64,000 bases of DNA, taken from Variovorax sp. DXTD-1. Lineage in GTDB: Bacteria; Pseudomonadota; Gammaproteobacteria; Burkholderiales; Burkholderiaceae_C. Numbering within the stretch: the stretch's first letter is position 1; each line of letters begins with the position of its first letter. The stretch covers positions 1 through 64,000 of the forward strand of contig NZ_RWKH01000005.1 in the NCBI RefSeq assembly GCF_003984625.1, in the 5' to 3' direction. The notes under the pieces were generated by a model. That model was given only the letters and a program-made list of their open reading frames with translations. It did no database searches and was not told the origin of the DNA. The position numbers were made by a program, and so were the translations under genes. Of this stretch, positions 1 to 64,000 are shown one piece after another.

Positions 1-231
1 ATGTGCCATCCCAAGCTGGCCCAAAGTAGACATCATCCACTTAGCGGCATGGCGCGCGAGCGATTGCGAGCTGCAGCGTCATCACATTCAGATGTGACTG
101 CAAAGGACGAGTCGAACGAATCCATCAAGCCGAACCGTCGGGTCAAGCGGCAGGGAATTTGTTGTTAATTGACTGCACATAGGCCTTGCCAGCCCAACTT
201 TCCTTGACCAAATGTAACTCCTGCTTGCAGC
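1..231. other. Left-edge region, no supported gene
   Basis: The frame starting at base 1 stays open to a TAA at 166-168 (55 codons) and could be the last part of a gene entering from the left. Its translation is basic and ends in Gly-Ile-Cys-Cys, and I recognise no family. The rest is a short leader before the restriction-methylation gene, without a clear ribosome binding site. Confidence 0.3.
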
Positions 232-3200
232 ATGGAATGCCCAAGTCTCGGGAGATGGGCTGTGTCCATAGTTCTGTCAGAGAAACGAGGTGCACTAACC
301 GCCAGCCGGGACGTGTCTAGCGTTACCACTTTCATCGAGAAGTGGGGCCCTGGGGGCAAGTCGTACAAACTCGGTGAGCGGGCAGGCGCGCAAGCCCACT
401 TCTACGAGTTATGCGGTGTTCTCGACGTGCCACTGCCGGATGACCCAGAAAGCTACTGCTTCGAAAAAGGGTTCCGCGCTATTGCTACCAGCCGCGGCTT
501 TGCTGATGTGTGGAAACGGGGACACTTTGGCTGGGAGTACAAGGCTCCCAAGGGTGACCTCAACGCGGCGTTGCAGCAGCTCATTCTGTACGCGCTGCCT
601 TTGGAAAACCCGCCCTTATTAATTGTCAGTGACCGGCTGACAATCGAAATCCACACTCATTTCACTGGACATCCCTCAGTGAAAACTGTGATTGGACTTC
701 AGGAACTTCGCGATCCAGTGATTCGTGAACTCCTTCGAAGCGCGTTTACCGACCCCTACCGCTTCAGGCCTGGGACAACGGTACAACAGCTCACGGCAGA
801 TGTTGCCAGTACCTTCGCTCTGATTGCAGATCGACTGCGCGCGCGCGGGGTTGCACCGAGGCGGGCGGCGCATTTCCTAACGCAATGCGTCTTCTGCTTC
901 TTTGCAGACGACGCAGGACTACTACCAGCGGATGTGTTCAAGAGGCTGATCCAGAAGAGGATCGCGCCCAAGGCACTTCGCAGTTCCCTCATCGAGCTGT
1001 TCCAGAAGATGCAAGCGGGCGGTAGCTTTGGTGTTGACGACATTCCATGGTTTAACGGCGGGCTGTTCAAGGAGATCGATGTCCCTGACCTCGTGAAGGA
1101 GGATGTCCACGCCCTTGCAACGGCTGCAAGTGAGAACTGGCGCTTCATAGACGCTGCGATTTTCGGCACGCTGTTCGAGCGCGGCCTCGATCCGTCCAAG
1201 CGGGCTCAACTGGGCGCACACTACACCGATCCGGAGACAATCATGCGGCTCCTGGAGCCCGCAATTCGGCACCCCTTACTCACAGAGTGGGCCGGCACAC
1301 GAGAGCAGATCGCTTCGCTGCTCAGTAAACGCGACTACATGCGCGTCCGCGCCAAAGGCATTTCCAGCAAGTCACCGACCCTCCGCGATAGGTACGCGCG
1401 GCTGCGCACCCAGGCGAATGAGGTCGAGCGGGATGCAAAGGCTATTTTTTCGGGCTTCCTTCATCGCCTTTCTGCATTCAGGGTTCTCGACCCAGCCTGC
1501 GGCAGCGGAAACTTTCTCTACATGGCATTGAAGTGCCTGAAGGACATCGAGCACATCGTCAACATAGAGGGCGAGCAGCTCGGGCTGGAACGCCAGTTGT
1601 CTGTGACAGGGCCGCACAATTTGCTTGGGATCGAGACAAACGAATTTGCTAGCGAGCTGGCAAAGGTCACGGTATGGATTGGGGAGCTGCAGTGGCTGCG
1701 AGAGCACGGCTACACCGTGCACGAGACACCGATCTTGCAGCCTCTCGATCACATTCAAACAAGCGACGCTCTCATCGCGCTGGATGGAAGTGCAGCCATA
1801 TGGCCGGAGGCGACAGTCATCGTCGGAAATCCTCCGTTCCTCGGCACAAAGAGGCAGTGGAAGGAGCTTGGCGTCGAGTACTCAGCGCACCTCCGCGGCA
1901 GATACAGCAAGCGCGTCCCAGCTTTTGCCGACTTGGTCTGCTACTGGTTCAGCAACGCTCATGAAGCCCTGAAATCAGGCCGCGCCGTGGTCGCTGGCCT
2001 GGTAGCCACAAACTCGATCCGCGGCGGTATGAATCGCGCAGTCTTAGATGCCATCGCGAAGGATTGTGAAATCTTCGATGCTTGGGACGAATTGCCGTGG
2101 ATCAATGACGGGGCGGCCGTCAAAGTCTCACTGATCACCTTTGCTCTCAAGGGACACGGCCAGCCGGTGCGGCTGAATAACGTAGCAGTGAGCGCGATCA
2201 ATCCTGATTTAACTGCTGGCAGTGACCTATCTAAAGCCGCTGTCTTGCCGGAGAACGTTGACTGCTGCTTCTACACGACCGTGAAGGGCGGCCCGTTTGA
2301 ATGCGATCCCGTACTCGCTCGGCAATGGCTACAGCAGCCCAATCCGAATGGCTTGTCCAACGCGCAGGTGCTTCGCCGTTGGGCAAATGGCTTGGATATT
2401 GTTCGCCGCCCTGCGGACAACTGGCTGGTCGACTTCGGGTGCAACATGGTCGAAGCAGACGCCCAATTGTTTGCGGCTCCATACCGCCACGTTCGCGAGA
2501 ACGTTCGCCCACTGCGGCTGAAAAGCAACCGTGAGAGCTACCGAAAGTACTGGTGGCTCTTCGCAGAGCCTGTGCCGCGTATGCGCGCCGCTGTGGCCGG
2601 TCTTCGGCGGCAACTTGTGACGGTCGTCGTTGCCAAACACCGCATCTTCACCTGGCTTGATCATCGAATTCTCCCTGACCACGCCTTGGCAGTGGTCGCC
2701 AGAGAAGATGACTACACGTTCGGCGTTCTGCAGTCGCGGTTCCACCGCCTTTGGTCGCTCCGGCTGGGCACGTCACTGGAAGATCGCCCAAGGTATACCC
2801 CGACCACCTGCTTTGAAACATACCCTTTCCCGGGGGGACTCACGCCTGCCGATACGGCAGGTAGAGGCACTGAAACTTGCGAAGGAGTGCTTCTCCCGGC
2901 CGGACTCGATATGGCCACCAAAGCCCGTGCGAGGAGCGTCGCCGTAGCAGCCAATCGCTTGTACGAGTTGCGCGAGCGATGGCTGAATCCGCCGGAGTGG
3001 ACCATTAGCGTTCCTGAAATCGCTCCTGCCGGAATGTCTGCGTCTCCCTATCCAGACAGAATCGTCGTACGCCCCGACATCTCGGATGAGAATTCCAAGG
3101 TTCTAGCCCGCCGGACTATGACCAACCTCTACAACGAGGAACCGGAGTGGCTTCGGACAGCGCATGAGAATCTAGACCGGGCCGTCGCCGCTTGCTATGG

Positions 3201-3354
3201 ATGGGAGTACGAGCCTTCTCTGTCTGACGAACAGGTGCTCGTAGCCCTTTTGCTGGAAAACAAGGCGCGAGCCCCCATGAAACAGCTCGCCTTGGGCGGC
3301 TCCGTCGCCGCCACTGCTAGCACTCACAACTCGACCGCAATGCCGATTAGTTGA
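232..3354 (+). CDS. MmeI-like single-chain type IIG/IIL restriction enzyme and DNA methyltransferase
   Basis: A 1040-residue protein of the size and layout of MmeI-type enzymes, which join an endonuclease, a helical spacer, an N6-adenine methyltransferase and a target-recognition domain. Visible motifs are a PD-ExK-like WEYK at residues 101-104, the SAM-binding LDPACGSGNF near 419 and the catalytic NPPF near 532. The last 300 residues should hold target recognition, and no separate specificity gene is nearby. Family members recognise a short site, methylate one strand and cut at a distance; the site here cannot be read from sequence. The start is uncertain: ATG 232 has no Shine-Dalgarno, GTG 262 follows GGGAG at good spacing, and GTG 313 begins closest to the conserved N-terminus (TTFIEKWG). 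GC content is visibly lower than in the housekeeping genes to the right, suggesting acquisition. Confidence 0.85.
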   Translation: MECPSLGRWAVSIVLSEKRGALTASRDVSSVTTFIEKWGPGGKSYKLGERAGAQAHFYELCGVLDVPLPDDPESYCFEKGFRAIATSRGFADVWKRGHFGWEYKAPKGDLNAALQQLILYALPLENPPLLIVSDRLTIEIHTHFTGHPSVKTVIGLQELRDPVIRELLRSAFTDPYRFRPGTTVQQLTADVASTFALIADRLRARGVAPRRAAHFLTQCVFCFFADDAGLLPADVFKRLIQKRIAPKALRSSLIELFQKMQAGGSFGVDDIPWFNGGLFKEIDVPDLVKEDVHALATAASENWRFIDAAIFGTLFERGLDPSKRAQLGAHYTDPETIMRLLEPAIRHPLLTEWAGTREQIASLLSKRDYMRVRAKGISSKSPTLRDRYARLRTQANEVERDAKAIFSGFLHRLSAFRVLDPACGSGNFLYMALKCLKDIEHIVNIEGEQLGLERQLSVTGPHNLLGIETNEFASELAKVTVWIGELQWLREHGYTVHETPILQPLDHIQTSDALIALDGSAAIWPEATVIVGNPPFLGTKRQWKELGVEYSAHLRGRYSKRVPAFADLVCYWFSNAHEALKSGRAVVAGLVATNSIRGGMNRAVLDAIAKDCEIFDAWDELPWINDGAAVKVSLITFALKGHGQPVRLNNVAVSAINPDLTAGSDLSKAAVLPENVDCCFYTTVKGGPFECDPVLARQWLQQPNPNGLSNAQVLRRWANGLDIVRRPADNWLVDFGCNMVEADAQLFAAPYRHVRENVRPLRLKSNRESYRKYWWLFAEPVPRMRAAVAGLRRQLVTVVVAKHRIFTWLDHRILPDHALAVVAREDDYTFGVLQSRFHRLWSLRLGTSLEDRPRYTPTTCFETYPFPGGLTPADTAGRGTETCEGVLLPAGLDMATKARARSVAVAANRLYELRERWLNPPEWTISVPEIAPAGMSASPYPDRIVVRPDISDENSKVLARRTMTNLYNEEPEWLRTAHENLDRAVAACYGWEYEPSLSDEQVLVALLLENKARAPMKQLALGGSVAATASTHNSTAMPIS

Positions 3355-3570
3355 TTGGCAGTTTTAGGCGTGTTGCATCGTCAGCGGTATGCGTCCGGCA
3401 AATTCATTCTGCGCCAGGATGACGGCGAATTTTGCGCTCGATGCAAATGGATAGGCGCTGGGTTTTGGTCCTCTCAGCGGCTCGCTGCGCTTTTTGCTCA
3501 CCCCGGCCGCAAACCCGGAATCACGCCATAAGAGTCCCACTCACGACGAGCGCAACGACTGGAGCTGACG

Positions 3571-4308
3571 ATGCCCACTGATGAACAGGTCCACGTGCTG
3601 GTTGACCTTGAAAACGTGCAGCCACCTGCGGCTCTTCTGGATGAGCTGGCTCCCGGCTTCGCGGATGCCTGGATCTTTCATGGCCCCCATCAGCAGAAAC
3701 TGAGCCAGACCTTCAAGACTCTGATCGGAGGTCGGGCTACGTTGGTGCCCATCACCCGAACGGGCAACAACGCGCTTGATTTTCATCTCTCGTTCTATCT
3801 TGGGTATGTCGCTGCAAAACATCCCGACGCACGGCTTGTGGTCATCGCCAATGACAAGGGCTACGAGCCCATGATCGAGCACGCCGTGGCGCTCGGTTTT
3901 GAGGTCCGCCGCGAAGGCTACGCCGCCGCGAAGAAGACCGCACCACCACTCAAGAAGGCTGCTACACCTAAGAAGTCGGCTGCTAAGAAGATAGCGGTGC
4001 CGGCGAAGAAGGCGGTTGCGAAGAAAGCAACGAAGCCCAAGAAGAAGCCTGCGGCCACGATGGCCGCACCATCGAAAAAGTTGGTTGCTGCAAAGGACAG
4101 CAGCGTTCCGGCAAGACTGCGCCGTGTTGCGAAGGCATTCGGGAAAATGGGTGCGGAGCGGCCCCAGAAGAAAGCCTCGTTCCTTCGGCATCTCGAAGCC
4201 ATGCTCGGAAAAGATGCATCCGAAGCAACGCTTGCAGAAGCAGTGGCACATCTCAAGAGGTCCAGCATCGTTGCAATTGACGGCGACAAGGTGACATACC
4301 TACCCTGA
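3571..4308 (+). CDS. PIN/NYN-like nuclease-fold protein with a histone H1-like Lys/Ala-rich region
   Basis: This 245-residue protein starts at an ATG preceded by GGAG. Residues 1-105 look like a PIN/NYN ribonuclease fold: an early strand with an acidic pair (VLVDLENV, residues 9-16), a middle DFHLSFYLGY segment and a late strand with VIANDKGY near 95-102. These give the spaced Asp residues expected of a metal-dependent RNase. Residues about 112-170 are Ala, Lys and Pro repeats resembling histone H1 tails, which probably bind nucleic acid non-specifically. A compact C-terminal region (about 180-245) resembles a small helical domain. It lies between a restriction enzyme and antitoxin-like genes, so a role in defence or RNA turnover is possible but only inferred. 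Confidence 0.65.
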   Translation: MPTDEQVHVLVDLENVQPPAALLDELAPGFADAWIFHGPHQQKLSQTFKTLIGGRATLVPITRTGNNALDFHLSFYLGYVAAKHPDARLVVIANDKGYEPMIEHAVALGFEVRREGYAAAKKTAPPLKKAATPKKSAAKKIAVPAKKAVAKKATKPKKKPAATMAAPSKKLVAAKDSSVPARLRRVAKAFGKMGAERPQKKASFLRHLEAMLGKDASEATLAEAVAHLKRSSIVAIDGDKVTYLP

Positions 4309-4378
4309 GGGGTGCCTTCTAGAGAGCTGGCAGCAGCGACATTGATCATCGACAATGCTCCCAAGGAGCATGAAACCT

Positions 4379-4639
4379 ATGATCCACGCACAGATGAACG
4401 GCATCGTCGAACAATCGGACGATGACCTCGCTATTCGCCTGACCGCACCGTTTGCTGAGATGGCCGGCCTCGCTGCTGGTATGCGTATCACCGTTGAAGC
4501 GATCCATGGAGGCGTGATAGTTCGGCGAGTCGATCGTTCGAAGGACTCCCTGGAAGCACTCTTGGCGCGGTTCGATCCTGCCTTGCATGGCGGAGAGGCC
4601 ATGGCGTTCAGTCCTTACGGACGTGAGGTATTTTGGTGA
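4379..4639 (+). CDS. MazE/AbrB-like antitoxin
   Basis: A small protein with the swapped-hairpin AbrB/MazE look: a short N-terminal strand, then LAIRLTAPFAEMAGLAAGMRI and VIVRRVDRS, followed by an acidic/aromatic tail of the kind that wraps a MazF/PemK toxin. ATG 4379 is preferred because AAGGAG lies 10 bases upstream; ATG 4370 is too close to that site. The stop overlaps the next start (GTGA), so the two are translationally coupled. No MazF/PemK-like toxin follows, which is unusual for this family. It may be an orphan DNA-binding antitoxin or autoregulator of the two-gene unit. Confidence 0.65.
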   Translation: MIHAQMNGIVEQSDDDLAIRLTAPFAEMAGLAAGMRITVEAIHGGVIVRRVDRSKDSLEALLARFDPALHGGEAMAFSPYGREVFW

Positions 4640-4845
4640 GCACAACTACGACTCTTGGTCAGCTACCTCGACAGCTTGCGATGGAACAGGCGTTGGCGAA
4701 CACGCGGATCTCAGGTCATGCACCAACACCCGAGTTCATAGCCGATTGCGACGCAGTCATAGAAGGCCGAATGACATACGAGCAGGCCGTTGCCGCCAGC
4801 CTTGAGCGAGCCACCCGCGGAACCGTCGCGGACGATCGTTCGTGA
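4636..4845 (+). CDS. VbhA-like small antitoxin-type protein
   Basis: A 69-residue protein starting at a GTG that overlaps the preceding stop by four bases. The segment LANTRISGHAPTPEF, followed by an EGRMTYEQAVAASLER stretch, resembles VbhA/YhfG-type antitoxins, in which a helix and a G-x-hydrophobic-T-x-E-E turn block a Fic AMP-transferase. VbhA genes normally precede a fic gene, but the next 280 bases hold only repeats and a terminator. Either the Fic partner was lost or this is a solitary regulator. The family call rests on the pattern alone. Confidence 0.5.
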   Translation: MSTTTTLGQLPRQLAMEQALANTRISGHAPTPEFIADCDAVIEGRMTYEQAVAASLERATRGTVADDRS

Positions 4846-5034
4846 GCTGCACGAATTTTTCACTTTTCGTGGCGAGACTGCGGGATTTTTTCAATAATGG
4901 TGGCGCGTTCCGAGAACGTTGCGACACGGAAACTGAAAAACGCGTTTTAAATCAACGCTGCGTTTTTCACTTTTCGTGTCTTCCGACAAGAAGCGGGGCA
5001 GCGACTTGGCTGCCATGAACCGATTCGACAAAAG
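4846..5034. repeat. Noncoding stretch with three copies of a TTTTTCACTTTTCGTG motif
   Basis: The 16-base motif TTTTTCACTTTTCGTG occurs at 4856-4871 and 4963-4978. A third copy lies inverted at 4923-4942. The inverted copy and the right-hand copy (extended to 4961-4980) form 20-base arms with two mismatches around an 18-base AT-rich loop. The arrangement could be a protein-binding site, an old mobile-element end or a plasmid-like iteron cluster. No gene is seen. Confidence 0.6.
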
Positions 5035-5066
5035 AAAAAGCGCCCAGCATTGCTGGGCGCTTTTTT
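5035..5066. terminator. Bidirectional rho-independent terminator
   Basis: AAAAAGCGCCCAGCA at 5035-5049 pairs exactly with 5051-5065, giving a GC-rich stem flanked by A and T runs on both strands. It can end transcription from the antitoxin side (+) and from the autotransporter/OmpA side (-). A weaker CCAGGCT/AGCCTGG hairpin at 5071-5092 lies between it and the OmpA-like stop codon. Confidence 0.9.
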
Positions 5067-5124
5067 AACGCCAGGCTCTACGTGCAGCCTGGAGTTCTTC
5101 GTGGTTTTTACTGAGGACTGGGGA

Positions 5125-5703
5125 CTACTTCCCCTGTGCCTGTCCCAGGATATCCACCACCACGCGGCGGTCCGGCTGCAGGCAGGCCACCAGGCGCGGC
5201 GAGCGCTGCAAGCCCTGGCAGTCGCGCGTCACCGGCTCGCGCTCGCCCATCGAGCGCACCTCCATCGGCGCGCGCACGCCTGCGGCCTTCAGGTAGTCGC
5301 GCACGGTGTTCGCACGCTGCAGCGCCAGCCGGTCGTTGTAGGCCTCATCCCCCAGCCGGTCCGTGTGTCCCGTGATCGTCAGGCTCTGCACCTGCATCTC
5401 CGGGCCCTGCAGCACACGCGCCAGCGCATCCAGTTCGGCGCGGCCTTGCGGCAGCATGTCCGCCGCGCCCGAGCGGTCGAACCGGAACAGCGTGTCCGCG
5501 CTCAGGTTCACCCGCCGCGTCGTCGGCTGCGCCGGAGCCGGGGTGGGTGCGGGCGCCGGCGTCACCACCGGCGTGAGCGCGCAGTTCTGCCCCTGGCACC
5601 AGTTGTAGCGCTCGTCGTGCAGGCTGCCGCAACCGGCCAGGACGAGAGTGGCGAGAGCTGCGGCGCCGAGCGCGAGCCGTGTCGGAGTGTTCTTCGTTTG
5701 CAT
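5125..5703 (-). CDS. OmpA-family lipoprotein, partner of the upstream autotransporter
   Basis: A 192-residue protein. ATG 5703 follows AAGGAA and opens a lipoprotein signal ending LVLAGC, so the mature protein should be lipid-anchored in the outer membrane. After a short Cys-containing segment and a Pro/Ala linker (about residues 47-60) comes an OmpA-like peptidoglycan-binding domain with ITGHTDRLG and the LALQRANTV helix, a variant of the usual NxxLSxxRA. It starts 38 bases after the autotransporter stop, so the two are probably co-transcribed. I infer that it tethers the outer membrane to the cell wall next to the large surface protein or assists its biogenesis. A terminator follows. Confidence 0.85.
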   Translation of the reverse strand: MQTKNTPTRLALGAAALATLVLAGCGSLHDERYNWCQGQNCALTPVVTPAPAPTPAPAQPTTRRVNLSADTLFRFDRSGAADMLPQGRAELDALARVLQGPEMQVQSLTITGHTDRLGDEAYNDRLALQRANTVRDYLKAAGVRAPMEVRSMGEREPVTRDCQGLQRSPRLVACLQPDRRVVVDILGQAQGK

Positions 5704-5741
5704 GTGTTCTTTCCTTGGCGTTGTCTGTTTATCGGCGGCGC

Positions 5742-8700
5742 TCACCACGCCACCCGCACGCCGAGTTGCCCCGAGACGCCCTCGCGGCCCTTGCCGCTGA
5801 GCGAGCGCTGGTACTGCACCCCGCCGTACAGGTAGGCCGCCTTGCCGAGCGGCAGCTGCGCCCCCACGCCCAGCTCGGCCCAGGTCTGCTTGGCCCACTG
5901 CTCGTCCACCGTGGTGTTGCCGATGGTCACGCCCTTGGGGTCCTTGAACTCGTGCAGCACATTGGCCGTCACGTAGAAGGTGTTGGTGCGCGTGAGCTTG
6001 TCGGCGCGCTCGGCCTTGTCGTTCCAGGCCAGGCGTGCGCCCAGGCGCCCGCGCAGGCTCTGGCTGGTGAAGCCGTCCACCGTGGAGATGTTGTCCGCAA
6101 AGCCGCGGTAGCGCGTGAGCTGGTAGCTCAGCTGCGCCTGCGGCTCGATCAGCCACTGGCTGTCGCCGATCTGCCAGGGGCGGCCCACTTCCACGCTCAG
6201 CCCCCCGCCGGTGCCCTTTTGCGTGCCCTCACCGCCGTACTTGTCGGTGTACTTGTTCTGCACCGCATGCAGCTGGCCGACCAGGTCCAGGTAGCTGCCG
6301 TTGTCGGCGTAGCGCGTGTGGTACGCACCCAGGGTGAGCATCTGGCCCTTCATCTTGCCGGTGTCGTAGCCCATGCCCGCGTCGCCGCGGCGGCGGTCGT
6401 TGAAGTGGGTGCTGGTGCGGCCATAGCCCACGCTCAGGCCGGTGTGGCTGCGCGACTTGTCGCCGGCGTCGCCGCTGTAGCGCACGGCCAGGTCCTTGCC
6501 CAGCTGGAAGAACTGCATTTCCTGCTCGAAGCCGAACTGGCGCTTGCCGTCCAGGTCCAGGCGCTGCGCGTGCAGGCGCATCCACGCCTGGTCGGCGGGG
6601 GCCTTGTCGTCGCAGCCGCAGTGGTCCCACTTGAGGGTCTGCTGCTCGCCCACGCGCTGGTGCAGCGTGCCCAAGAGGCCCAGGCCCAGTTCCTGGGTGG
6701 CGACCTGGCCCATCACGTAGCCGGCCACGGCGGGGCGCAGCACTTCGGGGGCCGGGACCGGTGCAGGTGCAGGAGGAGTCGGAATGCCGGGCACAGGAAT
6801 GGGCACCGGCGTGTTGTAGACGCTGCTCAGGTAGAAGCTGTTGGCGTCGCCGTCGGTGCGCCCGCCGCGGTGCAGCCCGTACTCGTAGGCACCGGCCTGC
6901 ACGGGGGCGGCCAGGGTGAAGTTGCCTTCGGAGGAGGTGCCGCTGACCTGGACCACCTGGATGCCGTTGATGGTGGCGGCGCCGGCGCCGCCGGCGTTGG
7001 CCACGAGCACGCGGGTGGTGCCGCTGGTGTTGCCGTTGACCACCAGCTTGTCGGTGGCGCTGGCGTCGTTGCCCAGTGCTGTGTTCAGCCGTACGAGGCC
7101 GTTGGTGCCGGCGTAGTTGCCATTGACGGTGAGCGCGTTGCCGGGCGTGCCGGCGGGGTTGCGCAGGTCAATGAGGCCGGCGTTGTGCACGTCGCCGGTG
7201 ACGGTGAAGGCGGGTTGGCCCATGAAGACGCTGCTGGTGGGCTGGATGAACAGGCCCATCGGCGCGCCGCTGGTGTCCGCGCCTGCGCCGACCACGAGCG
7301 GGGCGCCGGCGAGGGTCAGGCGGGTGTTGTCCAGCGTGATGGTTTCCCAGTTGCGCAGGGTGTCGCCGCCCGCGGTGGCGGTGACGCCCTGCAGAGTCAG
7401 CCGGTCGACCCAGCCGTCGGCGGCCGAGACGTCGTCGCCGCCGTCCAGCACCTGGCTGCCGTTGTAGCCGGGGGCGGACACGAAGGCGGTGTCCGAGCCG
7501 TTCTGGCCGTAGAAGCCGCCCGCGAGGGTGCCGCCGGTCCAGGTGAAGCTGTCATTGCCGTCGGTGGCGCTGGCGACTTTGTCATCGCCGTAGATGTTGC
7601 CGCTGAAGCTGCCGCCGGTGAGCGTGAGGTTGTCGTTGCCCAGGCCCAGGATGGCGTCGCCGGTGACGGTGCCGGCGGTGGTGACGACGGCGTTGCCGCC
7701 GAGCGTGTCGGTGCCGGTTTGGGCGAAGTCGCCGTCGCGGATGGCGATGCCGGAGGCGGCGCCGTTGACGGTAGCGCCCGTGCCGATGTCGATGGTGCCG
7801 CCTGCGGCGGCCGTCGTGTGGATGGCTGCGCCCGCGCCGCTGCCGCCAGTCAGGGTGCCGCCGGTGACGTCGACGTCGTAGGTGCCGCCCCTGGCCGCAA
7901 CGCGCAGGCCATCCCCATTCACGCCGGTGGCCGTCGCGGTACCGGCGCTCATGGTCGCCGCTGCAACTCCCGATCCCGTATTGGTGACGCTGATGGCGCG
8001 GTCGCCCGTCACCGAGCCGCCCTGCATGACCACCGCCGCAGTGCTCGTGCTCGCAAAGTTGGTGATGGCGCTTGCGACCCCAATGGATCCAGAACCACTG
8101 GTGGAGTTGATGGCGCCACCCGTGACTGTCACGGTCGAATTGCCCAACCCGCTCGTAACGGCGCCAAGGCCGTTGCTGAGGCCCGACGTGACAATCTGGC
8201 CATTCGTCATCGTGACGTTGACATCGGACGTATTGGCCTTGTTGGTGATTTGACCGATAAAGCCATTGGCGTTGTCGCCACTCGTTTTGATGCTGCCACC
8301 GCTCATTGACGCGGTCACGGCGCCAAGACCGTCGGTGATGGCACGTGCGCCATCGGCGGCGAGGCCGGTGGTTTCCACGGTCCCGCCCGTCATGGCCAGC
8401 GTGGTCGCCCCGGTGCCGTTGACATTGCTGGTTTTAGCGAAAATGCCATTCGCCGCGTCACCGCTGGTGGAGATGCTGCCGTTCGACAGCGTGGCGGTGG
8501 CCGCGCCCATGCCGGCGTTGGAACTGACGATGCCTGTGGCAGCGGCGCCCGATGTGGTGATCGACCCGCCGCTCATGATCGCCGTCGCCGTCGACGTGCT
8601 GGCAACAGTCCCGATGCTCGCTGAAATACCAACCGCATCTTGGCCAACCGTTGTGATCGTCCCTGAGTTCAGTACCGTTGCATTGCCCGCAGCGCCCTGA

Positions 8701-10610
8701 TCAACTGCTGCTTGCATGCCTTGGGCTGCAATACCCGTGGTGGATATCGTCCCTTGATTCACGGCCGTGGCGTCACCTGCACCATAAAGCACGCGGGCTG
8801 CCGTTCCCTGCGCGAACTGCCCCTTGGTAGCGATGGCCCCCTGGTTGGTGGCAATCGCATCCCCATAGCCCATGACGTCCGCAAAAACGCCAATGCCGTA
8901 GGGAGACCCATTGGTCGCGACGGTTCCGCCGGCCTGTAGCGTTGCAATCGCAGTGCCGTGCTTTGACGAATCACTGTTGTCGATATGCGCACCGATCCCG
9001 GTGGAGTAGGGACCGTTGGTCGTGATAGCGCCGCTGGAGGTGGCCGTGGCCGTGCCATTGCCGCTGGTCACGGCATAGACGCCGTAGCCGAATGTGCCGG
9101 CGGTCGTGACGGTTCCGGTATTGCTCGCGCTGGCGTTACTGCCAGTCGCAACTGCATAGACACCAAAATTGCCGTCCAGGGCGCCGGCACCGGTCGTCAA
9201 GACAGATCCATTGTTGATCGCCGTCGCATTGCCGGTTCCCATGGCATGGGCCAGGATGCCCTTGGCGCCGTCGACGCCACCGGTCTGGATGGAAGTGCCC
9301 GCCGAAGAACTGGCAACCGCATCGCCAGTGCCGAGCGTTTCGGCATGCAGGCCGTAAGCGTAGGCGCCCGCGGTGCTGATGCTGCCGTTCTGCAGCGTGG
9401 CCGTGGCCGTGCCATTGCCGGCGTTGTGTGCGTAGACACCAGAGCCGGCGGCGCCGTTGGTGGTGATCTTCGAAGCTGCGGCATCCATGGTTGCCGTTGC
9501 CGCCGCCGTGCTGCCAGAGTTCAGGACAGAGGCCCAGATTCCGTAGCCGTTGCCACCTTGGGTCGCGATGCTGCCACCCGTCATCGACGCGGTCGCCGCG
9601 CCCGTGCCGACGGCCACCGCGTACAGCCCGGTGCCACCCGTTCCGTTGGCGATCACCGACCCTCCCGTCTGACTGGCAATCGCAGCGCCAGATCCTGAGC
9701 CGAATGCGCCGACGGCCCCGCTGGCGGCGTTGGTCGTCGCCGTGCCGCCAGAAATGGTGGCGTAAGCCGTGCCGGAGCCCATTGTCTGGGCCACAACGGC
9801 CGAGTTGTTCAAGGCCTGTGTGGTGGCCGTACCGCCCGTCATGGTGGCCACGGCATTGCCATTGCCGCGCGCCAACGCGTATGCCGCGTGCGAGCCATTT
9901 GTCGGGCTGACACCTGTATTGATCGAGCCGCCGTTCACCGTGACCGTCGCTGTGCCGATGCCGTTCGTTTCGGCAAACAGACCCACCGCCCAACCTTGCT
10001 GGCCGGTGGTGGTGATGGAGCCGCTATTGAGAATCGCGGTTGCGTTGCCGTTGCCGAAAGCGACTGCGGTGGGGCCAGTCGCGAAGTCGCCGGTGGTAGC
10101 GATCTGCGCACCATTGATGACGACGCTCGCATTGCCGTTACCGGCTTTCGTTTCGGCCAGCACCGCCCACATCGCAGTGGCCCCAGTGTTGCCCGCAGGC
10201 GCTGTCACATTGATCGTGACCGGGCCGTTGACTTCAATCTCTTGATTGCCTGCGCCGCTACCGCTCGAATAAACACCATGGGTGTTGACCGGCGCGATGG
10301 TGAAGGGCGCCGCGGTGCCGTCCACGACGACTTTGATGTTGTCGGTGCCGTACGCAATGCCGGTGGTGTTCGGGTTCGCGTCTCCCACGGGCGTTCCGTC
10401 ACCGTTGCAAATCACGGTGCCGCCTGAAGCAACAACACCGCACTCGTTGGCTGCCCAGGCGGACGATGCGCTGCCGAAAGCCGCCGTGGCCAAGAGGGCC
10501 GCGCCGAGCGTGATGCTCGAGGATTTCTTGCCGCGCGCGCTGCAAACCTCGCTGGCCGCCACCCAGGCGCCGAGCGCCTCATTCCAGATGCTTCTAAATG
10601 ACCGGTTCAT
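5742..10610 (-). CDS. Giant repeat autotransporter adhesin (type Va)
   Basis: A 1622-residue protein. The N-terminus (MNRSFRSIWNEALGAWVAAS...) is an extended signal peptide region of the kind used by large autotransporters, cleaved after SSAWA. From about residue 150 to 900 the passenger consists of roughly 27 units of 27-32 residues following G-(I/V)-x-A...GxGxATA...GG-x-I-x-T-x-G, expected to form a long beta-helix or beta-roll. A Pro-rich linker precedes a C-terminal barrel of about 290 residues that ends in the aromatic residue VAW, as BAM substrates do. The passenger has only two Cys, close to the N-terminus. ATG 10610 has GAGGGT upstream. The product is probably a surface adhesin or biofilm factor with unknown ligand. 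The repeats are degenerate at DNA level, so the array may expand or contract. Confidence 0.93.
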   Translation of the reverse strand: MNRSFRSIWNEALGAWVAASEVCSARGKKSSSITLGAALLATAAFGSASSAWAANECGVVASGGTVICNGDGTPVGDANPNTTGIAYGTDNIKVVVDGTAAPFTIAPVNTHGVYSSGSGAGNQEIEVNGPVTINVTAPAGNTGATAMWAVLAETKAGNGNASVVINGAQIATTGDFATGPTAVAFGNGNATAILNSGSITTTGQQGWAVGLFAETNGIGTATVTVNGGSINTGVSPTNGSHAAYALARGNGNAVATMTGGTATTQALNNSAVVAQTMGSGTAYATISGGTATTNAASGAVGAFGSGSGAAIASQTGGSVIANGTGGTGLYAVAVGTGAATASMTGGSIATQGGNGYGIWASVLNSGSTAAATATMDAAASKITTNGAAGSGVYAHNAGNGTATATLQNGSISTAGAYAYGLHAETLGTGDAVASSSAGTSIQTGGVDGAKGILAHAMGTGNATAINNGSVLTTGAGALDGNFGVYAVATGSNASASNTGTVTTAGTFGYGVYAVTSGNGTATATSSGAITTNGPYSTGIGAHIDNSDSSKHGTAIATLQAGGTVATNGSPYGIGVFADVMGYGDAIATNQGAIATKGQFAQGTAARVLYGAGDATAVNQGTISTTGIAAQGMQAAVDQGAAGNATVLNSGTITTVGQDAVGISASIGTVASTSTATAIMSGGSITTSGAAATGIVSSNAGMGAATATLSNGSISTSGDAANGIFAKTSNVNGTGATTLAMTGGTVETTGLAADGARAITDGLGAVTASMSGGSIKTSGDNANGFIGQITNKANTSDVNVTMTNGQIVTSGLSNGLGAVTSGLGNSTVTVTGGAINSTSGSGSIGVASAITNFASTSTAAVVMQGGSVTGDRAISVTNTGSGVAAATMSAGTATATGVNGDGLRVAARGGTYDVDVTGGTLTGGSGAGAAIHTTAAAGGTIDIGTGATVNGAASGIAIRDGDFAQTGTDTLGGNAVVTTAGTVTGDAILGLGNDNLTLTGGSFSGNIYGDDKVASATDGNDSFTWTGGTLAGGFYGQNGSDTAFVSAPGYNGSQVLDGGDDVSAADGWVDRLTLQGVTATAGGDTLRNWETITLDNTRLTLAGAPLVVGAGADTSGAPMGLFIQPTSSVFMGQPAFTVTGDVHNAGLIDLRNPAGTPGNALTVNGNYAGTNGLVRLNTALGNDASATDKLVVNGNTSGTTRVLVANAGGAGAATINGIQVVQVSGTSSEGNFTLAAPVQAGAYEYGLHRGGRTDGDANSFYLSSVYNTPVPIPVPGIPTPPAPAPVPAPEVLRPAVAGYVMGQVATQELGLGLLGTLHQRVGEQQTLKWDHCGCDDKAPADQAWMRLHAQRLDLDGKRQFGFEQEMQFFQLGKDLAVRYSGDAGDKSRSHTGLSVGYGRTSTHFNDRRRGDAGMGYDTGKMKGQMLTLGAYHTRYADNGSYLDLVGQLHAVQNKYTDKYGGEGTQKGTGGGLSVEVGRPWQIGDSQWLIEPQAQLSYQLTRYRGFADNISTVDGFTSQSLRGRLGARLAWNDKAERADKLTRTNTFYVTANVLHEFKDPKGVTIGNTTVDEQWAKQTWAELGVGAQLPLGKAAYLYGGVQYQRSLSGKGREGVSGQLGVRVAW

Positions 10611-11090
10611 TTTTTGACCCTCGCTCCAAAAAGTCCCAGCGATGCGGTCGATCCGGAAACCATTTCCGGCAACCCACTGCTGTGGCGCGCCGGCTTATGC
10701 GGCAGTCGTGGAGGCTATTGGAAGGGGCCCAATAACCCGAAGGCATTACTTCACAAAATTCAGCTTTTGTTTACATTACTTTGCGAAGGGATTTTTCATA
10801 AGGAAATTTATCACGACTTCGAGCGCAGGAGCAACCTGCAAAGTACCTATCTGTACTGGGAAAAACGAAAAAATCGACAGCATCCGATGACGTGCCTCTA
10901 GCGCTGGCCGCCAACACGTTCGACAGATTGGTTAAAATTTCAAAGTCGACTAGACGAATATTCGAATATGCAAATGCGCACAAAAGTAGTAAGTGCCGCT
11001 GGCTGACAGAAATTCTGAGAGTCTCCAAAGACAGTTTGCGATTGCCGAGGTGGGGGCATGAAAAATAAGCTTCCGGCGGGCCAATGAAAG
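10611..11090. other. AT-richer intergenic region upstream of the autotransporter
   Basis: About 480 bases of clearly lower GC than the flanks, with no convincing gene. It should hold the autotransporter promoter on the minus strand. Short symmetrical motifs such as CGAATATTCG near 10961 are present, but no regulator site is recognised. A minus-strand frame at 10771-11100 was judged not to be a gene. Confidence 0.5.
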
Positions 11091-11134
11091 CGGCCGGCAT
11101 GGAAGGTGAATCTCTTCACCTTCCATGCCGGCCG
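11091..11134. terminator. Perfect 20-base-pair hairpin after the hydrolase gene
   Basis: Bases 11091-11110 pair perfectly with 11115-11134 around a TCTC loop. The stem is GC-rich at its base (CGGCCGGC). Neither strand has a T run after it, so it is not a textbook intrinsic terminator. It may instead protect the 3' end of the hydrolase mRNA, whose stop codon is 16 bases away. Confidence 0.7.
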
Positions 11135-11149
11135 AATCGTTTGGCAGGC

Positions 11150-12133
11150 TCAGTTGGGCAAGCTCGCAATGAAGCTGCGCATGTAACGGACGAACTCCGC
11201 AGGCTCTTCCTGAAACGGCCAGTGGCCGCTGTTGGCGAAATACTTCAGCGTCGCTCCGGGAATGCTCTTTGCCAATTTCTCATCGTCGCCAAAACGCCAA
11301 ATATCACCTGCACCGTAGTGAACAGCGGTCGGAACGTTGATTGACGGCAATCGCAGAACAAAGTTGTAGTCGGCCAGGAGCTGATTGCCACGGTTGAACG
11401 CCGCTGCGGAGTAAATCGTCCGTTGGTCGACATCTGCGAGTACGCCTGCGGGCGGGCTCGCATTGTTGTAATACAAAGCTTCCACCTCCGCCCATTTTTT
11501 ACGAAGATCCTCGTCACTGGCTGTCGGAGCGAGCAGCAATTGCCCCAGGGCAGCCTGTTGTGCAGGCGTGCCGCCCAACGGGCTGCGTTGGACGAACGAT
11601 GAGGTATCAGGCGCGGTGCACGACAACACCAGGCCCGCGAGACGATGGGGGAATCGAAGCGCAAAGTCGAGCGCAATAAACCCGCCGTACGAGTGGCCGA
11701 CGAGAACAAATTTGTCAATGCCGAGCGCCTTGGTCAAGACGTTGCAATCGGAGCTCAAGCGCTCGAGCGTCAGCTCGTCGAAATTGGCCGGCCGGTCCGA
11801 TTTGCCTTGCCCCAGCTGGTCGTAGCAGATGATCTGGGCGTTGTCGGCAAGCGGATCGATGAAGGGTCGGAAATACTGATGGTCCAACCCCAAGCCACCG
11901 TGCAGAAAGACGACCGGAATTCCTTTTCCCACGCTCACGTGGTAGAGGTTTTTTCCGTTCACGGAAACGAACCCGGAGGTCTCGGCCTTGGAAGCACCCG
12001 GGGAATTTGCGGGCCATGCGCCGTTGCCGGCTCCGCCGCCTCCACTGCCGCCTCCACCACCACCACAACCTGCGACGGTCAGGACTGAAAAAATAGATCC
12101 GGCTGCATTGAATGTACGTCGACTGATCGTCAA
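11150..12133 (-). CDS. Tat-type lipoprotein alpha/beta hydrolase, proline iminopeptidase-like
   Basis: A 327-residue hydrolase. The start chosen is TTG 12133, because GGAGA lies just upstream and the product then begins with a twin-arginine lipoprotein signal: TISRRTFN, a hydrophobic stretch and LTVAGC (Cys 23), followed by a long glycine run. The fold shows the HGG oxyanion loop near 78-80, the nucleophile elbow GHSYGG (Ser 148) and a late GH motif supplying the catalytic His. The family includes proline iminopeptidases and esterases, and the substrate cannot be told. Export as a folded lipoprotein is uncommon for this family. A longer reading frame continues upstream, but its residues show no family character. 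Confidence 0.8.
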   Translation of the reverse strand: MTISRRTFNAAGSIFSVLTVAGCGGGGGGSGGGGAGNGAWPANSPGASKAETSGFVSVNGKNLYHVSVGKGIPVVFLHGGLGLDHQYFRPFIDPLADNAQIICYDQLGQGKSDRPANFDELTLERLSSDCNVLTKALGIDKFVLVGHSYGGFIALDFALRFPHRLAGLVLSCTAPDTSSFVQRSPLGGTPAQQAALGQLLLAPTASDEDLRKKWAEVEALYYNNASPPAGVLADVDQRTIYSAAAFNRGNQLLADYNFVLRLPSINVPTAVHYGAGDIWRFGDDEKLAKSIPGATLKYFANSGHWPFQEEPAEFVRYMRSFIASLPN

Positions 12134-12472
12134 GAAAATCTCCACGAAGCGGGCCCGGCAAGCGAGATTGCGGCCACCCCTGAACTGTCTCGGAAAGCCG
12201 CGAAAGCGGTGCGAAGGGCCTTTGAATTGATAAGCCCAAGCGAGTCTAGTTTTGCTTTTGCGCGGCTGATGCAAGCCTTCTCTTCGGATGATCTTTTTGA
12301 ATCGATATCGAGAGATCGTTCACAGTCCAAATTCGATGGGATTACGCGTGACCGCTTCAATGTCCAATTCGGAGGAATATCTTTTACATTGAATTGAATT
12401 CGATCGTTGGTGCCAGCGAAAGTTACCGCTGCGTCTTTTGTATGGCGCAGCCGATCCCGCGTGATCCGCGAC
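12134..12472. other. Intergenic region with no recognised gene
   Basis: About 340 bases of lower GC between the hydrolase start and the next minus-strand gene. It should contain the hydrolase promoter. A plus-strand GGAGGA at about 12370 is not followed by a credible reading frame. Confidence 0.4.
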
Positions 12473-12739
12473 CTACGGCATCCGCATCGGGCGCCCGCCA
12501 CCCATGCCGCCCTGCAAAAGCCGTGCGACACGTGCCAGTCCACCAGTGCCGCTTGCCGCGCGGCCGACCAGCGCGCCGCCCGCAGCACCAGCCAGCAGAC
12601 GGCGAGCCAGCGAGCGGCTTCGCCCGGCGGTCAACAGCAGGAAGAGGCCTGCGCACAGCACCGCGAGGTGCTCACCCGGAAAGTCCGGCCGCTGCGCGTC
12701 CATCTTCTTGACTGCCTCGATCTTGGATCCGATGTTCAT
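12473..12739 (-). CDS. Small conserved membrane protein of unknown function
   Basis: An 88-residue protein from ATG 12739, with AGGAG seven bases upstream. It has a charged N-terminus (MNIGSKIEAVKKMDAQRPDF), one hydrophobic helix around residues 24-36 (LAVLCAGLFLLLTAG), a second weakly hydrophobic Gly/Ala-rich segment around 47-60 and a basic Gly-rich tail. This looks like small cytoplasmic-membrane proteins common in Comamonadaceae, some of which are stress-induced. It appears monocistronic. No function is proposed. Confidence 0.6.
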   Translation of the reverse strand: MNIGSKIEAVKKMDAQRPDFPGEHLAVLCAGLFLLLTAGRSRSLARRLLAGAAGGALVGRAASGTGGLARVARLLQGGMGGGRPMRMP

Positions 12740-12908
12740 TTGAAGCTCCTTTTCTGTACGGACTTCTTCATAACAAGCGAGGCTGTGCACCGGTGTAGGC
12801 GCCGGCCACGTGCAACCCGCCGAATCGGGTGTACGGACACATCCCTCAGGGTTTTCATATAGAGGAAGAGCAGAAACAGCTCATGCGCCTGTCATACGGG
12901 CGTCATCA

Positions 12909-12925
12909 GCTATTAAAACAATAGC
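12909..12925. repeat. GCTATT...AATAGC dispersed palindrome
   Basis: GCTATT at 12909-12914 and AATAGC at 12920-12925 form a perfect inverted repeat around five bases. Its relative at 52668-52690 has the same core. I know such GCTATC/GCTATT hairpins as frequent small intergenic repeats in Comamonadaceae genomes; their function is not established. Confidence 0.5.
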
Positions 12926-13036
12926 ATTCAACATTTCCGCGAGGATCGTTCCTCGTAAACGCTATATCTAGCCCGACTCTTGCTAAGCAAAATCCTCGAC
13001 GGATTCACGTCACCCATGATCGAGGACATCGAAGCA

Positions 13037-13558
13037 ATGAACCTTATGCGTCTCCGGCAGCCGATGGCTGCGTTGGTATTGGGCGGCACAGCAGCATTGT
13101 TCGGGGCGATGACCACATCGGCCCATGCGTTCTCGAACCCGCCCATACAGATGGCGCAAGGCGTCGAATACATGTGCGGGGGCGCGAGCAAGGCCGAGGC
13201 GTCGTTCATGCAGATGGTGTCGCCGCGATGGGCCGCGACCATCGAGTTCGGCATCAACGACAGCACGCAAAAGAGCAACTTCCCGGTGCGGGCCGCGGTT
13301 CAGGTGCGTGAAAAGTACACGGGCCGTCCGGTGATGGAGGCGCAGTCGAACGGCCCTTACATGCTCGCCCGGCTCGATCCCGGTGCATACGACGTGAACG
13401 TGACGCTCGGCGGCTTGACGATCACGCAAACGCTGACCGTGATTGCCGGCGTGCCGGCCCGTGCGGTCTTCATGTGGCCTTCGAATTTCGACATGGCCTC
13501 GGTGCTGCCGCCCGCGCCGCAAACGCAGGCGCTCGCGCAGACCTCCACCGCCCGCTAG
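13037..13558 (+). CDS. Secreted protein with a carboxypeptidase regulatory-like beta domain, paralog A
   Basis: A 173-residue exported protein. ATG 13037 begins a signal peptide (MNLMRLRQPMAALVLGG...) ending SAHA, and GAGGAC lies upstream. The mature part has a PPIxMAQGVEYMCGG opening and a beta-rich domain with ARLDPGAYDVNV, the turn typical of carboxypeptidase regulatory-like (transthyretin-fold) domains. It ends with a Pro/Ala/Gln tail. It is closely similar to the next gene, so the two arose by tandem duplication. A single Cys replaces the Ser of its paralog. The role is probably periplasmic, with unknown partner. Confidence 0.75.
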   Translation: MNLMRLRQPMAALVLGGTAALFGAMTTSAHAFSNPPIQMAQGVEYMCGGASKAEASFMQMVSPRWAATIEFGINDSTQKSNFPVRAAVQVREKYTGRPVMEAQSNGPYMLARLDPGAYDVNVTLGGLTITQTLTVIAGVPARAVFMWPSNFDMASVLPPAPQTQALAQTSTAR

Positions 13559-13688
13559 GCGGGGTTTTCTCTCCGGCTTCCGTCCGGGGCAGACGCCGGT
13601 CCTTCCTGTTAAGCCTTGTCTAAGCCGTGCGCCGCACAGTGGCGCCGTGGCCTTCCGCCACGCAGACAAGGAAGAAAGGATTCGGACC

Positions 13689-14174
13689 ATGAGCACCCTG
13701 ATTTCATCTCGCAGGCGGCCCGCTGCGGCCGCTGCACTGTGGGGCGCCGTTCTTCTCGCGGCGCTTTCTTCGGCACAAGCAGCAGTCAACCCGCCGATCT
13801 ACATGACGCATGGCGTCGAATACATGAGCGGCGGCATCGGCAGCGACGAAGCCAAGCTGATGGAGACCGTGGCGCCGCGCTGGCCGGCCACTTTCGAATT
13901 TGCCATCAAGGACCACAAGGGCGCCGAGTTCGCGGCCGACGTCCACGTCACGGTGCGCGACAGCCGGGGTACGGCACTGATCGACAACGTGGTGTCAGGC
14001 GGCCCGTTCATGGTGGCGCGGCTCGACCCCGGCACCTATGAAGTGGAGGCTCGCTTGCTTGGAAACACGCTCAAGCAAACGCTGCATGTCCTGCCGGGGA
14101 CGCCCGCCAAAGTGGCATTTGTGTGGCCGGCGGGCACCGACATGGCATCTGCCGGCACGCGCACGGTGCAGTAA
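13689..14174 (+). CDS. Secreted protein with a carboxypeptidase regulatory-like beta domain, paralog B
   Basis: A 161-residue paralog of the preceding gene. It has a signal peptide ending AQAA, the same NPPIYMTHGVEYMSGG opening, an ARLDPGTYEVEA turn and a VAFVWPAGTDMAS end that matches VFMWPSNFDMAS in its neighbour. The 130 bases between the two contain no obvious terminator, so co-transcription is possible. The mature domain is expected to be a small beta sandwich in the periplasm. Function unknown. Confidence 0.75.
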   Translation: MSTLISSRRRPAAAAALWGAVLLAALSSAQAAVNPPIYMTHGVEYMSGGIGSDEAKLMETVAPRWPATFEFAIKDHKGAEFAADVHVTVRDSRGTALIDNVVSGGPFMVARLDPGTYEVEARLLGNTLKQTLHVLPGTPAKVAFVWPAGTDMASAGTRTVQ

Positions 14175-14364
14175 GAAGGCAAGGCCGGTTCTCAGGCCCG
14201 CCGCCTGCGGCCTATATTCCGTCGCCGGTATCGTCCGCAACGCCTGCTATCCGGGTGCACCACTATGGAAAAAATAGCGCGCCGCGGGCCAGCCGGCGTC
14301 TTGAATGCACGGCATGCGCCTTGCAGATGTTGCCTCCCGGGCAGTGCCCGTTCCCATTGCCCCC

Positions 14365-15552
14365 ATGCCGATACGTCCCCTGAGCGTTCTGACCGCGCTC
14401 CTGCATGTCTACATCGCGCTGCGCCTGGTGCCCGCGCTGGCCATGCTCACCCCGGCCTGGCCGCTGGCGCTCGTGGCGCTTGCCGTTTCGGCCTTCACGA
14501 TTCCGCTGCCGTTCATCTCCCGCCGTTCCGAGCGCAACGCCTCCCTGAAGGACGCGCTCAAATGGACCGGGCTGATCAGCATGGGCTGGTTCTCCTCGAT
14601 GTTCGTGCTGACGCTGGCGCGCGATGCAGGCCTGCTGCTCACCTGGCTGGCGAGCGCGTTGGCGGGCCTGCAGGTTTCCTGGAACGCAGTGCTGCCGTGG
14701 AGCGCCATGGCCGTGCTGGTGGTCGCCACGCTGGCGTCTTTTGTCGGTTTTCTCAATGCGCGACGCACCGCGGCCGTCAAGCGTGTCGAGGTTCCCATTC
14801 AAGGGCTGCCTGCCGCGCTCGAGGGCTTCACGATTGCGCAGCTCAGCGACATTCACGTGGGTCCGACGATCCGGAGCGACTACATCCAGCGCATCGTCGA
14901 TGCGGTGAACCGGCTCGGCGCGGATGCCATCGCGATCACCGGCGACCTGGTGGACGGCACCGTGGCCGAGCTGCGCGAGCACATCGCACCCTTGGCCGGG
15001 CTGCGCGCGCGGCACGGTACTTTCGTGGTGACTGGCAACCACGAGTACTACGCCGGCGCGCACGCATGGATCGATGAGCTGCGCCGGCTCGGACTGAAGG
15101 TGCTGCTCAACGAACACGTGGTGCTGCAGACGCGCAATGTGCGCGGCGCGCAGAACGACGAAGAACTGTTCGAAAGCCAGCTGGTGCTGGCCGGCGTGAC
15201 CGACTTCACCGCCGGCCATTTCGATCCCGCGCACGAAAGCGATCCGCATCTTGCGCTGCACGACGCGCCGCCGCTCGTGCACACGCGCGTGCTGCTTGCC
15301 CACCAACCGCGCAGCGCACCGCTCGCGGCCCGGGCCGGCTACCAGCTGCAGCTGTCGGGCCACACGCACGGCGGGCAGTTCTTTCCGTGGAACCTGTTCG
15401 TGCCGATGCAGCAGCCATTCACGGCCGGCTTGCACCGGCTGCACGACATGTGGATCTACGTGAGCCGCGGCACGGGCTACTGGGGGCCGCCGAAGCGCTT
15501 TGGCGCGCCTTCCGAAATCACGCTGGTCACGCTGGTGCCGGCGCGCAGCTGA
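14365..15552 (+). CDS. Membrane-anchored metallophosphoesterase (YkuE-like)
   Basis: A 395-residue protein from ATG 14365 (ATG 14305 would add 20 residues without membrane or family character). About four hydrophobic segments fill residues 1-130. The catalytic domain then shows the calcineurin-like blocks SDIHVG, TGDLVDG, GNHEYY and SGHTHGGQ, which hold the two-metal site. YkuE-type relatives act on the outer face of the membrane, and some hydrolyse UDP-diacylglucosamine or other phospho-lipids, so the substrate is open. The next gene faces it from the opposite strand. Confidence 0.85.
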   Translation: MPIRPLSVLTALLHVYIALRLVPALAMLTPAWPLALVALAVSAFTIPLPFISRRSERNASLKDALKWTGLISMGWFSSMFVLTLARDAGLLLTWLASALAGLQVSWNAVLPWSAMAVLVVATLASFVGFLNARRTAAVKRVEVPIQGLPAALEGFTIAQLSDIHVGPTIRSDYIQRIVDAVNRLGADAIAITGDLVDGTVAELREHIAPLAGLRARHGTFVVTGNHEYYAGAHAWIDELRRLGLKVLLNEHVVLQTRNVRGAQNDEELFESQLVLAGVTDFTAGHFDPAHESDPHLALHDAPPLVHTRVLLAHQPRSAPLAARAGYQLQLSGHTHGGQFFPWNLFVPMQQPFTAGLHRLHDMWIYVSRGTGYWGPPKRFGAPSEITLVTLVPARS

Positions 15553-15564
15553 CGCTCTTGCCGG

Positions 15565-16063
15565 TCAGGCGCGCAGCTCGGCCAGGCGCCGGGCGTTCGA
15601 CGTGGCCGCTGCATGGATCGGCTTCAGCCCTTCGCGCGCGATGCGAACCGCCGCACCCGAGAGCTGGCCTGCCGTGCTGGCCGCGCGCGTCGCGGCCTTG
15701 ACGAAGGCATCGCCGCGCACCGCCGCCTGTGCGGGCGTGATGCTGCCGGCCATCGAAAGAAAAGCTCCCGCGCTCAGAAACCATTGCTGCAGCACGCGGC
15801 TTGAGAGCGACACATGGCTGCTGTGCCACTGCCTGACCATGGCGGCGCCCGCTTTGCCCGCCGCGGCGAGCTTTTCGTCGCCCATGAGCTGGAACTCGGC
15901 AAGGTCCGCCGCGCTGGGCGTGAGCCCCGCCTTGGCCATGCGTTCGGTGCGCATGTGGATCACCGAGCCGGAAGACAGCAGCATTTCCTGTGTCTTCAAG
16001 GCCACGTCGGCCCACAGCATCAGTGGGCTGGCCAAACGCGCGGCGGAGGTAAGGGACGACATG
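15565..16063 (-). CDS. Phasin-like polyhydroxyalkanoate granule-associated protein
   Basis: A 165-residue Ala-rich helical protein from ATG 16063. The segment LMLWADVALKTQEMLLSSGSVI, running into HMRTERMAKAG, resembles granule-associated phasins of Burkholderiales, with amphipathic helices and no signal peptide. These proteins coat PHA granules and limit coalescence. The promoter region is shared with pagL and holds the palindrome TTTGTTGC-GGT-GCAACAAA, which could be a PhaR operator. No strong Shine-Dalgarno is seen; longer in-frame starts exist, but their residues lack family character. The phasin call is from resemblance only. Confidence 0.6.
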
Positions 16064-16121
16064 GATGAGGGCCGATCTATGGGAGATGAACGAACACCCA
16101 CTATAGGCTTGGACGGCGGAA

Positions 16122-16140
16122 TTTGTTGCGGTGCAACAAA
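16122..16140. promoter_or_regulatory. Perfect palindrome in the phasin/pagL divergent promoter
   Basis: TTTGTTGC (16122-16129) and GCAACAAA (16133-16140) are exact inverted repeats with a 3-base centre. The TGC-N3-GCA core has the spacing known for PhaR sites in PHA-producing bacteria (CTGC-N3-GCAG in Paracoccus). It lies 59 bases upstream of the phasin start. Operator identity is inferred. Confidence 0.6.
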
Positions 16141-16273
16141 TTCAACTTTGCAGGAATGTTGAACAAGTACTACCTTTCGGCATGGCAATAGCCTCCGGCC
16201 AAGGCGCGGAACGGAGCGGAGCGGAAGGTAATTATTTCCATCCTTTCCTTGATTTGCTTTCAAAACCCACATC

Positions 16274-16849
16274 ATGAAAGTACAACCGTCCGCGTCCTCC
16301 GGGGCTGCCGTGTCCGCAGGCGTTCGCTGCCTGCTGGGCACCGCGGCTCATGCGTTCGAAGACAGCGCACGTGGCATCTATTTCGAGGGCGGCCGTGCGC
16401 CGCACGGCGGCAAAGGGGCTACCAATCCGGCCACCGTGGGGGTCACGCTGCCCTGGTCGTTGCGCCAGCCGGTGCACGAAGGCGCGCTGACCTCCTATTG
16501 GGACCTGTTCATCAGCCAGTGGCATGCGCCGGCGCTTGGCGACGGCTCGCGCAACTACACGCAGATTGGCGCCATCTACACCTGGCACTATCGCTTCGGC
16601 GCCGGCAGCTCCCCGTGGTTTGCCGAAGGCGGCGTGGGCGCCACGGTGATGGACCACCTCTACAAGACGCCCGACCGCACCTTCAGCACCGCATTCCAGT
16701 TCACCGAGGTGCTGGGCGTAGGACGCAGCTTTGGCGAGAACGGCCGCCATGAACTCACGCTGCGCCTGCAGCACTTTTCGAACGCCGGCATCAAGAAGCC
16801 GAACCCCGGCGAAAACTTTGTCCGGCTGCGCTACACCTATCACTTCTAG
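16274..16849 (+). CDS. pagL: Lipid A 3-O-deacylase (PagL)
   Basis: A 191-residue outer-membrane beta-barrel enzyme that removes the 3-O-acyl chain of lipid A, changing outer-membrane packing and recognition by host receptors. The catalytic triad is visible as His 167 and Ser 169 in LQHFSNAGIKKPNPG, with Glu 180 just after. The protein ends in an aromatic residue (YTYHF), as barrel proteins do. The N-terminal signal peptide is short and atypical (MKVQPSASSGAAVSAG, cut near AHA). It is divergent from the phasin gene, and the two may share control only by proximity. Confidence 0.87.
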   Translation: MKVQPSASSGAAVSAGVRCLLGTAAHAFEDSARGIYFEGGRAPHGGKGATNPATVGVTLPWSLRQPVHEGALTSYWDLFISQWHAPALGDGSRNYTQIGAIYTWHYRFGAGSSPWFAEGGVGATVMDHLYKTPDRTFSTAFQFTEVLGVGRSFGENGRHELTLRLQHFSNAGIKKPNPGENFVRLRYTYHF

Positions 16850-16863
16850 AACAGGAAGAACGC

Positions 16864-17820
16864 TCAGCGCGTGGTCGTGCGCAGGCGCCGGGTGCGCAGT
16901 TCGGTCACGAAGTAGGCCACCGTGGCCACGGCCAGCGGCAAGAGGTAATAGAGCCCCCGGTACACCAGCAGCACGCCCAGCAGCCTGCCCTGCGGCACCT
17001 GGTGCGAGAGCAAGGCAATGAACACCGCTTCCAGCACGCCAAGTCCCGCCGGCACGTGCGTGACCACGCCCGCCACCGCAGCCACCAGCAACACCGCGAG
17101 CACCTGGTGGTAACCGACCTGGCCCTGCAGCAGCACCCAGATCACGCCGCCGATCAGCGACCAGTTCAGGCACGACATGGCCAGTTGCAGCAGTGCCATG
17201 CGCAGCTTCGGCACCTTGAACAGATAGCGGTGTATGCGAAAGCCGCGCCCGCTGGCCACCGCACACAGCACCAGATAAGCCGCCGCCACCAGCAACAGCA
17301 CCGCGCCAAGAATGCGCAGGCCGCCGTTGTCGATCTTCCATTCGTCCGGCAGCCCCATCGGCCAGAAGCAGAAGGCCGCGCCCGCCACCACCAGGTAGCC
17401 GAGCCAGTTGGTCAGCATGCTGAAGCCGAGCACGCGCGTGATGGTGTCATTGGAAAGGCCCAGGCGCGAATAGAGCCGGTAGCGAAACGCCACGCCGCCC
17501 ACCAGCGAGCCCAGGTTCAGGTTGAATGCGTAGCTGATGAAGGTCACGCCCATCACGCTTGCGGCGCGGAGCCGGTGGCGGGTGAGGTACCGCCCAAGCA
17601 GGTCGTACGTGCTGTAGGTCGCAAAACTGCCGGCGGCCAGCGCGCCTGCCAGCAGCAGCGTTGAAGCAGGCAGCGCGCGCATGGCGTCCAACACTTCTTG
17701 CCAGTCGATGGCCCGCGCCTGGTTGACCAGCAGCCAGGCAATGAGGCCGAAGAAGCTCCACACCGCGATGCGGCGAACCCAGGGCCACCAGGGCCGGTGC
17801 GCGAGGCTCATGGTGCTCAT
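16864..17820 (-). CDS. ybhN: UPF0104/YbhN-like membrane protein of the LPG synthase flippase family
   Basis: A 318-residue polytopic protein with about eight hydrophobic helices, of the AglD/MprF-flippase-like (UPF0104) family. It shows the family features SYAFNLNLGSLVGGVAFRYRLY near residues 96-116 and a THVPAGLGVLEAVF segment near 253. ATG 17820 is used, although ATG 17811 is also possible. It is the last gene of a three-gene operon ordered phosphohydrolase, clsB, ybhN, the order of E. coli ybhP-clsB-ybhN, which supports a role in phospholipid handling. The gene ends 15 bases from the converging pagL. Confidence 0.85.
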   Translation of the reverse strand: MSTMSLAHRPWWPWVRRIAVWSFFGLIAWLLVNQARAIDWQEVLDAMRALPASTLLLAGALAAGSFATYSTYDLLGRYLTRHRLRAASVMGVTFISYAFNLNLGSLVGGVAFRYRLYSRLGLSNDTITRVLGFSMLTNWLGYLVVAGAAFCFWPMGLPDEWKIDNGGLRILGAVLLLVAAAYLVLCAVASGRGFRIHRYLFKVPKLRMALLQLAMSCLNWSLIGGVIWVLLQGQVGYHQVLAVLLVAAVAGVVTHVPAGLGVLEAVFIALLSHQVPQGRLLGVLLVYRGLYYLLPLAVATVAYFVTELRTRRLRTTTR

Positions 17821-17875
17821 GGGAAAGCCGCCGCACCGCTCGCAGCCTGGTTCGCCTGGTGAGCAGCCGGCCGGG

Positions 17876-19147
17876 TCATGCCGCTTCCGTCGTCTGGGTG
17901 GCACCGTTCTCGCCGGTCTTCTCGCGCTGGTCGCGCTTTTCGGCAAGATCGGTGGCTTGGGCGAGCGTGAGGCGCGGCACCTGGCGCGGCAACCAGCCCA
18001 GCCATGAGGGATACCAGCGCAAGAAGTGGAAGATGAAGAAACTGCGCACCAGCCGCCAGCCGCTCCACTCGCTCTCCAGGTCGTCCTCGCGAATCAGCTT
18101 GCAACTCTCGCGCATGAGCGTGTCCATGCGCTGCCACAGCAACTCGTTGAACGCCTTGTCGCGCGCGATCACGTTGGCTTCCAGGTTGAGCGAGAGGCTC
18201 AGCGGGTCGAGGTTGCTCGAACCCACTGTGCTCCAGTCGTCGTCGATCAGCGCTATCTTTGCGTGCAGCGGACGGTCGCAGTATTCGAAGATGCGCACGC
18301 CCGAATGCAGCAGGTGGTGATAGAGCATGCTCGCAGCCGTCTTGACGATCGGCATGTCGGGCTCGCCCTGGAGGATGAGCCGCACATCCACGCCGCGGCG
18401 CGCGGCGCGTCGCAGCTCCTTGATGAGCCGGTAGCCCGGAAAGAAATACGCGTTGGCAATCACGATGCGCTTACGCGCGGCGCGGATGACGGCCAGGTAC
18501 TGGCGCTCGATGTCGTTGGTATGGCGGCGGTTGTCCCGCGTGACGAACATTGCCTTCACTTCGCCCACGTGCTCCCGCTCAACCGGCGGTGCCTGCTTGA
18601 GGCGGCGGCGAAACCAGCGCGGCCCCTTGTCGCCGAGCGCAATGGCACGCAGCACGAACTGGTGGATCGGCGCCACGATCGGCCCGCGAAGCTCGACCGC
18701 GTAGTCCTGCTTGGCCTTGGGCCCGAAGTCGAGCAGATGGTCGGCCGAATAGTTGATGCCGCCGACGAACGCGAGCTCACCGTCGACCACCACGATCTTG
18801 CGGTGCATGCGGCGGAACACGTTGAGCCGCTGGCCGAGGATGCGCTTGCCCGGATCGAACACCCGCACCTTCACGCCGACGGAGCTCAGCCCTTCGATGA
18901 ACTCGCGCGAAAGATCCGGCGAGCCGAAGCCGTCGACCAGCACATCGACCTTCACGCCGCGCTGGGCCGCCGCACGCATGGCGGCATGCAGCGCCATGCC
19001 GACCTTGTCCTCGAAGAGGATGAAGGTTTCGATGATCACTTCGCGCCTGGCCTGGCGAATGGCATCGAACACGCGTGGAAAGAACTCCTCGCCGTTCTCC
19101 AGCAATGAAATGCTGTTGCCACCGACCCAGCGGGCTCTCTGGTCCAT
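17876..19147 (-). CDS. clsB: Cardiolipin synthase B
   Basis: A 423-residue phospholipase D superfamily enzyme with two HKD motifs, HRKIVVVDGELAFVGG and HAKIALIDDDWSTVGS, that together form the active site. ClsB joins phosphatidylglycerol units (or PG and phosphatidylethanolamine) into cardiolipin at the inner membrane. ATG 19147 follows AGAGGG at good spacing. The open frame continues upstream through the preceding gene but without family character. A hydrophobic C-terminal patch (SFFIFHFLRWYPSW) probably helps membrane contact. It starts 14 bases after the phosphohydrolase-like gene. Confidence 0.92.
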   Translation of the reverse strand: MDQRARWVGGNSISLLENGEEFFPRVFDAIRQARREVIIETFILFEDKVGMALHAAMRAAAQRGVKVDVLVDGFGSPDLSREFIEGLSSVGVKVRVFDPGKRILGQRLNVFRRMHRKIVVVDGELAFVGGINYSADHLLDFGPKAKQDYAVELRGPIVAPIHQFVLRAIALGDKGPRWFRRRLKQAPPVEREHVGEVKAMFVTRDNRRHTNDIERQYLAVIRAARKRIVIANAYFFPGYRLIKELRRAARRGVDVRLILQGEPDMPIVKTAASMLYHHLLHSGVRIFEYCDRPLHAKIALIDDDWSTVGSSNLDPLSLSLNLEANVIARDKAFNELLWQRMDTLMRESCKLIREDDLESEWSGWRLVRSFFIFHFLRWYPSWLGWLPRQVPRLTLAQATDLAEKRDQREKTGENGATQTTEAA

Positions 19148-19161
19148 GTCGGCCACCCTCT

Positions 19162-19944
19162 TCAAAGGTCGATGTTCGCCACCAGCGGCGCATGGTCCGA
19201 CAGGTGCGACCAGGGCTTGCGCGGCAGCACCACCGGCGCATGAACGCCCGCGTTGCGAACATAGATGCGGTCGAGCGACAGCAGCGGAAAGCGCGACGGA
19301 AAAGTCTTGGCGGCCGAGCCGTTTGCACTGACGAACACCTCGCGCAGTGCGGCGCCTTCTTCGAGCACCCGGTGGGCACGCCCGCGCCAGTCGTTGAAGT
19401 CGCCCGCCACGATCAGCGGCGCATCGGCGGGCACCTCGTCGCGCACGATGTGGCACAGCAGCTCCAGCTGCTGCTGGCGGTGCGCCTCTGCCAAGCCCAG
19501 GTGGGCGCAGATCGCATGCACGTCGATGGGCCGGCCGGGGAGCCGCAGAACGCAATGCAGCAGCCCGCGCTTTTCAGGGCCGGCCACCGACACGTCGTGG
19601 TTGCGGTAATGCACGATCGGAAACTTGGACAGCACCGCATTGCCGTGGTGCCCGCGCGGGTACACGGCGTTGCGCCCGTAGGCGAACTGCGGCCACATGG
19701 TGTCGGCCAGGAATTCGTAATGCGGCGCCTCGGGCCAGTTGTTCACCTTGCGCGAGTGGCGCGAATGGGTGCCGAGCACTTCCTGCAAGAACACCACGTC
19801 GGCGCCCACCGTGCGCACCGCATCCCGCAGTTCCGGCAGGATGAACTTGCGGTTGAGTGCGGTGAAGCCCTTGTGGGTGTTCACGGTCATCACCTTGAGC
19901 GAGGTCGGCGCGGCGGCGGCGAGTGGAATCGGGGAAGAAGACAT
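19162..19944 (-). CDS. ybhP: Endonuclease/exonuclease/phosphatase family protein (YbhP-like)
   Basis: A 260-residue EEP-fold enzyme. The family blocks are [50 protein letters not shown] and the final [11 protein letters not shown], giving the metal-binding Glu, the Asp/Asn pair and the Asp-His dyad. E. coli YbhP has the same place before clsB, so a phospholipid or phosphoester substrate is more likely than DNA. It is the first gene of the three-gene operon. No signal peptide is evident from ATG 19944. Confidence 0.85.
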
Positions 19945-19978
19945 CGGTTCTGCGGTTGTACGTTGCCGCGCCGCCCGC

Positions 19979-20052
19979 GCCTGTAGGAACGCGCCACCTT
20001 CTTGCCGCCTTTGCTTCCGGCCTTCGCCACAGGAGGGCGGGCTCCTACAGGC
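19979..20052. repeat. REP-like inverted repeat
   Basis: Bases 19979-19995 (GCCTGTAGGAACGCGCC) and 20036-20052 form 17-base arms with two mismatches around a 40-base spacer. A related CTCCTAC piece lies at about 20089. The TGTAGGAGC..CTCCTACA style resembles REP elements. It sits between the ybhP start and the next plus-strand gene. Confidence 0.5.
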
Positions 20053-20169
20053 AGGCCTGTCCCACCCCGACATGAGCGCCTTCGAGGGCCTCCTACGGTG
20101 AATTCAGGGTCAGGAGACGACCCGTCTTTCCACTTCATTCATCCGTCGAGACAAGCAAAGGAACACACC

Positions 20170-20598
20170 ATGAAGCACGCAGTCTTTCACGCCACGGTGC
20201 TGGCCGGCCTGATGGCCGCCGCCGGCGCCGCCATGGCGCAAGCCACATCGATACCCGCGCAGCCCGACCCGGCCGTGGGCGGGCAGGCCAGCACGCAGAC
20301 GCCCTCCGGCGTGCCCAACCCGCCGCAGCGGCCCGATGCGAGCATGCCCAATTCGCGCGAAGCGGTGAAGGCCGAGGCCCGCGCTCACAACCGCAACAAC
20401 GTCAACAACCCGGTGCCCAAGGGCGAGGCCAGCACCACGGTGAACGCGCAGCCCAATGCCGTGCCGCAACCGACGGGCGCAATGTCGCGCGCCGAGGTCA
20501 GCCAGCAGGCCCGCAAGACCAAGCCGCAGTTCGGCCAGAAGGGTGAAAGGCCCGATGTGCCGACCAACCCGACCGAGAAAACCGGCACGCCGCAATAA
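20170..20598 (+). CDS. Small secreted Pro/Asn/Gln-rich protein of unknown function
   Basis: A 142-residue protein with AAAGGA before ATG 20170 and a signal peptide ending AAMAQA. The mature part is low-complexity and rich in Pro, Asn, Gln and Thr, with a short conserved-looking helix (NSREAVKAEARAHNRNN). It is likely unstructured in the periplasm. No function is proposed. A strong bidirectional terminator follows directly. Confidence 0.65.
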   Translation: MKHAVFHATVLAGLMAAAGAAMAQATSIPAQPDPAVGGQASTQTPSGVPNPPQRPDASMPNSREAVKAEARAHNRNNVNNPVPKGEASTTVNAQPNAVPQPTGAMSRAEVSQQARKTKPQFGQKGERPDVPTNPTEKTGTPQ

Positions 20599-20613
20599 GC
20601 ACCCGTGTACGAA

Positions 20614-20649
20614 AAAAGCCCGCCATGCAGGAGTGCATGGCGGGCTTTT
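20614..20649. terminator. Bidirectional terminator
   Basis: AAAAGCCCGCCATGCA (20614-20629) pairs exactly with 20634-20649 around a GGAG loop. Flanking A and T runs serve both the gene to the left (+) and the Spy/CpxP-like gene to the right (-). Confidence 0.9.
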
Positions 20650-20690
20650 GCATGCGTGCGCCTTGTCAGGCGCCATCAGGCACGCAGGGC

Positions 20691-21269
20691 TCAGCTCTTG
20701 GCGGGAGCCGCGGTGTGGCCGGCGTCGCCATGGCCGTGATGACCACGGTGGCCGCGGTGCCCGTGCATGCCGGCATGCACCGTTTCCGCATCGAAGGTCT
20801 TCTGCTGCTCGGGCGTCAGCGCGGCATAGAAGGTCTTCGTGGCTTCAGCGCGCTTGGCGAACCTGGCGCTGCGTTCGGCCTGGCGGGCCTGCATGCGCTC
20901 CAGCCGCTCGGGCGTGGTCAGCTTGGCGAATTCCGCGCGGTCCATGCGCTGCGGACGGGCACCGGCCGGCGGCTGGGTGGCGGTCGTGAAGCTGGCCCAT
21001 GCGCCTTCCTGCGCGGTGGTCAGCTTGAGCTTTTCCTTCAGCGCGGCCAGGCGTTTGGCGCGGTGCGCTTGCATGCGCTCCATGCGCTGGGCCGGGTCCA
21101 TGCGCTTGTGCTGCGCCTTGGGTGCCGCGCCGTCGGCTTGCGCGACGGCGGCGGGCGGGGCGGCGGAGGTTGCGGGCGCAGCCGGGGCCTGTGCAAAGGC
21201 GCCTGAAGAGGCGAGGGCGGCCGAGCCGAGAAGGCTGGCCCAGACGATGCGTTGGCGAAGAGAGATCAT
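20691..21269 (-). CDS. Spy/CpxP-like periplasmic LTxxQ protein
   Basis: A 192-residue exported protein. ATG 21269 has AAGGAAG at good spacing, and the signal peptide ends GAFAQA. Two LTxxQ motifs (KLTTAQEGAW and ALTPEQQKTF) sit in helices rich in Arg, Glu and Met, as in Spy and CpxP, which act as ATP-independent chaperones or envelope-stress sensors in the periplasm. The C-terminal tail is very rich in His and Gly (HGHRGHRGHHGHG) and could bind Cu, Zn or Ni. The copper module 17 kb away gives no operon link. Confidence 0.8.
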   Translation of the reverse strand: MISLRQRIVWASLLGSAALASSGAFAQAPAAPATSAAPPAAVAQADGAAPKAQHKRMDPAQRMERMQAHRAKRLAALKEKLKLTTAQEGAWASFTTATQPPAGARPQRMDRAEFAKLTTPERLERMQARQAERSARFAKRAEATKTFYAALTPEQQKTFDAETVHAGMHGHRGHRGHHGHGDAGHTAAPAKS

Positions 21270-21416
21270 GAGAAGTGCTTCCTTTCGAAGAAGCCCGCCG
21301 CCAATGGGCAGCAGGTGAAGCGAAGTGTGGAAGACCTCTGTATCTCCCAGGTGAGCCGAAAGTGAGCGTGCGTAAAGAATCATGAACCACCCGGCTCCCA
21401 CCGCCCGAAGCGTGAT

Positions 21417-22526
21417 TTATTTGGGCCTGGGGCGCTTCAATCCACGATCGGGCGACTGCAGCTTGCCGGTGCGCATCTCGCCCACCGCCAGCGCCACGGC
21501 GCGCGCCACGTTGCGCACCTCTTCCTGCACGTCTTCGTCGGCGTCGAGCACGTCGTGGCTGGTGGCATAGGGCTCGTAGTAGCCGATGTAGCGGTCGAAG
21601 CGGGCCTGCGGGCCGGCATCGATCAGGCCCATCCAGTCGAGCCAGTCCGACAGGTTGCGGCGCACGCTCTCCACGCCGGCCACGTCGCCGTGCGCCACCA
21701 CGCCGTAGACGCGGCCTTCAAGGTGCTTGGGATAGCCCCAGCCCTCGAGTTCGAGCGCCTTGGCTTCTTCGGGCTTCTTGCCGTGGGTGCTGGTGGGGTC
21801 GGGATTGCCGCCGTCGGCGCACACCAGGCGATCGATCATGAGCTTGAGCGGGCTGGCCGACTGGTACCAGTGCGTGGGCGTGAACACGATCACCCCGTGC
21901 GCGGCCACCCAGCGTTCGTAGATCTCGTTCATCCAGTCGCCGGTCTGGCGCATCGAGTGGTTGGGGTAGCAGCTGCAGGGCCAGTGGCACAGCGGCATGG
22001 CGGTGGAGACACAGCCCTTGCAGGGATGAATGTGGCGCCCGTAGTCGGAGGTGAGCAGGCTCAGGTCGAGCACGTCGGCCTCGATGCCGCAGCCCTCGAG
22101 CACCTCGCGCGCAAGCTGCACCAGCCGCCAGGTCTTCGAAACTTCACCGGGGCAGGTGCCGTCGTTGCGCGGCGAGCCGTTGACCAACAGCACGCGCGAC
22201 CGCGTCTGCGGGCTGCGCCAAGCCGTCTGGGCCGCATCGATGCGCGCCTTGGCTTCGAGCCAGTCGATGGAGAGGTCGTAGTCCGGGTCGGCATAGCCCG
22301 GGCCGGCCTTGCGCGTGACGGGCGCCTTGCGGCCCTCCTGGTAGGCCTCCCACGCAACGAGCTCGATGCGCTGCAACGCTTCTTTCTCGGCTTCGAAGGC
22401 GGGGTCGCGAAAAGGCTGCATGAAGCGCTCGTGAAACTGCTCGCGCTTCAATGTCTCGGGTGCCTGGCCCTTGCGGACTTGGGGAGTTTTGGTCGCGGCT
22501 GTCGGAGGGGTCGTGCTGGAGGGCAT
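21417..22526 (-). CDS. Flavodoxin-fold NAD(P)H-dependent FMN reductase family protein
   Basis: A 369-residue protein, longer than typical reductases because of an N-terminal extension of about 110 residues with helical, charged character. The flavodoxin-like core starts with VLLVNGSPRNDGTC, the phosphate-binding loop for FMN, and continues with FTPTHWYQSASPLKLMIDRL. A Cys-rich stretch (HPCKGCVSTAMPLCHWPCSC) in the middle is unusual and might hold a metal or disulfides. It probably reduces quinones, nitro compounds or metals, but the substrate is unknown. It is separated by 77 bases from the pirin gene on the same strand. Confidence 0.75.
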   Translation of the reverse strand: MPSSTTPPTAATKTPQVRKGQAPETLKREQFHERFMQPFRDPAFEAEKEALQRIELVAWEAYQEGRKAPVTRKAGPGYADPDYDLSIDWLEAKARIDAAQTAWRSPQTRSRVLLVNGSPRNDGTCPGEVSKTWRLVQLAREVLEGCGIEADVLDLSLLTSDYGRHIHPCKGCVSTAMPLCHWPCSCYPNHSMRQTGDWMNEIYERWVAAHGVIVFTPTHWYQSASPLKLMIDRLVCADGGNPDPTSTHGKKPEEAKALELEGWGYPKHLEGRVYGVVAHGDVAGVESVRRNLSDWLDWMGLIDAGPQARFDRYIGYYEPYATSHDVLDADEDVQEEVRNVARAVALAVGEMRTGKLQSPDRGLKRPRPK

Positions 22527-22603
22527 GACGGCAATCTATGCCGAGCCCCCGCGCCTGTGACCTGCGGACGGTGCCGATTTTCGGTAGGCCTGCGACTACA
22601 GCG

Positions 22604-23488
22604 TCATCCGAATTTGCCGTTCTGAAAGTCGTGCACGGCCTCTTTCACCTGCTCCTGCGTGTTCATCACGAAGGGGCCGTATTGCGCAATGGGCTCGTTC
22701 AGCGGCTTGCCGGCAATCAGCAGCACGCGCGCGGGGCTGTGGTTGGTGGCGCCCGCGCGCAGCACCACGCCGTCGCTGCCCGGGTCGTTCGCCAGAATGG
22801 CCATGCGGCGCGTCGGCACCTCGCTGCCCGCAATCCACACCGACTCCCGGTACACGTACACCAGCGCGTTGTGGTCGTCAGGCAGAGGCTGGGCAAACTC
22901 CGCGCCCGGCGGCAGGCTGAGGTCGAGGTACAGCGGCTCGGTGTGCTCGCGCCGCACCGCGCCTTCGATGCCGTGGCTTTCGCCCGCGATCACGCGCACG
23001 TGCACGCCCGCGGCGGTGGTGTATTCAGGAATTTCCTCGCTCTGGATGTCGCGATACCAGGGCTCGCGCATCTTGTCCCTGGCCGGCAGGTTGAGCCAGA
23101 GCTGAAAGCCCTCCATCAGGCCTTCTTCCTGCTCGGGCAACTCGCTGTGCACCAGCCCGCGGCCGGCCGTCATCCACTGCACGCCGCCGTTTTGCAGCAG
23201 CCCCTCGTGGCCCGCACTGTCGCGGTGGCGCATGCGGCCCGCAATCATGTAGGTCACGGTTTCGAAGCCCCGGTGCGGATGGTTGGGAAAGCCGCCGATG
23301 TAGTCGCCCGGGTTGTCGCTGCCGAAGGAGTCGAGCATCAGGTAGGGGTCGAGCCGCTTCTGCAGCGGCTGCTGCAGCACGCGGGTGAGTTTGACGCCGT
23401 CGCCATCGCTGGTGGAAACACCGGCCACGATGTGGTCGATGCCGCGCGGCGTGGCCACGGGATCGGTGGGGTGGTTTGCGTTCTTCAT
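22604..23488 (-). CDS. Pirin family protein
   Basis: A 294-residue bicupin. The metal-site His residues lie in FPNHPHRGFETVTYM in the first cupin, with the related MTAGRGLVHSE motif, and the second domain carries FVMNTQEQVKEA at its end. Pirins bind iron, and some (E. coli YhhW) oxidise flavonols such as quercetin. The physiological role here is unknown. ATG 23488 begins directly at family residues. It is on the same strand as the exosortase operon, but the gap of 66 bases leaves linkage open. Confidence 0.88.
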   Translation of the reverse strand: MKNANHPTDPVATPRGIDHIVAGVSTSDGDGVKLTRVLQQPLQKRLDPYLMLDSFGSDNPGDYIGGFPNHPHRGFETVTYMIAGRMRHRDSAGHEGLLQNGGVQWMTAGRGLVHSELPEQEEGLMEGFQLWLNLPARDKMREPWYRDIQSEEIPEYTTAAGVHVRVIAGESHGIEGAVRREHTEPLYLDLSLPPGAEFAQPLPDDHNALVYVYRESVWIAGSEVPTRRMAILANDPGSDGVVLRAGATNHSPARVLLIAGKPLNEPIAQYGPFVMNTQEQVKEAVHDFQNGKFG

Positions 23489-23554
23489 GCGGCCATGGTG
23501 GCACTAACGCCCCGACCGCGCCACCCGTGGGGGTGCCGGTTTCAGGCTACGAAA

Positions 23555-24334
23555 TCAGCGCGGCCACTGCTGCCGCTGCCAGTAGCGGTACTGCCACTGC
23601 GTGGAAAAGCCCGCGCGCCGGTAGAGCGCGTGAGCCGGCATGTTGTGCGCATCGACCTGCAGGAACACGCGTTCGAAGCCGCGTTCGAGCGCGGCCTGCG
23701 CCAGCCCGGCCAGTACGCGCCCGGCCAGGCCCCGGCCACGGTGCGACTGCTCGGTGCGCATGCCGTGGACGCTGGCCCATCCATGACTGAAGGCCATGGC
23801 GCCCGCCGCGACAGTTCGGCGCCCCTCGCGCACGCTGGCATAGAGCGAGCCCTTGGCGCGGGAGAGCGCACGCACGCGGTGCGCCCCGTCTACCGGATCG
23901 AAGCCTTCGCCGAGGAACAGCGTGGCCCAGGCTTCGTCGGGTGCGGCATCGACGTCGGCCAGCGCCGCATCGGCCGACGCCACCTGCCGCATGCGCCTAG
24001 CGGAGCCGATCTGCACGCAGGTGGGCGAATCGCCCACGTAATGCCGCTGCTCCAGTTCGGCTCTCAGCGGGTCGAAGCATGCCGTGTCGGCCAGGCGGAA
24101 CGCGGGCACGAACTGGTGGCTGTCGTAGCGGGCTTCGATGCGGTCGAGCGTGCTGTCGCTCACGGCCCCGCGGTGCAGCGGAACGGCCGACCTCGCGCGC
24201 TTGACGGTGCCATCGTCGAACGGCAGCAGCCAGCCGTCGAGCTCTTCGATGACAAGGGGCGACACGGCGGCGACGGTGGCGCGCTCGATGGCTTCGATCT
24301 CGCCGCTCTCCACGAATCCGCGGGTGTCGTTCAT
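23555..24334 (-). CDS. GNAT-family N-acetyltransferase
   Basis: A 259-residue protein. The C-terminal half has the acetyl-CoA loop in RTEQSHRGRGLAGRVLAGL and the GNAT ending MPAHALYRRAGF. The N-terminal half (about 1-130) is a second, degenerate GNAT-like lobe (LVIEELDGWLLPFDDG). ATG 24334 overlaps the stop of the glycosyltransferase gene by four bases, so it is the last member of the exosortase operon. The acceptor is unknown; a sugar or peptide of the envelope is an inference from context. Confidence 0.8.
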   Translation of the reverse strand: MNDTRGFVESGEIEAIERATVAAVSPLVIEELDGWLLPFDDGTVKRARSAVPLHRGAVSDSTLDRIEARYDSHQFVPAFRLADTACFDPLRAELEQRHYVGDSPTCVQIGSARRMRQVASADAALADVDAAPDEAWATLFLGEGFDPVDGAHRVRALSRAKGSLYASVREGRRTVAAGAMAFSHGWASVHGMRTEQSHRGRGLAGRVLAGLAQAALERGFERVFLQVDAHNMPAHALYRRAGFSTQWQYRYWQRQQWPR

Positions 24335-25599
24335 GGCGCGGCCTCCGGCGCCGGGAATTTGGCGGCCGCCACGCTCTTGAGCAGCGCCTCGCGCTGGTTG
24401 CGGCTGATGCCGCGCACGCTCTCGGCCACCCACCTGGTGCGGTCGGGGTCGATGCGGCCGTCGCGCCGCCATTGTTCGAGCACCGCATGCGGCTTGTGCA
24501 GCATGGCCGCGAGCCACACGGCCTGCGCAGGCTCCAGGTTGCGTGCCGGGCGCTTGAAGTAGCGCCGCGCGGCAGCTTCGGCGCCGCACAGGTTGCCGCC
24601 CCAAGGGGCGTTATCGAGGTACAGCTGCAGGATGCGCGCCTTGCCGAGCGTCTGTTCCATTTCGACCGCATAGAGCAGTTCGCGCAGCTTGCGTTCCGCC
24701 GTGCGGTCGCTGCCCGTCACCAGCAGCTTGGCCAGCTGCTGCGTGAGCGTGCTGCCGCCGCGCTTGGTCTGGCCGTCTTTCTGGTTGTTGTCGAGCGACG
24801 CGACGATTTCCGCCAGGTCGTAGCCGGCATGGCTGAAAAAGCGCTGGTCTTCGGCCGCGATGACGGCGCGCGCCAGCCAGCTGTCGTTGGCCAGCTTCGA
24901 CGGGGCGCCGCAACCGGTGCGCGCGCCAAGCATGGCTTCGGTGCCCAGCCCTTCGACGGTGAACTGGCTGACGACGGGAGCCACCGCGAACGTGCCTTCG
25001 GGCAGCGCGACCTGCCCGCGAAGCGCCAGCGTGCCGCCGATGCGCGCGCGCTGCAGTTCGGGCAGGTTGGGCGCAAGCACCGCGTACCAGCGGGCAATGG
25101 GCGCGTCCTTGATGTCAGCGCTGAGCAGCAGGTTCTTGGGCGTGAGCCGGCCTTCCCACTGGCCGTGGATCACGGCCGACGCCTCGGCGCTGCGGGGCGT
25201 GGCCTCGAGAATGCCCGTCAGGGTGTTGCCGTCGCGCTTGACGGTGGCAAGCAGGCCTTCGACCCGGATCGGCTGCGTGCCGAGCGCCGGAACCTCGACC
25301 GTGCAGGGGGCGCAGCGCAATTCGAGCGCGCCGGCCTCGTACTTCCAGGCGAAATGCACGGTGCCGAAGCGGGTGTCGAGCGCGTGTCCGTCGAGGTGCG
25401 GCGCAAGCCACGGAGAAGTGGCCAGGCGCACCGCCGTGGGCATGCCGACTTCGAAACTCAGCGGACCGGCCTTGACCGTGCCGCGCCATTCGCCCGGTGC
25501 GGGCGCGAGGGCGAACTTCACTATCAGGAAGATAGCTATCGCTGCAGTGACCACAAGGGCCAACAGCCCGTAAATCGCAGATCTCAGGGTCTTGTTCAC
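24331..25599 (-). CDS. GT51 peptidoglycan glycosyltransferase with a long spacer domain
   Basis: A 422-residue membrane protein from GTG 25599. One transmembrane helix (about 8-30) is followed by a beta-rich domain of about 200 residues unlike that of MtgA. A GT51 module comes next: AAEDQRFFSHAG near 248-259 with the catalytic Glu 250, GGSTLTQQLAKLL, the RKLRELLYAVEME helix and LYLDNAPWGG. There is no transpeptidase domain. The enzyme should polymerise lipid II glycan outside the inner membrane. Placement within an exosortase operon, coupled to the GNAT gene, is unusual. Related proteins may be annotated as mtgA, but the spacer argues for a separate subfamily. Confidence 0.85.
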   Translation of the reverse strand: MNKTLRSAIYGLLALVVTAAIAIFLIVKFALAPAPGEWRGTVKAGPLSFEVGMPTAVRLATSPWLAPHLDGHALDTRFGTVHFAWKYEAGALELRCAPCTVEVPALGTQPIRVEGLLATVKRDGNTLTGILEATPRSAEASAVIHGQWEGRLTPKNLLLSADIKDAPIARWYAVLAPNLPELQRARIGGTLALRGQVALPEGTFAVAPVVSQFTVEGLGTEAMLGARTGCGAPSKLANDSWLARAVIAAEDQRFFSHAGYDLAEIVASLDNNQKDGQTKRGGSTLTQQLAKLLVTGSDRTAERKLRELLYAVEMEQTLGKARILQLYLDNAPWGGNLCGAEAAARRYFKRPARNLEPAQAVWLAAMLHKPHAVLEQWRRDGRIDPDRTRWVAESVRGISRNQREALLKSVAAAKFPAPEAAP

Positions 25600-25606
25600 A
25601 CAACTC

Positions 25607-26176
25607 TCACAAGGGTCTCGCCACCGTGACGGCTTGCCACGGACCGGTCGACTGCCCGCTGGCGGCCGCCCAGTACCAAGCTGAAGTGTCGGTGAAAGCC
25701 GTGCCTTCGGCATCGACGATGCGCTCGCAAACGCGGAACTTTTGCGCTCCGTGCATTTGCGCAACAAAACAGCGCCACAAGCGCTCCTGCGCATCGCGTT
25801 CAAGGCGCGCCTGCTCGATGCGATAGCCAAGCGCGCGGTAGCAATCGGCGGCCGGGTGAAGCATGCGTGTGGGCGTTTTCACCGCGCGCATCACGATCAT
25901 CTGCCTGCCATCGGTCATGCGGCCGATGGCGCCCGGAAAGCGGTCCGCAAAGCGCTGCTCGACGTCGCCCAGCGCCATCGGCCGCAGCGGAACGCCGTCC
26001 CATTCGCGCGGCCATTCATGCGATGCCGCGGCCGCCAGGTGTTCTTGCGGCTCGCGCAGCGCGGCGGCGGTAGACCACAGCAGGCACAGCAGCATCGCGA
26101 GTGCAAAGCTCGTCTTGTGGCCGATGCGGTTGATGAAGTGATTAGCGAAAAAGCTTTCAAAGAACCGTGTCGACAT
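25607..26176 (-). CDS. EpsI-like exosortase-associated protein
   Basis: A 189-residue protein with one transmembrane helix near residues 22-40 (TSFALAMLLCLLWSTAAAL) and a periplasmic domain. It resembles EpsI/exosortase-associated proteins in having a single Cys in HPAADCYRALGYRI, a middle hydrophobic strand pair and a WYWAAASG end. Such proteins sit beside exosortases and are thought to help substrate processing. It overlaps the exosortase stop by 20 bases and ends seven bases before the glycosyltransferase start. Confidence 0.75.
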   Translation of the reverse strand: MSTRFFESFFANHFINRIGHKTSFALAMLLCLLWSTAAALREPQEHLAAAASHEWPREWDGVPLRPMALGDVEQRFADRFPGAIGRMTDGRQMIVMRAVKTPTRMLHPAADCYRALGYRIEQARLERDAQERLWRCFVAQMHGAQKFRVCERIVDAEGTAFTDTSAWYWAAASGQSTGPWQAVTVARPL

Positions 26177-27086
26177 GGCGGCCTCCCTGCGTGGTGATCA
26201 TTCCAGGCATCGGCTGGTCGGCAAGTCCGGCTGAAGTGCGTTCCGGCACCATCAGACGGGCGATGCCGCCGCACACGGCCGCCAGCACCGCCAGGCCGAG
26301 CATGTTGTGCGCCCATGGTGCCAGCGGCTGCCCCGCGCCTTCGAAGGCAATCAGCACGCTGTTGCGCAGGATGTTGCCGCCCAGCACCAACAGGCCGACC
26401 ATCGGCAGCCGGCGCAAAAAGCCGCGGTCGCTCTGCCGTGCCCAGAGTGCCACCGCGCAGGCCGTGAAATAGCCGAGCCACACCATCTGCACGCCGGAGC
26501 ACGGCGCATCGACGATGACCAGCCGCCCGTCGACCACCAGGCTGCTGCCCTCGCGCGCCACGCTGAAGCCCGGGGCCAGCAGCCAGCGGCTCGCTTCGGC
26601 CGTGACCACGCGCAGCGGATAGCCGGCATAGAACTGCAGCGACGACAAAAGCGGCAAGGCCAGCACCGCCAGCCCTACGACCGGCAGCGCGGCCACGCGG
26701 CGCGGAAGAAAGGCCAGCAGCCCGCACGCCAGTGCCAGCACCGCCATCAGGCTTGCCGCGAGCGGCGGCAAGGCGGGCAGGGCGCCCACGCCGGTACGCA
26801 GCAGCGTGGCCAGCAAGGTGCCGGCGCCCGCCAGGGCCAGCCAGCCCAGCCGCGGTGCCGCGCGCAGCTCGCGCCGACGTTGCCAAGCCAGCGCCGCCAA
26901 GGCGGCCAATGCGAGCAGGCCGAGCGGATCGTCGGAGCCGTCGCGCATGCGCCGGACCATCCAGGCCCAGGTCGGCGCGAGCGCCGCGAATTGCAGCGCC
27001 AGCCAGAAGACGGCCGGTGCGCGGTCGATGTGAATGCCTCCATCCACGATGAGCGGATGGGGGTGAGCAAGTGCGGCCAATGACAT
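26157..27086 (-). CDS. xrt: Exosortase (XrtQ-like), transpeptidase for PEP-CTERM proteins
   Basis: A 309-residue polytopic membrane protein with about eight helices. The catalytic triad typical of exosortases is present: Cys 196 in DAPCSGVQMVW, Arg 241 in GGNILRNSVLI and His 260 in WAHNMLGL. Exosortases cleave PEP-CTERM tails and pass the protein to the cell surface. The gene lies 24 bases after the VIT/vWA gene, whose product ends in a PEP-CTERM-like tail, so that protein is the likely dedicated substrate. Assignment to the XrtQ subtype is from this context and was not checked against models. Confidence 0.85.
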   Translation of the reverse strand: MSLAALAHPHPLIVDGGIHIDRAPAVFWLALQFAALAPTWAWMVRRMRDGSDDPLGLLALAALAALAWQRRRELRAAPRLGWLALAGAGTLLATLLRTGVGALPALPPLAASLMAVLALACGLLAFLPRRVAALPVVGLAVLALPLLSSLQFYAGYPLRVVTAEASRWLLAPGFSVAREGSSLVVDGRLVIVDAPCSGVQMVWLGYFTACAVALWARQSDRGFLRRLPMVGLLVLGGNILRNSVLIAFEGAGQPLAPWAHNMLGLAVLAAVCGGIARLMVPERTSAGLADQPMPGMITTQGGRHVDTVL

Positions 27087-27110
27087 TTCTTTTTTCCCTT
27101 TCCGCCGCGC

Positions 27111-29192
27111 TCAGGCCGTGAAGCGGCGCGGATCGTGGCGGCGCGCGCGGCGGCGCAGCATGGCAAGCATCGACAGCACCACGGCAATGGCGCCCAGGGT
27201 TTCGGGTTCGGGCGTGCTCGGCACTTCGGCACCGAGTGCCAGCTCGCTCACGCCCTGGGGCAGGGGCAGCGGCTGGTTCACGTCCACGCTGTTCTGCGGC
27301 GCAACGTTGCGCACCACCTTGTCGACCGCGATGAAGCTGGTGTACTGCGTCAGCAGGCTGTACTTCAGGCCAAGCTCGGTGATGCGCTCCTTGAAGGCGG
27401 CGCCGCCCTCGAGCGTTTCCTGGTCGCTCAGGCTCTGGATGCGGTGGCGCGCCCACAGCGTGCGCAGCGCAGCCGTGTCCTGGCGCATCTGCGGGTCGAT
27501 GCGCAGTTCCTGGCGGTACGGGCCGTTGGCGCCCTGGCCTTCGATGATGACGCGTCCCCGGGCCTTGCCTTCGGCATCGGCGCGCCACTTGCCGAACACG
27601 ATCACCGGGCGCTCGCCCAGCACGTCGGGCAGCGCTTGCGGCTCCACGTCGTACACGTCCAGGCCGCCGAAAGTGACCTTCACGTTGGTGAGCACCGGCG
27701 ACTCCACCATGCGGCGGAAGCGCGCGGCCTGCTCCGGCGCCTGGATCGGGTCGGTGATGATGAAGGGCTCGCCCATGCCGGCGCGTGCAATGCCTTCCAT
27801 CAGGCTGCGGTTCACCGACGAACCGATGCCGAATGCGAACACGTTGGCCTTCGAAAGGTTCTTGCGCACCAGCTCGAAGGCCTCGCGCTCCACGGTCACG
27901 TAGCCGTCCGTCACCAGCACCACGGTGCGCGACACGTTCTCTTCCTTCGGTTCGGCATACACACGCTTGAGTGCCGGAATCAGTTCGGTGCTTCCACTGC
28001 CGCTGTAGTTCTGGATGGTGGCCAGCGCCTGTTCGATGTTGGCGCGCGTGGCCGGCACCGATTGGGGCGAGAGCATCTTGTTGCTGCCCGAGAACAGCAG
28101 CACGTTGAAGGTGTCGCTCGGGCGCAGTCCGCCGATCAGCCGTTCGAGCACGGTCTTGGCGGTGTCCAGCGGAAAGCCGTCCATCGAACCCGAGATGTCG
28201 ACCACGAAGATGTAGTCGCGTGGCGAAATGGCGCTGGCAGCCACCGCCTTCGGAGGCTCGACCATTGCAAGGAAGAAGTTTTCCGCGCTTCCATCGGCGT
28301 TCTGCCCCTGGCCCTTGTAGAGCATCAGGCCCGATTCGATCTTCTCGCCCGCGAGCCGGTAGTCGAGCACGAAGTCGCGGTTGTCCGCAGGGCGGCCATC
28401 GGCCGCAAGTGCCACGTCGGCGTGCCGGTCTTCATCGCTCTTCTTCACCTCGATGGTGTGCGACGAGGAGCGCACTTCCTTCAGGCCCATCGGCGTGTCG
28501 ATGCTGGCCTTGAGCATGAAGCGGGTGCTGGGCGCCACGCCCGCGCGCAGCGTGGGCTGCGCCACCCATTGGGCCTGGGCGTTCTCGGACTGCGGGCTGT
28601 TGTAGCGCGGGCCCACCACGGTAGGAAACACGAAGGCGTAGTTGCCCGACTGCGGCACCAGCAGTTCGGTGTAGCGCAGTTCCACCTTCACATCGTCGCC
28701 CGGCAGGATGTTGGCAACGTTCATCTGGAACACGTTGGGCAGGTGCTGCTCGAGCAGCGCGGCGGTCTTGCCTTCCTTCTTGGCGGTGTCGTATTCGATC
28801 TGCGCCTGCTGCTTCTCGCGGATCTGCGCGGTGATGAGCCGATCGGCCAGGCGCACATTGAGGCCGCTCACCGCGGCCTTGGTCGAGCCGGGGAAAACAT
28901 ACTTCGCCTCGATAGCGCGCTGGCCTTCGTTGCGGTAGGTCTGCGTCACGGTCACGTCGGCAATGACGCCCGAGATCTTCACCGACACCTCGGTGCCTTT
29001 CAGCGGCAGCCGGTCGACCGAGGGGTCGTCGCTCTTCACGAAGAAATACGGGCTCTCGGTCTTCAGCCGCGGGCCGGGCGCTTCCTGCGCATGCACCGGG
29101 TGCACGCTGAGCACGACGAAGCCCGCGGCGGCCAGGCTCACGGTGGCGAGCCAGAGCCAGCGGCCGGGGCGGGTGGAGATATGGGCGTCCAT
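27111..29192 (-). CDS. VIT and vWA domain surface protein with PEP-CTERM-like sorting tail
   Basis: A 693-residue exported protein. ATG 29192 starts a signal peptide ending VHAQ. Residues 55-185 form a VIT (inter-alpha-trypsin inhibitor) domain, with TYRNEGQRAIEAKYVFPGS as landmark. A vWA domain follows with a complete MIDAS motif, Asp 332-x-Ser 334-x-Ser 336, so metal-dependent adhesion is possible. The last 33 residues start with PEP at 661, then a hydrophobic helix and an Arg-rich end, the layout of a PEP-CTERM tail. It is the first gene of the exosortase operon and divergent from creD. The role may be adhesion or cell-surface assembly. Confidence 0.88.
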   Translation of the reverse strand: MDAHISTRPGRWLWLATVSLAAAGFVVLSVHPVHAQEAPGPRLKTESPYFFVKSDDPSVDRLPLKGTEVSVKISGVIADVTVTQTYRNEGQRAIEAKYVFPGSTKAAVSGLNVRLADRLITAQIREKQQAQIEYDTAKKEGKTAALLEQHLPNVFQMNVANILPGDDVKVELRYTELLVPQSGNYAFVFPTVVGPRYNSPQSENAQAQWVAQPTLRAGVAPSTRFMLKASIDTPMGLKEVRSSSHTIEVKKSDEDRHADVALAADGRPADNRDFVLDYRLAGEKIESGLMLYKGQGQNADGSAENFFLAMVEPPKAVAASAISPRDYIFVVDISGSMDGFPLDTAKTVLERLIGGLRPSDTFNVLLFSGSNKMLSPQSVPATRANIEQALATIQNYSGSGSTELIPALKRVYAEPKEENVSRTVVLVTDGYVTVEREAFELVRKNLSKANVFAFGIGSSVNRSLMEGIARAGMGEPFIITDPIQAPEQAARFRRMVESPVLTNVKVTFGGLDVYDVEPQALPDVLGERPVIVFGKWRADAEGKARGRVIIEGQGANGPYRQELRIDPQMRQDTAALRTLWARHRIQSLSDQETLEGGAAFKERITELGLKYSLLTQYTSFIAVDKVVRNVAPQNSVDVNQPLPLPQGVSELALGAEVPSTPEPETLGAIAVVLSMLAMLRRRARRHDPRRFTA

Positions 29193-29301
29193 GGCGGTGT
29201 GGAGTGGTGTCCGTGCGAACTTGCACAGCCGCAACTTTCGACGCCACGCGAGAAGGAAATTGGAAGGCTGCTTGAAGTGCGGCAACCGTTTGCCGCCTTG
29301 T

Positions 29302-29317
29302 GTGAAGCCTGTGTGAA
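29302..29317 (-). promoter_or_regulatory. Perfect CreB tag (TTCAC-N6-TTCAC)
   Basis: On the minus strand the sequence reads TTCAC-ACAGGC-TTCAC, an exact match to the CreB direct-repeat consensus of enteric bacteria. It points towards the VIT/vWA-exosortase operon and lies 82 bases upstream of creD on the other side. Both genes could be controlled from it. Confidence 0.75.
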
Positions 29318-29335
29318 GTCGGCCGGCGGGCGCGC

Positions 29336-29351
29336 TTCACACAGCCTTCGG
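29336..29351 (+). promoter_or_regulatory. Degenerate CreB tag facing creD
   Basis: TTCAC-ACAGCC-TTCGG has the same spacing, with a weaker second half (two mismatches). It points towards creD, opposite to the perfect tag, and the spacer differs by one base from that tag (ACAGCC versus ACAGGC). Confidence 0.5.
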
Positions 29352-29398
29352 GTTGCACGGCGAGCATCGCCGCTTCGTTATCGAAGAGGAAAAAAAAC

Positions 29399-30889
29399 AT
29401 GTTCCAGTTGTTCAAGGCCTTGCAGAGTTCCATGCTGGTCAAGGTGGCCGGCCTGCTATTGCTCACGCTCCTGCTGTGCATTCCGCTCGCTGAAGTCGAT
29501 TCGATCAACCGCGAGCGCGGCCGCAGCCAGCGCGAAGCAGCCGAGGAGCTTGCCGCCACCTATGCAAGCGCGCAGACCATGGTGGGCCCGGTACTGCTGG
29601 TGCCTTATGTGGAGCGCTGGATGGAGCCGCTGCGCGATGCGAAAGGCAAGGTGATCGGCCAGGAGGCGCGCAGCAAGGAAATGGCCCACGCGGTGTTTCC
29701 CGACAAGCTGCACATCGAAGGCTCGATGACGCCGCAAGAGCGCTATCGCGGCATCTTCAAGATTCCGTTCTACACACTCAACGCCACGCTCGGCGGCGGC
29801 TTCGCGGCCTTCGACCCCAAATCGGTGGCGCACAGCGAAGCCGATTCGCGCATCGAGTTCAAGGCACCTTTCGTCGTGTTCTACGTGAGCGACCTGCGCG
29901 GGCTCGACGGTTCGCCTTCCATCGCAATGAACGGCGAGGGCCTGCGCTTCAGGCAGCGCGTGCCCGGCCTGGCGGACAACAGCTGGCTGGCCGACGGGGT
30001 CCACGCACCGCTCACCGGCGCCGCGCTTGCCGCATGGGAATCGAAGGCGCCGCTGCCCTTCGAGATGAAGCTCAGCCTCGTCGGGCAAGACACGCTCTCG
30101 ATGGTGCCGATTGCCGAAGAGACCACCGCCCACCTGAGCTCACCCTGGGCGCATCCAAGCTTCGGTGGCCGCTTTCTCGCCGCGAAGCGCGAAGTGACCC
30201 CGCAAGGCTTCGATGCGCACTGGCGCGTGTCGTCACTGGTGACTTCGGCGCGCGAGCAGGTGCGCGCCGGACTGTCGGACCGCGAAGATCGCAGCGCTGC
30301 TGCCACCGCAGCTGCCGCGGCCGCCGCGGCGACAGCCGGCCATGCACCGCGCAACCTCGGCCCGCTGCAGACCTTCGATGTGTCGCTCGCACAGCCCATC
30401 AACGTGTATTCGATGAGCACGCGCGCCGGCAAATACGGCGCCCTCTTCATCGGCCTGGTGGTCATGGCCGCCTTCATGTTCGAGCTGTTCCGCAGGCAGC
30501 GCATGCACCCGGTGCAATACGGGCTGGTGGGCCTTTCGATTGCGCTGTTCTTCCTGCTGCTCTTGGCACTGTCCGAGAAGCTGGCGTTCTGGCTGGCCTA
30601 TGCGAGCGCGGCCGGCGCGAGCGTGCTGCTGCTCGGCATTTATTTCAGCGCGGTGTTGCAAAGCTGGAAACGCGGGGCGGGCTTCGGGGCCTATGTCGCG
30701 GTACTCTATGGCGCGCTCTACGGCCTGCTGGCATCGGAAAGCAATGCCCTTCTGCTCGGCGCCCTGCTGACATTCGGCATGCTGACGGTGCTGATGCTCG
30801 CCACGCGCAAGGTCGACTGGTATGCGTTGTCCGTCGGGAACCCCCGAGCACCCGAGCCAGTCGTACCTGAAGTGGCTCCGTCCGTGTAA
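29399..30889 (+). CDS. creD: Cell envelope integrity protein CreD
   Basis: A 496-residue inner-membrane protein. An N-terminal helix (SSMLVKVAGLLLLTLLLCIPL) is followed by a large periplasmic domain and about five C-terminal helices. The PLLYVPYVER-like start of the domain and the LFKALQSS beginning are CreD features. CreD is the main target of the CreBC two-component system, linked to beta-lactam and cell-wall stress responses. creBC lies 3-5 kb downstream, and CreB tags precede this gene. GAGG lies upstream of ATG 29399. An Ala-rich run (about 300-315) is an oddity. The PBP1A gene follows after 39 bases, so co-transcription is likely. Confidence 0.9.
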   Translation: MFQLFKALQSSMLVKVAGLLLLTLLLCIPLAEVDSINRERGRSQREAAEELAATYASAQTMVGPVLLVPYVERWMEPLRDAKGKVIGQEARSKEMAHAVFPDKLHIEGSMTPQERYRGIFKIPFYTLNATLGGGFAAFDPKSVAHSEADSRIEFKAPFVVFYVSDLRGLDGSPSIAMNGEGLRFRQRVPGLADNSWLADGVHAPLTGAALAAWESKAPLPFEMKLSLVGQDTLSMVPIAEETTAHLSSPWAHPSFGGRFLAAKREVTPQGFDAHWRVSSLVTSAREQVRAGLSDREDRSAAATAAAAAAAATAGHAPRNLGPLQTFDVSLAQPINVYSMSTRAGKYGALFIGLVVMAAFMFELFRRQRMHPVQYGLVGLSIALFFLLLLALSEKLAFWLAYASAAGASVLLLGIYFSAVLQSWKRGAGFGAYVAVLYGALYGLLASESNALLLGALLTFGMLTVLMLATRKVDWYALSVGNPRAPEPVVPEVAPSV

Positions 30890-30928
30890 CTGACGCTACC
30901 GACTGTTTTTTTCCAACTACTGATTTCC

Positions 30929-33316
30929 ATGGACGATTCCTCTCCTTCCACCGAATCGGCGCGCTCCGAACGCTCGATGCGGCTGCGGCGCATTGCGCGG
31001 TGGAGCGCCATCGTGGGCGGTTCGGCCGTGCTGGTTGTGCTGGTGGCCGCCGGCGTGGCGGTGGCCGTCATCTCGCCCCGTCTGCCCGACATCTCGGAGC
31101 TTGCCGACTACAGGCCCAAGCTGCCTTTGCGCGTGTATTCGGTCGAAGGCACGCTCATCGGCGAATTCGGCGAGGAGCGCCGCACGCTCACGCCCTTTGC
31201 CAACATTCCCAAGGTGATGAAGGACGCGGTGCTGGCCGTGGAAGACGCGCGCTTCTACGACCACGGCGGTGTCGACTACAAGGGCTTTGCGCGCGCGGCC
31301 GTGGCCAGCCTGAAGGGTGGCCGCAAGCAGGGCGCCTCGACCATCACCATGCAGGTGGCGCGCAATGTGTACCTCAGCTCGGAGCGCACGCTGAGCCGCA
31401 AGACCTACGAGATCTTGCTGGCCCTGCGGCTCGAGCAGCAGCTCACCAAGGACCAGATCCTGGAGATCTACCTGAACCAGATCTACCTGGGCAATCGCGC
31501 CTATGGCTTTGCTGCGGCCTCCGAGGCGTACTTCGGCAAGCCGCTGCAGAACATCACCACCGCCGAGGCCGCCATGCTGGCCGGCCTGCCGAAGGCGCCC
31601 GGCGCCAACAACCCGGTGGCCAACCCGCGGCGCGCCCGCGCGAGGCAGCTCTATGTGATCGACCGCATGCAGGAGACCGGCTTCATCACCGCCGAGCAGG
31701 CGGCCGAAGCCAAGAAGGAAGAACTGCATCTACGCGATGCCGCCGATCCGAACCGGCTGCATGCCGAATACGTGGCCGAAACCGTGCGCCAGATGATGTA
31801 CGCGCAGTACGGCGACAGCATCTACACCAGCGGCATGAAGGTCTACACATCGCTGGTTGCTGCCGATCAGGCGGCGGCCTACAAGTCGCTGCGCAAGGGC
31901 ATCATGGACTACGAGCGGCGCCAGGCCTACCGCGGGCCCGAGCGCTTCATCGACCTGCCGGAGGACGCCAAGGAAGCCGACGAGGCGGTGGACGACGCGC
32001 TGGCCGAACACCCCGACAACGGCGACGTGATGGCGGCGGTGGTGCTGGAGGCCGGCCCCAAGGAAATCAAGGCCGTGCGCGCCAACGGCGAAACCGTGCA
32101 GATCACCGGCGAAGGCCTGCGGCCTGCGCAATCGGGCCTTGCGGCCAAGGCGCCACCCAACATCAAGATCCGCCGCGGCGCGGTGATCCGCGTGGCGAAG
32201 ACGCCCAAGAACACCTGGGAAATCACGCAGCTGCCCGAGGTCGAAGGTGCCTTCATCGCCATGGACCCGCGCACCGGTGCCATCAAGTCGCTGGTGGGCG
32301 GCTTCGATTTCGGCAAGAACAAGTTCAACCACGTCACGCAGGCCTGGCGCCAGCCGGGCTCCAGCTTCAAGCCGTTCATCTATTCGGCCGCGCTCGAGAA
32401 AGGCTTCGCGCCGGCGACTATCGTGAACGACGCGCCGCTGTTCTTCGAGCCGAGCACTCCGGGCGGCCAGCCTTGGGAGCCGAAGAATTTCGACGGCGGC
32501 TTCGAAGGGCCGATGCCGCTGCGCACCGCGTTGATGAAGTCGAAGAACCTGGTGACGATCAGGCTGCTGCAATCCATCGGCGCGCCGTACGCACAGGACT
32601 GGATCACGAAGTTCGGCTTCGACAAGGACAAGCATCCCGCCTACCTGCCGATGGCGCTCGGTGCGGGCTCGGTCACGCCGATGCAGATGGCCACCGCCTA
32701 CTCGGTGTTTGCCAACGGTGGCTACCGCGTCAATCCGTATCTGGTCACGCGCGTGACCGACCTGCGGGACAAGGTGCTGCTCGAAACCGAACCGCCGGTG
32801 CTCGACGAAACCCGCCGCGCCATTCCCGAGCGCAATGCCTTCATCATGGATTCGCTGCTGCAAAGCGTGGTGAAGGGCGGCACCGCCGCGCGTGCCTCCC
32901 AGGCGCTCAAGCGCGACGACCTGTTCGGCAAGACCGGCACCACCAACGATTCGTTCGACACCTGGTTCGCGGGCTTCCAGCCCACGACGGTGGGCATTGC
33001 ATGGATCGGCTACGACACGCCGCGCCAGCTCGGCGTGCGCGGCGAAACCGGCGGCAGCCTGAGCCTGCCGATCTGGATCGGCTACATGCAGACGGCGCTC
33101 AAGGGCGTGCCGGTCAGCAAGATTCCGGAGCCGGCGGGTGTCGTCAATATCGACGGCGAGTGGTACTTCGACGACTTCACGCCGGGACACAGCGTGGCGA
33201 GCCTGGGCCTGGAGAACACCGAGGCGCCGCCGCCGGCGGAAGAACTCTCGGGCGTGCCGCTGGGCCCGCCGCCGCAGCCCGAGGAGCGCAACCGCATCCT
33301 CGAGTTCTTCCGGTAG
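30929..33316 (+). CDS. mrcA: Penicillin-binding protein 1A (bifunctional class A)
   Basis: A 795-residue class A PBP that polymerises and cross-links peptidoglycan. After one transmembrane helix (about 30-50) comes the GT51 domain with VEDARFYDHGG near residue 104 and ASTITMQVARN. The transpeptidase domain has SSFK with nucleophile Ser 478, SKN, and KTGT at 668-671. An inserted OB-like domain of about 100 residues lies between them, as in other mrcA products. It follows creD closely, joining the Cre response to a major cell-wall synthase. The GT51 enzyme in the exosortase operon makes a second glycosyltransferase within 6 kb. Confidence 0.95.
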   Translation: MDDSSPSTESARSERSMRLRRIARWSAIVGGSAVLVVLVAAGVAVAVISPRLPDISELADYRPKLPLRVYSVEGTLIGEFGEERRTLTPFANIPKVMKDAVLAVEDARFYDHGGVDYKGFARAAVASLKGGRKQGASTITMQVARNVYLSSERTLSRKTYEILLALRLEQQLTKDQILEIYLNQIYLGNRAYGFAAASEAYFGKPLQNITTAEAAMLAGLPKAPGANNPVANPRRARARQLYVIDRMQETGFITAEQAAEAKKEELHLRDAADPNRLHAEYVAETVRQMMYAQYGDSIYTSGMKVYTSLVAADQAAAYKSLRKGIMDYERRQAYRGPERFIDLPEDAKEADEAVDDALAEHPDNGDVMAAVVLEAGPKEIKAVRANGETVQITGEGLRPAQSGLAAKAPPNIKIRRGAVIRVAKTPKNTWEITQLPEVEGAFIAMDPRTGAIKSLVGGFDFGKNKFNHVTQAWRQPGSSFKPFIYSAALEKGFAPATIVNDAPLFFEPSTPGGQPWEPKNFDGGFEGPMPLRTALMKSKNLVTIRLLQSIGAPYAQDWITKFGFDKDKHPAYLPMALGAGSVTPMQMATAYSVFANGGYRVNPYLVTRVTDLRDKVLLETEPPVLDETRRAIPERNAFIMDSLLQSVVKGGTAARASQALKRDDLFGKTGTTNDSFDTWFAGFQPTTVGIAWIGYDTPRQLGVRGETGGSLSLPIWIGYMQTALKGVPVSKIPEPAGVVNIDGEWYFDDFTPGHSVASLGLENTEAPPPAEELSGVPLGPPPQPEERNRILEFFR

Positions 33317-33362
33317 CGCAGCGGGGGCGGGGACGAGGCGCAGCAGCGCGGAACAACGCGTT

Positions 33363-33378
33363 GTGAAGACGGGATGAA
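33363..33378 (+). promoter_or_regulatory. Near-match CreB tag upstream of the 33441 gene
   Basis: GTGAA-GACGGG-ATGAA is a reverse-orientation tag (TTCAT-N6-TTCAC on the minus strand) with one mismatch, 63 bases before the 33441 start. Chance occurrence is possible, but the location between mrcA and creC is suggestive. Confidence 0.4.
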
Positions 33379-33440
33379 GCGGAGCGGTTCCGGGTCTCTA
33401 CACTCGGTGCTGCCTTTCGCTTCACCTTCTCCACGCTCTC

Positions 33441-34046
33441 ATGGAAATTCTTACCCTGGTGACGTTGCTCGTCATCGGCGCCTACATCCTCAAGTCCAGG
33501 GACCAGCGCCGGCGCATCGCGCTGCTCGGAAGCCATCTCGGCAAGTACCAGATCGAAAACTTGATGGAGACCCTCACCGAGGGGTACCTGCGCTGCCTCG
33601 GCGAAGACGACGCCGAGCGGCGCCAGCAGATCTGGAGCCTGCTCGATTCCACCGAGGAAAAGCTCTCGGCCCAGTTCGACAGCTTTGCGGCCGAGTTCGC
33701 ACGCGTCGATGCGGCGGATGCACGCGTGAGCAAGCTGCCGTTGGCCGTTCCCTTCGCGCACCAGCTGTTCCCGGCCGCCACCTTCGACCTGCGGGAAGCG
33801 CTTGTGATCCATGCGCGCGGCATTGCCGAAGTGATGCGCAATGAATCGGGCCGCACGCCGAAGGCCAAGGCCTTCACCATGTCGGCCGAGCTGTTCTTGA
33901 TGCAGCACACCTGCCACTGGTTCTGCAAATCGAAAACCGTGGCGTCGGCGCGCATGCTGGCGCGCCACAAGACCTCGTACGAGCAACTGCTCGATGCGGT
34001 GAGCCCCGGAACGCGCAGGGCATACGGCGTGCTCATCGGCCGGTAA
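33441..34046 (+). CDS. Conserved hypothetical membrane-anchored protein
   Basis: A 201-residue protein with one N-terminal helix (EILTLVTLLVIGAYILK) and a soluble alpha-helical domain containing acidic and aromatic patches (ENLMETLTEGYLRCLGED, FLMQHTCHWFCKSKT). It has no recognised family motif. It lies between mrcA and creC, converges with creC and has a near-match CreB tag before it, so membership of the Cre regulon is possible. The Cys/His cluster near residue 154 might bind metal. Confidence 0.6.
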   Translation: MEILTLVTLLVIGAYILKSRDQRRRIALLGSHLGKYQIENLMETLTEGYLRCLGEDDAERRQQIWSLLDSTEEKLSAQFDSFAAEFARVDAADARVSKLPLAVPFAHQLFPAATFDLREALVIHARGIAEVMRNESGRTPKAKAFTMSAELFLMQHTCHWFCKSKTVASARMLARHKTSYEQLLDAVSPGTRRAYGVLIGR

Positions 34047-34065
34047 CCCACACCGCAGCCTCTGC

Positions 34066-35508
34066 TCAGTGATGTGACGACAGAAGCGGCAGCGTGAGCG
34101 TGGCCACCGCGCCGCCGCGGGCCGCATTGCCGAGTTCGATGCGTCCGCGGTGCAGCGCGGCAATCTCTTTCACGAAGGCCAGCCCGAGCCCGGTGCTCTT
34201 TTTCTGGCTGTGCGGCCGCGCCAGCGAATAGAACTTCTGAAAGACTTTTTCCTGTGCGTAGTCCGGAATGCCCGGGCCGCGGTCGCGCACCGTCACGCGC
34301 GCAAGCTTCGAGGTGGTCTCCAGGGTGAGCAGCACCTCGCTGCCCTCCGGTGAAAAATCGAGGGCGTTGTCGAGCAGGTTGCTGATGGCGCGCCGCAGCA
34401 GGAACGGATCGCCCTCGGTGCCGGCCTCGGTGCGGATGTTCACGCGCACGCCGATGTTGCGCTTGGCCGCCGCGGGCTGCGCGCTGATGGCGATGTCCTC
34501 GATCAGCGAAGCCAGCGCCACGGGCTCCGTGCGGTCGAGCCCGTGGCGGGTTTCCAGCGCGGTGAGCTCCATCATGCGGTCGACGATTTCCTGGATGCGC
34601 TGCGTTTCGCGCTCGATGTTCTTCAGGAAGCGCTCGCGCTCCGCATGCGGCATCGAGGGTTCCTGCAGCAGCTCGGCCGCGCCGCGAATCGCCGAGAGCG
34701 GGCTCTTCACTTCGTGCGTGAAGGTCTGCACGTAGTCGGCCACGTAGTTGCGGCCGGTGAGCGCATCGCGCATTTCGCTGAAGCCGGTGCGCACCGCATC
34801 GACCGCGCGCCGCGCCATGCGCGAAAGGCTCAAGGTGCGCTGCGCGCGCACCCAGCGCCAGTAGTCCGAAATCAGCCCGAAGGGCCGCACCAGCCAGACC
34901 GAGACGATCACCGCAAGCAGCAGCAGCGCCAGGCCCGAGCCCACGCCCACCCACAGGGTGCGGGCGCGCGCGTCTTCCACGAACTGGCCGAAGCTCTGCA
35001 CCGGCTTGCCGACACTGACCATGCCGACGATTTCGTTGTTCCAGCGGATCGGCGCGCCCACGTACATCACCGAGGTGCGCGGGTCGCCGTCGACATCGCG
35101 CGAGGTGCGCGCGCCGTACAGCCCGGCGAGCGTGCGGTTCACGTCGCTCCACTGCGAATAGTCGGCGCCCAGGTGCCTGCCGAGCGAATCGAACATCACG
35201 CGGCCGTTGCGGTCGGTCACGTACACGCGCAGTTCGACCCGGTTCTTGTGCAGGTTGTAGATCTGGGCCGAGAACTCGCGTGCGTACACGGAGCGGAACA
35301 GCGGCTCGAGCCGCGCGGTGTTGATGGCGCCCGCGATCACGTCCTGCTCGACCAGGCTGGCAAGGAGTTGCGAGGTTTCGACCAGCGACTCTTCGGCCGA
35401 TTCGCGGTAGCGCGGATCGATGTCGGACACCACGCGGTAGAGCAGGAATGCGATGCCTGCCGTGTAGATCAGCAGGATGCCGATAAAAATCCGCGTGCGG
35501 CGGCTCAC
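34066..35508 (-). CDS. creC: Sensor histidine kinase CreC
   Basis: A 480-residue inner-membrane kinase: an N-terminal helix, a periplasmic sensor region of about 150 residues, a second helix near 185, an H-box with FTHEVKSPLSAIRG (His near residue 266), and a HATPase domain with NLLDNALDFS, DRGPGIPDYAQ and STGLGLAFVK. CreC responds to carbon source and, in several bacteria, to PBP inhibition. ATG 35508 overlaps the creB stop by four bases, so creB and creC are co-transcribed. Together with creD, mrcA and the CreB tags they form a compact regulon. Confidence 0.92.
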   Translation of the reverse strand: MSRRTRIFIGILLIYTAGIAFLLYRVVSDIDPRYRESAEESLVETSQLLASLVEQDVIAGAINTARLEPLFRSVYAREFSAQIYNLHKNRVELRVYVTDRNGRVMFDSLGRHLGADYSQWSDVNRTLAGLYGARTSRDVDGDPRTSVMYVGAPIRWNNEIVGMVSVGKPVQSFGQFVEDARARTLWVGVGSGLALLLLAVIVSVWLVRPFGLISDYWRWVRAQRTLSLSRMARRAVDAVRTGFSEMRDALTGRNYVADYVQTFTHEVKSPLSAIRGAAELLQEPSMPHAERERFLKNIERETQRIQEIVDRMMELTALETRHGLDRTEPVALASLIEDIAISAQPAAAKRNIGVRVNIRTEAGTEGDPFLLRRAISNLLDNALDFSPEGSEVLLTLETTSKLARVTVRDRGPGIPDYAQEKVFQKFYSLARPHSQKKSTGLGLAFVKEIAALHRGRIELGNAARGGAVATLTLPLLSSHH

Positions 35509-36287
35509 GGCGTCTGGGGCAATTCTTCGTTCAACGCGTAGCCGGTGCCGCGCAGCGTGCGGATCGGCTCCACATCGGGCGCCACGGCCTTGAGCTTGGC
35601 GCGCAACGTTTTCACGTGCGCGTCGACCGTGCGGTCGAAGCTGTCGCTCGCATCGTCCCAGACCAGCTGCAGCAACTCGTCGCGCGTGAAAACACGCCCC
35701 GGCCGCTGCACCAGGAGCCGCAGCAGGCCGTATTCGTAGCGCGAGAGCTCGAGCAACCGCCCGTAGTAGCGGATTTGCATGCGCTCGTTGTCCAGCGCAA
35801 ACGGCGTTGCGGGTGGCTGGGAGCTCGCAGGAGCCGCCGCACCCGAATTTTGAGGGGGACCCCCGTTGTTTGCTGCCGCAGGGCCTCCAGGGGCCCCGCG
35901 CGCGCTGCGCCGCAGGATGGTGCGAACCCGCGCCACCAGTTCACGCGGTGAAAAGGGCTTGGCAATGTAGTCGTCGGCACCGAGTTCCAGCCCGACCACA
36001 CGGTCGATTTCATCGCTTCTCGCGGTGAGAAACAGCATCGGCACTTCGGCGCCGCCCTGCGACTGGTTCAGCGCGCGCAGGCGCTTGAAGAGCTCGAATC
36101 CGTTGAGGTCGGGCAAGCCAACGTCCAGTATGGCCAGCGCCGGCGGCTCCTGTGCGAACTGCGCGATGGCTTCCTCGGCCGTTGCGCACCACACCGGCGT
36201 GAAGCCATCGCTCTTCAGGACGTATTGCAGCGTGTCGGCAATGCCCGATTCGTCTTCGGCGATCAGGATCCGGGGTTTGAAACTCAT
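35505..36287 (-). CDS. creB: Response regulator CreB
   Basis: A 260-residue OmpR-type regulator. The receiver domain has the acidic pair ED near residue 11, phospho-acceptor Asp 55 in LAILDVGLPD, and a Lys in DDYIAKPF. The winged-helix domain ends with TLRGTGYALNEEL. Between them lies a Pro/Gly/Ala/Asn-rich linker of about 35 residues (about 130-165), longer than in E. coli CreB, which may change dimer spacing on the TTCAC direct repeats. It is the first gene of creBC and begins next to the candidate origin region. Confidence 0.92.
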   Translation of the reverse strand: MSFKPRILIAEDESGIADTLQYVLKSDGFTPVWCATAEEAIAQFAQEPPALAILDVGLPDLNGFELFKRLRALNQSQGGAEVPMLFLTARSDEIDRVVGLELGADDYIAKPFSPRELVARVRTILRRSARGAPGGPAAANNGGPPQNSGAAAPASSQPPATPFALDNERMQIRYYGRLLELSRYEYGLLRLLVQRPGRVFTRDELLQLVWDDASDSFDRTVDAHVKTLRAKLKAVAPDVEPIRTLRGTGYALNEELPQTP

Positions 36288-36852
36288 CCCCGGATGTTAG
36301 CGAGGGGGCGCCGCCCGGCGAGGCTGGCTTTGCGGCGTGGCGCCAAGGACACGGCGCGGCCTTTCACGGTTTTTTTTCGGGCGCGGCGTTGGCTCTGTAT
36401 CTTCTTCTTATCTCTCTTATTCAAATTAGTAGTAGTAGATAAGGGTCGCACCTGTCTGTGGACATGCCGCTTTTTTCCTTGTGTGACAGTCACTTGTCAC
36501 ACCTCTGTCACTGTGCGCAGCCGCGCTTCCGTGCTGTCGCGCCAAAAGGAACAACATTGGCCGGCGCGACCGCCCTGTGGATAACCGCATGCTTGTGCCA
36601 GAACTCTCCCCAGAGTTGTCCTTTGACAGGGTTCCGGAATTCTGCGAAAGACGGTTTCCGGCGCAAGAAATTCATTGCCGCTTATTTAGGCAGACTGTAG
36701 ATTTGCCTTGCAAATCAAACACTTAGCTTTCTCCTACAAAGAAGTGCGAGTGTTATCCACAGAGTTGCCCAAGCTTTGTGGGGAGAACCGCAGCGGAACC
36801 TTCGCGCGCGGCGCCGCACGAACTTTGTCCTTCAACCAGCGGAATTTCCAAC
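36288..36852. other. oriC: Candidate chromosomal replication origin (oriC)
   Basis: A 565-base gene-free, AT-richer region. It has two perfect DnaA boxes in opposite orientation: TGTGGATAA at 36576-36584 and TTATCCACA at 36753-36761. A weaker TGTGGACAT lies at 36457-36465. On the minus strand this is followed by a GC stretch, then CTACTACTACTA (TAG run at 36427-36438), then an AT-rich tract at 36399-36426. That order (DnaA box, GC linker, DnaA-trio, unwinding element) matches basal origin elements. Other symmetries are GTGTGACA-N6-TGTCACAC (36481-36502) and AACTCT-CCCC-AGAGTT (36602-36617). mnmG, parAB and parS lie 16-22 kb away. No dnaA gene is in the window, so the call is a strong inference, not proof. 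Confidence 0.6.
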
Positions 36853-37815
36853 GTGACACCTACCGAAACCAAGGCCATCGTGACCCTCAGCCTCTTGTCC
36901 GCCTTTGTCGACGGCGAAAAGCACGAGCGCGAACGCGCGGAAATCAAGCGCATTGCCGAAGGCCTTTCGCAAGCGGACGGCGTGAACCTGCCCACGCTCT
37001 ACCAGGACGTGCTGATGAAGCGCGTCTCGCTGGCTTCGGTGGCGAGCGAACTGCAAAGCACGGAATCGAAGCAACTGGCTTATGAAATGGCGGTGTGCGT
37101 GTGCGATGCGGACGGCACGCAATCGGAAGCGGAGCGCATGTTCCTGGCCGACGTGCGCACCTCGCTGGGTCTCGATGCCTCGGCTGCCCAGTTCTCGCGC
37201 CAGGCAGAGGAAATTGCCGCGGTTCCGGTGGCCGCCACCAGTGCCGCAGCGGCAGCGGCGCCCGTGCCCACGGCCGGAGCCGTCGCCGCGCAATTGCCCG
37301 ATAGCGCCGAGCTCGATAAATCGATTCTCAACGCGGCCATCCTCAACGGCGCGCTCGAACTGCTGCCGGAAACGCTTTCGACCATGGCGATCATCCCGCT
37401 GCAGATGAAGCTGGTCTACCGCATCGGCAAGGCTCATGGCTACGAGCTCGACAGCGGCCACGTGAAGGATTTTCTGGCGACGGTCGGCGTGGGCCTGACT
37501 TCGCAGTACCTGGAGCAGGCCGGGCGCAAGCTGCTCGGCGGCCTGCTCGGCAAGATGGGCGGCGGCATGTTGCGCGGCCTCGGCAACCAGGCGGTGAGCT
37601 CGGGCATGAGCTTCGCATCGACCTATGCGCTGGGACACGTGGCCAAGCGCTACTACGCCGGCGGCCGCACGCTCTCCACGCAAATGCTGAAGGACGCCTT
37701 CGCCGGCGTGATGCAGGAAGGCAAGGGCCTGCAGACCCAATACCTGCCCGCCATCCAGGAAAAAGCCCGCACGCTCGACGCTGAAAAAGTGCTGTCGCTC
37801 GTAAGAGGAGCCTGA
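36853..37815 (+). CDS. TerB-family/DUF697-like protein
   Basis: A 320-residue protein from GTG 36853. The N-terminal 110 residues are a TerB-like helical domain with acidic metal-binding positions (LLSAFVDGEKHERERAEIKRI and CDADGTQSEAERMFL). An Ala/Pro linker follows. The C-terminal half is Gly-rich and amphipathic (LLGGLLGKMGGGMLRGLG), as in DUF697-like membrane-associated proteins. TerB domains occur in envelope-stress and tellurite-resistance systems, but no ter partners are nearby. The ribosome binding site is weak, and an earlier GTG at 36778 is possible but less natural. Confidence 0.7.
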   Translation: MTPTETKAIVTLSLLSAFVDGEKHERERAEIKRIAEGLSQADGVNLPTLYQDVLMKRVSLASVASELQSTESKQLAYEMAVCVCDADGTQSEAERMFLADVRTSLGLDASAAQFSRQAEEIAAVPVAATSAAAAAAPVPTAGAVAAQLPDSAELDKSILNAAILNGALELLPETLSTMAIIPLQMKLVYRIGKAHGYELDSGHVKDFLATVGVGLTSQYLEQAGRKLLGGLLGKMGGGMLRGLGNQAVSSGMSFASTYALGHVAKRYYAGGRTLSTQMLKDAFAGVMQEGKGLQTQYLPAIQEKARTLDAEKVLSLVRGA

Positions 37816-37832
37816 GTATTTTCCAGGACGAC

Positions 37833-38240
37833 CTATTTCGCGAGGTCGTCCAGGATGGGGCAGTCGGGGCGCGCGTCGCCATGGCAGCAATGCACCAGGT
37901 GCGCGAGGGTGCTGCGCATCGACTGCATGTCGGCGATGCGCTGCTCCAGTTCGTCCAGGTGCTTCTGCGCCACGCGCTTCACGCTCGAGCTGGTACGCCG
38001 GCGGTTGTGCCACAGCCCGACGAGCTCGGCAATTTCTTCCATCGAAAAACCAAGATCGCGCGAACGCTTGATGAAGCGCAGGGTGTGGATGTCGGCATCG
38101 CCGTACTGCCGGTAGCCGCTTTCGGTGCGCGGCACCGCGGGCAGGAGACCCAGGCCTTCGTAGTGCCGCACCATGCGCGCGGAAACCCCCGAAAGCCTTG
38201 CGGCCTCGCCGATGGAGACGGTTCCGAAGCTGTTGCTCAT
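37833..38240 (-). CDS. cueR: Copper-responsive MerR-type regulator CueR
   Basis: A 135-residue MerR protein: an N-terminal winged helix (SIGEAARLSGVSARMVRHYEGLG), a dimer helix and the metal loop CCHGDARPDCPIL, whose two Cys match the Cu(I) loop of CueR. It activates copper efflux genes by untwisting a promoter with a 19-base spacer, and such a promoter precedes copA. The gene starts within the copZ stop (four-base overlap) on the minus strand. Confidence 0.9.
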   Translation of the reverse strand: MSNSFGTVSIGEAARLSGVSARMVRHYEGLGLLPAVPRTESGYRQYGDADIHTLRFIKRSRDLGFSMEEIAELVGLWHNRRRTSSSVKRVAQKHLDELEQRIADMQSMRSTLAHLVHCCHGDARPDCPILDDLAK

Positions 38241-38431
38241 TGCACCTTGTACCCGGCGTTCTCGATCGCGGCGACGATGTCCTGCCGCGGCTGCGTGCTC
38301 AGCACGTCGACATGGCCGGTTTCAAGATCCACCGTCACCTGCGCCTTGGGGTCGATGGTTTGCACCGCGTTCTGCACCGCGCTCACGCAATGGCCGCAGC
38401 TCATGCCCGAGACCTGGAATTTCTGGCTCAT
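38237..38431 (-). CDS. copZ: Copper chaperone CopZ
   Basis: A 64-residue heavy-metal-associated domain with the MSCGHC motif near residues 10-15, which binds Cu(I) and hands it to CopA. The layout FQVSGMSCGHCVSAVQNAV is typical. It overlaps cueR by four bases and is divergent from copA across about 166 bases, making a complete copper-detoxification module. Confidence 0.92.
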   Translation of the reverse strand: MSQKFQVSGMSCGHCVSAVQNAVQTIDPKAQVTVDLETGHVDVLSTQPRQDIVAAIENAGYKVQ

Positions 38432-38527
38432 CTTTGTTGCTCCTGTTGGGAAGTTGAATCAAGGAAGCCGCCAGTTTGAACCCTCTCACGATGTCAATGT
38501 CCAGCGCAGGGGCACTGTGCTTTCGGC

Positions 38528-38558
38528 TTGACCTTGCCATGATGTGAGACTTTACCTT
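38528..38558 (+). promoter_or_regulatory. CueR-type copA promoter
   Basis: TTGACC at 38528-38533 and TACCTT at 38553-38558 are separated by 19 bases, the overlong spacing typical of MerR-family promoters. The spacer has only a weak dyad, so operator identity rests mainly on the spacing and on the CueR/CopA context. The implied start site near 38565 favours translation from ATG 38598. Confidence 0.6.
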
Positions 38559-38597
38559 CGGTGCATGGACAATCTGCAGCACTACCCCTTGAACCCC

Positions 38598-40805
38598 ATG
38601 AGCACCCTGGATCTTTCTGTCGGCGGCATGACCTGCGCTTCGTGCGTGATGCGCGTGGAGCGCGCGCTCAAGAGCGTGCCCGGCGTGCAGGACGTGAGCG
38701 TGAACCTCGCCACCGAATCGGCCCGTGTGGTGGCGGCCGATGGCGAAGACATGGATGCCCGCCTGCGCCGCGCCGTACGCGCCGCGGGCTACGAGCCACG
38801 CGTGGCCGGCAATGCGGCCGACGAAGCCGCGGCGGTATCGCCCTGGCACGGCTTCGGTCCCGTGGGTATCGGCCTGTTGCTCTCGATACCGTTGCTGGCG
38901 CCGATGCTGGGGCAATCCTTCGGCCAGGACTGGATGCTTCCGCCGTGGGTGCAGTTGCTGCTGGCGGGGCCGGTGCAGTTCTGGCTCGGCGCGCGGTTCT
39001 ATCGCGCGGGCTGGCATGCCGCAAAGGCCCGCACCGGCAACATGGATCTGCTGGTGGCGCTCGGCACCAGCGCGGCCTTCGGTTTGTCGCTCTGGCTCTG
39101 GTGGCGCGCAGCCACGGGCGAGCATGCGGGGCATGGTGCCGCGCCTCACCTCTACTTCGAGGCGTCGGCCGTGGTGATCACGCTGGTACTGCTCGGAAAG
39201 TGGCTGGAGGCGCGCGCCAAGCGGCAGGCGACATCCGCCATTCGCACGCTGCAGCAACTGCGGCCCGAAATTGCGCACCTCGTCGGCCAGCGCGGTGAAA
39301 CCGATGTGCCACTGGCCGAAGTGATGGTGGGTGACCAACTTGCAGTGCGGCCGGGCGAGCGCGTGCCGGCCGATGCACGTGTGATCGAAGGCCGCTCCGA
39401 AGTCGACGAATCGATGCTCACCGGCGAGCCGCTGCCAGTGGCCAAGGGTCCCGGCGATGCACTGACCGGCGGTGCCGTCAACGGCGACGGCCGCATGATC
39501 GTCGAAGTGAGCGCGGTGGGTGCCGAAAGCGTGCTGGCGCGCATCATCCGCCTGGTCGAGGACGCGCAGGCCGCGAAGGCGCCGATCCAGCGGCTGGTCG
39601 ACCAGGTCGCGGCCGTGTTCGTGCCCGTGGTGCTGTTGATTGCGCTGGCCACGCTCGCGGGCTGGCTGCTTGCGGGCGCCGGCATCGAGATTGCAATGAT
39701 CCACGCGGTGGCCGTGCTGGTCATTGCGTGTCCTTGTGCGCTGGGTCTGGCGACGCCCGTCGCGGTGATGGCCGGCACCGGTGTGGCGGCGCGACGCGGC
39801 ATTCTCATCAAGGATGCGCGCGCGCTGGAACTCGCGCACAAGGTCGATACCGTGGCTTTCGACAAGACCGGCACGTTGACCCTGGGTCGTCCGGTGCTGA
39901 CCGCGCTCATTCCCGAGGGAGACCTTGGCGATGAAGCCGGACTGCTGGCAACGGCAGCCAGCTTGCAAAGCGGCAGCGAACATCCGCTCGCGCGTGCCGT
40001 ATCGGCGGCTGCGGCGCAGCGCGGCTTGCAGGTGCCGGCCCTGGGAACCATGCAGGCAATGCCGGGCCGCGGCGTGCGCGGTGAAGTGAATGGCGAAAAC
40101 TGGGCCATCGCAAGCCTGCGCTGGTGCGCCGAGCTGGGCGTTGTTCCCGACGTGGCGCAGCTCGAGCGCCTGCATGCGCGGGGCGCCACCGTGTCGGCGC
40201 TGCTGCGCTTCGATGCGGCGGGTGCTGCGCAGATACAGGCGCTATTGGCCTTTGCCGACGAACCGAAGGCCGAGGCTGCGCAGGCGGTTCGCACATTGCG
40301 TGCACGGGGCCTGCGCGTGGTGATGATCTCGGGCGACAACGAGCGTGCCGCGCAAGCCATGGCGGCGCGGCTGGGCATTGCCGCCGCGGATGTGCGCGCC
40401 GACGTTCTGCCGGCCGACAAGGCGGCGCAGGTCAGTGCACTGCGTAACGACGGCCACGTGGTCGCGATGGTCGGCGACGGCGCCAACGATGCACCTGCAT
40501 TGGCCGCGGCCGATGTGGGCATTGCAATGGCGCCTTCGGGCGGCGGTACCGACGTGGCCATGGAAGCCGCGGGCATCACGCTGATGCGCGGCGACCTGGC
40601 ACTGGTGGCGCAGGCACTCGACCTTTCCGCACGCACGGTGGCAAAGATCAGGCAGAACCTCTTCTGGGCCTTTGCCTACAACGTGGCCGGCATTCCGCTC
40701 GCGGCGTTCGGGCTGCTGAGCCCCGTGGTGGCGGGTGCGGCCATGGCGCTGTCGAGCGTCAGCGTGATGGCCAATGCGCTGCTGTTGCGGCGCTGGAAGC
40801 CTTGA
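38598..40805 (+). CDS. copA: Cu(I)-exporting P1B-type ATPase CopA
   Basis: A 735-residue ATPase with a single metal-binding domain (MTCASC, Cys 13 and 16), eight helices, the ion-binding CPC at 378-380 in [11 protein letters not shown], phosphorylated Asp 422 in [16 protein letters not shown], and [19 protein letters not shown]. It exports Cu(I) from the cytoplasm. ATG 38565 would add 11 residues but lies at the expected transcription start, so 38598 is preferred although its ribosome binding site is weak. Divergent cueR and copZ complete the module. Confidence 0.95.
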
Positions 40806-40830
40806 GGCTTCGGCGCTTGCTGCTGGTGCT

Positions 40831-41313
40831 TCAGTCGATCAGCAGTGCGAGCAACTGGTCGTCGATGTACTCGGCTTCACCGGCTCGCTTGTAGAACTTG
40901 CGCAGCGTGCCTTCGCATTCGAAGCCCAGCTTCTTGTAGAAGCGCAGCCCCGGTGCGTTGTCGCTTTCTACATAAAGCTCGATGCGCTTCACGCCGTCGG
41001 CCTTGAGGTGCGCGATAGCATCGCTCACCATTGCGTGGGCGATGCCCTTGCCGTGCAGCGCCGGATCGACCGCCAGCGTGCCGAAGCAGGCCACGTGCCG
41101 CACACGACCGGCGTAGCGCGTCGCACGATAGAAGCCGGCCACGCGGCCGCCGTCTTCATAGATGTAGAAGCAGCGGCTGTCGACCAGCTCTTTGTAGATG
41201 GCGCGAAATTCGTCCAGCGGCATCGGGTCGTAGCCGAGAAAGGGCACGACACGCTCGTGCATGTAGATGGTGAAGACCGCTTCGAGATCGTGAGGTGTTG
41301 CGAGCCTGCGCAT
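40831..41313 (-). CDS. GNAT-family N-acetyltransferase
   Basis: A 160-residue acetyltransferase. The acetyl-CoA loop is in VDPALHGKGIAHAMVSDA, and the GNAT signature ends APGLRFYKKLGFECEGTLRK, close to RimI- and spermidine-acetyltransferase-like proteins. ATG 41313 is chosen; GTG 41319 is two codons upstream. It converges with copA 25 bases away, and no operon partner is seen. The substrate is unknown. Confidence 0.82.
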   Translation of the reverse strand: MRRLATPHDLEAVFTIYMHERVVPFLGYDPMPLDEFRAIYKELVDSRCFYIYEDGGRVAGFYRATRYAGRVRHVACFGTLAVDPALHGKGIAHAMVSDAIAHLKADGVKRIELYVESDNAPGLRFYKKLGFECEGTLRKFYKRAGEAEYIDDQLLALLID

Positions 41314-41402
41314 GGTGACCGGGTGCCTGCGGATGCGGATGAGGCCGCTAGCATACCGAGTCCGGAGCAGACCTCGCATGCCGCGTTGAAGCGCTCCGCT
41401 CT

Positions 41403-42671
41403 TCAGCGATGCCCGCCACGGGAAGCAATCAGTACCGCGTTGGTGCCGCCGAATGCGAACGAGTTGGAAAGCACATGGCGCAGATCCCCGGCTTCGCGCG
41501 CATCGCCTCGCACCAGGTCGAGGTCGAAAGCCGCATCGGGCACGCGCAGGTTGGCGGTGGGCGGAAGCATGCCGCGCGCCAACGCGCGCAATGCGGCCAC
41601 GAGTTCGATTGCACCGCCTCCGCCGAGCACATGGCCGTGGATGGCCTTGGTGGCGCTCACCGGCGTGGCATTGCCGAACACCTCGAGGATGGAAGCGGCT
41701 TCCGCGGCGTCGCCTGCCCGGGTGGCGGTGCCGTGCGCATTGATGTGGCCGACCTGCGAAGCCTCGATGCCGGCGTCGTGCAATGCCGCCCGCACGGCGC
41801 GCACCTGGCCGGCGGCGTTGGGGTTGGTGATGTGCGCGGCGTCGCAGCTGGTCGCATAGCCGGTCAGGGCGGGCGTCGTGTCGTCGGCCGCGCCGCTTGC
41901 CAGTGCATGCACTCCCGATTCGAGCACCAGCGCGGCGGCTCCCTCGCCCAGCGCAAAGCCCGCGCGGTCGCCCGAGAAAGGCCTGCAGGCGCTTTCGGGC
42001 GCACCGGGCGGCAAGGGCGCGGTCACGCGCATTGCGTGCCAGCTGGCCATCACGCCCGGCGTGAGCATCGCATCGTGTCCGCCAGCAATGGCCACGTCGA
42101 TCCAGCCGCCGCGGATGGCGCGCATCGCTTCACCGATGGCCACCGCCGAAGAAGCGCAGGCGCAGGCGTATGCAATCGCGGCGCCTTGCGCGCCGAACTG
42201 CAATGCGAGCTCCGCCACCGCCGCATTGGGCATGACGGTGAGCACCGTCGTGGGCCGCATGCGGCGCTGCTCGGCGTAGAGCGCCTGCGTGGTGTCGTCG
42301 AAGGTGCCTGCGCCGGCCAGGCCGCTGCCCCAGAAGATGCCGAGGCGCGTGGGATCGACGCTGCCGGCGTCGAGCCCGGCCTCTGCAGCGGCGTCGTGCG
42401 CGGCCGCGAGCGCCATTGCGGTGCCGCGGTCGAGCGGCAGGCGCGAGTTGCTGCGCACCTCGGCCGCGTCGAACTCGCAGGCGGCAACGGCAAGTTCCAT
42501 CGGATCGAGACCTTCGATGCAAAGCGTTCGCGCACGCACTGCCGAACGTGCATTGAAGAGCGCATCGTCGAAGGTGCGGACCGTGCGCCCGAGTGGTGTG
42601 ACAAAGCCCAGACCCGTGACGTACACCGGCGCACCGGCCGGCTGGATTGAACGGGCCTTGCCGTTGCTCAC
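41403..42671 (-). CDS. Beta-ketoacyl-ACP synthase family protein
   Basis: A 422-residue FabF-like condensing enzyme. Cys 172 in ACACASSAVAIGEAMR and the two active-site His in HGTATRAGDAAE and IHGHVLGGGGAIE are all present, so it should be active in decarboxylative condensation. GTG 42671 overlaps the ACP stop by four bases. The mini-operon has an ACP and a hydrolase but no ketoreductase, dehydratase or acyltransferase, so the unit must borrow from fatty-acid synthesis or make a single-condensation product. The product is unknown. Confidence 0.85.
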   Translation of the reverse strand: MSNGKARSIQPAGAPVYVTGLGFVTPLGRTVRTFDDALFNARSAVRARTLCIEGLDPMELAVAACEFDAAEVRSNSRLPLDRGTAMALAAAHDAAAEAGLDAGSVDPTRLGIFWGSGLAGAGTFDDTTQALYAEQRRMRPTTVLTVMPNAAVAELALQFGAQGAAIAYACACASSAVAIGEAMRAIRGGWIDVAIAGGHDAMLTPGVMASWHAMRVTAPLPPGAPESACRPFSGDRAGFALGEGAAALVLESGVHALASGAADDTTPALTGYATSCDAAHITNPNAAGQVRAVRAALHDAGIEASQVGHINAHGTATRAGDAAEAASILEVFGNATPVSATKAIHGHVLGGGGAIELVAALRALARGMLPPTANLRVPDAAFDLDLVRGDAREAGDLRHVLSNSFAFGGTNAVLIASRGGHR

Positions 42672-42958
42672 GCGTGCACGGCCGCCGGCGACTCGGCGTC
42701 GCACCTGATCTGCTCTTCGATCGCGCCGCACAGGCTCTGGAGCGTGATGCCCGCTTCTCGCGGATCGAGCCGGTCTTCAGGAAGGCGCAGATGGAAAGCG
42801 TCTTCCACCGCGAAGACGAATTCCATCAGCCCGAGCGAGTCGAGGCCGAGCTCGGACAAGGCCGTGCCGGGCGCGATGGCCGTTCGCTCGACGTCGAACT
42901 TGCTCACCAGGATGGCGGTGATGTTGTTGAAGATCAGTGAAGACAGGGAAGAGGACAT
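42668..42958 (-). CDS. Acyl carrier protein-like protein
   Basis: A 96-residue acyl/peptidyl carrier protein. The phosphopantetheine site is Ser 41 in ELGLDSLGLMEFVFAVEDAF, and the following helices are acidic as in type II ACPs. Coupled translation with the KS gene (four-base overlap) points to a dedicated carrier. It starts 12 bases after the hydrolase stop. Confidence 0.9.
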   Translation of the reverse strand: MSSSLSSLIFNNITAILVSKFDVERTAIAPGTALSELGLDSLGLMEFVFAVEDAFHLRLPEDRLDPREAGITLQSLCGAIEEQIRCDAESPAAVHA

Positions 42959-42970
42959 GAAAGGTTTCTT

Positions 42971-43819
42971 TCAGGCGAGAAAGCTGCTGCGGGTGGACGA
43001 AGCGACTGGCAAGCCGTGTGCCACGGCATCGGCAAAAGCGACCGTTTCGCGCACCACCTGGTTGCGGTCGTTGTCGATCGTGATCATGTGGTAGCTGTCG
43101 GGCAGCACCACGCTGCGAAATGCCTTGCAGCGCAGGCCCCGCGCGAGGATGTCGAGGTTGGCCACGCTGGCCACTTCGTCCTGCCGCGCATGCAGCGCGA
43201 GCACGCTCGCGCACTGCACGCGGCGAAGGTTGCGCTTCACATGGCGGATCAGCCGGTCGTGCTCGCGCAGGTGACCAACGCCGATCAGCGCGCTGCCGGC
43301 ACTCGATACCTTGCGCTGGCGCAGTTCGCGCTCGATCCAGGCGCGCACGCGTTCGTTCTTCACACCGTAGGGTGGGCGCTCCCGGTACTGCCAGAGCCTG
43401 CCGAGCGGGGTGTACAGCGCCAGCGGAAGCAACATGTGCGTGCGCGGAATGGCCCAGCCGTCGAAGCGCAGCGTGGTCGACATCAGCACCAGCGCGTCGA
43501 CATCGCTGCCACAGCGGATGGCCGCGCCGAGCGCAAGCGACGAACCGGCCGAGATGCCGACCAGCATCACACGCTCATGCTGCGCACGCAGCATCCTGAC
43601 CTGCGCTTCGATAGTGTCGAGCCAGTGCTCGTAGGGCGCGGCATGCTGCACCGGCGCGGCGGCATCGAAGGAGTAGCCGTCGACGCGCATCGGATGCACC
43701 GGATACCCGCTGCCGCGCAGGGCCGATTGCACGGTCAGGAGCTCGTCAGGTGTGCTGCATAAACCATGCAGCAGCACGATGGCCGTGCGGCGCGCTGCGG
43801 GTTGCTGTCGTATGCTCAT
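42971..43819 (-). CDS. Alpha/beta hydrolase of the KS-ACP operon, thioesterase-like
   Basis: A 282-residue hydrolase. The oxyanion loop LLHGLCSTPDE precedes a nucleophile Ser 90 in VGISAGSS, and late Asp and His are visible in HARQDEVAS and DSYHMITID. It is the first gene of the KS-ACP unit, so thioester release or lipid handling is a reasonable inference. ATG 43819 is used. It is divergent from the two-component genes across 83 bases. Confidence 0.8.
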   Translation of the reverse strand: MSIRQQPAARRTAIVLLHGLCSTPDELLTVQSALRGSGYPVHPMRVDGYSFDAAAPVQHAAPYEHWLDTIEAQVRMLRAQHERVMLVGISAGSSLALGAAIRCGSDVDALVLMSTTLRFDGWAIPRTHMLLPLALYTPLGRLWQYRERPPYGVKNERVRAWIERELRQRKVSSAGSALIGVGHLREHDRLIRHVKRNLRRVQCASVLALHARQDEVASVANLDILARGLRCKAFRSVVLPDSYHMITIDNDRNQVVRETVAFADAVAHGLPVASSTRSSFLA

Positions 43820-43902
43820 GGCGCGTTTATCGCCGGTAGGCACTGACGGGCCGCTGACCCTCCTTCGCGCAAGAATAGGCTTCTCAACCCACTACACACA
43901 CC

Positions 43903-44592
43903 ATGCGAATCCTGCTTGTCGAAGACGATGCCGTACTGCGCGACGTGATGCTGCGCAGCCTTGCGGATGCCGGCCATCGGGTCGACGTATCGACCAACGT
44001 CGAGGATGCCGACCACCTCTGGCGCGTGCAGCCTTTCGACGCGGTGCTGCTCGACCTGAACCTGCCGGCCACGGCAAGCCCCACGAGCGGCCTGGCAAGC
44101 GGCTTGACCGCCCTGCGCCAGGCACGCGCGCGAGGCGACCGCACGCCGGTGCTGGTGCTCACGGCGCGGGGCCGCACCGAAGAACGCATCGCGGGCCTCG
44201 ACGCCGGTGCCGACGACTATTTGGGCAAGCCCTTCGACCTCGCGGAAGTGGAGGCACGCCTGCGCGCGCTCGTGCGCCGCGCCAAGGGCACCGAGGACAT
44301 CGTGCTGCTCGGGCACCTCAAGCTCGATCGCAAGGCGCGCCGCTTTTCGACCGCGAACGGGCCGCTCGACCTGCCGGCGCGCGAGTTCGAAGTGCTGTGG
44401 GAGCTGATGAGCCCCCCCGGCCGCACGGTGAGCAAGCGGGCGCTGTCCGACAAGCTGTCGAGCTTCGACGAATCGCTGGGCGACAACGCGCTGGAGGCCT
44501 TCATCTCGCGGCTGCGCAAGAAGCTGGTCGGCTCGGGTGCGGGCATTCGCACGCTGCGCGGCATCGGCTACCTGCTCGAAGCCGAAGTGTGA
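43903..44592 (+). CDS. OmpR-type response regulator
   Basis: A 229-residue regulator. The receiver has ED pairs near residues 7-9, phospho-acceptor Asp 51 in VLLDLNLP, and DDYLGKPF. After Asp 51 an extra Ala/Thr/Ser/Gly segment (ATASPTSGLASG) enlarges the loop, unlike most QseB/TctD relatives. The winged helix ends RTLRGIGYLLEAEV. Its stop overlaps the kinase start (GTGA), so the pair is co-expressed. It is divergent from the KS-ACP operon, which it may control; the signal is unknown. Confidence 0.85.
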   Translation: MRILLVEDDAVLRDVMLRSLADAGHRVDVSTNVEDADHLWRVQPFDAVLLDLNLPATASPTSGLASGLTALRQARARGDRTPVLVLTARGRTEERIAGLDAGADDYLGKPFDLAEVEARLRALVRRAKGTEDIVLLGHLKLDRKARRFSTANGPLDLPAREFEVLWELMSPPGRTVSKRALSDKLSSFDESLGDNALEAFISRLRKKLVGSGAGIRTLRGIGYLLEAEV

Positions 44593-46046
44593 GCCGCACC
44601 GCACCCGCCGCGCCGCGCCGGCAGAAGGCCGCGCCTTCGCTCACGCGCCGCGTACTGCGCAACGTGCTGGTGCCTTTGGCGCTCACCTGGATGCTGGGCG
44701 CGGTGATCGCGCTGGTCATTGCCAACTACTTTGCCGAGCAGGCCTTCGACCGCAGCATGCTGGACGACGCCTATGCGCTCTCGGCCAACGTGCAGGCGGG
44801 AGAGCGGGGCATCGAGCTGCTGCTGTCGCCGCGCGAAGTGGCCACGGTGCTGTTCGACCAGGTGGACCAGGTGTACTTCGCGGTGCAGCGGATGGACGGC
44901 ACATTGATCTCGGGCCAGGCGGGCTTGAACGCGCCGCTGCCGGCGGAGGGCGCGCGCTATCGCTTCTCGGACGTGAACCATGGCGGCAAGGTGCTGCGCG
45001 CCGTGGTGCTCGATCACGACGCCGATCCCGGCCTGCTCATGCCGTATCGCGTGATCATTGCGCAGACCACGCTCAGCCGCGCGGCGCTGGTGCGGCAGCT
45101 GCTCGGTTTCGCGCTCACGCCGCAAGCATTGCTGCTGGTGCTGCTTGCCGTATGGCTCTGGCGTGGCATCCGGCGCGATTTGCGTCCGCTCGGCGAGCTC
45201 CAGCAGGCGCTCGACCGCCGCGACGTGTACGACCTTTCACCGGTGGCGGTGGTCGAAACCTCGCGCGAAGTGCAACGCCTGGGCAATGCGGTCAACGCAC
45301 TGTTCGAGCGGTTGAACCACAGCGTGCGCGCGCAGCGCGAGTTCGTGGGCAATGTGGCGCACGAGTTGCGCACGCCGCTCGCCGGCATTCGCGCCCTGGC
45401 CGAATACGGCCTTGCGCAGCCCGACTCCAAAGTGTGGCGCGAGCAGCTTGCGCGCGTGGCCGAAAGGCAGGCCCGCGCGAGCCATCTCATCGACCAGCTG
45501 CTGGCGCTGGCCCTGGCCGACGAAGCGCGCACCGGCCTTGCGCGAGAACCGGTGCGGCTGGACGTGCTCGCCGAACAAACCGTGCTGCGGCACCTGGCCC
45601 GCGCCGACACGCGCGGTGTCGACCTGGGCGCGCGAGGCCTCGACGAGCGCGTGACGGTGCTGGCGAACGAAGCATTGGTCGAGGGGATTCTCGACAACCT
45701 GATCGACAACGCGCTGCGCTACGGCGGGCGCACCATCACCGTCGAGCTGGCGGGCCGCACCCTGAGCGTGATCGACGACGGCCCGGGCATTCCGCTCGAG
45801 GCGCAGCGCGACCTGATGCAGCGCTGGGCGCAAGGCCCGGCGGGCCAGAAGCTGGGGCAGGGCTCGGGGCTGGGCCTTTCGATCGTGGCGCGCTACGCGG
45901 AGCTGCTCGGCGCCGAGCTGCGGCTCGATGCGGCCGAGCCAACGGGATTGCGGGTGAGCGTGACTTTCGCTGAGATTCATCACCGTCCGCTGCAGGACGA
46001 CTACGACGGCAGTGCGCCGGGCGGGGTGTCCGGCCCGGCCGCGTAG
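44589..46046 (+). CDS. Sensor histidine kinase
   Basis: A 485-residue kinase from GTG 44589. Helices near residues 27-47 and 175-195 flank a periplasmic sensor of about 130 residues. The H-box is FVGNVAHELRTPLAG with His 258, followed by NLIDNALRYGG, DDGPGIPLEAQ and GSGLGLSIV. The organisation resembles TctE/QseC-type kinases. It partners the preceding response regulator. The open frame continues upstream but is not coding there. Confidence 0.88.
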   Translation: MSRTAPAAPRRQKAAPSLTRRVLRNVLVPLALTWMLGAVIALVIANYFAEQAFDRSMLDDAYALSANVQAGERGIELLLSPREVATVLFDQVDQVYFAVQRMDGTLISGQAGLNAPLPAEGARYRFSDVNHGGKVLRAVVLDHDADPGLLMPYRVIIAQTTLSRAALVRQLLGFALTPQALLLVLLAVWLWRGIRRDLRPLGELQQALDRRDVYDLSPVAVVETSREVQRLGNAVNALFERLNHSVRAQREFVGNVAHELRTPLAGIRALAEYGLAQPDSKVWREQLARVAERQARASHLIDQLLALALADEARTGLAREPVRLDVLAEQTVLRHLARADTRGVDLGARGLDERVTVLANEALVEGILDNLIDNALRYGGRTITVELAGRTLSVIDDGPGIPLEAQRDLMQRWAQGPAGQKLGQGSGLGLSIVARYAELLGAELRLDAAEPTGLRVSVTFAEIHHRPLQDDYDGSAPGGVSGPAA

Positions 46047-46056
46047 CGCTCCGGCG

Positions 46057-46542
46057 TCAAGCCTCGAATTCCACTTCGCCTTCGATCTCGACCGGGATGT
46101 TGAACGGAAGCTCCGCCATGCCCACGGCGCTGCGCGCATGCGCACCGACGTTGGGACCGAAGAGTTCGAGCACGAGGTCCGAGAAGCCGTTGATGACGGC
46201 GGGCTGCTTGTCGAAACCCGGTGCCGAGGCCACCATGCCGAACACGCGCGTCCACGCGGTGATGCGGTCCAGGTCGCCGAATGCGCGCTGCAGGCTGCCC
46301 AGCATCGCCAAGGCCGTCAGCCGTGCCGATGCGTAGCCTTGTTCCACCGTCAGTTCGCGGCCCAGCTTGCCGAGCGGCGCGGCAATGGTGCCGTCGGGGT
46401 TGAGCGGGCCGTGGCCGGAGATGAACGCGCGGCGGCCGACGATGCGCACGAAGCTGAAGGGCAGCACCACGCCGGGCGGCGGCGAGACCGGCGGCGGCAG
46501 CACGAGGCCGAGGGTTGCGAGTCGCTGTTCGATGCGGGCCAT
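46057..46542 (-). CDS. RidA/YjgF-family protein
   Basis: A 161-residue Rid-family protein of the longer, non-RidA type. It has GRRAFISGHGPLNPDG, LDRITAWTRVFGM and VGMAELPFNIPVEIEGEVEF, but lacks the exact Arg context of imine-deaminating RidA, so activity is uncertain. ATG 46542 has AGAGAG upstream. Independent from the reductase gene 74 bases on. Confidence 0.82.
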   Translation of the reverse strand: MARIEQRLATLGLVLPPPVSPPPGVVLPFSFVRIVGRRAFISGHGPLNPDGTIAAPLGKLGRELTVEQGYASARLTALAMLGSLQRAFGDLDRITAWTRVFGMVASAPGFDKQPAVINGFSDLVLELFGPNVGAHARSAVGMAELPFNIPVEIEGEVEFEA

Positions 46543-46616
46543 GGCGTTTCTCTCTTTTGTGCGGCGGGTCAAATGTGCCGCCGCATCTTGCCATGGCGTC
46601 GCGCCGCCTTGCGAAC

Positions 46617-47720
46617 TCAGGCGAGCGTCGGATAGTCCGTGTAGCCCTTGGCGCCGCCGCCGTACATCGTGGCCTTGTCCACTTCATTGAGCGGTGCGTT
46701 CTCGCGCAGGCGGCGCACCAGGTCGGGGTTGGCGATGAAGGGCTTGCCGAAGGCAACGAGGTCGTCGCCCTCCTTGACGGCTTCGTCGGCCAGCGGTTTG
46801 TCGTAGCCGTTGTTGACCATCCATGCGCCCTTGCCGCCGGCCTGGCGATAGGCGGCCTTGAGTGCCTCGTAGTCGAACGGACGGTCTTCGATTTCGCGCG
46901 GGCCGCCGGTGGCGCCTTCGATGATGTGGATGTAGGCCAGGCCCAACGGCGCGAGCTGCTTCACCACATAGGTGAAGAGGGGCTGTGGATCGGAATCGTG
47001 CACGTCGTTGGCGGGCGTGACGGGCGACAGGCGAATGCCGGTCTTGCCGTCGCCGACCGCATCGACCACGGCGCGCGTGGCTTCGAGCAGCAGGCGGGCG
47101 CGGTTCTCGATGCTGCCGCCGTAGTCGTCGGTGCGCTTGTTGCTGCCGTCTTTCAGGAACTGGTCGAGAAGGTAGCCGTTGGCGCCATGCAGTTCCACGC
47201 CGTCGAAGCCGGCGGTTTCCACCGCGTTGCGCGCGGCAGCGGCGTAGGCGTGGACGATGCCGGGCAGCTCTTCGGCGTCGAGCGCGCGCGGCTCGGAGGT
47301 TTCGACGAAGGTCGGCACGCCGCCCTTGATGAGCACGGTCTTCGTCTTGGCGGTGATGGCCGAGGGTGCGACGGGCTTGCCGCCGTCGGGTTGGAGTTCT
47401 GTGTGCGACACGCGGCCCACATGCCAGAGCTGCACCACGATCTTGCCGCCCTTGGCGTGCACCGCGTCGGTCACGCGCTTCCATCCGTCGAGCTGTTCGG
47501 TGCCGTAGAGGCCCGGCACGTCGGCATAGCCCTGGCCCTGGTGGCTGATGGCGGTGGCCTCGGTGATGAGCAAGCCGGCCGAGGCGCGCTGCGCGTAGTA
47601 GGTGGCGGCCATCTCGGTCGGAATGGCATTCGGCGAGCGGTTGCGCGTGAGCGGTGCCATCACGATGCGGTTGGCGAGCTGCAGGTCGCCGGCTTTTACG
47701 GGGTCGAAGAGAGAGGGCAT
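46617..47720 (-). CDS. Old yellow enzyme (alkene reductase, NemA-like)
   Basis: A 367-residue FMN-dependent ene-reductase with a TIM barrel. Landmarks are MAPLTRNRSP near residue 21, QLWHVGRVSH near 97-106, and the HGANGYLLDQFLKDGSN block with the substrate-binding His/Asn pair. Such enzymes reduce activated C=C bonds, nitrate esters and maleimides with NADPH. Full family length. Often regulated by NemR, but no regulator is adjacent. Confidence 0.9.
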   Translation of the reverse strand: MPSLFDPVKAGDLQLANRIVMAPLTRNRSPNAIPTEMAATYYAQRASAGLLITEATAISHQGQGYADVPGLYGTEQLDGWKRVTDAVHAKGGKIVVQLWHVGRVSHTELQPDGGKPVAPSAITAKTKTVLIKGGVPTFVETSEPRALDAEELPGIVHAYAAAARNAVETAGFDGVELHGANGYLLDQFLKDGSNKRTDDYGGSIENRARLLLEATRAVVDAVGDGKTGIRLSPVTPANDVHDSDPQPLFTYVVKQLAPLGLAYIHIIEGATGGPREIEDRPFDYEALKAAYRQAGGKGAWMVNNGYDKPLADEAVKEGDDLVAFGKPFIANPDLVRRLRENAPLNEVDKATMYGGGAKGYTDYPTLA

Positions 47721-47823
47721 TGCGTGAACCGGAGATGGCCGGAAAGAGTGGGACAGAGGCCGCGAGGCTAAGCCTGCGCGGCCAACCCTGCTGCGGCACG
47801 GTTGCCCGTTTGCTGCTAGGCGC

Positions 47824-49677
47824 TCAGCCCGGCTCTATTTGCCGGGGTTCTGCCTTCAGCAGTGCGAGCCGCTCGACACCCACGCGCATCAGCATTGCGA
47901 GCAGGATCTGTCCCATGCCCTTGCCGAGTGCATCGTTGCGCAGCGATGCCATGCCGCCGCCGCCCAGCGCCTGTTCGCAGACGAAGTTGAAGGCGCCGAT
48001 GCCTGGCACTTCGTAGCGCGTGACAGGTCCCTTGACCAGGTGCGCGAGCCATTCGGCCACGCGCGCTTCGGTCAGTTGCTCGCGCAGCAGCGGCAGCAGG
48101 GCAGGGTGGCGCGCGATGACGCCGATGTTGGAGGTGTCGCCCTTGTCGCCGCTGCGCGCCCAAGCGACGCGGATGAGCGGGACTTCGACGGTGTCGGCAT
48201 CGGCGTCGGCGTCGGCGCCAAAGGATGCAGGCTGCGGTTCGGCAATGCTCGTTGGCGGCATCGGCGAGAACGTCTCTTCGTCGGCAGCAGGCCCCGCGTC
48301 GAACGGCACTTCGATGTGCTGCCCGCCGAGCGTCATCACCGCTTCGACCTTCGACTTGTCGAGCAGGAACGCGTACTGGCGAATGGACGGCGACACCGGC
48401 GAGCGCCCCCCACCAGCGCCCGTGGTGCCCGGCGCCCACGAAGTGCCGGCCGGAGCCACCTCGCGCGCGAAGAGCTCCAGCGCTTCCTTGCGCGAGTGCG
48501 TGACCGCAATCCGGAGCACGGCCTCGCGCGTTTGCATCGCGCGCGCGTGCGGACCGTAGCAAGACTCCGCGCCAAGCACTTCGAGTTGCGTACCGCTGTA
48601 TGGACCAAAGCCATGTTGCGCAAACAGCGTGCTCGTGCGCGCGAGGATCGCCTCGCCGGTGCGTTGCGCCTTGGCCACCGCATCGAAGCCGACGATGGTG
48701 AGCTGCGACGCGGCCTTGAATCCATCCACATAAGTGGCGCACACCTTGTAGCTTGCAGTGGGCGGGCGGCCGCGCGCGCCTTGCACGCGCACGCGGTGTT
48801 CGCCGGCCTGTTCGATGCGTACCTGCGTGAAGTCCGCCACCACGTCGGGCAGCAGGTAGGCCGAGGGGTCGCCGATTTCATACAGCATCTGCTCGCCCAC
48901 CACCGCCGGCGTCACCTTGCCGCCGGTGCCCGCGGGCTTGGTGACGACAAAGCGGCCGTCGGCATGGCACTCGACGATCGGGTAGCCGATGTTCGGCCAG
49001 TCGGGCACGGTGTCCCAGTCGGTGTGCAGGCCGCCCGTGGCCTGGCAGCCGCATTCGATGATGTGGCCGGCAAGGCTGCCGGCCGCGAGCAGATCGTGCT
49101 CGCCGGGCTGCCAGCCGAACTCGTGCATCAGCACGCCGAGCGTCACGGCGGAGTCGACGCACCGGCCGGTGATGACCACTTGCGCGCCCGCATCGAGTGC
49201 GGCCTGGATGGGCCTTGCGCCGAGATAGGCATTGGCCGTGAGCACGCGCTCCGGCAGCGGTGCGCCGCTTTGCAGTTCGCGCACCGCGGGTTGTTGCTGC
49301 CGAAGCTGCGGCAGCAGCGGCAAGACGTCGTCGCCGCTCACCACGGCGATCTTCAATGCAATGCCTTGCTCGGCGGCGAGTGCGGCCAGCGCATCGGCGC
49401 AGCCCTGCGGATTGACGCCGCCTGCGTTGCTCACCACGCGGATGCCTTGCTGCACAACGTCCTTCAGCACCGCCTTCATCGCAACCGAGACGAAGTCGGT
49501 GGCGTAGCCGAGCTCCGGCTTCTTGAGCCGCGCACCCGCGAGGATCGACATGGTGAGCTCGGCCAGGTAGTCGAACACCAGGTAGTCGATCTGCCCGCTG
49601 GCCACGAGCTGCGGCGCGCCCACGCTGCTGTCGCCCCAGAAGCCCGAGGCACCGCCGATGCGCACGACGCGGTTCAT
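47824..49677 (-). CDS. AtuA-family protein (acyclic terpene utilisation type)
   Basis: A 617-residue protein with an AtuA domain (RIGGASGFWGDS, VISNAGGVNPQGCADAL-like block near residues 85-105, DWDTVPDWPNIGYP) and a C-terminal AtuA-associated domain (WARSGDKGDTSNIGVIAR). AtuA-type proteins are needed for citronellol or leucine/isovalerate-type catabolism in pseudomonads, but their reaction is unresolved. A run of alternating Ala-Asp near 520 (ADADADAD) is a simple-sequence oddity. It overlaps the enoyl-CoA hydratase stop by four bases. Geranyl-CoA carboxylase genes are absent from this window. Confidence 0.85.
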   Translation of the reverse strand: MNRVVRIGGASGFWGDSSVGAPQLVASGQIDYLVFDYLAELTMSILAGARLKKPELGYATDFVSVAMKAVLKDVVQQGIRVVSNAGGVNPQGCADALAALAAEQGIALKIAVVSGDDVLPLLPQLRQQQPAVRELQSGAPLPERVLTANAYLGARPIQAALDAGAQVVITGRCVDSAVTLGVLMHEFGWQPGEHDLLAAGSLAGHIIECGCQATGGLHTDWDTVPDWPNIGYPIVECHADGRFVVTKPAGTGGKVTPAVVGEQMLYEIGDPSAYLLPDVVADFTQVRIEQAGEHRVRVQGARGRPPTASYKVCATYVDGFKAASQLTIVGFDAVAKAQRTGEAILARTSTLFAQHGFGPYSGTQLEVLGAESCYGPHARAMQTREAVLRIAVTHSRKEALELFAREVAPAGTSWAPGTTGAGGGRSPVSPSIRQYAFLLDKSKVEAVMTLGGQHIEVPFDAGPAADEETFSPMPPTSIAEPQPASFGADADADADTVEVPLIRVAWARSGDKGDTSNIGVIARHPALLPLLREQLTEARVAEWLAHLVKGPVTRYEVPGIGAFNFVCEQALGGGGMASLRNDALGKGMGQILLAMLMRVGVERLALLKAEPRQIEPG

Positions 49678-50459
49678 CGGCCGCTCCACTGCGGCTTGCG
49701 CTTCTCGCGAAAGGCGAGCTGGCCCTCCGCCGCGTCTTCCGTCAGGGCGAAGAGGCCGATCTGGCTTTCGGTGAACGCCATCGATTCCTCGAAGGCCATC
49801 GCTTCGATCTTCTTCATGGTGTACAGGCCGCGCCGTATGGCGGCGGGCGACTTGTCGAGCAGGCGGCCAAGCAGCCACTCGATGCTTGCATCGAGGTCGT
49901 CGCTCACGTGGTTGACGAGCCGGTACTCCAGCGCCTGTGCAGCGGTGATCGGTTCGCCGGTGATGCACATCTCGGCCAGCACGCGCCGCGGCAGCAGGTT
50001 GCCGACGACGCTGAGCACCTGCGCGGGAAAGAGGCCGACCTTGACCTCGGGCAACCCAAACACGGCTTGGCTGCTGGTCACGGCCATGTCGCACATGCCC
50101 ATGATCCCCATGCCGCCCGCCATGCAGGCGCCGTTGACGCGCGCGATCAACGGCACGGTCGATTGGCGCGCCTGGCGAAAGAGGTTCGCAAAGCCCTGAT
50201 AGGGCTCCGCATAGTCGAACTTGAAGGAGGAGGTGCCGCTTTGCAGATCAGCACCGGCGCAGAAGGCACGCGTGCCGCTGCCGGTGATGACGACGGCGCG
50301 CACCGCGCGATCCTGGTTGGCGCGCGCCAGTGCATTCGACATTGCCGAGAGCACGCCCGCGCTGATGGCGTTCCGGCGCTCCTCGCGGTCGATGGTGAGC
50401 CACATCACGGGCCCGCGCATCTCCTCGCGCAGTTCTGGGGCTGAAGGGGCTTCGGCCAT
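49674..50459 (-). CDS. Enoyl-CoA hydratase/isomerase family protein
   Basis: A 261-residue crotonase-fold enzyme. The CoA loop is GTRAFCAGADLQSG, and the second oxyanion element is NGACMAGGMGIMGMCDMAV; the usual Glu pair is only partly visible. It ends EGQLAFREKRKPQW, as crotonases do. ATG 50459 has GAAGGA upstream. Coupled to the AtuA gene, so it probably serves the same acyl-CoA pathway, perhaps as the isohexenylglutaconyl-CoA hydratase-type step; this is inferred. Confidence 0.88.
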   Translation of the reverse strand: MAEAPSAPELREEMRGPVMWLTIDREERRNAISAGVLSAMSNALARANQDRAVRAVVITGSGTRAFCAGADLQSGTSSFKFDYAEPYQGFANLFRQARQSTVPLIARVNGACMAGGMGIMGMCDMAVTSSQAVFGLPEVKVGLFPAQVLSVVGNLLPRRVLAEMCITGEPITAAQALEYRLVNHVSDDLDASIEWLLGRLLDKSPAAIRRGLYTMKKIEAMAFEESMAFTESQIGLFALTEDAAEGQLAFREKRKPQWSGR

Positions 50460-50604
50460 CGTTCGGGTCCTTCGCTGCAAGGTCTGCAATTCGACCTCTA
50501 GCGTGGCCCGAAAAAAAAGCCGCAACATGCGGCTTGTGGCTGAAGCGGCCCGGGTTTTCCCTAGAGGACCGGACCGCTTGCAGGCGCGTTCACAGCGCTT
50601 CTTC

Positions 50605-51213
50605 TTACTTCAGCAGGCCTTCGGCCTTCATCGCCTCCTGAACGGCGGGGCGGGCAGCAACGCGCGCGTGCCATGCCTGCACATTGGCGAAGTCCGAAAT
50701 GTCGACGCCGGTGGGCTTGGTCCAGTTGGTCACGGTGAACAGGTAGCCGTCGGCCACGGTGAAGTGGTCGCCCATGAGGTACTGCTTGTCGGCGAGCTGG
50801 CCGTCGAGCCACTGGTAGCGCGACTTGAGCTTGTCCTTGAAGATGGTCTTGGCTTCTTCAGGCATCGCCGAGTTGAGCAGCGGGCTGTAGCCCTTGTGCA
50901 TTTCGGTGCCGATGAAGGTCAGCCACTCCTGCAGGCGATAGCGCTGCAGCGTGCCGGCGGCCGGCGCGAGGTTCTTGGTGGGCGCGAGATCGGCAATGTA
51001 TTGGACGATGGCCGGACCTTCGCGCAGGCGCGTGCCGTCGTCGAGCTCGAGCAGCGGCACATAGCCCAGCGGGTTGATGCCGTAGTAGTCGGTGCCGTCC
51101 TGCAGCTTGTGGCTCTTGGTGCTGGCCAGCACGGGTTCGAAGGCGAGGCCGGCTTCGTGCAGCGCGATGTGGGGCGAGAGCGAGCAGGCGCCGGGCGAGT
51201 AATACAGCTTCAT
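50605..51213 (-). CDS. gstA: Glutathione S-transferase
   Basis: A 202-residue GST of the bacterial beta class. The N-terminal thioredoxin-like domain starts MKLYYSPGACSLSPHIAL with Tyr and Cys 10, the usual catalytic Cys of beta-class GSTs, and has NPLGYVPLLEL and the EGPAIVQYIAD motif. The helical C-terminal domain contains MGDHFTVADGYLF. It conjugates or reduces electrophiles with glutathione. Monocistronic from appearance, with a GGAG site before ATG 51213. Confidence 0.92.
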   Translation of the reverse strand: MKLYYSPGACSLSPHIALHEAGLAFEPVLASTKSHKLQDGTDYYGINPLGYVPLLELDDGTRLREGPAIVQYIADLAPTKNLAPAAGTLQRYRLQEWLTFIGTEMHKGYSPLLNSAMPEEAKTIFKDKLKSRYQWLDGQLADKQYLMGDHFTVADGYLFTVTNWTKPTGVDISDFANVQAWHARVAARPAVQEAMKAEGLLK

Positions 51214-51391
51214 GCGAGGAATCTCCGAAGGATGTGGATAGCGAAAAAATCTTTGGACTGCCTGCATGCTAGCGGGTTTCACGATGCGCGTTTTGTCCTA
51301 CGGCTGCTCGCGCGCGCCGACTATCGGTGCGGCGGCGAGCCCTTTCTAAGCTCGCCGCAACGGTGGGGTGGCCCACCACAAGGAGTTTCAG

Positions 51392-51577
51392 ATGTTGAAG
51401 TACGCAATCATCTTTGCGGTCATTTCGCTGGTGGCCGGTGTCCTGGGCTTCGGCGGCGTTGCGGCCGGCGCGGCCGGTATTGCCAAGCTGCTGTTCGGCC
51501 TGTTCCTGGTGCTGGCGGTGATCTTCGTGGTTCTCGCGGCGTTGGGAATCGGGGCGGTCAAAAAGGCAATCGATTGA
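51392..51577 (+). CDS. DUF1328 (YtjA-like) small membrane protein
   Basis: A 61-residue protein with AGGAG eight bases before ATG 51392. It has two hydrophobic helices ([18 protein letters not shown] and [18 protein letters not shown]) joined by a Gly/Ala loop, and the opening MLKYAIIF of the DUF1328/YtjA family, which is stress- or stationary-phase-linked in many proteobacteria. Function unknown. Confidence 0.88.
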
Positions 51578-51759
51578 TGCACGGGATTGTTCCGCGGTGG
51601 CCGCGCGCGCGTCCGCTCGGCGTACTGCTGCAGAGCCCGGCCCACCGCGTGATGCGGGTGCTGCTGGTGACGCAAACGCACTGGCAGCTTCCCGAGCACC
51701 GCTCGCGCCGCCGACGCGCCTGAACCCCGATCGACAACAACAAACCACCCAAGGCGCGC

Positions 51760-52647
51760 ATGCACATCTCCCACATCGAGGCGGAACTCGGCTACGAAGT
51801 CAGCGCGCCCGCGCACATGCAACTCAACATCGAGGCCGCACAGGCGGGCTCGCAAGCCGTGATCAGCGAAGCGCTGACCATCGAGCCGCCGACCGAGGTG
51901 CAGGTGTACTGCGACGAGTCGAGCGGCAATCGCTTCGTGCGCTTCGATGCGCAGCCTGGCCCCTTGAAGATCCGCTACAAGGCGACCGTGCAACGCAGGC
52001 AGGTCGACGTGCCGCTCGATCTGCGGGAGGTGCCGGTCAACGAGGTGCCGAACGAAATCCTCCACTACATGATGCCGTCGCGCTACTGCGAGTCGGACCT
52101 GATGTCGCGTTGCGCGCAGCAGCTCTTCGGCGATCTTGCGCCGGGCATCGGCCGGGTGCAGGCCATCGTCGACTGGATTCACGACAGCATCACCTATGAG
52201 CCAGGCAGCAGCGACTCGACGACGACCGCACGCGAAGTGTTCGTGGAGCGCGCGGGGGTGTGCCGCGACTTTGCACACCTGGGCATTACCTTCTGCCGCG
52301 CGCTGAACATTCCGGCGCGGCTGGTGGTGGGCTACGTGTGGTTCGACGAACCGCCGCAGGATTTCCATGCCGTCTTCGAAGCCTGGCTTGGCGGACGGTG
52401 GGTGCTGTTCGACCCTACGCGCATGGCGCCGGTCGACCGGCTGGTGCGGGTGGGCACCGGGCGCGACGCCAAGGACGTGGCCTTCTGCACCATATTCGGC
52501 GCCGTGGCCATGACGGGCAAGACGCTTGTGATTCGCGAGCTGCAGGACGAGAGCGTGGCGCCGCCGGCCGAGCCCGAGCCCACGGGCGCGCTGGTGGGCA
52601 TCGAAAAGCCGGTGCCTGTCGTGGAACTGGCCGCCGCAGCGGATTAG
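51760..52647 (+). CDS. Transglutaminase-like cysteine protease family protein
   Basis: A 295-residue protein with an N-terminal beta sandwich (about 1-110) and a transglutaminase-like core. The triad is visible as Cys in ERAGVCRDFAHLGI, His in DFHAVFEAWL and Asp in WVLFDPTR. Relatives cleave or modify peptides, and some are annotated as ancestral peptidases. No signal peptide is seen, so it is probably cytoplasmic. It precedes the mnmG block on the same strand, separated by a small palindrome. Confidence 0.88.
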   Translation: MHISHIEAELGYEVSAPAHMQLNIEAAQAGSQAVISEALTIEPPTEVQVYCDESSGNRFVRFDAQPGPLKIRYKATVQRRQVDVPLDLREVPVNEVPNEILHYMMPSRYCESDLMSRCAQQLFGDLAPGIGRVQAIVDWIHDSITYEPGSSDSTTTAREVFVERAGVCRDFAHLGITFCRALNIPARLVVGYVWFDEPPQDFHAVFEAWLGGRWVLFDPTRMAPVDRLVRVGTGRDAKDVAFCTIFGAVAMTGKTLVIRELQDESVAPPAEPEPTGALVGIEKPVPVVELAAAAD

Positions 52648-52667
52648 GCCTGATACAGCCCTGTTGT

Positions 52668-52690
52668 AGTGCTATCAAATGGATAGCACT
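52668..52690. repeat. AGTGCTATC...GATAGCACT palindrome before mnmG
   Basis: Perfect 9-base arms (52668-52676 and 52682-52690) around AAATG. It is a member of the small GCTATC/GCTATT hairpin family also seen at 12909-12925 and, in part, at 25521-25540 inside the GT51 gene. It could end the transglutaminase transcript or act on the mnmG leader. Confidence 0.65.
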
Positions 52691-52806
52691 TACGTGTTAT
52701 TTTAGGGCAATTAACCACGTTGCCCCCATTCCGGGCGCAAAGCAGCACCCCCGATTAAAATTGGTGCCCCCTTTGCGCAGCGCACGCGTCAGTGCGCCCC
52801 TCTCTC

Positions 52807-54765
52807 ATGCTGTATCCCGAAGAATTCGATGTCATCGTCGTTGGCGGTGGTCATGCCGGCACTGAAGCCGCGCTTGCTGCTGCCCGCATGGGCGCGAAGA
52901 CGCTGCTGCTCTCCCACAACATCGAGACGCTGGGGCAGATGAGCTGCAATCCGTCGATCGGCGGCATCGGCAAGGGCCACCTGGTGAAAGAGGTCGATGC
53001 ACTGGGCGGCGCGATGGCGATTGCTACCGACGAGGCCGGTATCCAGTTTCGCATTCTCAATTCGAGCAAGGGCCCGGCCGTTCGCGCGACCCGCGCGCAG
53101 GCCGACCGTGTCTTGTACAAGGCCGCGATCCGCCGCCGCCTGGAGAACCAGCCGAACCTGAGCCTGTTCCAGCAAGCGGTTGACGACCTGATGGTGGAAG
53201 GCGACCGGGTGGTGGGCGCGGTCACGCAGGTGGGCATTGCCTTTCGCGCGCGCACCGTGGTGCTCACTGCCGGGACTTTTCTCGATGGCCGCATTCACGT
53301 CGGCCTCGACAATTACCAGGCCGGGCGCGCGGGCGACCCCCCGGCCATCAGCCTTTCGGCGCGGCTCAAGGAGCTGAAGTTGCCCCAGGGTCGCCTCAAG
53401 ACCGGCACGCCGCCGCGACTCGACGGCCGCACCATCGACTTTTCGAAGTGCACCGAGCAACCGGGCGACGGCATGCCGGGCGGGGCAGGGCCGATGCCGG
53501 TGTTCAGCTTCATGGGCCGGGTCGACATGCACCCGCAGCAAATGGCCTGCTGGATCACGCACACCAACGAGCGTACGCACGACATCATTCGCTCCGGCTT
53601 CGACCGCAGCCCGATGTTCACTGGCAAGATCGACGGCGTCGGCCCGCGCTACTGCCCGAGCGTGGAAGACAAGATCAACCGCTTTGCCGACAAGGAAAGC
53701 CATCAGATCTTTCTCGAGCCCGAAGGCCTGACCACCAACGAGTACTACCCGAACGGGATCTCGACCAGCCTGCCGTTCGACATTCAGTACCAGCTGGTTC
53801 GCTCGATGCCCGGCCTGGAGAACGCCCATATCTTGCGGCCGGGCTATGCCATCGAGTACGACTACTTCGATCCGCGTGAGCTCAAGAGCAGCTTCGAGAC
53901 GCGTGCAATCAAGGGCCTGTTCTTTGCCGGCCAGATCAACGGCACCACCGGCTACGAAGAGGCTGCGGCCCAAGGTTTGTTTGCCGGCATCAACGCCGCG
54001 CTTCAATGCCGGGGTGAAGACGCCTGGCTGCCGCGCCGCGATGAAGCCTACCTGGGCGTGCTGGTCGACGACCTGATTACCAAGGGCGTGACCGAGCCGT
54101 ACCGCATGTTCACCAGCCGAGCGGAGTTCCGGCTGCAGCTGCGCGAGGACAACGCCGACATGCGCCTGACAGAAGCAGGGCGCAAGCTCGGCTTGGTGGG
54201 CGATGAGCAATGGGATGCTTTCAGCCGCAAGCGCGATGCTGTTTCACGTGAAACACAACGGCTCAAGTCGATTTGGGTGAACCCGCGCAACCTGCCGGCG
54301 GCGGAGTCGGAGCGCGTGCTCGGCAAGGCCATCGAGCATGAATACAACCTGGCCGATCTGCTGCGCCGGCCCGATGTGAGCTATCAGACGCTGATGTCGC
54401 TCGACGGTGGAAAGTACAGCGCAGCCTCGGCGCTCAGCGAAACCGAGATCGAGCAGATCGAGATTTCGGCCAAGTATTCTGGCTACATCGAGCGGCAGCA
54501 TGACGAAGTAGAGCGCGCCGCGCACTTCGAGAACCTGCGGCTGCCGGCGGATTTCGACTACAGCCAGGTCAAGGCCTTGAGCTTCGAGGTGCGCCAGAAG
54601 CTGGGCAAGCACCGGCCTGAAACACTCGGCCTGGCTTCGCGCATCTCGGGCGTGACGCCTGCTGCAATTTCGCTGTTGATGATCCATCTGCGAAAGGGCG
54701 GCCACAAGGCGTTCAACCGCGACGCCGCCACGGAAGCGACCGCAGAATCGCAGCCCACCCAATGA
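52807..54765 (+). CDS. mnmG: tRNA U34 carboxymethylaminomethyl-modifying enzyme MnmG (GidA)
   Basis: A 652-residue FAD enzyme that with MnmE adds the (carboxymethyl)aminomethyl group at C5 of wobble uridine. The FAD site [17 protein letters not shown] lies near residues 13-29, with [14 protein letters not shown] and [11 protein letters not shown] following; the C-terminal helical domain has [15 protein letters not shown] 52807 begins the conserved start. The rsmG start overlaps its stop by four bases. The gene contains a perfect parS site. In many bacteria it lies next to the origin. Confidence 0.97.
54240..54255 (+). other. parS: parS site 1 (perfect), inside mnmG
   Basis: TGTTTCACGTGAAACA is the exact palindromic ParB target and lies within codons of mnmG. 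ParB spreads from such sites to load SMC/condensin and help segregate the origin. parA and parB are 2-3 kb downstream. Confidence 0.93.
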
Positions 54766-55403
54766 GCGCGCCCGTCGAAACGCTGCGCCAAGGTGCGGCA
54801 GCTCTGGGCACCGCTTTGTCCGACAAGCAGGCGGAGCAGCTGCTGGCTTACGGCACGCTCATGCTCAAGTGGAACAAGGTTTACAACCTGACGGCCCTGC
54901 GCGATCCGGCTAGCGTGTTGACGCACCATCTGCTCGACAGCCTGGCGGTGGTAGCCCCGCTGCAGCGGGAGTGGGCAGGGAAGGGGAAGCTTCTCGATGT
55001 CGGATCGGGCGGCGGGCTGCCGGGCGTGGTGATCGCCATCATGCGGCCCGATCTCGATGTAAGCTGCCTTGACGCCGTCGCCAAGAAGGCGGCCTTCGTT
55101 CAACAGGTGGCTGCCGAACTCGAACTGTCCAATCTGCGCGGCCTGCATGCGCGGGTCGAATCGCTCACCGGCAGCTACGAAGTGATCAGCTGCCGCGCCT
55201 TTGCCTCGCTTCCGGATTTCTTCAATGGATCGAAACACCTGCTCGCGCCCGGCGGCGTCTGGCTGGCCATGAAAGGCAAGGTGCCGAGCGATGAACTTGC
55301 CGTGCTGCCCGAAGGCGTTGTAGTGTTTCACGTGGAACAACTGACCGTTCCGGGCCTGGATGCCGAGCGCTGCATCGTCTGGGCGCGCAAAGAAACGACC
55401 TGA
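54762..55403 (+). CDS. rsmG: 16S rRNA G527 methyltransferase RsmG (GidB)
   Basis: A 213-residue SAM-dependent methyltransferase making m7G527 in 16S rRNA, whose loss gives mild streptomycin resistance. Motifs are [23 protein letters not shown] and the SAM loop [17 protein letters not shown]. It is translationally coupled to mnmG (ATGA overlap), the normal partner. A near-perfect parS lies close to its 3' end. Confidence 0.96.
55324..55339 (+). other. parS: parS site 2 (one symmetric mismatch), inside rsmG
   Basis: TGTTTCACGTGGAACA; the reverse strand reads TGTTCCACGTGAAACA, which fits the B. subtilis-type consensus TGTTNCACGTGAAACA. It is 1.08 kb from site 1. Confidence 0.85.
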
Positions 55404-55517
55404 TCCGGCAAAAAAGAGCGGCGCCGCCGGTGAAAGCCGGCGCCGAACGCTCCTTGCGGCACCTGCCTCGCTTAGACTCGACGCCTCCCCCTGGCTCTCT
55501 TTTTCGAGGCAAATCCC

Positions 55518-56132
55518 ATGTTCGGCATTGCTGACTACGGCGCATTCGTTGTTGCCATCGTCCTCTTTCTCCTGATTCCCGGTCCGGGCAACCTGGCGCT
55601 GATTACCTCGACCAGCAAAGGCGGAATCCGCGGCGGGCTGGCTGCTACCTTCGGCGTGATCATTGGCGACCAGTGCCTCATGTGGGCGGCGGTGGCGGGT
55701 GTGTCGGCCGTGCTGGCCGCTTACCCGACCGCCTTTGCGGCCGTGCAGTGGCTGGGTGCGGCCTACCTTGCCTGGCTCGGCTTCAAGATGCTGCTCGCCA
55801 AGCCTGGTGCAGCGCCGATTCTCAACATTCGCCCAAGCCATTTCCTGCGCCAGGCGCTGACGATCACCTTGCTCAACCCCAAGGCCATTGTGTTCTATAT
55901 GGCCTTTTTTCCGCTGTTCGTCGATCCGGCGCGCCACCAAGGCGTGGTCACTTTCGGCGCCATGGCGGTAACCATTGCCGTGCTCACCTTTCTGTACGGC
56001 CTCACGTCCACCCTGCTTACGCACTTTCTGGCCGAACGCATCCGCGCCAATCCGCGTATCTCGGGCGCCCTTGAAAAGCTCGCGGGTGTCTTTTTGATTG
56101 CCTTCGGCGTCAAGCTCGCCATTTCCCGCTGA
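55518..56132 (+). CDS. LysE/RhtB-family amino-acid exporter
   Basis: A 204-residue membrane protein with six helices. The family signature LLIPGPGNLALITSTSKGG is near residues 18-36, and WLGAAYLAWLGFKMLL and LLNPKAIVFYMAFFPLFV are typical. It exports amino acids such as homoserine, threonine or lysine; the substrate is open. It sits between rsmG and parA, an arrangement I associate with Comamonadaceae, but has no clear link to chromosome functions. Confidence 0.9.
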   Translation: MFGIADYGAFVVAIVLFLLIPGPGNLALITSTSKGGIRGGLAATFGVIIGDQCLMWAAVAGVSAVLAAYPTAFAAVQWLGAAYLAWLGFKMLLAKPGAAPILNIRPSHFLRQALTITLLNPKAIVFYMAFFPLFVDPARHQGVVTFGAMAVTIAVLTFLYGLTSTLLTHFLAERIRANPRISGALEKLAGVFLIAFGVKLAISR

Positions 56133-56139
56133 TCTCCAC

Positions 56140-57051
56140 ATGGCCAAGATTTTCTGTATTGCCAACCAGAAGGGCGGCGTCGGCAAGACCACCACCACCG
56201 TCAACCTTGCCGCCGGCTTGGCCAAGGTCGGCCAGCGTGTGCTGATGATCGACCTCGACCCCCAGGGCAATGCGACCATGGGTTCGGGCATCGACAAGCG
56301 CCAGCTGGAGCTGACGGTGTACGACGTGCTGCTCGAATCGGCCTCCGTGGCCGAGGCGCGCGTGAAGGCCGACAAGCTGGTGGAAGGCGGCTGCGGCTAC
56401 GACGTGCTGGGCGCCAACCGCGAATTGGCGGGTGCGGAGGTGGAAATGGTGGCGCTCGACCGCCGCGAGAAACGCCTGCGCACCGCACTGGCCGCCGTCG
56501 GCGCCGAGTACGACTTTGTGCTGATCGACTGCCCGCCGAGCCTGAGCCTGCTCACGCTCAACGGCTTGTGCGCCGCCCATGGCGTGATCGTGCCGATGCA
56601 GTGCGAGTACTTCGCGCTCGAAGGGCTGACCGACTTGGTCAACACCATCAAGCAGGTGCACGCCAACCTCAACAAGAACCTGCAGATCATCGGCCTGCTG
56701 CGCGTGATGTTCGATCCGCGCATCACGCTGCAGCAGCAGGTGAGCGAGCAGCTCAAGTCCCACTTTGGCGACAAGGTGTTCGACACGGTCATTCCTCGCA
56801 ATGTGCGGCTTGCCGAGGCGCCGAGCTACGGACTGCCCGGCGTGGTGTTCGATCCGGCCGCCCGTGGCAGCCAGGCCTTCATCGCCTTTGCCAAGGAACT
56901 GGTCGAGAAGATGCCGCCGGCCAGCGCATTCGCCTCCGGCGCCGCGGCGCCGCCCATTGCAGAGGTTGCGCCGGCTGCTCCCAGCTTTGCGATTCCCGAT
57001 GACGTGCTGGCACCGGCAGCCGTACCCGACACCAGCGAAAAAAGCATCTGA
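56140..57051 (+). CDS. parA: Chromosome partitioning ATPase ParA (Soj)
   Basis: A 303-residue deviant Walker ATPase: KGGVGKTTTT at residues 11-20 with the signature Lys 11, MIDLDPQGNATMG and FVLIDCPPSLSLL. It binds DNA non-specifically with ATP and moves ParB-parS complexes. The C-terminus has an Ala/Pro-rich extension of about 40 residues that is not part of the core. ATG 56140 is the natural start; parB follows after one intervening gene. Confidence 0.97.
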   Translation: MAKIFCIANQKGGVGKTTTTVNLAAGLAKVGQRVLMIDLDPQGNATMGSGIDKRQLELTVYDVLLESASVAEARVKADKLVEGGCGYDVLGANRELAGAEVEMVALDRREKRLRTALAAVGAEYDFVLIDCPPSLSLLTLNGLCAAHGVIVPMQCEYFALEGLTDLVNTIKQVHANLNKNLQIIGLLRVMFDPRITLQQQVSEQLKSHFGDKVFDTVIPRNVRLAEAPSYGLPGVVFDPAARGSQAFIAFAKELVEKMPPASAFASGAAAPPIAEVAPAAPSFAIPDDVLAPAAVPDTSEKSI

Positions 57052-57090
57052 CACCGTCCACCCAGGACGTGTGCCATCAAGTTCGAGCAA

Positions 57091-57636
57091 ATGACCATCT
57101 CACGCATCCTGTTGCTGCCGGGTTGGCAGAACAGCGGCCCCGGCCATTGGCAAACCCGCTGGGAGTCGCTGTATGGCGATCACCGTGTCGAGCAGCATGA
57201 ATGGATGCACCCGCTGCGCGGCGACTGGTCTGCGCGGCTCGAGGAAGAAGTGCTGGCCGCGCCCGGCCCGGTGGCCTTTGCGGCGCACAGCCTCGGATGC
57301 ATACTGGTGGCCGCCTGGGCTGCGCATTCGCGCAACACGCACAAGGTGCGTGGTGCCTTGCTGGTGGCCCCCGGCGACCTGGAACGCGATGACCTTCGCC
57401 AGCTGATTCCGGGTTGGGCCCCCATCGTGCGCAAGCCGCTGCCGTTTCCTTCGGTGCTGACCGCCGCCAACGACGATCCGTACTGCGACGCCGAGCGCTC
57501 CCGCCAGATGGCGGCCGACTGGGGCGCGCGCTTTGTCGACGCCGGCGCGGGCGGCCACCTGAACGCCGAGTCCGGCCTGGGCGACTGGCCCGAAGGCCGG
57601 CAACTATTGAACGAAATCTCGAAAGACACGCACTGA
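57091..57636 (+). CDS. RBBP9/YdeN-family alpha/beta hydrolase
   Basis: A 181-residue small hydrolase of the RBBP9/YdeN family: LLLPGWQNSGPGHWQTRW near residues 7-24, nucleophile Ser in AAHSLGCILVAAW, and C-terminal His in AGGHLNAESGLGDWP. It is 39 bases from parA and its stop overlaps parB (TGATG), so it is trapped inside the par operon. Its function is probably unrelated or a serine hydrolase of unknown substrate. Confidence 0.88.
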   Translation: MTISRILLLPGWQNSGPGHWQTRWESLYGDHRVEQHEWMHPLRGDWSARLEEEVLAAPGPVAFAAHSLGCILVAAWAAHSRNTHKVRGALLVAPGDLERDDLRQLIPGWAPIVRKPLPFPSVLTAANDDPYCDAERSRQMAADWGARFVDAGAGGHLNAESGLGDWPEGRQLLNEISKDTH

Positions 57637-58586
57637 TGGCGACCAAGAAACCCAAAGGCCTGGGGCGCGGCCTCGAAGCGCTGCTCGGCCCCACGGCCGC
57701 ACCCGCCGCCGACAACAACAACGGGACGGAAGAGGGCGCCGCGGCGCAGAACCCGAACACGCTGATGCTCGACCAGATGGTGGCCGGCGTTTACCAGCCG
57801 CGCACCCGCATGGACGAAGGCGCGCTGTACGAACTGGCCGAGAGCATCAAGGCGCAGGGCATCATGCAGCCGATCCTGGTGCGCCGGCTCGACGAGGCAT
57901 CGGCTGCCGCCAAGAACGCCGAGTACGAAATCATTGCCGGCGAGCGCCGCTTCCGGGCCGCCAAGCTGGCGGGCCTCGACCGGGTGCCGGTGCTGGTGCG
58001 CGATGTGCCCAACGAGGCTGCGGCGGCCATGTCGCTCATCGAGAACATCCAGCGCGAAGACCTCAACCCGCTCGAAGAAGCCCAAGGCCTGCAACGCCTG
58101 GTCTCGGAGTTTGGGCTCACTCACGAAGCCGCCGCCCAGGCGGTGGGCCGCTCGCGCAGCGCCGCCAGCAATCTGCTGCGCCTGTTGAACCTGGCCGAGC
58201 CGGCGCAGCAGATGCTGATGGCCGGCGACATCGACATGGGTCACGCCCGCGCCCTGCTGTCGCTGGACCGCGGCACGCAGATCACCGCCGCCAATCAGAT
58301 CGCCGCCAAGAAAATGTCGGTGCGCGAGGCCGAGTCGCTGGTGAAGCGGCTCGCCGCCGAATTCACGCTCACGCCGTCGCGCCGCGGCAACGACGGCGAA
58401 AAGTCTCGCGACCTGCAGCGCGTTGAAGAAGAGTTGGCCGACCTGCTCACCGCCGAGGTCGAGGTCCGCATCAAGAAGCGCAGCAAGCGCGGCGGCAAGG
58501 TCGAGGAGAGCGGGGAGCTCGCCATTCACTTCGGCTCCATCGAGGCCCTTAACGGACTGATCGAACGCATCCGCCGAACGGCCTAG
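57636..58586 (+). CDS. parB: Chromosome partitioning protein ParB (Spo0J)
   Basis: A 316-residue CTP-dependent clamp. The N-terminal KGLGRGLEALLG stretch stimulates ParA. The CTP-binding/ParB-N domain contains YQPRTRMDE, GERRFRAAKLAG and the ENIQREDLNPLEEA helix, and the parS-binding helix-turn-helix is TREAAAQAVGRSRSAASNLLRL-like around 160-185. The C-terminal dimer domain ends ALNGLIERIRRTA. It should bind the two parS sites in mnmG and rsmG. Confidence 0.97.
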   Translation: MATKKPKGLGRGLEALLGPTAAPAADNNNGTEEGAAAQNPNTLMLDQMVAGVYQPRTRMDEGALYELAESIKAQGIMQPILVRRLDEASAAAKNAEYEIIAGERRFRAAKLAGLDRVPVLVRDVPNEAAAAMSLIENIQREDLNPLEEAQGLQRLVSEFGLTHEAAAQAVGRSRSAASNLLRLLNLAEPAQQMLMAGDIDMGHARALLSLDRGTQITAANQIAAKKMSVREAESLVKRLAAEFTLTPSRRGNDGEKSRDLQRVEEELADLLTAEVEVRIKKRSKRGGKVEESGELAIHFGSIEALNGLIERIRRTA

Positions 58587-58694
58587 CCGGCGGGCCGCGG
58601 CTCGGACTTTTGCGTGATTGTTTCTTGCAATCTTTTACGCGTATCCTCTCCGCTGATTTTCAAATCGCAAATCTCGAGGAGAGGGAGTCCTTTC

Positions 58695-59591
58695 ATGACA
58701 TTCAACAAGTTTCCGCTCGCGGCCGTGGCCGTGGGTGCGCTGCTGCTGACCGGCTGCGCGGCCACCGACATGCAGATGGGCAGCCAGTCTGCCAAGACCA
58801 CGGCCACCGGCAGCGCCGCCGGTTCGGCCACCGCGGGCGAAAGCAGCCAGCTCGAACGCTGCGATTCGCCGCTCGGCACCGTCTCGCTCATCGAGAACGT
58901 GAACTCGGGCTGGTACACCATCCTCACCGGCGAATACCGCCTGCCGCCTACGGCCAACCTGCTGCGCCTCTTGGTGCAGCAATCGAACTGCTTCGTGGTG
59001 GTCGAGCGCGGCGCGGCCGGCATGAACGCCATGAACCGTGAACGCGCGCTCATGCAGTCGGGCGAAATGCGCGGCGGCAGCAATTTCGGACGCGGCCAGA
59101 TGGTGGCTTCCGACTACGGGCTTTCGCCCGAGATCGTCTTCAGCAACAGCGACGCGGGCGGTATCGGCGGCGCCTTGGGCGGCCTGGTGGGCGGCAACCG
59201 TAGGCGCGCCCTGGCTGCGGTCGGCGGCAGCATGCAGACCAAGGAAGCCAATGCGCTCCTGACCCTCATCGACAACCGGTCGGGCGTGCAGGTGGCGGCC
59301 TCCGAAGGCAGCGCCTCCAAGACCGATTTCGGCGCCTTCGGCTCGGTCTTCGGCGGCCGCGCCGGCGGCGGCCTCGGCGGCTACACCAACACGGCGCAAG
59401 GCAAGGTGATTGCCGCGGCCTTCATGGACGCATTCAACCAGATGGTTCGCTCGCTGCGCAACTACAAGGCGCAGACGGTGCGCGGCCAGGGCCTTGGCGG
59501 CGGTGGCCGCTTGGGCGTCGACGGCGGCGCGGCACCGTCGCAGACCTCCGCGCCCGCAGAGCAACCCGCACCGGCCCGCCGCCGCAGGTAA
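58695..59591 (+). CDS. CsgG/HfaB-like lipoprotein
   Basis: A 298-residue lipoprotein. GGGAG precedes ATG 58695, and the lipobox is LLLTGC. The central region (LLRLLVQQSNCFVVVERG and VASDYGLSPEIVF) resembles CsgG/HfaB, which form outer-membrane export channels. The Gly-rich middle and the Arg-rich end (ARRRR) are unusual. No curli genes are nearby, so a role in secretion or as a stress lipoprotein is only suggested. A terminator follows. Confidence 0.75.
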   Translation: MTFNKFPLAAVAVGALLLTGCAATDMQMGSQSAKTTATGSAAGSATAGESSQLERCDSPLGTVSLIENVNSGWYTILTGEYRLPPTANLLRLLVQQSNCFVVVERGAAGMNAMNRERALMQSGEMRGGSNFGRGQMVASDYGLSPEIVFSNSDAGGIGGALGGLVGGNRRRALAAVGGSMQTKEANALLTLIDNRSGVQVAASEGSASKTDFGAFGSVFGGRAGGGLGGYTNTAQGKVIAAAFMDAFNQMVRSLRNYKAQTVRGQGLGGGGRLGVDGGAAPSQTSAPAEQPAPARRRR

Positions 59592-59610
59592 TAGGTGGAA
59601 GTTGCCAATA

Positions 59611-59647
59611 AAAAGCCCGGCGGCTCGCGAGAGCCCCGGGCTTTTTT
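59611..59647. terminator. Bidirectional rho-independent terminator
   Basis: AAAAGCCCGG (59611-59620) pairs with CCGGGCTTTT (59636-59645) around an inner GGCTC/GAGCC hairpin, followed by a T run. It separates the convergent lipoprotein and FAD-oxidase genes. Confidence 0.88.
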
Positions 59648-59665
59648 ACCGGGTGCTAAAACAGA

Positions 59666-61090
59666 TCAGAGCGCGAAGATCTTCCCCGGATTCATGATGT
59701 TCTTCGGGTCGAGCGCGCGCTTGATCGTGCGCATCATGTCGATGGCGCCCACGCCCGCTTCGGTCACCAGGAAGTCCATCTTGTGCAGCCCCACGCCGTG
59801 TTCGCCGGTGCAGGTGCCTTCGAGCGCCAGGGCGCGGCTCACCAGGTCGTGGTTGAGCTTTTCGGCCTTCACGCGCTCTTCGGGAATGTTCGGGTCGAGC
59901 AGGTAGCCGAAGTGGAAGTTGCCGTCGCCTACGTGGCCGACCAGGAAGTAGGGGATGCCGCTGGCGTCGGCCTCGGCCACCGAGTCGAGCAGGCAATCGG
60001 CCAGGCGCGAGATCGGCACGCAGGTGTCGGTGGAGATCACGCGGCAGCCCGGGCGCGACTGCACGGCTGCAAAGTAGCTGTTGTGCCGCGCGGTCCACAG
60101 GCGGGTGCGTTCTTCGGGCGTGCTGGCCCATTCGAAGGCATTGCCGCCGTGGCCGCTGGCGAGCTCCTGCACGGTCTCGGCCTGTTCCTTCACGCCGGCC
60201 GGCGAGCCGTGGAATTCCATCAGCAGCATCGGCTCTTCGCGCAGGTTGAGCTTGGCGTAGGCGTTCACCATGCGCACCGTGTTCACATCGATGAGTTCCA
60301 CGCGCGCAATCGGCACGCCGAGCTGAATGGTTTCGATGGTGGTGCGCACCGCGGCTTCGATGCTCGGGAACGAGCAGATCGCGGCGGACACGGCCTCGGG
60401 CAGCGGGTAGATGCGCAGCGTGACCTCGGTGACCACGCCCAGCGTGCCTTCGCTGCCCACCATGAGGCGCGTGAGGTCGTAGCCGGCGGAAGATTTCTTC
60501 GCGCGCGTGCCGGTGCGTATGACGTCGCCGCTGGCCGTGACCACTTCGAGCGCGAGCACGTTCTCGCGCATGGTGCCGTAGCGGACCGCATTGGTACCGC
60601 TCGCGCGCGTGGCCGTCATGCCGCCGATGGAAGCGTCCGCACCCGGATCGATGGGGAAGAACAGGCCCGTGCTCTTGATCTCTTCATTGAGCTGCTTGCG
60701 CGTGACGCCGGGCTGCACCGTGACCGTGAGGTCGTCGGCGTTGACCGACAGCACCTTGTTCATGCGCGACACGTCGACGCTGATGCCGCCTTGCACCGCC
60801 AGCAGATGGCCTTCGAGCGATGAGCCCACGCCGAAGGGAATGACCGGCACGCTGTATTCGCTCGCGAGCTTCACGGCGTCGGCCACGTCCTGCGTGCTTT
60901 CGGCAAACACCACGGCGGAAGGAGGCGGGGCGTCGAACGACGACTCGTCGCGGCCATGCTGCGTGCGCACCGCCATGGCCGTGGAACAGTTGGCGCCGAA
61001 GCGCGCCTTCAACCCATCGATGAGTGCTGCGGGCACCTCGCGCAGATGAAGCTCCGGCAGCAGGTGCGAGGTTTGGGTCGGGGCGTTCAT
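59666..61090 (-). CDS. FAD-linked oxidase, D-lactate dehydrogenase/GlcD-like
   Basis: A 474-residue flavoprotein of the VAO/PCMH superfamily. The FAD region shows VIPFGVGSSLEGH, the pyrophosphate loop PIDPGADASIGGMTATRASG, and GSEGTLGVVTEVTLRIYPLP. The C-terminal substrate domain has GHVGDGNFHFGYLLDP and TGEHGVGLHKMDFL, as in D-lactate dehydrogenase (cytochrome) and glycolate oxidase subunit D. It likely oxidises D-2-hydroxy acids. No GlcE/GlcF genes are nearby, so it acts alone or with a separate acceptor. Confidence 0.9.
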   Translation of the reverse strand: MNAPTQTSHLLPELHLREVPAALIDGLKARFGANCSTAMAVRTQHGRDESSFDAPPPSAVVFAESTQDVADAVKLASEYSVPVIPFGVGSSLEGHLLAVQGGISVDVSRMNKVLSVNADDLTVTVQPGVTRKQLNEEIKSTGLFFPIDPGADASIGGMTATRASGTNAVRYGTMRENVLALEVVTASGDVIRTGTRAKKSSAGYDLTRLMVGSEGTLGVVTEVTLRIYPLPEAVSAAICSFPSIEAAVRTTIETIQLGVPIARVELIDVNTVRMVNAYAKLNLREEPMLLMEFHGSPAGVKEQAETVQELASGHGGNAFEWASTPEERTRLWTARHNSYFAAVQSRPGCRVISTDTCVPISRLADCLLDSVAEADASGIPYFLVGHVGDGNFHFGYLLDPNIPEERVKAEKLNHDLVSRALALEGTCTGEHGVGLHKMDFLVTEAGVGAIDMMRTIKRALDPKNIMNPGKIFAL

Positions 61091-61175
61091 CGGCTGTCTC
61101 CTGAATGATGGGGGTGCTGGGGCTCTGTTCGGTCATTTTACGGAGCGAGCACCATAATGCGCTTCGGAAAAAGCC

Positions 61176-61676
61176 ATGAACCCTACGACCCTCGCTGCCC
61201 TTGCGGCATTTCCCTCACTGCTCGAAGCGCATTTCGGGATCATTCCGGAGGCGCACCGCCATTGGGCCCCGCGCTCATGGGACGGCGTGCCCAGCGAGGC
61301 CTTCACGGCCATCGAGCAGCTGTGCCATGTGCGGGACATCGAGATCGAGGGCTACCACGAGCGTTTTCGCCGCACGCTGCAAGAAGACAACCCCACGCTG
61401 GCGTCGATCGACAGCGAACCGCTTGCCATCGAACGCGGCTACGGCAAGGCCGACGCGGCACAGGTGCTGGCCGAGTTCCGCATTGCGCGCGCGAAAACCA
61501 TGGAAATCATCTCGCAGCTGAGCGACGAGCAACTCGCACGCCCGGCCGTGTTCGACGGCTACGGACCGCTCACCATGCGCAGCCTCATTCACTACCTTTG
61601 CAGCCACGACCAGCAGCATCTTGCAGGCCTGCAGTGGCTGCTCGGCAAGATCGACGCGTCCAAGGTCGGGCCATAA
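61176..61676 (+). CDS. DinB-family protein
   Basis: A 166-residue four-helix protein of the DinB/YfiT type. Potential metal His residues are in IEQLCHVRDIE near residue 50, with HDQQHLAGLQWL near 147-158, the usual His trio. Such proteins are often thiol-dependent metalloenzymes with unknown substrates. It is followed closely by the adenosyltransferase gene and is divergent from the FAD oxidase. Confidence 0.85.
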   Translation: MNPTTLAALAAFPSLLEAHFGIIPEAHRHWAPRSWDGVPSEAFTAIEQLCHVRDIEIEGYHERFRRTLQEDNPTLASIDSEPLAIERGYGKADAAQVLAEFRIARAKTMEIISQLSDEQLARPAVFDGYGPLTMRSLIHYLCSHDQQHLAGLQWLLGKIDASKVGP

Positions 61677-61699
61677 AAGAACACAAGAACAGGAGCGCC

Positions 61700-62293
61700 A
61701 TGAGCAACCGACTTTCCCAAATCGCCACCCGCACCGGCGACGACGGCAACACCGGCTTGGGCGACAACACCCGCGTGCCCAAGGACCACTTGCGCGTGCA
61801 TGCCATGGGCGACGTGGACGAGCTCAACTCGCAGATCGGCCTGCTGCTCTGCGAGCCCATGCCAGAGCCCGTGCGCGAGCTGCTGGTCGACGTGCAGCAC
61901 CAGCTCTTCAACCTGGGCGGCGAGCTTTCGATGCCGGGCTACACGCTGCTGAAGGCCGACGCGCTGCTGCAGCTGGACAACGCCCTTGCCGAGCACAACG
62001 CCGCCTTGCCGCGCCTGGCTGAATTCATCCTGCCCGGTGGCACGCGCGCGGCCTCGCTCGCGCATGTGTGCCGCACGGTGGCGCGGCGGGCCGAGCGCGC
62101 GGTGGTGGCGCTCGGTGCCACGGCCGAACTCAACGACGCATTGCGCCAGTACCTCAACCGGCTCAGCGACCTGCTTTTTGTGCTCGCACGTGTGCTCAAC
62201 CGCATGAACGGCGGCGACGACGTGTACTGGAAGAGCGAGCGCATGGCGCGCGCAGCGGCCGCCGATGCCAAAGACGAAGGAAGCCCATCATGA
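61700..62293 (+). CDS. pduO: PduO-type cob(I)alamin adenosyltransferase
   Basis: A 197-residue ATP:corrinoid adenosyltransferase. The ATP loop TRTGDDGNTGLGDNTRV is near residues 10-26, followed by DELNSQIGLL and the helix RTVARRAERAVVAL typical of PduO/MMAB. It makes adenosylcobalamin for B12-dependent mutases. AGGAG precedes ATG 61700. A small secreted protein gene overlaps its stop by four bases. Confidence 0.92.
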   Translation: MSNRLSQIATRTGDDGNTGLGDNTRVPKDHLRVHAMGDVDELNSQIGLLLCEPMPEPVRELLVDVQHQLFNLGGELSMPGYTLLKADALLQLDNALAEHNAALPRLAEFILPGGTRAASLAHVCRTVARRAERAVVALGATAELNDALRQYLNRLSDLLFVLARVLNRMNGGDDVYWKSERMARAAAADAKDEGSPS

Positions 62294-62652
62294 AGATGAA
62301 GACAACTGCCTACGCCTTTTCCGTTGCAGCAGCAGCAGCGGTACTGCTGTTGTCCGTGCCCGCCGTGCATGCGCAGAGCGCGGACAACCCGCCCAAGGCA
62401 GAGCGTGCCCACACGCTCAATCCGCTGCCGCGCGACAGCAAGGTTGTGAACAGCGTGCAGCGCGGCACCAACGCCGCCGGCCGCGGCATCGATCGCGCGG
62501 AAGACGCAACGCGGCGCGGTGTCAACAATGTATCGGAAAAAGCGAGCCGGCCTGTGCGCCGAGTCGGGGAGTCCTTTGGGCGGAAGCTGGCGCCGGGGTC
62601 CAGTGGCCGCGCTGCGCCGCCGCCTGTGGGGCCGCAAGGGAACGCGCCCTGA
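62290..62652 (+). CDS. Small secreted protein of unknown function
   Basis: A 120-residue protein with a signal peptide ending PAVHAQ. The mature part is basic and contains Arg-rich helical repeats (RGTNAAGRGIDRAEDATRRG, RPVRRVGESFGRKL), then a Pro/Gly end. It is coupled by ATGA to the adenosyltransferase gene. No family is recognised, and a DNA- or envelope-binding role cannot be decided. Confidence 0.65.
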   Translation: MKMKTTAYAFSVAAAAAVLLLSVPAVHAQSADNPPKAERAHTLNPLPRDSKVVNSVQRGTNAAGRGIDRAEDATRRGVNNVSEKASRPVRRVGESFGRKLAPGSSGRAAPPPVGPQGNAP

Positions 62653-62992
62653 TTGACGTGCTTTGTTCAGGGCGGCGCCCCCGCCGACGGGGTACCTTTC
62701 TCCGCGAATGTCCCCCGGCCTGCGGCCTCCTCCTTTATTTCGCTGCGCAAGGCACCCCGCCAGCGGGTGCGTTGTAAGGAGCAGTCGTTGATCAGCGGTA
62801 CACCACGAGCGTGCCCCAGTGCACAGGGCATCGGGTGCTCCGCGCAGCGAAATAAAGGAGGAGGGGCGCAGCCCCGGGGGACATTCGCGGAGGGGAGTAC
62901 CCGGTGGCCTTTGCACAAGCCCCGAACAAGAGCGCCCCGAGCAAGAGCCGCCAAACAAGCCCCTGAACACCGCACAAAGCGATCAACCACAG
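62653..62992. repeat. Large imperfect inverted repeat element
   Basis: Left arm 62691-62758 and right arm 62832-62900 are nearly complementary over about 66 bases: CTCCTTTATTTCGCTGCGC on the left against GCGCAGCGAAATAAAGGAG on the right, plus CGCGAATGTCCCCC against GGGGGACATTCGCG. The 73-base spacer holds CGGTACACCACGAGCG. The element resembles non-autonomous palindromic repeats (MITE- or REP-type). No gene is present. Confidence 0.75.
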
Positions 62993-63514
62993 ATGGCAAG
63001 AAACATAGAGATCAAGGCCCGCATCGACAGCGTGGAACGCGTTGCCCAATTGGCAGCCCAACTCGCCGATTCAGGACCCATCGAAATCGCACTGGACGAC
63101 ACCTTCTTCCGCTGCGAGAACACCGCCGACCGACTCAAGCTGCGCACCTTCGCGCCCGATCGCGCCGAGCTGATCTTCTATCGCCGTGCGAACAGCAGCG
63201 GCCCCAAGGAATCGTTCTATTTGATCTCGCCCACCACCACGCCCGACATGCTGCGCGAATCGCTCACGCTCGCCTGGGGCCAGGCAGGCCGCGTGCGCAA
63301 GCAGCGCCGGCTCTTCATCGTGGGCCGCACGCGCGTGCACGTCGACCGTGTGGAAGGGCTCGGTGAATTCCTCGAGCTCGAAGTGGTTCTGAAGGAAGGC
63401 GAATCGGCCGAGGCCGGCGTGGCAGAGGCCCATGCGCTCATGGCGCAACTCGGCATTGCATCCGACCAGCTGGTGCAGGGCGCCTACGTCGATCTGCTGC
63501 AGCAGGCCGCATGA
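62993..63514 (+). CDS. CYTH-domain protein (class IV adenylate cyclase/triphosphatase type)
   Basis: A 173-residue CYTH-fold protein. The N-terminal MARNIEIKARI corresponds to the ExK-type metal-binding start, and RLKLRTFAPDRAELIFYRR, HVDRVEGLGEFLELEVVL and QLVQGAYVDLL are the beta-barrel strands. It may be a class IV adenylate cyclase or a triphosphatase. ATG 62993 is just inside the repeat-free zone. A GDSL esterase converges 9 bases away. Confidence 0.85.
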   Translation: MARNIEIKARIDSVERVAQLAAQLADSGPIEIALDDTFFRCENTADRLKLRTFAPDRAELIFYRRANSSGPKESFYLISPTTTPDMLRESLTLAWGQAGRVRKQRRLFIVGRTRVHVDRVEGLGEFLELEVVLKEGESAEAGVAEAHALMAQLGIASDQLVQGAYVDLLQQAA

Positions 63515-63523
63515 GCGCTGTTG

Positions 63524-64000
63524 TCAGCGCCAGCCTGCGGCCTTGAGCTGGTCTGCGAGCTGCTCCGCGACTTTGGCGTATCCCTGCGCATTGGCATGGA
63601 TGCGATCGGAGCGCAGCGATGTGTCCGACAGCACGCTCGAATACACATTGGCAACCAGCAGCGCTTGCCCTGACTTCGCAACTTCCTCGTAGAACGGCGC
63701 ATCGCTCAGCGAGCCGACAGCCGCGCGCATGGCGTCGGGCGCCGGCGTGGCAAGCAGCGCGACATAAGGCGTGTGCGCACGTGCCTGGCTCACAAGCGAT
63801 GCGAGGTTCTCGCGCGTGGCCGAGGGCGACACGCCGCGCAGCATGTCGTTGCCGCCAATGCCGATCAGGATGGCGTCATAGCTTTCCGCGGCCAGCAGCG
63901 CCGGCAAACGCTCCAGCGCTCCCGCGGACGTGTCGCCGTTGATGCCCGCGTTCTCGATCTGCCAGCCGGTGAGCTCACCCAGTTTCACGGGCCACGCCGC
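63524..64000 (-). CDS. SGNH/GDSL esterase (TesA-like), 5' end beyond the window
   Basis: A partial gene covering the C-terminal 158 residues. Block III (GIGGNDML) and block V (SDRIHANAQGY) supply catalytic or oxyanion residues, and NAGINGDTSAGALERL is the second block. The first block with the nucleophile Ser lies beyond the right edge. TesA/arylesterase relatives hydrolyse acyl-CoA, esters or lysophospholipids, usually in the periplasm. An ABC transporter pair (ybbA/ybbP) is common next to tesA and would lie outside this window. Confidence 0.88.
   Translation of the reverse strand, partial: AAWPVKLGELTGWQIENAGINGDTSAGALERLPALLAAESYDAILIGIGGNDMLRGVSPSATRENLASLVSQARAHTPYVALLATPAPDAMRAAVGSLSDAPFYEEVAKSGQALLVANVYSSVLSDTSLRSDRIHANAQGYAKVAEQLADQLKAAGWR

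Follow-up and report, generated by a model that had tools for sequence, protein, structure and literature searches.

An exosortase Q operon with its own GT51 glycosyltransferase and a CreB box, a candidate cell-wall module of Variovorax and its relatives

The 64,000-nucleotide stretch of Variovorax sp. DXTD-1 DNA that was analysed (the window) contains a conserved core of genes encoding a VIT/vWA protein, an exosortase, an EpsI-like protein and a GT51 peptidoglycan glycosyltransferase, preceded by an exact CreB box. We lean slightly towards reading this core as a CreBC-controlled cell-wall module whose processed VIT/vWA protein would end in or on new peptidoglycan. What the sequences show is that the genes exist and are conserved, that their catalytic residues are retained, that a CreB box is present, that the components co-occur and that there is, as a rule, one recognisable substrate.

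Variovorax sp. DXTD-1 is a soil bacterium, and relatives carry the block too. An earlier note on this DNA had described one minus-strand set in the order VIT/vWA, exosortase, EpsI-like, GT51 and GNAT, and the coordinates confirmed this layout, with intergenic distances of 24, -20, 7 and -4 bases (Table 1). The GNAT enzyme (PF00583, 5.3e-13; PF24553, 3.3e-19), which the note had counted into the system, was rejected as a component: only 3 full matches were found in the 60 loci L049-L108, the gene is present in 31/75 named loci, and it is confined to some Variovorax-type loci, of which it is an add-on. The genes flanking the core vary between loci and include CreD, PBP1A, pirin, GNAT and LemA. 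A role in anti-phage defence was considered and discarded, as PADLOC gave 0 matches for the four core proteins.

Table 1 Features of the exosortase Q locus and its neighbourhood in the window
Feature	Position	Strand	Basis and remarks
GNAT acetyltransferase	23555..24334	-	PF00583, PF24553; ATG ~24334, counted from translation
GT51 peptidoglycan glycosyltransferase, 422 aa	24331..25599	-	PF00912; GTG start at 25599
EpsI-like partner	25607..26176	-	C-terminal part of XrtT model
XrtQ (exosortase Q)	26157..27086	-	NF012182 and C196/R241/H260
VIT/vWA surface protein	27111..29192	-	PF08487, PF13768, TIGR02595
CreB box, exact	29302..29317	-	cre/blr tag TTCACN6TTCAC; 110 bases before VIT ATG
creD	29399..30889	+	NF008712 467 bits, cut-off 275; divergent from VIT gene
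Class A penicillin-binding protein (PBP1A family)	30929..33316	+	TIGR02074 603.7 bits, cut-off 508.75; downstream of creD
creC sensor kinase	34066..35508	-	NF008312 595.3 bits, cut-off 356
creB response regulator	35505..36287	-	NF008296 305.9 bits, cut-off 273

The exosortase (PF09721, E 2.1e-25) scores 406.9 bits against a cut-off of 270 on model NF012182 and so belongs to the named family XrtQ, a membership that the first reading had missed. The triad Cys196/Arg241/His260, which that reading had picked out, is conserved in aligned homologues (C196 in 68/68, R241 in 68/69 and H260 in 68/68). A search of the 5.25 Mb draft genome found one exosortase; a search by sequence for an exosortase structure found none. 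The EpsI-like protein matched no Pfam family, and its match to the XrtT model covers only the C-terminal part of the model (E 1.5e-9). In some relatives it is fused to XrtQ, with matches to both sharing one open frame in 12/68 loci, counted on raw frames with sequencing errors uncorrected.

The VIT/vWA protein combines a VIT domain (PF08487, E 2.8e-34) with a vWA domain (PF13768, 2.4e-18); D363, S365, S367 and D460 (63/63 aligned homologues each) and T433 (63/64) are presumably its metal-site residues. Its likely start is the ATG at 29192, ahead of a signal-peptide-like stretch; the first TTG of the frame, at 29285, was passed over. The C-terminus, like that of homologues, consists of a motif (VPSTPEP), a hydrophobic helix and a basic end (RRR), and scores 17.7 bits on TIGR02595 (cut-off 16) and 17.5 bits on PF07589 (cut-off 20.7). 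This is the one tail over the TIGR02595 cut-off in the draft genome, and the genome search found no other convincing PEP-CTERM protein. The proposal of a single-substrate system holds as a rule, with the VIT/vWA protein as the one recognisable substrate. The VIT target is present in 46/49 XrtQ genomes versus 2/250 others and is predicted to be the main substrate of XrtQ, which would cleave the PEP-CTERM tail. Related VIT/vWA proteins encoded next to sortases end in LPxT-type tails, and a 54%-identical paralogue in genome G413 carries an OmpA domain at its end (E 1.5e-17); together these make peptidoglycan the likeliest destination of the protein, with covalent attachment there putative.

The glycosyltransferase is above the cut-off for the GT51 domain (PF00912, Transgly, E 8.4e-45), with the fold also recovered, and is laid out as a membrane helix, a beta-rich N-domain of ~200 residues and the GT51 domain. 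E250 (in EDQRF) and E307 (in RKLRE), which we take to be the two catalytic glutamates, are invariant in 44 aligned sequences and were also aligned to the A. aeolicus enzyme; Cys 96, 99, 230 and 338 are conserved. With these intact catalytic residues, its N-domain and the four cysteines, the enzyme represents a distinct subfamily, and it would be expected to polymerise lipid II. The look of the N-domain sequence suggested a fold like that of AsmA-like lipid-transfer domains, for which Pfam, PDB sequences, Foldseek and VIA-align gave no clear match. The nearest other GT51 in the same genome by blast is frame L010 (42% over 148 residues), presumably MtgA-like.

CreB, CreC, CreD and the cre/blr tag are all encoded in the window, and the box together with its creB/creC/creD neighbourhood had escaped the first reading. 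The box follows the motif TTCACN6TTCAC as printed in PMC4689548 and PMC3660660. When the searched region was set by the aligned VIT start, the box was found before the VIT gene in exact form in 56/64 loci and with at most one mismatch in 60/64; when set by the open frame, in 49/64 and 53/64, respectively. The background across the loci as a whole is ~0.04 exact boxes per 650-base region. Exact boxes occur in 74/75 named loci, a set that overlaps the family sample used below. Loci L090 and L111, whose VIT alignments start late, had no box within three mismatches in the searched region. Genome-wide, 3 exact boxes compare with 4 for a reversed control pattern, so that it is only the conservation before the VIT gene that supports the box. 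The two further exact boxes of the genome lie at L150 and L152. CreC is encoded in 37/38 XrtQ genomes versus 49/174 others. The operon looks like a new member of the CreBC envelope-stress regulon, to whose box CreB is predicted to bind and which it would control in vivo. In E. coli, CreBC reacts to metabolic signals (PMC4689548), and cell-wall stress is therefore not the sole possible trigger.

A GT51 gene lies just downstream of XrtQ, on the same strand, in 59/61 above-cut-off loci of the family sample (window included), and one of the two loci without it (L070) is at a contig end. Of the 75 named loci whose sequence runs on for at least 4 kb downstream, 71 have GT51. The association of exosortase and glycosyltransferase put forward in the earlier note is thus kept in relatives. 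GT51 enzymes with the N-domain were found in 46/49 XrtQ genomes versus 3/250 others, one of the three being weak and broken (Fisher p 9e-47; as in all co-occurrence counts and p-values given here, the shared descent of the genomes is ignored). As a control, twenty loci that belong to other exosortases but come from XrtQ genomes (388,519 bases) yielded 0 GT51 matches and 0 exact CreB boxes. From these counts we judge that the pairing is not chance. Neither partner strictly needs the other, as XrtQ, EpsI and VIT occur without GT51, with the sequence continuing, in six loci (L089, L109, L218, L223, L228 and L231), and GT51 adjoins creC without XrtQ in two genomes (G518 and G653).

These exceptions bear on an explanation that has a real, if clearly smaller, chance of being right: the GT51 gene is CreBC-regulated and merely uses the same promoter, and XrtQ either sets the VIT/vWA protein free or anchors it to a lipid, for a separate, unrelated function at the surface. 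The two GT51 genes beside creC carry an exact CreB box in G518 and boxes with at most one mismatch in G653, as a shared regulon would predict, and the six loci without GT51 fit it as well. The attachment target of exosortases is itself unsettled, and a 2025 paper offers outer membrane, polysaccharide or release for other substrates (PMC12188702). Against a shared regulon as the whole explanation, few genomes that lack XrtQ have the N-domain GT51 (3/250), yet many have CreC (49/174), and the EpsI and GT51 genes overlap by four bases in 33/62 loci.

In the cell-wall reading that we prefer, CreC would sense a signal (peptidoglycan stress in some studied relatives), and CreB, bound to the box that precedes the VIT gene, would activate VIT/vWA, xrtQ, epsI and GT51. 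The VIT/vWA protein would be exported and then held by its C-terminal helix until XrtQ, together with the EpsI-like protein, cleaves it at the VPSTPEP tail and either frees or transfers it. At the site of this processing GT51 would build glycan strands by polymerising lipid II, and the processed protein would end in or on the newly made peptidoglycan. A bolder version, which we think unlikely, makes XrtQ a transpeptidase linking the VIT/vWA protein to a precursor of peptidoglycan, with GT51 polymerising the protein-loaded lipid II by way of its cysteine-bearing N-domain. If true, this would be sortase-like wall anchoring in a Gram-negative by an unrelated enzyme, induced as part of the CreBC stress response.

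It is rather improbable that local remodelling of peptidoglycan by GT51 lets the processed VIT/vWA protein through to the outer membrane or outside, given that GT51 enzymes build strands and do not open gaps in them; the OmpA-tailed paralogue, too, points to the wall. The conserved block is consistent with such a passage, and other exosortase work (PMC12188702) puts PEP-CTERM proteins outside the cell. Least probable of all is that the genes co-travel by descent or transfer with no functional link, as might be argued from counts uncorrected for relatedness and from the patchy distribution (27/141 genera); the block stays constant in 25 sampled genera while its flanks differ, and locus L094 (genome G264) retains its CreB box despite a creC ~46 kb away.

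The block suggests that the cell wall is among the places where exosortases can act. With a single enzyme, usually a single substrate, a peptidoglycan synthase of its own and a known stress-response box, the system is a small case open to direct testing; it would also give the CreBC regulon a defined output and bring in a new GT51 subfamily. In a literature search with most subscription journals outside its reach, no paper was found that brings exosortase and CreBC together or applies the names exosortase Q or XrtQ to an exosortase; the search likewise found none that combines VIT domain, von Willebrand and PEP-CTERM. The exosortase-GT51 pairing could already be in print in subscription journals, for example in the 2012 archaeosortase/exosortase paper.

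Among known systems, the XrtQ substrate shares with PEP-CTERM/exosortase systems the PEP motif, helix and basic tail, but XrtQ differs from them in usually having a single recognisable substrate where they have many, in its dedicated GT51 and in the CreB box. The exosortase N of Bacteroidetes is likewise paired with a VIT-domain target, yet XrtQ is only a weak match to the XrtN model, at 35.3 bits against a cut-off of 200. Like MtgA, the monofunctional peptidoglycan transglycosylase, the window GT51 has a membrane helix and a GT51 domain; it differs in the ~200-residue N-domain and four conserved cysteines and falls below the MtgA equivalog cut-off (TIGR02070, 141.7 versus 182.65). CreB, CreC, CreD and the TTCACN6TTCAC box are shared with the CreBC/BlrAB regulon (creD, Aeromonas beta-lactamase genes). 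The proteobacterial dedicated (marine) sortase system (TIGR03784/03785/03787/03788) has a homologous VIT/vWA target, two-component regulators nearby and one enzyme for one target. The XrtQ target is under the TIGR03788 cut-off (420.7 versus 551.65), sortase TIGR03784 had no match in genome G000 at E 1e-15, and GT51 accompanies related VIT proteins in 0/11 sortase loci, which speaks against the cell-wall reading. Unlike XrtQ, the dedicated system uses an unrelated enzyme, a sortase, and an LPxT-type tail.

The coordinates in the window bear out the operon described in the earlier note: five minus-strand genes separated by gaps or overlaps of 24, -20, 7 and -4 bases. Family scans recognized VIT, vWA, exosortase, GT51 (peptidoglycan glycosyltransferase) and GNAT domains in its products; the sole family match of the third, EpsI-like protein is the C-terminal part of the exosortase T model. 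The exosortase is exosortase Q (XrtQ, NF012182), a family that NCBI had named already. It is the one exosortase of the 5.25 Mb draft assembly (92 contigs), which encodes six GT51 domains. The proposal of a single substrate is supported in this genome, where one PEP-CTERM tail exceeds the TIGR02595 cut-off and the PF07589 runner-up scores 13.1 bits.

Of 399 genomes sampled from the family, 61 have XrtQ above the cut-off; at E 1e-10 it was found in 64 family genomes representing 27 of 141 genera. An order-level sample added five XrtQ genomes among 399, the XrtQ of loci L110 and L111 falling below the cut-off. Neighbourhoods were retrieved for 68 XrtQ loci. Among the 61 above-cut-off family loci (window included), a same-strand GT51 gene lies directly downstream in 59, and the genes for the VIT/vWA protein (VIT), the predicted XrtQ substrate, and for EpsI are present in all 61, some matches at contig ends being partial. 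GT51 is missing from L089 and from L070, which lies at a contig end. The five order-level loci divide into two with GT51 (L110, L111) and three without (L109, L112, L113), the three fragment loci into one with it (L115) and two without (L114, L116). L112 (G032) and L113 (G077) carry a distant exosortase and an EpsI-like gene, with neither a VIT target nor a GT51 match. When named genomes were scanned and the best 80 of 250 contigs with relatives retained, GT51 was found in 71 and EpsI in all of the 75 loci with at least 4 kb downstream, and VIT in all 75 loci with at least 3.5 kb upstream. Named loci L218, L223, L228 and L231 have no GT51, though their sequence runs on. The family sample and the named set are not independent, because they overlap; the contigs of L181 and G603, for instance, are equally long.

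A profile of the GT51 N-terminal domain matched in 49 of 299 family genomes. By genome identifier, XrtQ is present (E 1e-10) in 49 of these 299 genomes; the domain was found in 46 of the 49 versus 3 of the remaining 250, and the VIT target in 46 versus 2, counts that ignore shared descent. XrtQ genomes without a domain match are G432, G424 and G537, the XrtQ match being a fragment in the last two. Outside XrtQ genomes, the matches in G518 and G653 are true GT51 genes, and that in G666 is weak and contains stops. Three GT51 queries and a search for exact CreB boxes found nothing at twenty control loci of other exosortases in XrtQ genomes, taken from the 35 strongest matches. The pairing of exosortase and GT51, which the earlier note took to be new, is real and largely specific, and belongs to a previously named exosortase family. 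No account of this pairing or of the CreBC link was found in the literature open to search.

Twenty-five of 57 XrtQ genomes examined gave no further exosortase match. These, and five genomes with further exosortases, were searched for PEP-CTERM tails at E 0.5, which admits some matches below cut-off. Exactly one match was found in 17 of the 25 (the VIT protein in 16, another protein in G490), none in two (G443 and G577) and more than one in six. The VIT protein was among the matches in 21 of the 25; in G474 neither of the two matches is at the VIT gene. Matches numbered 2 to 26 in the five genomes with further exosortases. One recognizable substrate is therefore the rule for XrtQ, with exceptions, in a search that may miss weak tails.

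Features of XrtQ loci and related genes
Feature	Location	Strand	Remarks
Exact cre/blr tag TTCACACAGGCTTCAC	window 29302-29317	-	110 bases 5' of VIT ATG
Imperfect CreB box TTCACACAGCCTTCGG	window 29336-29351	+	two mismatches; directed at creD; back to back with exact VIT box
PEP-CTERM tail, possible second substrate	G490 C12:164200-164268	-	26.6 bits; XrtQ the only exosortase match
PEP-CTERM tail, possible second substrate	G474 C1:3214199-3214273	-	18.5 bits; XrtQ the only exosortase match
XrtQ-type GT51 without XrtQ	G518, L147 8962-10591	+	adjoins creC and LemA-like gene; exact CreB box upstream
XrtQ-type GT51 without XrtQ	G653, L148 859-1960	-	adjoins creC and LemA-like gene; two CreB boxes upstream, at most one mismatch
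Second VIT/vWA protein	G413, L254 4465-7143	+	54% identical to XrtQ target; OmpA domain replaces PEP-CTERM tail
Second VIT/vWA protein	G516, L255 3826-6276	+	61% identical; ends in membrane helix and RRSR, no PEP motif

The window also carries creC, creB and creD, genes of the CreBC envelope-stress system, and a PBP1A. PMC4689548 and PMC3660660 describe the cre/blr tag and what it does. With the upstream region taken from the open frame, the tag precedes VIT exactly in 49 of 64 loci (53 with at most one mismatch); taken from the aligned VIT start, in 56 (60). Of the four misses by aligned start, two (L070 and L098) lack sequence upstream of VIT; in the other two, L090 and L111, the VIT alignments begin late. 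The density of exact tags over all loci is about 0.04 per 650-base region, true sites counted in. Among the best 80 of 250 named contigs, 74 of 75 loci have the exact tag before VIT, and the 72 with at least 9 kb upstream include creC in 69, creB in 48 and creD in 51. CreC occurs in 86 of 212 family genomes, 38 of the 212 carrying XrtQ: it is present in 37 of these 38 versus 49 of the 174 others (p 3e-16, ignoring shared descent). The sole XrtQ genome without a CreC match, G496, is 76% complete. creC and XrtQ are about 46 kb apart in G264, where the tag before VIT (L094) is nonetheless retained. Two other exact CreB boxes occur in the source genome, at L152 (C77:170475) and L150 (C12:98656); the six-base spacer of the former is identical to that of the VIT box.

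A marine-type sortase exceeded the cut-off in 12 of 300 genomes of the order, none of which has an XrtQ match in the order-level scan. Of 11 sortase loci, 10 encode a VIT/vWA relative with 29-32% identity, and none has GT51 within the 4.6-19.5 kb covered. The ten tails carry an LPxT motif in nine cases and LPQGAT in one. The second VIT/vWA protein of G413 has no CreB box with at most one mismatch across 11 kb. With sortase-type, OmpA and helix tails on its relatives, one protein body therefore occurs with several kinds of tail. LPxT and OmpA tails are peptidoglycan-directed. Taken with the GT51 of the operon and the CreBC link, peptidoglycan would be the simplest common destination, to which the XrtQ target may be covalently attached.
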